Below are positions 1 to 22,447 of a DNA stretch of 22,447 nt, in pieces; position 1 is the first letter of the stretch, and each line of letters opens with the position of its first letter. Source of the stretch: a virus; IMG/VR virus record IMGVR_UViG_3300022932_000025, positions 1 to 22,447 of that record; one strand, written 5' to 3'. A model generated the notes under the pieces. That model had not been told where the DNA came from, made no database searches, and was given only the letters and a program-made list of their open reading frames with translations. The position numbers and the translations under genes are program-made.

Positions 1-312
1 TCCCGTTAGGATTTATAGGCGTATATCCTAACGCATTGGTTACATTAGCTGAGTTAATGCCTGAAATATATCCAGATGGGTTAGAAGCATTATAAGGGGT
101 ATAACCTAATTTGCTAACTATGTAAGAGAAGTTTACTGTTGAATCAGTTAAAAAGCCTCTTGAATTAACATATCCTTCTGTTGCATAACCAACATTATTA
201 GCCCATTGGCTTATATTCCCTGATTTATTAGTAAGGGTATTTGTTGAACTAGCTGTTATATATCCATTTGGATTAGTCGAATTATACGGCGTAAATCCTA
301 GCTTATTAATTA
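1..312 (-). repeat. Short LGYTP/NPNGYI fibre repeats
   Basis: Three short repeats lie at about 279-312, 87-118 and 7-40. They encode LGFTPYNSTNPNGYI, LGYTPYNASNPSGYI and ALGYTPINPNG. Such motifs are common in the shafts of trimeric phage tail fibres. The array continues beyond the left edge. Confidence 0.75.
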
Positions 313-3300
313 TATAGGAATAGCTAATACTTGCATCAGTTAAATAACCTTGTGAGGTTACAAATGTTTGTGTAGCATAGCCATTTAAAGCCGCGTTAGT
401 AATATAGCCTTGACCTGTAACAAAACTTTGCAATGCTACATTTCCACCGTTCCAGACAAAAGATCCGTCACCACCAAATCTAAGTGTTTTATACGTGCTA
501 TTAGGCGCATCCCATACCCTGAAATTTGCAAAAGTACTAGTACCTCCATTGCCGCCTTCTGGTGAGTAGTGAGGGTATATATTAGACCCGTCATACGTGG
601 AATGATAATACTGACCCGGAAGTTTTAATGAATTACTTGTAAATTGATGAGGAGCTGTAATTACATCAGCAATGCCTTTTCTAACATAATTACCAAGCAA
701 AGATGAGTCTGCTTTTAAATTTAACGCATCTTGTAAACCAGTGATAGTTGATATTGCCTGTACGCCCGTATGGTTAGTTCTTGATAGATAATAAGATCCA
801 TGTTGACCATCTAGTAAATCAGCATTTAAATTCGTATTAAGAACTTGGCTAGATACAGATAAAGGCATTCCGCTAAAACTACTAATCAATTGATTAGTTA
901 TTGATATTGTCTTATCGGCGGCTATATCTAATGCTAGTCCCCTATTTGATCCTGTATGAAAAGCTATTCCTCCATTTGCGCCGTCTCCTGATCTGGCAAA
1001 GAACAGTAGTTTTCCATATTTATCAAAAGGAGCTGCACCTGCTCCGTGAGCTATTAATATAGCAGGATTAGTTAAAGCATATGATTGAACAGCAGTAGCA
1101 ATTTCAAAATTATAGTAATCAGTAGAATTCCCTATTTTTAGCGTCTTGCTATTTGAATCAAGTGCGCCTATGGTTATTTTATTGTCAACTTCTGAAATAA
1201 TACTATTACCTAATGAATTTGGTGCAGTAAATTTGCTAAGATATGTTGTGCTGCCCGATACAGAAGCTGAACTTATTGCGTCTGTTATGCCATATCCAAC
1301 AAGCGTAGTAGGCTTTGCAGTTAACGAAGCAAAGGTGTGTGTGTGATTTCCCTCTGAAACAGTTCCTGCAACTGTTCCGAAATTAATAGATAGCGTTCTA
1401 TTGGAAGATAAATCCCCACCACCTAATAACCCTGTTCCGGTATTGATAAGTCTATTATATAAGACAATATTTATTCCGTCCCAGCTAATACTTCCGTCGC
1501 CGCCAAACCTAAGTGTTTTTAGCGTTCCATTAGAACTCCAAACACGAAGATTGGCAAAAGTATTAACTAAACCATTCCCGCTACTTGGTGAATAATGTTC
1601 GTATACATTTATTCCATCAAAAGTACTATGAAAAGAATTTCCCGGTAAAGAAAGCCCGTTACCTGTAAAATTATGCGCCGCTGTAATATTATCCGATGTT
1701 GCAATTCTAACATAGCCACTTAGTGCGGTATTTAAAACAAAAGAAGAAGCATGGTATCCATCTAATAAATCAGCATTAAGATTTACGTTCAATAACTGAC
1801 TAGACACATTAAATGGCGAAGAAGATAAAACAGTATTTGTTAACTGGTTTACAATTGTTATTTTTTTATCATTTTGAATATCAATCGCTGCGCCCCTATC
1901 GGCTCCTACATGAAGAGATATACCGCCATTTGTTCCATCAGCCGCCCTACCAAATATTAATAATTTGCCATAATTATTGAAGGGTGCGCTACCTCCCCCG
2001 TGAGCAACCAGAATAGCAGGATTCTCAGAAGCATAACTCAATACCGGACTAGATACCTCAATATTCCAATAAGGAGTCGAATTCTTTATTATAAAAGATT
2101 TCTGGTTAGTATCATTAGCCCCTAAGTTTAGTTTATTACCATCTTCATATAAAATGCTATTTCCTATTGTAGTAGCAGAAATGTATTTAGTATGGTAATT
2201 TACTGTACCCGGATTTAAAGTAGCTTTCGCGTTAACTTGCCCTTGCAACTTCATAAATGCAAGAACTATATTATCAGTAGCTAAAACAGGGCTACCTTCT
2301 ATTGAGTAATATCCAGTAAGTACGGTATTTCTTACCCTATCTTCTGTGAAATATTTATTTAAATTGCCTTCTGCTAAATTGTTAGTTGTCTTTATTCCAA
2401 ACCTAGCATCAAATAAATTATTAAAGTTAGTAGATGCAGTATAAGCTATATCCCAATTTGTTACTTGGCTTTGAGTAATAGCTTTAACCCAAAGTGGAAC
2501 AGTAGGATCAATTTCAGCCCCTTGAATTTGAATAATGTTTATATTGGTACTACCTATTGTAATAGGCGGCGCATTAACTACTTTCCACTTAGTTTGATTG
2601 GTAAGTATACTGCCTTGCGTAACTAAATAAGATGCGCCTATTAATTCTGAACCTGTATCACTATCGGTAGCCCTTGCCCATGCACCAGAAGCAGCAACAT
2701 AACACCCATTTTCGGTAGCATTTGTTTGCGCTGTAACAAGAACCCTGTCCCCATTCGTTAATGTATAGCCATTAATCGTTTGAAGTCCGCTAAGTGAAAC
2801 ATTAGCCGTAGCAACAGTCTTTACAGGGCTTTTATCAGCACTACCAGAAGCTAACGCTGTAAGAACCTGACCGTATGTAGCTGCGTTATCTAAATCAGTT
2901 CCGGGTGCAAGTATTTTAGGTGCAACATCAAAGTTATGTACAAGTCCTACTATTTCATCGCCAGGAATAATAATGTCTATTTCTTCAATCGCTGAAATAG
3001 TTCCGTTTTCAGTAGTTGTTACTTGTAATGTTTTGAACTCATCACCATAAGTTCCGGCTACACCGTCGTAGATAGGCAAAGTAGCATCTCCACCACCACA
3101 ACAATCTTTAATAGGTATTTTAGGCGGTTCAGTTCCGTCTATTAAATCAAATTCAGTAGTTTTAGATCCTATCGAAACACTGTCTTTTAAGAATTCAAAT
3201 GAAGCCCTATAAGAACCTATTTCATCAATTATTACATTACTGTTGGATGGGTCATAAACATATCTTAAATCATCATCACCCGGAAATCCAAATATATATG

Positions 3301-6300
3301 CCGCATCATCAGTAGGCGTTTGGCTTACATCAACTCCACCCGGACTACTCCATGTTGTAATAGCATTCGCTCCAAATAAATGAAGAGTAGTATATGAATT
3401 ACCTATTAATTTAGATAACTTTACTATAACACTATCAAATAGCAATCCATCAAAATCACGTACAGAAACACTCCAACGTACAGGAACTTCGGGCAATAGA
3501 TACTTCCTACCTGTTTTAGGCATATTAACATCTACAATCTCAATATTACCCGTTGTGATATTTAAAAATCTAGTTCCTGAATAATCTCCCGGTTCTAATG
3601 GAATCCTGAAACCAAAATCAGCTTGGCGAATACCCGTAATTTTACCAGAATCGCCACCTAATTTAAATATAGCCTTTATTCTAAATGAACTAGGTGCGCG
3701 GTGAATATCTCCAATATCGGTAGAGTCTTTAAGCTCAAAAACTAGTATAGGTTCTTTATCTTCGCCATCTTCATAAGAAATGTATTGAGGTAGATTTGTA
3801 TATGTTTCTACGTCAATTTCAGCTAAACCACCTGTTGTACTATCGTATAGCTTCCACTCAACGAAATCATAATCAACATCAGGAATAGGGATTTGAAGAC
3901 CCCAATTATCAGGTAGATCAGCTTCATAATTAAACAAAGGCAAACTATCAACGATACTATAATTAATCGTATTCGTTTTAAATTCAATTAAATCAATGCC
4001 CGCCTCTGGCAATACTTCTTCGTCTAATATTTCAAAACTAGCAACCCTTTGATAAACCGGATTATCTAATAGTGAAACATCATAAAGTAAATCATATTTA
4101 CCTACTCCAAATTCTGTTCTAATTTCATTAAATAGAAAGTATTCAGCTTCTTCTGTTTCTTCGTCTTGTGTGTATTCAGTAGTAAATACTTCTACATTGT
4201 CTTTTTTAAGACTAAAACTAATCTTATCATGCGGTAGTCCCGTAATAAATGTTTCAACATCAAATGAAGCAGGTTTTTTAAAGGTATTAGACCCTTCAAT
4301 ATCAATAACGCCTAATAGCTCGTTTTTTGTGCTATCATATAGTTCGTTTGATGCCTTGGCTAAATATTCCTCATCGTACAAAGTAAAGCTACCATACTCA
4401 GAAGATACTAATGTAGTGCCTCTATAAGCATTAGCTGTATAAATAAATACGCCTACTTCTGTTATTACGCCTCCATCAGAATAGAAATCATAAGTTCCTG
4501 TTGCCGCTGTAATACCTTCTTCAAAAGTATAGGTTTCTGTATGAGTGATACCCGATCCATCTACGCCGCCACCAGAAACCGTTAACACTACTTTATCGTG
4601 AGTTCCTTTTACAGTAGTGGTTAAATTCCATTTATCTGGTAAGAAATAAAAGCCCGGAACTTTACCAAGCAATACAGATGCCCCGGACGAGGTATCGTAA
4701 AGATTAGTAGTTGATTCAGCAGCCTCTTCTATAATTACAGGAATAACAGCCAGATACTTTTCTTCATCTACACCTGTTAATTCTATAATTATCCTATCTG
4801 TTTCTTTTCTTAAAGGTTTGCCGTTTGCAGAATAAATAAGTATATCACCATCAACACCTCTATCTTCATAAATGGGATTCATCCAAGTAGGATAGTATAC
4901 TATTTTTGTTGTTAGTTCTTCTGGTAAATGCCCAGATATTATATAAGAACCTAAATCAAATATTTGAAGCCCTTGCTTACCTGCAATAAAATAAATAGGC
5001 GTAATAGGATCTAATTCAATAGGATCAGCAGTGCTAGAACTACCACTTCCGCTAGACGAATTTCCACCGGAATAATTACCATATAAACGGTTTCCCCGGC
5101 CACCATCACCGCCTTCTTTATCTAACTCTACAAACTCCTGATCGCCTGATAGTTTAGCTAATGATAATTCATTTAATTTTAAACTATATTGGCGGTTCAT
5201 TACATCCCACTTCCAACCCGTAATAGTATAAAACTTACTATCATCGTATTGATCGTCATATTGGAAGAATATTGTATCAGAAGATTGTAGGTCATAGCCT
5301 AGAAAATCACCTTCAAATACAATTCTTTTACCACAAAGCTGACGTAATCTTTCTTTTAAAGTTTTAAACTGTATAGGATATGCTTGATTATCAATAGGAT
5401 CAGCATTGCCTCCAATTCTTCTTTTCCATAAATAAGTAAGGTTTTCAGTATTAGTAATGGTCATATAACCAGTCATAACCCTGTTTACCAACCTCACTTG
5501 TTCAGGTGTAATAACATTTATCTTATCAGCAATAATAGAAGTACTTGTAACTTCATTAGCATTCCTGATAGGTAAATCAGCATTTACTACATACGTATGA
5601 TTTCCTTCGTATACCGTTTCAGTTGTAACAGCAATAGAAATATCTTCTAATACTAATAAAGGTGCCCTATCCTGATCATCTTTTCGTTCTGAATCTTTTT
5701 CAATGTAAAGAGCAGAAGGGAATATCCTAAAATATATTTTACATATAGCGTGTCCATTGCGATTTAAATAATCGTTTATAGGATCACTTGTAATTTCAAA
5801 AGTTTGTACGGGTAAATCATTGGCAGGTGTAAGTAAATTAGGCTCTGGATTTACATTGGCCTCTATCTTTATACCATGCCTATTTTTTAGTTTCTTTTCA
5901 GGGTTCCATTTGCCTGATTCATCTAACCAAGAAATAGTATCTTTCTCATTGTCATTGGTATAACATTCCATGTAAAGGCCACCTACGCCCCTCATTCTAT
6001 ACGCGCCACTAATAACAATTTTTACTTGTTGGTTTTTATTGAACAATCCAGCGTCTATAATAATAGGCTCTGAAATATCAATGTGATTTTGTTCACTATT
6101 CCCTTTATATGGCTTATCTTTGTAAACATAAATACCGCCCCTTATTTCAAATTTATAAGGATCGTCAATTGTTCCAAAACCAGTTCTTTGCCATCCTGCC
6201 GGTTCTAATGGGTTGTCTGATTGTTGCTGTAAGGTATTAAGGTTAATATCCCACCCGTATAAATTACCGCCTGTTATTGGGTAAGCAAACTGACCGTTTA

Positions 6301-7210
6301 AAAGTCTGTTTACAGCAATTCCCGGTTCAATTGTAGACTTAACAATAGAAGATATTTCAGCAAACTTAGTAACAACATTAGCAGTAGGATATAAATTAGG
6401 AATAGTACTACTAAAAGGTTGTCTGCCTATACTTACCGTTTGGTTAACAGTAGCACTAGATTTAAATACGCCTTGATAATCATAAATTCTTCTAGGGCAA
6501 ATATCAGCAGCAGAATCAGGCACACCTTTAATTACCCAAACGTTATTGTCTTGTACTACATAGGCGTTCAATCCTGTTAAAATACCAGCTAATACATCAT
6601 AGCACTTAATGCCTCTTAATCCATCAGCAGCAATTTCAGCTAATGCCAATGGATCACCGCCACCCATTTGAATATCATATATATCTACATACGTATGAAA
6701 ATCAAGATTAATGCCAGAAGATTGAAGACATTGACCAATAGCGTCTTTTAAACTTACTTTTGCTTGGATAAACTCACCGCCATCGCCTAGAAAATACGGA
6801 TCTCTCAAAAATGAAAGACCGCACATCGCAGATAATTGTACGTTATAAGGTTTTGACTGGAAAGGTTCTTGACAATCTACGGTTACTAAATACCCTGTAA
6901 AAATGCGTATATTAGTATTTGTATCATCATCTATTCTATATAGATAAAGTAAATATTTCTGATCATCATCAATAAATAAGTCTTGAATTTCAAATAAATT
7001 ATCTTCCTCAGCTATCCATTCAATTGTAGCTTTTTTTGTTCTAATTGGTGAATAGATATTATCAATATCCATCACCTCTAAAACAAACGGATTGCCAGAA
7101 GAAGTAACTTGTATTACTCCTCCTGAATAATCTCTTTGATGTACTTCAACTCTATAACCTACCTCTTGATCATCGTCAAATTCAGAAAAGTACTTTAATC
7201 CGTATGCCAT
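1..7210 (-). CDS. Giant tail tip/tail fibre protein, partial (C-terminus beyond the left edge)
   Basis: One minus-strand frame stays open from an ATG at 7210 to the left edge, giving at least 2403 residues. It starts 14 bases after the tape measure stop, the position of tail hub and host-recognition genes in siphoviruses. Residues 1 to about 715 are non-repetitive and globular, as expected of a tail-tip or hub part. A Gly/Ser linker (about 715-725) leads to beta-rich, possibly Ig- or cadherin-like segments (about 730-1365). A CCGGGD motif lies at about 1370. A fibre domain at about 1479-1520 carries NGDRVLV, TENGCYVA and ATDSDTGSEL. Two long repeats follow, with LNADLLDG motifs, then LGYTP/NPNGYI repeats to the edge. 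Role inferred: tail tip plus receptor-binding fibre. The order of domains is my reading; no domain search was possible. Any C-terminal chaperone or tip domain lies outside the window. Confidence 0.85.
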   Translation of the reverse strand, partial: MAYGLKYFSEFDDDQEVGYRVEVHQRDYSGGVIQVTSSGNPFVLEVMDIDNIYSPIRTKKATIEWIAEEDNLFEIQDLFIDDDQKYLLYLYRIDDDTNTNIRIFTGYLVTVDCQEPFQSKPYNVQLSAMCGLSFLRDPYFLGDGGEFIQAKVSLKDAIGQCLQSSGINLDFHTYVDIYDIQMGGGDPLALAEIAADGLRGIKCYDVLAGILTGLNAYVVQDNNVWVIKGVPDSAADICPRRIYDYQGVFKSSATVNQTVSIGRQPFSSTIPNLYPTANVVTKFAEISSIVKSTIEPGIAVNRLLNGQFAYPITGGNLYGWDINLNTLQQQSDNPLEPAGWQRTGFGTIDDPYKFEIRGGIYVYKDKPYKGNSEQNHIDISEPIIIDAGLFNKNQQVKIVISGAYRMRGVGGLYMECYTNDNEKDTISWLDESGKWNPEKKLKNRHGIKIEANVNPEPNLLTPANDLPVQTFEITSDPINDYLNRNGHAICKIYFRIFPSALYIEKDSERKDDQDRAPLLVLEDISIAVTTETVYEGNHTYVVNADLPIRNANEVTSTSIIADKINVITPEQVRLVNRVMTGYMTITNTENLTYLWKRRIGGNADPIDNQAYPIQFKTLKERLRQLCGKRIVFEGDFLGYDLQSSDTIFFQYDDQYDDSKFYTITGWKWDVMNRQYSLKLNELSLAKLSGDQEFVELDKEGGDGGRGNRLYGNYSGGNSSSGSGSSSTADPIELDPITPIYFIAGKQGLQIFDLGSYIISGHLPEELTTKIVYYPTWMNPIYEDRGVDGDILIYSANGKPLRKETDRIIIELTGVDEEKYLAVIPVIIEEAAESTTNLYDTSSGASVLLGKVPGFYFLPDKWNLTTTVKGTHDKVVLTVSGGGVDGSGITHTETYTFEEGITAATGTYDFYSDGGVITEVGVFIYTANAYRGTTLVSSEYGSFTLYDEEYLAKASNELYDSTKNELLGVIDIEGSNTFKKPASFDVETFITGLPHDKISFSLKKDNVEVFTTEYTQDEETEEAEYFLFNEIRTEFGVGKYDLLYDVSLLDNPVYQRVASFEILDEEVLPEAGIDLIEFKTNTINYSIVDSLPLFNYEADLPDNWGLQIPIPDVDYDFVEWKLYDSTTGGLAEIDVETYTNLPQYISYEDGEDKEPILVFELKDSTDIGDIHRAPSSFRIKAIFKLGGDSGKITGIRQADFGFRIPLEPGDYSGTRFLNITTGNIEIVDVNMPKTGRKYLLPEVPVRWSVSVRDFDGLLFDSVIVKLSKLIGNSYTTLHLFGANAITTWSSPGGVDVSQTPTDDAAYIFGFPGDDDLRYVYDPSNSNVIIDEIGSYRASFEFLKDSVSIGSKTTEFDLIDGTEPPKIPIKDCCGGGDATLPIYDGVAGTYGDEFKTLQVTTTENGTISAIEEIDIIIPGDEIVGLVHNFDVAPKILAPGTDLDNAATYGQVLTALASGSADKSPVKTVATANVSLSGLQTINGYTLTNGDRVLVTAQTNATENGCYVAASGAWARATDSDTGSELIGASYLVTQGSILTNQTKWKVVNAPPITIGSTNINIIQIQGAEIDPTVPLWVKAITQSQVTNWDIAYTASTNFNNLFDARFGIKTTNNLAEGNLNKYFTEDRVRNTVLTGYYSIEGSPVLATDNIVLAFMKLQGQVNAKATLNPGTVNYHTKYISATTIGNSILYEDGNKLNLGANDTNQKSFIIKNSTPYWNIEVSSPVLSYASENPAILVAHGGGSAPFNNYGKLLIFGRAADGTNGGISLHVGADRGAAIDIQNDKKITIVNQLTNTVLSSSPFNVSSQLLNVNLNADLLDGYHASSFVLNTALSGYVRIATSDNITAAHNFTGNGLSLPGNSFHSTFDGINVYEHYSPSSGNGLVNTFANLRVWSSNGTLKTLRFGGDGSISWDGINIVLYNRLINTGTGLLGGGDLSSNRTLSINFGTVAGTVSEGNHTHTFASLTAKPTTLVGYGITDAISSASVSGSTTYLSKFTAPNSLGNSIISEVDNKITIGALDSNSKTLKIGNSTDYYNFEIATAVQSYALTNPAILIAHGAGAAPFDKYGKLLFFARSGDGANGGIAFHTGSNRGLALDIAADKTISITNQLISSFSGMPLSVSSQVLNTNLNADLLDGQHGSYYLSRTNHTGVQAISTITGLQDALNLKADSSLLGNYVRKGIADVITAPHQFTSNSLKLPGQYYHSTYDGSNIYPHYSPEGGNGGTSTFANFRVWDAPNSTYKTLRFGGDGSFVWNGGNVALQSFVTGQGYITNAALNGYATQTFVTSQGYLTDASISYSYIINKLGFTPYNSTNPNGYITASSTNTLTNKSGNISQWANNVGYATEGYVNSRGFLTDSTVNFSYIVSKLGYTPYNASNPSGYISGINSANVTNALGYTPINPNG
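431..1252 (-). repeat. Intragenic fibre repeat, copy 2
   Basis: This second copy of the unit aligns with copy 1 from STTYLSKF to WNGGNVAL. It carries about 25-30 extra residues after LLDGQH, containing NHTGVQAISTITGLQDAL, a motif seen in many phage fibres. The copies are separated by a linker with NTGTGLLGGGDL and HTHTF motifs, which are also typical of fibres. Confidence 0.8.
1460..2206 (-). repeat. Intragenic fibre repeat, copy 1
   Basis: This is the first copy, in protein order, of a unit of about 250 residues in the giant tail protein. It shares with copy 2 the sequence NPAIL(V/I)AHG, YGKLL.F.R, DG.NGGI, VSSQ(L/V)LN.NLNADLLDG, HST(F/Y)DG, and TLRFGGDGS at the end. The copies are clearly diverged at DNA level, so the duplication is not recent. 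Confidence 0.8.
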
Positions 7211-7224
7211 GTTGTCGCCTCTAC

Positions 7225-9333
7225 CTAACTGAATTTATTGTTTTTCTTTTCTCCGTATTTAACAGCAACCGCCAAGTCACCTGCTTTTATTGTAGCTGTT
7301 AATTGTCCTACGAATTGATTATTACGCCCCGAAGTTGCAAAATTTCCTCCAATATTCCTAGGCGAATTATCTCCGTTAATCATTTTAAACATGTTAGCTT
7401 GTTGTCTATCATTTAAAACCATTTCGCCAGCCGTTAACCTAGCAGGTATTGCATCTAATCCAGACTTACCCCTAACTATACCACCTGTGTAAAATCCTTG
7501 TTCTTGACCTTCACTTAATTTCGATTTAAGGAAAGCGCCAGCAGCAACAGCAGCAATACCAGCGGCCAAAGCGACAAAAGGATTGCTAATTGTATTTTCA
7601 GCAGCAATAACAAGTACAGCAAATGTTATTAATGCTTTTCCTATATCGCTTATTAAGCCAGCAATCAATAAACCAAACTTAATTGCAGCATTTTCAAAAC
7701 CATCTCCACCCGCTAAGGCTGATCCTATCATTTCACCAAAAGCCACAGCAGTATTAGCTGCCGTATCTCTTAGAGCATTAGTTATGTTTTGATTTAACTG
7801 ACCAATATTATCTTCTTTTATTAATTCATCAATCGTTTCTTTGTAAGATTTACCGCCTGACTTAACTTCACTGACAAATTTAGCCATACCATTTTTAGTG
7901 GCATCGGCTAATTGATTCCATCTTTCAACAGTACTTCCATCACCTGTTACGGCATTAGTAAATTCTTGTCCTATATTATCAAAACTATTTTTATCTAAAA
8001 TTATAGATAATCCTGTTTTCCCCTCTTCGCCTATTACATCTTGAACAATTCCGTTATACTTTCTATAAGCGGCCTCAATATCATAGGCAGACTGCGTTAA
8101 TTTTGCATCTAATGCCTCTCTTGCATCACTTAATTCTTGTGCGTCAAGCCTTTTTTGTCCAGATGCTCTTTTTCTTGCCGCCGCCTCCCTTTGAGAAATT
8201 ATTTTAGCTTCTGCACTAGGATCAATTTCTCTTATATCAAATTGCTTAGAATAATCATTAGTGCTTGTACTACTTTTATCCCCTGAAAAAGTTTTCCCAC
8301 TAGTATTGCCGGATTTATTTAGAATTGCATTTAACCTAGCAAATCTTTGTTCTTTTGTTTCTTGCCCTTTGTTTACATTCGATCCGCGAAGTTTATCTCC
8401 CGGCAAAGTAAACATTCTATCAAAGAAACCTTTACTTATACTACTTTCTTTATTTAATTGCCTTAAAGTAGAAAGCATATCACCAAAACTAGAAACTAAG
8501 GAATTAACCCCGCTTTCTAATCCTGTTGATTTAGCAAGTTCTGCAACAAATAAAGTTAATTGACCTGTTGAATAGTCTATATTGCTACCTAATGTTTTAG
8601 CCCCTTCTGCTGCATCTTTACTAAAAGTTTCTAGCATTAAAGTAGATAACTTTGGAAGTAAATCAGAAGCTAATACACGCCCATCAACAAGCATTTTATT
8701 TAGCTCTGACGTTGTTACGCCCATTGCCTTTGCAGCTAAGTTAAATGCGCCATATAAACGCTCTCCAAGTTGCCCTCTAAGCTCTTCTGCTTGAACATTT
8801 CCCTTAGAAACCATTTGGATAAATGCCCTGAATGTTCCGGTGGTATCATCCGTAGACATTTTGAGAGCAGAGGAAGCAACGGTAACAGCTTTGAATAGCT
8901 TCTCTGTTTCAGCCCCTTCTAAATTAGTGCCTTTTGTAGCAATTGTTAACTGAGAAAAACTTGCTCCTAAATCAACAACATTCTTTTTATATGTATTAGC
9001 AAGGTCTTCAAGAAAAGCCATATTCTGACCAAACTTTTCTTGTGAACCAGATGCTGTATTTAATTGGGTTTCAAATTTACTTACTTCAAGCGTGGCATCA
9101 AGAATAAACTTACCAGCAGCCATAGCCGCCTGATAAGACAAATATCCTTTAAGTAGGCTACCAAAGCTATTCCCTAAACTATTATTTGAATCTTCTAGTT
9201 TTTTATTTCCTTTGGCTGCATTATTAGTAGCAGGAGTTAAGCTACCTAAGCTAGATTTAAGTTTTTCAATATTGCTTTCAAGGTCTTTGGTATCTCCTTT
9301 AAACTTAATTACCAATTCCGGTTCCGCTGCCAT
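7225..9333 (-). CDS. Tape measure protein
   Basis: This 702-residue protein sets tail length and is ejected during DNA delivery. The N-terminal quarter matches the phage tape-measure N-terminal domain: residues about 85-230 include FGQNMAFLEDLANTYKKN and the strongly conserved QAEELRGQLGERLYGA (181-196). Residues about 530-610 are Ala/Gly/Ile-rich and hydrophobic, as in tape measures that cross the host membrane. The C-terminus has GGIVRG and GLDAIPARLTAGEMVLND (from about 617), also usual for the family. With the accepted rule of about 0.15 nm per residue, the tail would be near 105 nm. The ATG at 9333 follows the second chaperone stop by two bases and has an AAGGA-like sequence upstream. 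Internal hydrophobic stretches give long but unconvincing frames on the opposite strand. Confidence 0.93.
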   Translation of the reverse strand: MAAEPELVIKFKGDTKDLESNIEKLKSSLGSLTPATNNAAKGNKKLEDSNNSLGNSFGSLLKGYLSYQAAMAAGKFILDATLEVSKFETQLNTASGSQEKFGQNMAFLEDLANTYKKNVVDLGASFSQLTIATKGTNLEGAETEKLFKAVTVASSALKMSTDDTTGTFRAFIQMVSKGNVQAEELRGQLGERLYGAFNLAAKAMGVTTSELNKMLVDGRVLASDLLPKLSTLMLETFSKDAAEGAKTLGSNIDYSTGQLTLFVAELAKSTGLESGVNSLVSSFGDMLSTLRQLNKESSISKGFFDRMFTLPGDKLRGSNVNKGQETKEQRFARLNAILNKSGNTSGKTFSGDKSSTSTNDYSKQFDIREIDPSAEAKIISQREAAARKRASGQKRLDAQELSDAREALDAKLTQSAYDIEAAYRKYNGIVQDVIGEEGKTGLSIILDKNSFDNIGQEFTNAVTGDGSTVERWNQLADATKNGMAKFVSEVKSGGKSYKETIDELIKEDNIGQLNQNITNALRDTAANTAVAFGEMIGSALAGGDGFENAAIKFGLLIAGLISDIGKALITFAVLVIAAENTISNPFVALAAGIAAVAAGAFLKSKLSEGQEQGFYTGGIVRGKSGLDAIPARLTAGEMVLNDRQQANMFKMINGDNSPRNIGGNFATSGRNNQFVGQLTATIKAGDLAVAVKYGEKKNNKFS

Positions 9334-9335
9334 AC

Positions 9336-9626
9336 CTAATTCCTTTTTGTTTTAACAATTTGATCTCCTTTTAATGCTTTTTCCAATTCAAGCATTTGCA
9401 AATTTTTCTTATCTTCCTTCCTTAGTTTATATAATTTATACTCACTAGGGAAAGGCCATAAATCAATCTCGCTTTTTGATTTAGATGCTTTGTCTACATT
9501 GACATTATACAAAAGGGTATAAAGTTTGCGAATAGGCCAAATTCTTTCCTCTTCACGTACATTATACCCTTCTATCAAATATGTCAGCTCAAAGAATGTT
9601 ATGTCGCTATATTCGTCATAATCCAT
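9336..9626 (-). CDS. Tail assembly chaperone, downstream frame (GT-like), probably made by -1 frameshift
   Basis: The 96 codons from the ATG at 9626 encode an acidic, then basic small protein (MDYDEYSDITFFEL at its start). The frame is open further upstream without another ATG, through SWANKLG, to the A-run in the preceding gene. A -1 slip there joins the two frames into a product of about 247 residues (136 + 15 + 96). This is the standard arrangement of siphovirus tail chaperones (lambda G/GT type) just before the tape measure gene. I therefore read the sequence as the T part of a G-GT fusion rather than an independent gene. Initiation at 9626 cannot be excluded, but I see no good ribosome binding site there. 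Confidence 0.75.
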   Translation of the reverse strand: MDYDEYSDITFFELTYLIEGYNVREEERIWPIRKLYTLLYNVNVDKASKSKSEIDLWPFPSEYKLYKLRKEDKKNLQMLELEKALKGDQIVKTKRN

Positions 9627-9649
9627 TCCTAGTTTATTAGCCCAACTTT

Positions 9650-10078
9650 TTAAGTCTTTGAACTCATAGCCTTTTTTTTTGTTTCTTTTTCAGGCTCTTC
9701 GCTTTCCTCTTCTTGTTTTTCAATAAAGGTTCCACCATTCATAATTGCTTTAATAAAAGCGAAGATGATTCTTGAAGATTCTTCTGAGTTTAAACCTATT
9801 TCAGAAAGCCATTCATAAACTTGAAATTTAGAATAGTAATTCTCTCCTTTGCCAGCTATTTCAGCACCGTAATTAGCCCCGCTACGAATAGCAATAGCTA
9901 AGAACTTAATAATATCTTTCGGTAAAGTACCTTTATCAGTAGCTTCAAATATGCTTGTTATATCCTGTATTTTTACATCGTACTCTTTGCAGAATAATTC
10001 AAGTGCATAAATACCGAACTTAACAGGAATAATTTCACCGTTAATATTTAACTCTACGTATCCAATCCTTTTTTTCAT
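9650..10078 (-). CDS. Tail assembly chaperone, upstream frame (G-like)
   Basis: This 142-residue protein lies between the tail tube and tape measure genes, where tail assembly chaperones are found. It begins MKKRIGYVELNINGEIIPVKF, followed by a helical region (ELFCKEYDVKIQDI; KDIIKFLAIAIRSG). It ends in a Glu/Lys-rich tail (EESEEPEKETKKK) that spans the slippery A-run. The fold and position agree with the gene family that coats the tape measure during tail assembly. Most ribosomes would stop at 9650; a fraction would slip and make the longer form. The call rests on position and architecture rather than a recognised signature. Confidence 0.8.
   Translation of the reverse strand: MKKRIGYVELNINGEIIPVKFGIYALELFCKEYDVKIQDITSIFEATDKGTLPKDIIKFLAIAIRSGANYGAEIAGKGENYYSKFQVYEWLSEIGLNSEESSRIIFAFIKAIMNGGTFIEKQEEESEEPEKETKKKAMSSKT
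9671..9677 (-). promoter_or_regulatory. Programmed -1 ribosomal frameshift site (A AAA AAG)
   Basis: On the minus strand nine A residues (9680-9672) are followed by GG. In the frame of the upstream chaperone the codons are ACA AAA AAA AAG, which creates the heptamer A AAA AAG used by E. coli dnaX. A -1 slip moves the ribosome exactly into the downstream chaperone frame, which is open across the junction. A purine-rich AGAGGA lies about 25 bases upstream. No strong downstream stem-loop was seen by eye. Confidence 0.78.
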
Positions 10079-10087
10079 AAAATATTA

Positions 10088-10504
10088 TTAAGCTACAACA
10101 GCAGGAAGCAATGCGCCAGAACCTTCAATATCAGAAGTCCATGTAACAGCATCTTCGTAAGTTCCTGAAATACTCGCAGAGGTAAGAACGCCCGTTCCTG
10201 TATATTGATAAGAACCAGTAGTATTTCTACCGAACATAACTTGAATAGGCGCACGGTTAACAGCTAGTGTTTGTAGTTCTTGATAACCTACTTGCCCTGT
10301 TGGTGGTGCATAATCAACAATACCAGACAAAGAACAACTCCATGCGCGTTGACCTGCCAATACTTCTTTCCATCCACCAGAGCCTCTATGAGAAACATCA
10401 ATACTACTCATAGTGATTTCTAGTGATAAATCGCGTGTGGCGTAAATCTCTTTATTGGGAGTGCCTATAATAAATACCTTGAATTCTGTTCCATTAAATG
10501 TCAT
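10088..10504 (-). CDS. Major tail tube protein
   Basis: This 138-residue protein matches the TP901-1-type major tail protein family in length and pattern. It starts MTFNGTEFKVFI, has IYATRDLSLEITMSSIDVS, and carries the WKEVLAGQRAWSCSLSGIVD signature (assigned to disulfide-free strand pairs in related tubes). GTGVLTSASISGTYEDAVTWTSD near the C-terminus is typical as well. Hexamers of this protein stack to form the tail tube. It sits between the tail terminator and the chaperone genes, as in most siphoviruses. The ATG at 10504 is directly preceded by GGTAGAGGCG, a sequence also found before two other genes in the window. Confidence 0.9.
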   Translation of the reverse strand: MTFNGTEFKVFIIGTPNKEIYATRDLSLEITMSSIDVSHRGSGGWKEVLAGQRAWSCSLSGIVDYAPPTGQVGYQELQTLAVNRAPIQVMFGRNTTGSYQYTGTGVLTSASISGTYEDAVTWTSDIEGSGALLPAVVA

Positions 10505-10516
10505 CGCCTCTACCGT

Positions 10517-10981
10517 TTAAATTTGAATATAGTTTTGCCACACGGCATGTTGTATTACAATTCTTTTTCTGTATGTGTATTTTGTGTCACTTATGCTTTC
10601 TTCGTCATCCATGCCAATTAATTTAGCCATACTAACGTTAAAGTTCTCTATTTGTACTCCTGATCTTCCCGGACTTGGTATAACCATTTCTAGTATCTGA
10701 TCAGATATTTCTTCTGCGTCTTCTCTGCCTCCAAAATCACCTTCAAACGTAGTATAAACAAGAAGATTGACTGTTACCTCATTTCCGAATGTACTCTTTG
10801 TGTTATCGCTTATTGTACTAATGTCGCTTAGGATTACATAAGGAGTTTCAGCGGGATAAGTAGCTCTTGTATCATATACTTCAACTGGTTTATCATTAAA
10901 GTAAAGTTTATAATCAGGATTAGTAATGCCTGTAAGCAACTCATAATATCCAGTTCTTAAAGGTCTTACTACATCTTTCAT
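10517..10981 (-). CDS. Tail terminator/completion protein (DUF3168-like)
   Basis: This 154-residue protein lies directly after the gp10-like gene and before the tube gene, the usual place of the tail terminator. It has TPYVILSDIS near residue 48, then a strand pattern (EVTVNLLVYTTFEG), a helix (GGREDAEEISDQILEMV) and a final strand block (YTYRKRIVIQHAVWQ). This order agrees with the gpU/Gp17-like fold of tail terminators. These proteins cap the tube and contact the connector. Identification is by position and secondary-structure pattern, so it is less certain than that of its neighbours. The ATG at 10981 lies next to the stop of the preceding gene. Confidence 0.65.
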   Translation of the reverse strand: MKDVVRPLRTGYYELLTGITNPDYKLYFNDKPVEVYDTRATYPAETPYVILSDISTISDNTKSTFGNEVTVNLLVYTTFEGDFGGREDAEEISDQILEMVIPSPGRSGVQIENFNVSMAKLIGMDDEESISDTKYTYRKRIVIQHAVWQNYIQI

Positions 10982-11449
10982 CTACCAACTAACTTTTAAG
11001 CCTACTAATCTTTTAACTAATTTTGCTTTCTCCTTTTCGTAAGACGGTATTAAGTGTTCGTGTGTTGGTAAAGTACCCCTACCATTTACAAAAAAACTGG
11101 AAGCCAAAATTCTATATTTAGAATCTAATGTTGGCGTATACCGAGAGGCATATTTACCTGTTCCAAATTCCAAATAAGCAGCCATGTTATCCTTAGAAGT
11201 TCCACCTGAATGAACTTCCGCTTCGTGATTTTCTTTATTAACACTATATCCGATACTATTCTTTACCGAATCAATGTCTCTTGCAAGCTCTTCATCTTCT
11301 GTACCAAACTTGGATAATTTAGCCTTTGCATTATTTGAAATTCGTATAGCAGATTTTTCAAATTCTCTATCCATTGATTTAATGACTCTTTTTTCAAGCC
11401 TACCAATAGCACCCTGAATTTTATCTAAACCTTCTAATTTTAATTTCAT
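10982..11449 (-). CDS. HK97 gp10-like head-tail/tail protein
   Basis: This 155-residue protein has the HK97 gp10 family pattern. An N-terminal helix starts LEGLDKIQGAIGRLEKRV, a second helix is rich in Lys/Ala (ISNNAKAKLSKFG), and the diagnostic AAYLEFGTGKYA lies near residue 90. A C-terminal Pro-containing helix reads HLIPSYEKEKAKLV. Family members take part in joining tail to head. The ATG overlaps the stop of the head-closure gene by four bases (ATGA), which indicates translational coupling in a connector operon. Length is usual for the family. Confidence 0.83.
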   Translation of the reverse strand: MKLKLEGLDKIQGAIGRLEKRVIKSMDREFEKSAIRISNNAKAKLSKFGTEDEELARDIDSVKNSIGYSVNKENHEAEVHSGGTSKDNMAAYLEFGTGKYASRYTPTLDSKYRILASSFFVNGRGTLPTHEHLIPSYEKEKAKLVKRLVGLKVSW

Positions 11450-11799
11450 ATTACACTAGGTTTAATCTCCTTAGTAGCCTCAAAAGTCAATAGCCTTCTT
11501 ACCGTATCTGTTTCTGTAACTGACCCTATTAAGTATTTAGCTTCATATCTATCATACATAATCATATCAGTATAAACCATGTGCTCCTTGCTCCATCTGA
11601 TAGTTACTTTATACATTTGCGACAAATCTTTTTTATCGTCATTGTAACTATTGTAACTATTCATTTTAACTATCTTGCCAAATGTTTTAAAAGCTAATAA
11701 CTCAACTTTCTTAGACCCGCCTGAATTATTCTTTTCACGGTCAAGTTTATTAAATATTAAAGGTTCTCGTAAGTCTCCCGGATTGATAGCTACTCTCAT
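11446..11799 (-). CDS. Head-closure protein (SPP1 gp16-like head-tail adaptor)
   Basis: This 117-residue protein begins with the family hallmark of head-tail adaptors: NPGDLREPLIFNKLDRE, the usual ...GxLR..i.i...... start. It continues with strands containing YKVTIRW and MIMYDRYEAKYLIGSVTE, where YLIGSV corresponds to the conserved (Y/F).I.... core. Such proteins form the stopper ring beneath the connector and keep DNA inside the filled head. The ATG overlaps the preceding connector stop by four bases, and its own stop overlaps the gp10-like start in the same way. Confidence 0.8.
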   Translation of the reverse strand: MRVAINPGDLREPLIFNKLDREKNNSGGSKKVELLAFKTFGKIVKMNSYNSYNDDKKDLSQMYKVTIRWSKEHMVYTDMIMYDRYEAKYLIGSVTETDTVRRLLTFEATKEIKPSVI

Positions 11800-12326
11800 T
11801 GGAAAGCATTTTTACGTGAATAACGCTTACAAGTATTCTTCCAGTCGTTACCAAACGTTTGAATAGTTTGATTGCCTCCAATGCTTATCCCTGTTCTTTG
11901 CTCGAAATTATCGCTAGCCAATTTTAAGATAGCTAATTTTAATCCTTGTGGTATCGGCTTTTCAAATCCTGTTTCGTATGTAATAGTAGTAGGGTATATT
12001 CTTTCTGCTGTAACGCTTTTAAATGCACCACCATAAGAAAGTACTTCTATTTCATCTATGCCGTCAGAAACGCTAATAATATTCTTAACAGGGCCATAAG
12101 GCAATTCAGAACTACATAAAGTTTTCCATGAAGCAGTTATAGTAGAATCAACTAATGATAATCCCGTATAATTTTCTACGTCTTCACGAGCTGCAACTAA
12201 TAGCTCTTCAAGCAAATCGTTATGTTCATCAAAATCAATAGCTAAATGCCGTTTAATTGCATCAAGATCGACTGGTTCAGCACCAAACGCCTCTCTTTCT
12301 ACCGTTAAACCGCTGTTTACTATCAT
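11796..12326 (-). CDS. Head-tail connector protein (HK97 gp6-like)
   Basis: The 176-residue product has the gp6/gp15 connector signature. Residues about 18-58 read VDLDAIKRHLAIDFDEH, then LLEELLVAAREDVENYTG, which are the two characteristic helices. A strand region (ITASWKTL; IEVLSYGGAF; TITYETGF) follows, and a C-terminal helix (GLKLAILKLASDNFEQR) is also typical. Rings of this protein sit on the portal and connect to the stopper. The start overlaps the preceding small gene by four bases (ATGA). The Arg/Lys-rich end (KNTCKRYSRKNAFQ) is usual. Confidence 0.85.
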   Translation of the reverse strand: MIVNSGLTVEREAFGAEPVDLDAIKRHLAIDFDEHNDLLEELLVAAREDVENYTGLSLVDSTITASWKTLCSSELPYGPVKNIISVSDGIDEIEVLSYGGAFKSVTAERIYPTTITYETGFEKPIPQGLKLAILKLASDNFEQRTGISIGGNQTIQTFGNDWKNTCKRYSRKNAFQ

Positions 12327-12598
12327 TTCTTGATTACTTTTTTCTCTTTCTTATCTTCAATAATTACCTTCTCTTTTTCTACGCCTACTTCGATCTTTTC
12401 AGGCGCAAAAACTACGTCTTTATCAACCTCAATCGCATGCTCTACGTTAACGTCTGATTCCGCTGTTGATCTTACCACAATCCCTAGTTCTACCAGCTCT
12501 TGAACCCTTCCTTTGGCTACCTTGAAAACCTCTCCCTCTTCGTGAGATAGACCAGTTGCTGAATCCATTACTCTTTTTAATGCTCTTACAGATTCCAT
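12323..12598 (-). CDS. Small head-region protein of the short 'VxELxxLGxV' type, copy 2
   Basis: The 91-residue protein has an N-terminal module of about 45 residues (VRALKRVMDSATG, EGEVFKVAKGRVQELVELGIVV) and then a charged Val/Glu/Lys tail ending EKKVIKK. The module resembles small proteins common between capsid and connector genes, whose usual pattern is a short strand, a G-x-V/F strand and a helix ending ELxxLGLV. Their function is not established; a minor head or decoration role is possible. The preceding gene (12605-12910) has the same two-part design and looks like a paralogue. The stop overlaps the connector start by four bases. Confidence 0.7.
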   Translation of the reverse strand: MESVRALKRVMDSATGLSHEEGEVFKVAKGRVQELVELGIVVRSTAESDVNVEHAIEVDKDVVFAPEKIEVGVEKEKVIIEDKKEKKVIKK

Positions 12599-12604
12599 AG
12601 GTCA

Positions 12605-12910
12605 TTAGATCTTTTTAGGTTTGGCTTCTTTAACTTCGCTCACCTTTGTTTCTTCCTCTTTAACATCCTCTTTTACAGAAGTAAGTTTTACAGGTTCAGC
12701 AGCTTTGACATTATTAGCAGTCATTACACCTACTTCACGTTTAGGCTTTTCTTCAATATCAGGATTGCCTTCTACAAGTTTAACTACTCCAAGATCAGCG
12801 TATTCTTTCGCCATATCTTCGTACATCTTGTATTTTCCGCCTTTACTAACTGGTTTATCTGTTAAACCGTCAATAACGTTTTCGATTGCCTCAACTGTTA
12901 CTAGTTTCAT
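12605..12910 (-). CDS. Small head-region protein of the short 'VxELxxLGxV' type, copy 1
   Basis: The 101-residue product has an N-terminal module (NVIDGLTDKPVSKGGKYKMY, then AKEYADLGVVKLVEG) that aligns with the module of the next gene. A low-complexity tail rich in Lys, Glu, Val and Pro follows (VKEDVKEEETKVSEVKEAKP). The tail is probably disordered. Six bases separate it from its downstream neighbour. I know no proven function for this type; its place in the head-tail cluster suggests a virion or assembly protein. Confidence 0.7.
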   Translation of the reverse strand: MKLVTVEAIENVIDGLTDKPVSKGGKYKMYEDMAKEYADLGVVKLVEGNPDIEEKPKREVGVMTANNVKAAEPVKLTSVKEDVKEEETKVSEVKEAKPKKI

Positions 12911-12921
12911 ATTGATGATAA

Positions 12922-13149
12922 TTAAAGGTCAAATTTGAAAGCCTCTGTTGGATTTTCTTGCATTGTATTTAGCGTACCGTTTTGTTTTGCTTCTAGGTAT
13001 CTAACAATATGAACAAAGAATCCAAAGTCACGGAAATAATCATTTTTCTTTTCAGCTGAATATTCGTGGAATTGTCTATCTTCTAAATCAATTCCATTAT
13101 ATAACATAATGGCCTCACTTGCTACTTCTTTAATTTCTTTGATGTTCAT
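12922..13149 (-). CDS. Hypothetical protein downstream of the glycosyltransferase
   Basis: This is a 75-residue product if translation starts at the ATG at 13149. That start overlaps the glycosyltransferase stop by four bases (ATGA), so I prefer it to a start at 13185 that would overlap by 40 bases. The sequence is mainly helical and mixed in charge: MNIKEIKEVASEAIMLYNGI, then DYFRDFGFFVHIVRYLEAK. It has no membrane segment or recognised motif. It may belong functionally to the glycosyltransferases through coupling, or to the following head genes. I do not recognise the family. Confidence 0.65.
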   Translation of the reverse strand: MNIKEIKEVASEAIMLYNGIDLEDRQFHEYSAEKKNDYFRDFGFFVHIVRYLEAKQNGTLNTMQENPTEAFKFDL

Positions 13150-14102
13150 TGTAAATAAGGTTTTGTTTTTATAACTTCTAACCAATTATTGAAATTCTCT
13201 AATTGTAGAAGAGGGTCTAAGTCTAATGCTCTTTGGTATACTTTGTCTGATTGACTTTTATATACCTTTGTATCTTGTAAGTTTTTTATCTCTTTCTCCC
13301 ATGCGTCTAAATCATTACGATCTACAAATATGCCCGAACCAGATAAGCTACTTCTTAATCCTTCGTTATTTGAAGCTATTACAGGAATACCCATACTTGC
13401 CGCTTCTATTGCTACTTGTCCCCAACTTTCATAATTACTAGGAATAATTAATATTTTCGTGTCTTTTAAATATTCCTTAATATCTTTTGATTGAGGAACA
13501 TACTTGATATTCTTTAATTTCGTATCTTTGATCTGGTTGTAATAACCGCCTTCAACACCCATAAACTGTGTATCTGGCATTTTTTTAGCTAAGTCTGATA
13601 ATATTTGACCGCCTTTGTTTTCATTCAAATTAATAAGCGTAACGTATTTAGCACCCTTATTACTAACCCCTTCATAATCTCTATAATCAACAGGCGGGTT
13701 TAAAATAATACCTTCCTGTTTATATTGTAGTTCTTTCTTAACCCAATCACTATTATAAACTAAGTATTGATTAGGTATTAAACAGCGTAAAAAACTATCA
13801 TTATGGCTGTTATGAATAATATGAACTACTTTCTTTTTGTAGTATTTCGAGGCGTTCTCTGTGTGGCCTGTACGATCCAAATGAGTAAAAACCAAATCAG
13901 CTTCTTTCCATAACGTATGAACTCTCTCCGACTTAGCATTATTCCATATTGTTACGCCTTCAAATACTGTATCTTCATTAGGAGCTAATACTGTTACTTC
14001 ATGTCCTTTATTTACAAGAAACTTAGCCATTCTGTGTGCCATAGTTTCAGCACCAGCCATTTGATAAGGTACGCTTGCGTGAAGGTTAAAAAGGAATTTC
14101 AA
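13146..14102 (-). CDS. Glycosyltransferase, GT4-like (GT-B fold)
   Basis: This 318-residue protein has the plan of family 4 glycosyltransferases. The N-terminal Rossmann half has the acceptor-side motif GAETMAHRMAKFLVNKGHEV (residues 17-36). The C-terminal half holds the nucleotide-sugar site with PSNYESWGQVAIEAASMGIP (221-240). E225 and E233 form the E-x7-E motif of retaining enzymes, and VIASNNEGLRSSL and GIFVDRND follow as usual. The length is slightly short, about 320 against the usual 350-400 residues. It probably transfers a sugar from a nucleotide donor; the acceptor is unknown. It is coupled to the GT25-like gene by a four-base overlap. Its site, between the capsid and connector genes, suggests a virion protein or host surface glycan as target. 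Confidence 0.88.
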   Translation of the reverse strand: MKFLFNLHASVPYQMAGAETMAHRMAKFLVNKGHEVTVLAPNEDTVFEGVTIWNNAKSERVHTLWKEADLVFTHLDRTGHTENASKYYKKKVVHIIHNSHNDSFLRCLIPNQYLVYNSDWVKKELQYKQEGIILNPPVDYRDYEGVSNKGAKYVTLINLNENKGGQILSDLAKKMPDTQFMGVEGGYYNQIKDTKLKNIKYVPQSKDIKEYLKDTKILIIPSNYESWGQVAIEAASMGIPVIASNNEGLRSSLSGSGIFVDRNDLDAWEKEIKNLQDTKVYKSQSDKVYQRALDLDPLLQLENFNNWLEVIKTKPYLQ

Positions 14103-14674
14103 AATAATCTTGATTTAGATGCGTCCCAAACTTCTTTTAAATTAACATACTTGCCTTGAATATCGCTTTCTGTTGACTTTTGGAATGCAATCATTGGTCT
14201 TATAACAAAACATTTTCTGATAGGCTGTGCATTTACTCTCATCCATTCATCAAATATTAACTTACCGTCCCAATTCTCTAATACCCAATCTCTAAACCTC
14301 TTGCTATATAATACTGCATGTGTAGTCCAAGCATTTTCTAGTACTGAAAGATTTTTGCTATATCTTTTTTCGTGGAAAGACTGTAAGTTAGCACCAAGCC
14401 AGAAAGCGTCATAGTCACTCGGAAGCTCTTGTAGTACGTCCCTGTTAAAGTACTTTTCAAAGTAGCAATCATCTTCAAATAGAAATAAATTCTCTACATC
14501 TTTGTATTTTTTAAATACTGCTAATATAGACTTATTAAAACCTACCCATCCAATCTCATCTTCTATCCCTGCAAACCTTTCAAATTCTATTTTTTCTCTA
14601 TTTAATTGAAAAGTAACTTCTTCAAGTCTATCTTTCCTTTTATCTAAATTTAAAACAACAGCTTTGAATTGCAT
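14099..14674 (-). CDS. Glycosyltransferase, GT25-like
   Basis: The 191-residue product carries motifs of GT25 (LPS/procollagen galactosyltransferase-type) enzymes: VVLNLDKRKDRLEEV at the N-terminus (residues 6-20) and LFLFEDDCYF with E67, D68 and D69. The acidic triad sits where the metal-binding DxD-like motif of the GT-A fold is expected. AFWLGA and HAVLYSKRFRDW in the second half also fit. The length is close to the single-domain bacterial enzymes (about 200-250 residues). It starts 48 bases after the major capsid stop, past a hairpin, and overlaps the GT4-like gene by four bases. The two probably act in sequence on one acceptor; this is inference. Confidence 0.8.
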   Translation of the reverse strand: MQFKAVVLNLDKRKDRLEEVTFQLNREKIEFERFAGIEDEIGWVGFNKSILAVFKKYKDVENLFLFEDDCYFEKYFNRDVLQELPSDYDAFWLGANLQSFHEKRYSKNLSVLENAWTTHAVLYSKRFRDWVLENWDGKLIFDEWMRVNAQPIRKCFVIRPMIAFQKSTESDIQGKYVNLKEVWDASKSRLF

Positions 14675-14687
14675 AGGTTAGAAATAT

Positions 14688-14715
14688 AGGAGTAGCCTAA
14701 TTAAAGACTACTCCT
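14688..14715 (-). terminator. Hairpin after the major capsid gene
   Basis: A perfect 8-base inverted repeat (AGGAGTAG / CTACTCCT) with a 12-base loop begins seven bases after the capsid stop codon. It is followed by an AT-rich stretch but not a clean U-run. It could be a partial terminator that lowers expression of the glycosyltransferases relative to capsid protein, or an mRNA-stabilising stem. The glycosyltransferase start lies 14 bases beyond it. Confidence 0.55.
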
Positions 14716-14721
14716 TGAATA

Positions 14722-16047
14722 TTATGAATAAATTGTAGCAAGGTTTGCTTTCATGAAAGCCGCCGTTTGATATTTCGCAAGAGCTACGCGTTCTTCGATA
14801 CGTAGAGTAACCAAGTTACGTACAAAGTTGTCAGTATCTTCGTAGCTAATATCAAATGAGATACCTTCACGAATCAAAAGCTCTGCGTAATCCCATTGGC
14901 CTACAAGGGCTGTAAGACGAGCAATACGGTTTGATTTATAAATCGGAATTCCCATGAAAGTTAGCAAAGAACGATCTGCACCACCAAATACAAGTCCCGG
15001 AAAATCAAATTCGCCAGTCGTAGTTTTGTAAACAAGTAGACGAGCATAATCGCGAGGGTGTAAAAGAATACCGTTCGTATTATAATTAAGCGTTTCTTGT
15101 TGCGCTACCATATCAACCAGATATTCAAACAAAGTAACATAAGTTGCCTCTGTTTTTACGTATGCGGTTGCGGTTGGAATAATTCCGTCAAGACGGTTGT
15201 TAGTCGCATCACCATACAAAATTTGGGTATCTTCGTAGTTCAAAAGATCCTCTGTCATTCTGCGTGAAGCGTAACCAGAAAGCCACGATATGTCGGCAAG
15301 TGATTGACGAGATACCTTCATCCAAACAGCCAACTGAGCGGGAACGATATTAACCATTGTTAAATCGTAATCAATCTGCGGCTTAATATCGCCTTCATTC
15401 TGTTGGTATCCAACTCCGCCTTCACCACCGTTTTCACGAGGATAAGAGAAGATTGCATTTCCAAGCGTTCCTTTCGGAAGGAGTTGGCGAATATGCGTCT
15501 TGTTTTGAGGAGTTAATACAACATCCTGAGAAATATCACGACTAGCATAACCATTTGTAAGGTTAGCAGTTGTCATTGTTCCTACGGCCTTTGTAGTGAA
15601 ATCTCTTACGCCATACTGACCATCATTCAAGAATACACGGTCACTTTTAGTGAAGTTAGGGCTAAGAGAACCTCTTTCTTCAAATTGCGCAAACGCATCC
15701 TGAATCTGAGACTTCATAGATTTAATACGAGCCTCATGACTACCACCCGGAAGAGATTCAGCATTTAGGCGAGTTGCCAACGCTTTAATATCTCCACCTT
15801 GTTCTTCAAATTTCTTAACTAGCTCATCATATTTTTCGCCAGCACCTTTTAGTTGTGCTTGTAGCTCATTGATAGAATCTCCACTAGCTTTTACTTTAAT
15901 TTGTTCTTCAAGTGATTTAATGTATAGATTTACATCTGCGTTCACTCGGTCAATTTTGGCTTCGGATGCCGCCTTATATTCCGATACTTCTTTTTTAAGC
16001 GGAGCAACTTCTGACTTCAACGCTTCAACTAGTTCTTTTTCGTCCAT
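14722..16047 (-). CDS. Major capsid protein (HK97 fold) with N-terminal coiled-coil scaffold domain
   Basis: This 441-residue protein has a charged heptad-like region at residues 1 to about 95 (KKEVSEYKAASEAKIDRV; SLEEQIKVKASGDSINEL). It corresponds to the delta/scaffold domain removed by the protease in HK97-type phages. The capsid fold follows from about residue 150: TKAVGTMTTANLT, then FSYPRENGGEGGVGYQQNEG, PAQLAVWMKVSRQSLAD, DTQILYGDATNNRLDGI, GILLHPRDYARLL, FMGIPIYKSNRI and a final strand-rich end. These match the TIGR01554/Phage_capsid pattern. The ATG overlaps the protease stop by one base. The gene looks more GC-rich by eye than its neighbours, possibly because of high expression. The cleavage site cannot be fixed from sequence alone. 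Confidence 0.93.
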   Translation of the reverse strand: MDEKELVEALKSEVAPLKKEVSEYKAASEAKIDRVNADVNLYIKSLEEQIKVKASGDSINELQAQLKGAGEKYDELVKKFEEQGGDIKALATRLNAESLPGGSHEARIKSMKSQIQDAFAQFEERGSLSPNFTKSDRVFLNDGQYGVRDFTTKAVGTMTTANLTNGYASRDISQDVVLTPQNKTHIRQLLPKGTLGNAIFSYPRENGGEGGVGYQQNEGDIKPQIDYDLTMVNIVPAQLAVWMKVSRQSLADISWLSGYASRRMTEDLLNYEDTQILYGDATNNRLDGIIPTATAYVKTEATYVTLFEYLVDMVAQQETLNYNTNGILLHPRDYARLLVYKTTTGEFDFPGLVFGGADRSLLTFMGIPIYKSNRIARLTALVGQWDYAELLIREGISFDISYEDTDNFVRNLVTLRIEERVALAKYQTAAFMKANLATIYS

Positions 16048-16790
16048 TACTTAAATGCCGTTTCGATGATTTTTCTGTAATCCTTTTTCACTTCTTTCAC
16101 CCTCTCTACATCATTTATCAACGGCAAAGTGGCAAGTAATTCCGGCTTTGTGTCTGGTATAATTGTAGCTATTTCTTCTATTGAGTTCTTTGTCAAATAT
16201 TCTAAGGCTTGTTCGTGTAAGCCTTTTAGAGATTTTTCTATCTGTATAAATGATTCATCAGAGTAGCTAGCAACTTTCATCGCTTTCTCCATTTTACGAA
16301 TCATTTCAATTATTTCTTCAAATGATTTTATTCCTGTTATGGGAGTATTAATATTTGCCGCCCATGCTTGAATTCCAGATCCTTCATACAATTTCATTTC
16401 TGTAATTATATTTGTACTTGAATCTTGTTTGTTTTCTTTAATTACCGAAAATCCAACGCTATGTGATTGGATTATACCGTCTTCCGCCATCAATAAATAG
16501 TCAACAGCGGTTTGGTGTCGACCCATTAGTGATTCAAATTTTAAGCCGTAGTTATCCTCTTCAAGAGATTGGATTTTACCTACTGCTTTAAACCTGTCAT
16601 GGTCTAATAAATGTAAGATTTGTTTTGTCCCGTTTGGGCCTCGTTCGGCTATTGTTTTAGCGTATGCGCCCTTTCTAATAATATCTCCATCAGAATCTTT
16701 GCTATCAAATGCAGAAAAGTATCCGACAATTCTCCTCCCGGTCACATCTACATCTACACCAAAATTGTCGGATAAGCTTTTAAATTCCAT
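16047..16790 (-). CDS. Prohead protease (HK97 gp4-like, U35/S78 family)
   Basis: The 247-residue protease cleaves the capsid scaffold domain and itself during head maturation. The start MEFKSLSDNFGVDVDVTGRR followed by IVGYFSAFDSKDSDGDIIRKG is the standard N-terminus of the family. Catalytic residues are visible: H64 in LLDHD, S111 in SHSVGFSV and E136 in KLYEGSG. The frame extends to a TTG at 16820, but I choose the ATG at 16790. It is preceded by TAGAGGCGAA, it fits the family N-terminus, and a possible promoter element lies at 16823-16830. It opens the second block of structural genes after the plus-strand island and overlaps the capsid start by one base. Confidence 0.9.
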   Translation of the reverse strand: MEFKSLSDNFGVDVDVTGRRIVGYFSAFDSKDSDGDIIRKGAYAKTIAERGPNGTKQILHLLDHDRFKAVGKIQSLEEDNYGLKFESLMGRHQTAVDYLLMAEDGIIQSHSVGFSVIKENKQDSSTNIITEMKLYEGSGIQAWAANINTPITGIKSFEEIIEMIRKMEKAMKVASYSDESFIQIEKSLKGLHEQALEYLTKNSIEEIATIIPDTKPELLATLPLINDVERVKEVKKDYRKIIETAFK

Positions 16791-16820
16791 TTCGCCTCTA
16801 TCAAATTCACGTATAATCAA

Positions 16821-16924
16821 TCCAAAAATAAATCAAATAAAATAAAATAAAAATCCGTATAACTTGTTATTGCTAATTAATATATATATATTGCGTATAT
16901 ATTTTAAACGTAATCAGTAATTAA
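16821..16924. promoter_or_regulatory. Divergent intergenic control region
   Basis: This is the only divergent gap in the window, and it must drive the island rightward and the protease-capsid operon leftward. It is almost pure A/T. On the minus strand TATTTTTG (16830-16823) fits the Bacteroidota -7 consensus TAnnTTTG, without a convincing -33 element. On the plus strand TATATTTT (16898-16905) is a weaker match. A self-complementary AATATATATATATT run (16879-16892) could be an operator for the adjacent ribbon-helix-helix protein. The sites are assigned by eye only. Confidence 0.5.
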
Positions 16925-17080
16925 ATGGCAAATCAGAAAGGGGATAGATTTTTAATGATATTTTATGAAGACCAATTAGACAGAATAAAGAAAGTTTGTA
17001 AACAAGAAGGCTTTACAACTGTATCTAGTTTTATTAGATCATTAGTGATTAATCATGTAAATTCAAAACTTAAAAAATAA
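16925..17080 (+). CDS. Small ribbon-helix-helix (CopG/Arc-type) DNA-binding protein candidate
   Basis: This short gene encodes 51 residues. The pattern fits a ribbon-helix-helix domain: a strand (DRFLMIFY, about 7-14), helix A (DQLDRIKKVCKQEGF, about 16-30) and, after the turn, helix B (VSSFIRSLVINHV, about 34-46). The S-x-F-I-R-x-L-V segment is characteristic of CopG-like proteins. Such dimers bind palindromic operators, often in their own promoter. It is the first gene of the plus-strand island and starts about 20 bases after AT-rich palindromic sequence. One base separates it from the next ATG. I infer that it regulates the divergent promoters. Confidence 0.72.
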   Translation: MANQKGDRFLMIFYEDQLDRIKKVCKQEGFTTVSSFIRSLVINHVNSKLKK

Positions 17081-17081
17081 T

Positions 17082-17393
17082 ATGCAAGAGTTAACGGACG
17101 AAGAAAAAGAAAAGCTGTATTTAAATCCAGTCGTTTCAATTGAAGAAGGATTAAGGAACAAGATAGCAAGATTCCCTAGTAAAATTAAGGATACCGAAAA
17201 AGACTTAGCAAAATTAATAGCTATTAGGGATGATAAATTTTCAGAAGAGGTAAGGATTGAGTTTAATTATATAGGAATTAGCAAAAAAGAAGTTGTTGTT
17301 AAGATGTACAAGATTCTCATTGCTGACTGGAAGAAAGAATTGAAAGAAGCTAAGTTAGAACTTAAAAACTTGTTATATGAGCAAGATAAATAA
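17082..17393 (+). CDS. Hypothetical coiled-coil protein
   Basis: The 103-residue product is highly charged and mostly helical. Its N-terminus is ELTDEEKEKLYLNP, its centre has IARFPSKIKDTEKDLAKL, and its end, WKKELKEAKLELKNLLYEQD, forms a likely coiled coil. No catalytic motif, signal peptide or membrane segment is seen. Its last 17 bases overlap the HNH endonuclease start, so the end may have been shaped by insertion of that gene. I do not recognise the family. Confidence 0.6.
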   Translation: MQELTDEEKEKLYLNPVVSIEEGLRNKIARFPSKIKDTEKDLAKLIAIRDDKFSEEVRIEFNYIGISKKEVVVKMYKILIADWKKELKEAKLELKNLLYEQDK

Positions 17394-17991
17394 AGATGAA
17401 ATATTTTATCCGGTAATAGGCTTAGAGAAGTATTACGAGATAAACAGATTAGGGGTTGTTAGGAGTATTGATAGAACATATATTAAAGTAAATGGAGTTA
17501 AGTTTAATCATAAAGGAGCAGTTTTAACACAGAGAACCGCTTTTGGATATAAAACTGTAAATATGACAGTCTCAGAAATAGGCTATCATAAAATAATGAG
17601 AGTTCATAGACTTTTAGCTATGCAATTTATACCTAACCCTAATAATTATCCTGTCATTAATCACAAAAATGGAATTCGTGATGACAATAGATTATGTAAT
17701 ATTGAATGGGTTAGTGTTCAGTATAATAATTGGCACACATACAGTCAAGGCAGGCTAATGCACAATAGGGTATTATCTTATGATGATGTTCATTTTATTT
17801 ATCACAACACAATGGTTCCTCGTAAACCTTACAATAGACCGGGAAAATATACGATGAATGAAATGTGTGAAAAGTATAACGTAACTAAAAGAACCATCAT
17901 CAAGATTCTTAAAAAGTTATCTTACCTAGAAATGGTTAATACATTTGAAGATATAAGTTGGTATGGTGAAAAACAATTGAAACAAGCATAA
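17377..17991 (+). CDS. HNH homing-type endonuclease with NUMOD4 domain
   Basis: This 204-residue protein has NUMOD4 at residues about 8-35 (IFYPVIGLEKYYEINRLG, then VVRSIDR). The HNH nuclease core covers about 60-120: GYKTVNM, VHRLLAMQFIPNPNNYPVINHKNG, then DDNRLCNIEWVSVQYNN. H77, H96 and N108 are candidates for the metal and catalytic residues. A C-terminal helix-turn-helix (YTMNEMCEKYNVTKRTIIKIL, about 158-178) probably gives DNA specificity. Such enzymes are free-standing mobile nucleases common in phages; they cut related genomes and spread by repair. There is no intron or intein around it, and it overlaps the previous gene by 17 bases. It may have brought part of the island or simply landed in it. 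Confidence 0.9.
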   Translation: MSKINKDEIFYPVIGLEKYYEINRLGVVRSIDRTYIKVNGVKFNHKGAVLTQRTAFGYKTVNMTVSEIGYHKIMRVHRLLAMQFIPNPNNYPVINHKNGIRDDNRLCNIEWVSVQYNNWHTYSQGRLMHNRVLSYDDVHFIYHNTMVPRKPYNRPGKYTMNEMCEKYNVTKRTIIKILKKLSYLEMVNTFEDISWYGEKQLKQA

Positions 17992-18019
17992 CTTTATACA
18001 AACTCAAAAACCTACCAAA

Positions 18020-18250
18020 ATGAAAAAGAAAAAAGAAACCTCCGACGAAGAGATAAACTCAGACGCAAAGCACAGGTCAGAAGAAAAAGAATTAGAAGAC
18101 CAACGTGAAGAGGCGCGTAAAGAAATCGAAAAAGACATACCAGTTAAAAAGCGTGGCAAGTTTATTTCTTTCTTAGCTCAACTGCTTGGATTAGCTCCTC
18201 AAATTATAGGTATTCTTAAAGATACTAATGTTATTAAAAATAAGAAATGA
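18020..18250 (+). CDS. Small charged protein with C-terminal hydrophobic helix
   Basis: The 76-residue protein has a hydrophilic, helical first half (KKKKETSDEEINSDAKHRSE, then EDQREEARKEIEKDIP). After a basic turn (VKKRGK) comes a hydrophobic helix (FISFLAQLLGLAPQIIGIL, about 48-66) and a basic end. It could be tail-anchored in the membrane or membrane-active. There is no known motif and I do not recognise the family. It begins 28 bases after the endonuclease, and its stop overlaps the next start by four bases. Confidence 0.62.
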   Translation: MKKKKETSDEEINSDAKHRSEEKELEDQREEARKEIEKDIPVKKRGKFISFLAQLLGLAPQIIGILKDTNVIKNKK

Positions 18251-18588
18251 AACAAACACATGAATTCTATACAGTCATAGAAGATATATGGTACTATGAT
18301 GGGCCTTTATTAACCTACTGTAAAGATTTAGAAGGTGAAGATATGCTTCTTTATTGGGTAGACTATTCTGATAATACTAATACTTGGCTTGCTTCTACTA
18401 TTGGCGATGAACTTTATACGAAGTTTAAGAACAAAGAAGCAGATTTGAGAACTTGTGTATTAGGCGCAAAATCAAATATTTTAATAGAACTTGATATTCA
18501 TGCAAACGTCATTAGTGATAGAATTATTAATATTATAGATTTTCCTAATTATTTGCCTGAAAATGGGTGTATGTACGATATAGATTAA
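18247..18588 (+). CDS. Hypothetical protein, acidic, 113 residues
   Basis: This soluble, acidic protein has a beta-rich start: FYTVIEDIWYYDGPLLTYCK, then DMLLYWVDYSDNTNTWLAS. The YYDGPLL and WxD patterns recall a small domain of unknown function found in phages and plasmids (possibly DUF6575). This is from memory and is weak. A helix-turn (LYTKFKNKEADLRTC) and a Asp/Ile-rich end follow. It is translationally coupled to the preceding gene (ATGA overlap). No function can be assigned. Confidence 0.6.
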   Translation: MKQTHEFYTVIEDIWYYDGPLLTYCKDLEGEDMLLYWVDYSDNTNTWLASTIGDELYTKFKNKEADLRTCVLGAKSNILIELDIHANVISDRIINIIDFPNYLPENGCMYDID

Positions 18589-18594
18589 TAAATT

Positions 18595-18804
18595 ATGATA
18601 CTAAGAGTAGGGTTTAAATACAGAGTTAGAAATGAATCCGAATGCCTATTAAACGGATGGCCGGTAGAAGATACTATCATTTCAAAAGATGATTCACTAG
18701 AAAAGGACTTTATAGGTAAAAGTGGTATGAGTTACTATTCAAATGGGAGCGTTTACGGATCGATGCAAAAATGGGAAGACGATTTAATTGAAGAGATAAT
18801 TTAA
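18595..18804 (+). CDS. Hypothetical small beta-rich protein, 69 residues
   Basis: The product is a small beta-rich sequence with GFKYRVRNESE, LNGWPVEDTII, FIGKSGMSYYSNGSVYG and an acidic end, KWEDDLIEEI. The spacing of aromatic and glycine residues suggests a small SH3- or KOW-like barrel. It has six bases before it and 12 after it in the island operon. The family is not recognised. Confidence 0.55.
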   Translation: MILRVGFKYRVRNESECLLNGWPVEDTIISKDDSLEKDFIGKSGMSYYSNGSVYGSMQKWEDDLIEEII

Positions 18805-18816
18805 AATACAATAATT

Positions 18817-19104
18817 ATGACAACGAGAATAACAAGAAAAGAATTAATTGACAGAGGATTTACAGAATCTAGTGGTAGAAATGTTTTAACTAAATTACTA
18901 TCAAATGAAACGCCTCTGGGAAATTGGAAAGAAATACCTGAAAAGAAAAGAGATCATACATTATCTATTGAAGTGTATATAACTGACTTAAATGAAATAT
19001 TCTCAGTTCACTTAATGGTAAGTCCCGGAAACATTGAATTCAAATTAAAAGATAATCCGACAATTGGGGATCTGGATAGTTTAATAAAATCACTTGAATT
19101 ATGA
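18817..19104 (+). CDS. Island paralogue 1 (RKELIDRGF family)
   Basis: The 95-residue protein is the first of three tandem relatives. It starts TRITRKELIDRGFTES, has a central beta region (HTLSIEVYITDLNEIFSVHL) and ends TIGDLDSLIKSLEL. The N-terminal helix with L(I)xRGF and the C-terminal (I)xDLDxLI(K/R)xL helix are shared with the next two genes. The two ends look like a small alpha-beta-alpha domain with a conserved frame and a variable middle. Function is unknown. Similar short proteins seem common in phages and plasmids of Bacteroidota, though I could not search. The stop overlaps the next start by four bases. Confidence 0.65.
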   Translation: MTTRITRKELIDRGFTESSGRNVLTKLLSNETPLGNWKEIPEKKRDHTLSIEVYITDLNEIFSVHLMVSPGNIEFKLKDNPTIGDLDSLIKSLEL

Positions 19105-19385
19105 TAACTAGACAAGAATTAATAGATAGAGGGTTTTGCAGTAATAGGGAGTACCCAGGAGAAGGCAATGTCTTACTACTTAGATCAGTTTGGATTAGGC
19201 ACGAAGATTGTTTTTCCATAAACGCCTATTTTGAAAAAGATATTTTGAAAAATTTAACATTGGATGTTTCTATTGAATATAAAATAGAACAAGATGTATA
19301 TGATAATTTATCTACTTATTTAAATTTAGATAAAAACACGCCTATTGAAGACATTGACCATTTAATTAGAATACTTGGATTATGA
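19101..19385 (+). CDS. Island paralogue 2 (RQELIDRGF family)
   Basis: The 94-residue product has the same N-terminus (ITRQELIDRGF) and C-terminus (TPIEDIDHLIRILGL) as the preceding gene, while its middle differs (NVLLLRSVWIRHEDCFSI; LTLDVSIEYKIEQDV). The N-terminal coding DNA also resembles that of paralogue 1, so the two arose by tandem duplication. It carries two Cys and several acidic residues but no known catalytic motif. It is joined to both neighbours by four-base ATGA overlaps. Confidence 0.65.
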   Translation: MITRQELIDRGFCSNREYPGEGNVLLLRSVWIRHEDCFSINAYFEKDILKNLTLDVSIEYKIEQDVYDNLSTYLNLDKNTPIEDIDHLIRILGL

Positions 19386-19615
19386 CAAAGAACGCCTTAA
19401 TTAAATTGGGTTTTAAGCAATACAATTATATATATGAACTGCCTTTAAATAAACACGGAGTAGATATGTCAATTGTAGTCAATATGGACAACAAGGAACT
19501 TATAAATATTAGCCTTGATTGCATATTCAATAACAATAGAATTCCTGCTGTTATTCCTAATATTAAAACAATTTCTCAACTAAAAACATTCATTAAACTA
19601 CTATCAAATGATTAA
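19382..19615 (+). CDS. Island paralogue 3 (shorter)
   Basis: The 77-residue protein keeps the frame of the family: TKNALIKLGFKQYN at the start and TISQLKTFIKLLSN at the end, with a shortened middle (VDMSIVVNMDNKELINISLD). It is the most diverged of the three. Its stop overlaps the next start by eight bases, which suggests a compact co-translated operon. Function is unknown. Confidence 0.6.
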   Translation: MTKNALIKLGFKQYNYIYELPLNKHGVDMSIVVNMDNKELINISLDCIFNNNRIPAVIPNIKTISQLKTFIKLLSND

Positions 19616-19943
19616 AATACAGAAAGAAGATTACCGTATCATTGCATGGACTTGTGGCTGGTTAATTGTAGGGTTGATAATAGGCTATTCCGTTAGATCA
19701 CAATTCAAATCAATACACAACGAAGAACTAACTAACAAGGCGTTAATTATCGTGTTTAATGAACGTACTGATAACTTACTAGATAAATATCCATGTTTAG
19801 AATATAGTGATGCTCAAAAGGTTATTTTTATTCAAGGCTATAATCAAAGAATAAAAGATAGTCAAGATGAGGTTAATGCTTTTAAACTTAAATTATCAGA
19901 TGAGTTTCATAAAAAGAATTATAAACCTGAATCATTCAAATGA
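19608..19943 (+). CDS. Hypothetical single-pass membrane protein
   Basis: This 111-residue protein has a basic, short N-terminus and one membrane helix at about residues 11-29 (IIAWTCGWLIVGLIIGYSV). A soluble helical domain of about 80 residues follows (NEELTNKALIIVFNERTD; QKVIFIQGYNQRIKDSQDE). The membrane anchor plus helical ectodomain would fit a spanin-like or envelope-associated lysis or exclusion factor, but there is no specific motif. It overlaps paralogue 3 by eight bases and the next membrane gene by four. Confidence 0.6.
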   Translation: MIKIQKEDYRIIAWTCGWLIVGLIIGYSVRSQFKSIHNEELTNKALIIVFNERTDNLLDKYPCLEYSDAQKVIFIQGYNQRIKDSQDEVNAFKLKLSDEFHKKNYKPESFK

Positions 19944-20215
19944 CAATCGAACAGAAAAAACACAAAGCCAATTTAAAACTTGTTGGAGCTAATAAGTTCT
20001 GTGAAATATTTAATGCGTCTTACTATTTCTTTATGGGCGCATTATTTTCTTTGCTTTTTTCAGAAAATAGATTCGGAATAATATCTGCCATATTTTTATG
20101 TATAGGTATTATTTCAAGGATAGTTTATTATATATTTAAATCAGTATTAAAAGAAGCACTAAAAGAGTTGGATGAGATCGAGAAAGTTAAGTCTTGGACT
20201 TTCAGTAATAATTAA
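19940..20215 (+). CDS. Hypothetical two-helix membrane protein
   Basis: The 91-residue protein has a basic N-terminus (EQKKHKANLKLVGANKFC) and two hydrophobic helices, about 27-40 (SYYFFMGALFSLLF) and 46-67 (GIISAIFLCIGIISRIVYY). A charged tail follows (LKEALKELDEIEKVK). Its size and two membrane segments fit a class II holin, but no endolysin is nearby, so the role is undecided. It is the last gene of the island. Its stop overlaps the end of the convergent head morphogenesis gene by four bases, leaving no room for a terminator between them. Confidence 0.6.
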   Translation: MTIEQKKHKANLKLVGANKFCEIFNASYYFFMGALFSLLFSENRFGIISAIFLCIGIISRIVYYIFKSVLKEALKELDEIEKVKSWTFSNN

Positions 20216-21015
20216 ATAAATCCTCCATCTTTTTTACGGTAATGGCATTTACACCGGCAATTTGCGACTAAGTTTATAGGTAATACAGGATCAAACGGGA
20301 ATTTAGCCATATATCCACCAACGTTAAATTTAGATTCAGCCGGTATATATGCTGTTGTAACGTAACGATGACCATCACGAAGAGCATCATCCCATAAACG
20401 CACCCATTTCTTTTCTAATGTTACATTTAATTCCCTTGATACATAGATAGCCGATTCTTCTTCTGCCATAGCCGACACAAACCTAGATTCAATTTCAGCA
20501 ATCAATTTACTTCTACTCGCTGAATGTTCCCCTAAAAGATTTTTCCGTATAAAACGAGAAAGCCTACTCTTAGGTAGGTTTAGTTTCTTAGCTTCATTAA
20601 GTACTTTTAATATTCTTTGCTTAGATGTTTCTATTACCGAAGTAGTACGTTTAACAACCTCAGCAGAACGGGTTAAATCTTTTAGTTTTTGAATCCATAA
20701 GGCATTAGCTAATGTAGGCGTATCAATAATAGATCCTAAACTTCTTTTTAAGGCATCATATGATTGAATGAAGGAGCTTTGTCCTATGGTAGTATACATT
20801 GTTATATACACTAATAATAAATCGTCGTCGTCGAATAATTCAGCTATTCTCGCAGATGCCTCATCCAAGCCTACGTTATCAACCAAAGTAACAAGATTGC
20901 TAGCTATTTTTTTAAAATACTTTTGCATGACAGAATAGGCATATCTAGAATATTTAATTCCACGCCTATCTAATACCGCCCATAATCTTTGTTCCTCTTG
21001 TTGCTCTCTTGTCAC
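20212..21015 (-). CDS. Phage head morphogenesis protein, Mu gpF-like
   Basis: The 267-residue product has the Mu F-like C-terminal domain: RSKLIAEIESRFVSAMAEEE, then KKWVRLWDDALRDGHRYVTT, FNVGGYMAKFPFDP and the diagnostic ANCRCKCHYRK close to the end. Such minor head proteins are packaged or bound near the portal and often come after the portal gene. The first 150 residues are helical (DEASARIAELFDDDDLLLV). No ATG exists between the upstream in-frame stop (about 21043) and the body, so a GTG at 21015 is the most likely start, with an A-rich leader. The gene ends in convergent overlap with the plus-strand island. Confidence 0.85.
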   Translation of the reverse strand: MTREQQEEQRLWAVLDRRGIKYSRYAYSVMQKYFKKIASNLVTLVDNVGLDEASARIAELFDDDDLLLVYITMYTTIGQSSFIQSYDALKRSLGSIIDTPTLANALWIQKLKDLTRSAEVVKRTTSVIETSKQRILKVLNEAKKLNLPKSRLSRFIRKNLLGEHSASRSKLIAEIESRFVSAMAEEESAIYVSRELNVTLEKKWVRLWDDALRDGHRYVTTAYIPAESKFNVGGYMAKFPFDPVLPINLVANCRCKCHYRKKDGGFI

Positions 21016-21061
21016 TGTTTGGTTTTCTTTTTTCGTTATTAGCTATACATTCTTAGAGGGA

Positions 21062-22279
21062 TTAAATAAGAGGAAATTGTTCATCTAAGAATGGCTTGAC
21101 CACATTAAACATCAAAGCATTTGAAGCTACATTTGGGTGTACTCCATCTGTTCCGGCAGCTTCGCTATAATTTCCTTGCACCGTAGCTGTATATGCTGTA
21201 CCTAAACTTAAATACTTGGTCTTGCTATCACCTAATGTTTGCACTGTGTTCTGCATAGCCGTGCGCAATCCTACCAATTGAGCTTCTCTTGTTGCATTAA
21301 ACATTGGAGTTGGCCCTAACATCAATAATTTTGCTTGTGTTTGCATGTTTTTCTTCCATTTCACAAAATTTTGATAATCCAATGTGGCTGCTGCGAGTTG
21401 GGTGTCAATAACGGATTGTGCAGCCCCCGCAATGGTATTATTCGTTCCTGCGCAATAAACAATAAGATCCCATTTTCTTGAATTGTATAACCCATTTATT
21501 CTGTTACGTTCAAGACCTCCGGTTGTAATAGCGTGTACAGCCATTACAACCATTTCGGCATTTACACCTTTGTCATTATAATAATCACGAATTTTTGTAG
21601 TGTAAACGGCATTCGGTAAATATGTTTGCGCTGTTGCATTTAAATTAGCGCCATACTGAATTGAATCACCAATAAAAAGAATATTCTTATCAGATGTTAA
21701 GTTTAAATCGTCGGTAATATCAATACCGGAAATCCCTCCTGTAATAACAATTGCCGTTCCGTCGCTATCGTACTGGGTTATAAGAATGCGGCCATTACTG
21801 TGGAGTTTTAGACCTTTTAAGTCAAATTTAACATCTTGTCCTGGCTGTAACTGCTTTCTTAAATAAAGCACCTTTCCGCTATTAAAGGCATCATTTATTT
21901 CAATATTTATAGTTGTTTTTTTATCAGATGCTACGGAAATTTCATTCAAGACATAACAGCGTGTTGGCGGCACAAATATTTGTGTCATTGCAGAAGCTGT
22001 GTTAGGCGAAGTGGTACTATTTGAAGTGGCGGGTCTATAATCTAGCACTATCCCCCCTAATACAGGAGCTAAATTAAACCCTTCACAAAGTAACCTTTCG
22101 TCATAGGAAAGTCTATTATAAAGCCTACCCCCATCTTTCAACACATTAGAAGCATTAACCCCATCCGCGAAAGCAGTCTTAATGTTTGTAAAGAATGGAG
22201 CTAACCCTGCTAAGTAATCGCCTACTGATTTTCCTATCCTATCAGAAGCTACTTGAAGTATATCTGTTTTTAATGCCAT
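21062..22279 (-). CDS. SGNH/GDSL hydrolase-domain protein, probably a virion component
   Basis: The 405-residue protein has three parts. Residues 1 to about 80 are an N-terminal region, about 95-185 are beta-rich (IFVPPTRCYVLNEISV; YLRKQLQPGQDVKFDLKG), and about 190-405 form an SGNH hydrolase. Block I is ILFIGDSIQYG with nucleophile S206. A TTGG stands for block II, block III is CAGTNN (278-281), and block V is DGVHPN with D378 and H381. The usual Asp of the GxND block is Asn here. Members cleave esters, often O-acetyl groups on glycans. Phages use them in tail fibres and tailspikes; here the gene lies between an unknown partial gene and the Mu F-like head gene. There is no signal peptide, consistent with a virion part. 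Confidence 0.87.
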   Translation of the reverse strand: MALKTDILQVASDRIGKSVGDYLAGLAPFFTNIKTAFADGVNASNVLKDGGRLYNRLSYDERLLCEGFNLAPVLGGIVLDYRPATSNSTTSPNTASAMTQIFVPPTRCYVLNEISVASDKKTTINIEINDAFNSGKVLYLRKQLQPGQDVKFDLKGLKLHSNGRILITQYDSDGTAIVITGGISGIDITDDLNLTSDKNILFIGDSIQYGANLNATAQTYLPNAVYTTKIRDYYNDKGVNAEMVVMAVHAITTGGLERNRINGLYNSRKWDLIVYCAGTNNTIAGAAQSVIDTQLAAATLDYQNFVKWKKNMQTQAKLLMLGPTPMFNATREAQLVGLRTAMQNTVQTLGDSKTKYLSLGTAYTATVQGNYSEAAGTDGVHPNVASNALMFNVVKPFLDEQFPLI

Positions 22280-22281
22280 TT

Positions 22282-22447
22282 CTAATTCGTTAAGTAGTCA
22301 GGGTCTAAACCTAAAAAAGCTACTCTCTTTCCAGAAGGTAGCAATGGATTGTAAGTATAAAAAGAAGGGTTTCCTTCGTTATAATTTGTATCGGATATTA
22401 CATCAATACGCTTATAATCAGAACCTGTAAACAAAGGAACAGCATCA
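22282..22447 (-). CDS. Unknown protein, C-terminal 54 residues only
   Basis: A minus-strand frame enters from the right edge and ends at TAG (22284-22282), three bases before the hydrolase start. The visible end reads PLFTGSDYKRIDVISDTN, then NEGNPSFYTYNPLLPSGKRV and GLDPDYLTN. The RIDV... and PLLPSG pattern recalls the C-terminal parts of phage fibre or appendage proteins; this is weak. It is probably co-transcribed with the hydrolase and may form the same virion structure. Confidence 0.7.
   Translation of the reverse strand, partial: DAVPLFTGSDYKRIDVISDTNYNEGNPSFYTYNPLLPSGKRVAFLGLDPDYLTN

What the first reader, a model, noticed from the sequence alone, without database searches (positions are those of the whole stretch)
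13146..14674. Two glycosyltransferases placed directly after the major capsid gene
A GT25-like and a GT4-like enzyme are translationally coupled and sit between capsid and connector genes, with a hairpin separating them from the capsid gene. The placement suggests late expression and glycosylation of a virion protein (capsid or fibre) instead of, or besides, modification of host surface glycans. The two folds (GT-A and GT-B) could add two sugars in sequence.
Basis: partly seen in the sequence, partly recalled or inferred. Interest (0 to 1): 0.6.

Follow-up and report, generated by a model that had tools for sequence, protein, structure and literature searches.

The report
Phage glycosyltransferases for capsid sugar coating
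This phage carries two sugar-transferring enzymes next to its capsid gene, and comparison with about 200 related viral fragments suggests they attach sugars to the phage's own capsid protein, probably at its last amino acid, a serine, as a few mycobacterial phages are already known to do.

Summary
On the minus strand an HK97-type major capsid gene (MCP, 14722-16047) is followed by an 11-bp hairpin (14688-14715), a GT25-like gene (14099-14674) and a GT4 gene (13146-14102; TTGA overlap), then small ORFs and the head-tail connector. Both proteins give confident GT-A and GT-B folds with their catalytic motifs.

The placement is conserved. A search with GT4 alone put it directly before the connector in 81 of 86 loci. 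Its partners vary: none, GT25, GT25 plus another GT, or a 5-6 gene GT/methyltransferase cassette.

New here: MCPs with a glycan cassette behind them end in Ser/Thr in 36 of 37 cases, against 15 of 103 without one. The window's closest cassette-free relatives lack the terminal Ser. Six other GT-carrying phages (Che8, a Corndogvirus, others) end both capsid and tail-tube proteins in Ser; Che8-type phages are reported to be glycosylated at those C-termini.

Best reading: late, phage-encoded O-glycosylation of the MCP, probably at its C-terminal Ser. The association is not phylogenetically clean, and the HK022 capsid protein ends in Ser too. No mass data exist. The hairpin is generic. This is a new variant of known virion glycosylation.

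The parts
14722..16047 (-). Major capsid protein (HK97 fold), proposed acceptor; ends ...NLATIYS, last codon TCA (Ser441)
   Evidence: PF05065 E 2.7e-29, phrog_10 major head protein; Ser441 nearly invariant in A3
14725..14727 (-). C-terminal Ser codon of the MCP, proposed O-glycosylation site (inferred)
   Evidence: Ser/Thr end in 36/37 MCPs with cassette vs 15/103 without; codon
14688..14715 (-). 11-bp hairpin between MCP and GT25; generic post-capsid hairpin
   Evidence: -17.6 kcal/mol, z -4.9; also in GT-less relatives
14099..14674 (-). GT25-like glycosyltransferase, GT-A fold, 191 aa; NLxxRxDR and EDD motifs, Asp142 invariant
   Evidence: PF01755 27.3 bits; model pLDDT 93.6; best structures COLGALT1, mimivirus R655, beta-1,4-galactosyltransferase; 12-member alignment A5
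13146..14102 (-). GT4 glycosyltransferase, GT-B fold, 318 aa, TTG start; E-x7-E motif (E225, E233); phrog_26352
   Evidence: PF00534 55.4 bits; phrog_26352 E 4.8e-58; model pLDDT 92.5, PglA/BshA/MshA-like; conserved in GT+ relatives
12922..13149 (-). small ORF (75 aa), overlaps GT4 stop (ATGA); no relative found
12605..12910 (-). small ORF (101 aa) between GT4 and connector, conserved in close relatives
12323..12598 (-). small ORF (91 aa) before connector
11796..12326 (-). head-tail connector (gp6-like)
   Evidence: PF05135 E 1.3e-11, phrog_442 E 1.8e-17
16047..16820 (-). prohead protease upstream of the MCP
   Evidence: PF04586 E 1.4e-15
10088..10504 (-). major tail protein; ends ...PAVVA, so not a candidate acceptor by the C-terminal rule in this phage
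   Evidence: phrog_1407 E 2.2e-23; sequence

Best explanation
The two genes are a late-expressed virion-glycosylation module. The coupled GT25-like and GT4 enzymes are made in the head operon and O-glycosylate the phage's own major capsid protein before or during assembly, most likely on the C-terminal serine (Ser441), so that the mature head carries many copies of a short glycan. In this lineage GT4 probably adds the first sugar, because it is the constant member and occurs alone in some relatives that keep the terminal Ser; GT25 probably extends it. Shown: gene identity, folds, motifs, conserved placement, variable partners, association with the terminal Ser/Thr. Inferred: the acceptor residue, order of action, sugar identity and benefit (e.g. 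shielding or adhesion).
For: (1) Search by GT4 alone: directly before the connector in 81 of 86 loci, and behind the MCP where the MCP is in view. (2) Partners swap at the same site: none, GT25, GT25 plus Gly_transf_sug, or Glyco_trans_1_2/DUF5672/methyltransferase-like/GT-like genes; L243 has MptE-like and sulfotransferase-family genes. (3) MCPs with a cassette end in Ser/Thr 36/37 vs 15/103 without; 70% clusters 11/12 vs 4/14, Fisher 0.0017. The terminal Ser uses AGY and TCN codons, while the residues before it vary. (4) Closest GT-less relatives L120 and L122 (MCP 43-46% identical, nearer than GT+ L004/L006 at 40-41%) end SGI and TGV; the 60.6-kb L122 record has no Glycos_transf_1 match. 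(5) Che8, reported glycosylated on its capsid protein, with glycans reported at MCP and tail-tube C-termini of Mycobacterium phages (PMC11256854, PMC12619734 citing Freeman 2023), has a PF01755 enzyme, gp110 (32.3 bits); Che8 MCP ends TGS and MTP DGS. MCP and MTP also end in Ser in Dylan (O-methyltransferase plus three GTs in the head operon), prophiGD57-2, Fryberger, Poise and TurkishDelight; six Che8-MCP homologues without a listed gp110 relative end TA, AV, PA, PA, KA, SP. (6) Nearest GT25 structures include the protein-acting COLGALT1. (7) TurkishDelight gp20 is two fused phrog_26352 domains between MCP and major tail gene.
Against: No mass or biochemical data. The Ser association rests on few independent changes (4 pairs on supported branches, about 3 agree; the sign test cannot reach 0.05). 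Several GT-less relatives end in Ser (L184, L203, L206 group, L214 group), and HK022 gp5 ends SSGS, so the residue is not sufficient. L013 has GTs but ends GSA. Che8 has no GT4 of this family. The window's GT25 family shows no direct profile match to Che8 gp110, only shared Pfam membership. The primary Freeman paper could not be read.
Confidence: 0.68

Rival explanations
1. The enzymes glycosylate virion proteins, but the main acceptor is not the MCP C-terminus: the major tail protein, a fibre, or an internal MCP loop is modified, and the terminal Ser is inherited by chance.
For: MTPs of some GT25+GT4 relatives (L043, L044, L051, L053) end in Ser and tail-tube glycans are reported in Mycobacterium phages; terminal Ser occurs in some GT-less MCPs.
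Against: MTPs of the window, L002 and L003 end in Ala/Val; no other structural protein shows a comparable GT-linked C-terminus across lineages.
Confidence: 0.17
2. The enzymes modify host surface glycans (LPS, capsule or glycolipid), e.g. to block superinfection, as Gtr-type phage enzymes do.
For: GT25 and GT4 families include LPS-biosynthesis enzymes.
Against: Placement is fixed inside the late head operon in diverse lineages; no GtrA flippase in 9 longer relative records; the MCP C-terminus covaries with the cassette.
Confidence: 0.1
3. The enzymes glycosylate modified bases of the phage DNA.
For: Phage GTs that act on DNA are known (cited in PMC12619734).
Against: No thymidylate-synthase/hydroxymethylase family gene in 9 longer relative records (records may be incomplete); the genes sit among head genes, not DNA-metabolism genes.
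Confidence: 0.03

Closest known systems
Virion glycosylation in mycobacteriophages Che8 and relatives (Freeman et al. 2023; known here only through PMC12619734, PMC11256854, PMC11600133)
   Same: Phage-encoded GTs; a PF01755 enzyme (Che8 gp110); MCP ends in Ser; glycans reported at C-termini of MCP and tail tube.
   Different: Che8 GTs lie at the genome end, are GT2 and GT2-methyltransferase types plus GT25, with no phrog_26352 GT4; hosts are actinobacteria. In the window the tail protein does not end in Ser.
Corndogvirus (Dylan) head-operon cassette: O-methyltransferase plus three GTs
   Same: GT cassette inside the head operon; MCP and MTP end in Ser.
   Different: Sits between portal and protease, not between MCP and connector; different GT set.
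Streptomyces phage TurkishDelight gp20
   Same: phrog_26352 GT4 between MCP and major tail gene; MCP and MTP end in Ser.
   Different: Two GT4 domains fused, no GT25 in the stretch read; different MCP.
Collagen galactosyltransferase COLGALT1 and mimivirus R655 (GT25)
   Same: GT-A fold, best structural and sequence-profile matches of the window's GT25.
   Different: 17-20% identity; the acceptor of COLGALT1 is hydroxylysine in collagen.
Gtr serotype-converting phage glucosyltransferases
   Same: Phage-encoded glycosyltransferases.
   Different: Membrane system with GtrA flippase acting on host O-antigen (established knowledge); no GtrA found in relatives.

Membership tests
GT25 (Pfam PF01755) | Profile score above curated cut-off | tested here: met
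   27.3 vs 24 bits, but only residues 5-38 aligned
GT25 (Pfam PF01755) | GT-A fold with NLxxRxDR and acidic metal motif | tested here: met
   Invariant N9 L10 R13 D15 R16 and E67 D68 D69 in A5; Foldseek top hits GT25 enzymes
GT4 (PF00534/PF13692) | Profile score above cut-off and GT-B fold | tested here: met
   55.4 vs 26.4 bits; pLDDT 92.5, PglA/BshA/MshA/PimA-like
GT4 (PF00534/PF13692) | E-x7-E catalytic motif | tested here: met
   E225 and E233 invariant in A2
Virion-glycosylating phage system (Che8 type) | Phage-encoded GT cluster | tested here: met
Virion-glycosylating phage system (Che8 type) | Terminal Ser on MCP | tested here: met
   MCP ends ATIYS; not sufficient alone, see HK022
Virion-glycosylating phage system (Che8 type) | Terminal Ser on tail tube protein | tested here: not met
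   Window MTP ends VVA; met in relatives L043, L044, L051, L053
Virion-glycosylating phage system (Che8 type) | Glycans covalently attached to a virion protein | not testable with these tools
   needs mass spectrometry
Gtr O-antigen conversion | GtrA flippase with membrane glucosyltransferase | tested here: not met
   No PF04138 in 9 longer relative records; sequence beyond the 22-kb window is unseen
DNA base glycosylation | Base hydroxymethylase (PF00303) in the genome | tested here: inconclusive
   None in 9 relative records, which may be incomplete; the window is a fragment

The most novel reading that the evidence does not exclude
A conserved glycan slot lies between capsid and connector genes of many uncultivated siphophage lineages. 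A dedicated GT4 (phrog_26352, function unknown in PHROGs) starts an O-glycan on the C-terminal Ser/Thr of the MCP, and exchangeable partners (GT25, other GTs, methyltransferase, sulfotransferase) diversify it. A terminal Ser on the capsid protein is then a general acceptor mark used by unrelated phages.
Probability: 0.45. Interest if true: 0.75.

Novelty: new variant of a known kind. Interest (0 to 1): 0.55.

Why it matters
Virion glycosylation has been described for a few actinobacteriophages. If this reading is right it is common in environmental phages, uses other enzyme families, and can be predicted from sequence: a glycan cassette in the head operon plus a capsid protein ending in Ser/Thr. 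It would give phrog_26352 a function and make the acceptor site, order of enzymes and role of capsid glycans directly testable by mass spectrometry of one purified virion.

Tried and rejected
Hairpin as a GT-specific regulator: rejected, equally strong hairpins follow the MCP in GT-less relatives. First 2x2 table (35/36 vs 1/54) looked almost perfect; a wider search found GT-less Ser-ending MCPs, so the figure was replaced by 36/37 vs 15/103. The 616-aa gene behind the MCP in L214/L215 was checked as a possible GT; by reading its sequence it looks like a lectin-type structural protein and was counted as no GT. A GT25 match to Che8 gp110 with a mixed model vanished with a clean model; only Pfam membership is claimed. 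The one genome-contig scan gave a single weak match in a planctomycete MAG contig without a recognised MCP. The PF01755 search in GT-less records had no ringing control and is not used as evidence. McWolfish was fetched for a further capsid check but no capsid gene was annotated in the stretch. Freeman 2023 itself is not held. A search for papers on C-terminal serine and phage capsid glycosylation found none in the held library.

Full report
What is there. The window is a 22,447-base linear IMG/VR record. The minus strand holds a siphovirus-type head-tail operon: MuF-like protein, prohead protease, major capsid protein (MCP), two glycosyltransferases, small ORFs, connector, head closure, neck, tail terminator, major tail protein, tape measure and a 2403-aa tail/fibre ORF that runs off the end. 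The finding's coordinates are right. The GT25-like protein scores 27.3 bits against a cut-off of 24 and the GT4 55.4 against 26.4. GT4 matches PHROG 26352, listed as unknown function. AlphaFold models are confident (pLDDT 92.5 and 93.6). The GT4 resembles PglA, BshA, MshA and PimA. The GT25 resembles COLGALT1, mimivirus R655 and a beta-1,4-galactosyltransferase, and more weakly the PBCV-1 enzyme whose PDB title says it is involved in glycosylation of that virus's major capsid. Sequence profiles give the same order for GT25. Catalytic motifs are invariant in close relatives.

Placement in relatives. GT-based searches of IMG/VR brought in close and distant relatives. In the five close ones with both genes the order MCP-GT25-GT4-connector is kept while MCP identity falls to 40% and GT identity stays at 48-60% or more. 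Of 86 loci labelled GT4, 81 have the connector next, allowing small ORFs; one contig is counted four times, two contigs end, and two are the distant TurkishDelight and an unrelated phage. Between MCP and GT4 lies nothing (L045-L050), GT25, GT25 plus a Gly_transf_sug protein (L013), or in a large group a cassette with Glyco_trans_1_2, DUF5672, a methyltransferase-like protein (weak match) and two proteins that look GT-like by reading but match no Pfam model. A divergent relative, L243, has two MptE-like genes, a sulfotransferase-family gene and others at the same spot; it was counted as cassette-bearing by judgement. So GT4 is the constant part in most lineages and the rest is exchangeable.

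The C-terminal serine. MCPs with a cassette behind them seemed to end in Ser, so I tested it. In the first set 35 of 36 MCPs with a cassette end in Ser against 1 of 54 without. A wider search weakened this to 36 of 37 (Ser or Thr) against 15 of 103; after clustering at 70% identity 11 of 12 against 4 of 14 (Fisher 0.0017). On a tree made without the last four residues there are only 4 independent contrasts on supported branches; about 3 go the expected way and almost none the other way. The nearest contrast is the window (ATIYS) against L120 (TSGI) and L122 (VTGV), which lack the genes and are closer in MCP than L004 and L006, which have both genes and the Ser. The terminal Ser is encoded by both AGY and TCN codons, so the constraint looks to be on the amino acid. 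No other structural protein shows such a pattern across lineages, though the tail proteins of four relatives end in Ser.

Link to known virion glycosylation. Papers that cite Freeman et al. 2023 state that Che8 carries glycans on capsid protein and that glycans lie at the C-termini of capsid and tail-tube subunits of Mycobacterium phages. The primary paper could not be read. Che8 gp110 is a PF01755 enzyme and gp108 joins GT2 to a methyltransferase. Che8 MCP ends KTGS and its tail protein SDGS. Dylan, prophiGD57-2, Fryberger and Poise, which carry gp110-like or annotated glycosyltransferases, end both proteins in Ser, as does TurkishDelight; prophiGD57-2's MCP is 59% identical to Che8's, so it is not independent. 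Six Che8-MCP homologues in phages for which no gp110 relative was listed do not end in Ser. In Dylan the methyltransferase and three GTs sit in the head operon. The caveat is HK022, whose MCP ends SSGS: terminal Ser is usual in carriers but does not prove glycosylation.

Mechanism and rivals. I judge MCP O-glycosylation most likely, with GT4 priming and GT25 extending; the order is inferred from GT4-only relatives and could be reversed. Host-glycan modification is disfavoured by the fixed late-operon site and the absence of GtrA in longer relatives. DNA glycosylation is disfavoured by the absence of PF00303 there, though records may be incomplete. The hairpin is generic.

Verdict. A real, conserved arrangement and a new variant of a known kind of system; the terminal-Ser link is the testable new element.

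Noticed in passing
window 17082-20215, + strand: A block of about ten small genes including an HNH endonuclease lies on the opposite strand between the protease and MuF genes; much of the same block, also inverted, is conserved in the 95-kb relative (L002).
   Followed up: no
window 18817-19385, + strand: Two neighbouring ORFs look like tandem paralogues (MTTRITRKELIDRGF / MITRQELIDRGF); both match the same relative gene in L002.
   Followed up: no
window 21062-22279, - strand: GDSL-type esterase/lipase next to the head genes (PF13472); the relative L002 matches only residues 15-53, suggesting a module swap, possibly a virion-associated esterase.
   Followed up: no
L243:5130-8918: Between MCP and connector: two MptE-like genes, a sulfotransferase-family gene and three unassigned genes; the MCP ends in Thr. 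Possible sulfated capsid glycan.
   Followed up: partly
L098:4470-8004 and about 60 similar loci: A large phage group with a 5-6 gene GT/methyltransferase-like cassette between MCP and connector; none of the five genes tested matches a PHROG.
   Followed up: partly
window 12605-12910 and 12323-12598, - strand: Two adjacent small ORFs with similar start and long charged tails; orf91 also matches the orf101 place in L003, so they may be paralogues.
   Followed up: no
L281 / L284 (phage mEp390): HK97-type phage with a Che8 gp110-like glycosyltransferase beside HNH genes; its tail protein ends SGS while HK022's ends VTP.
   Followed up: partly
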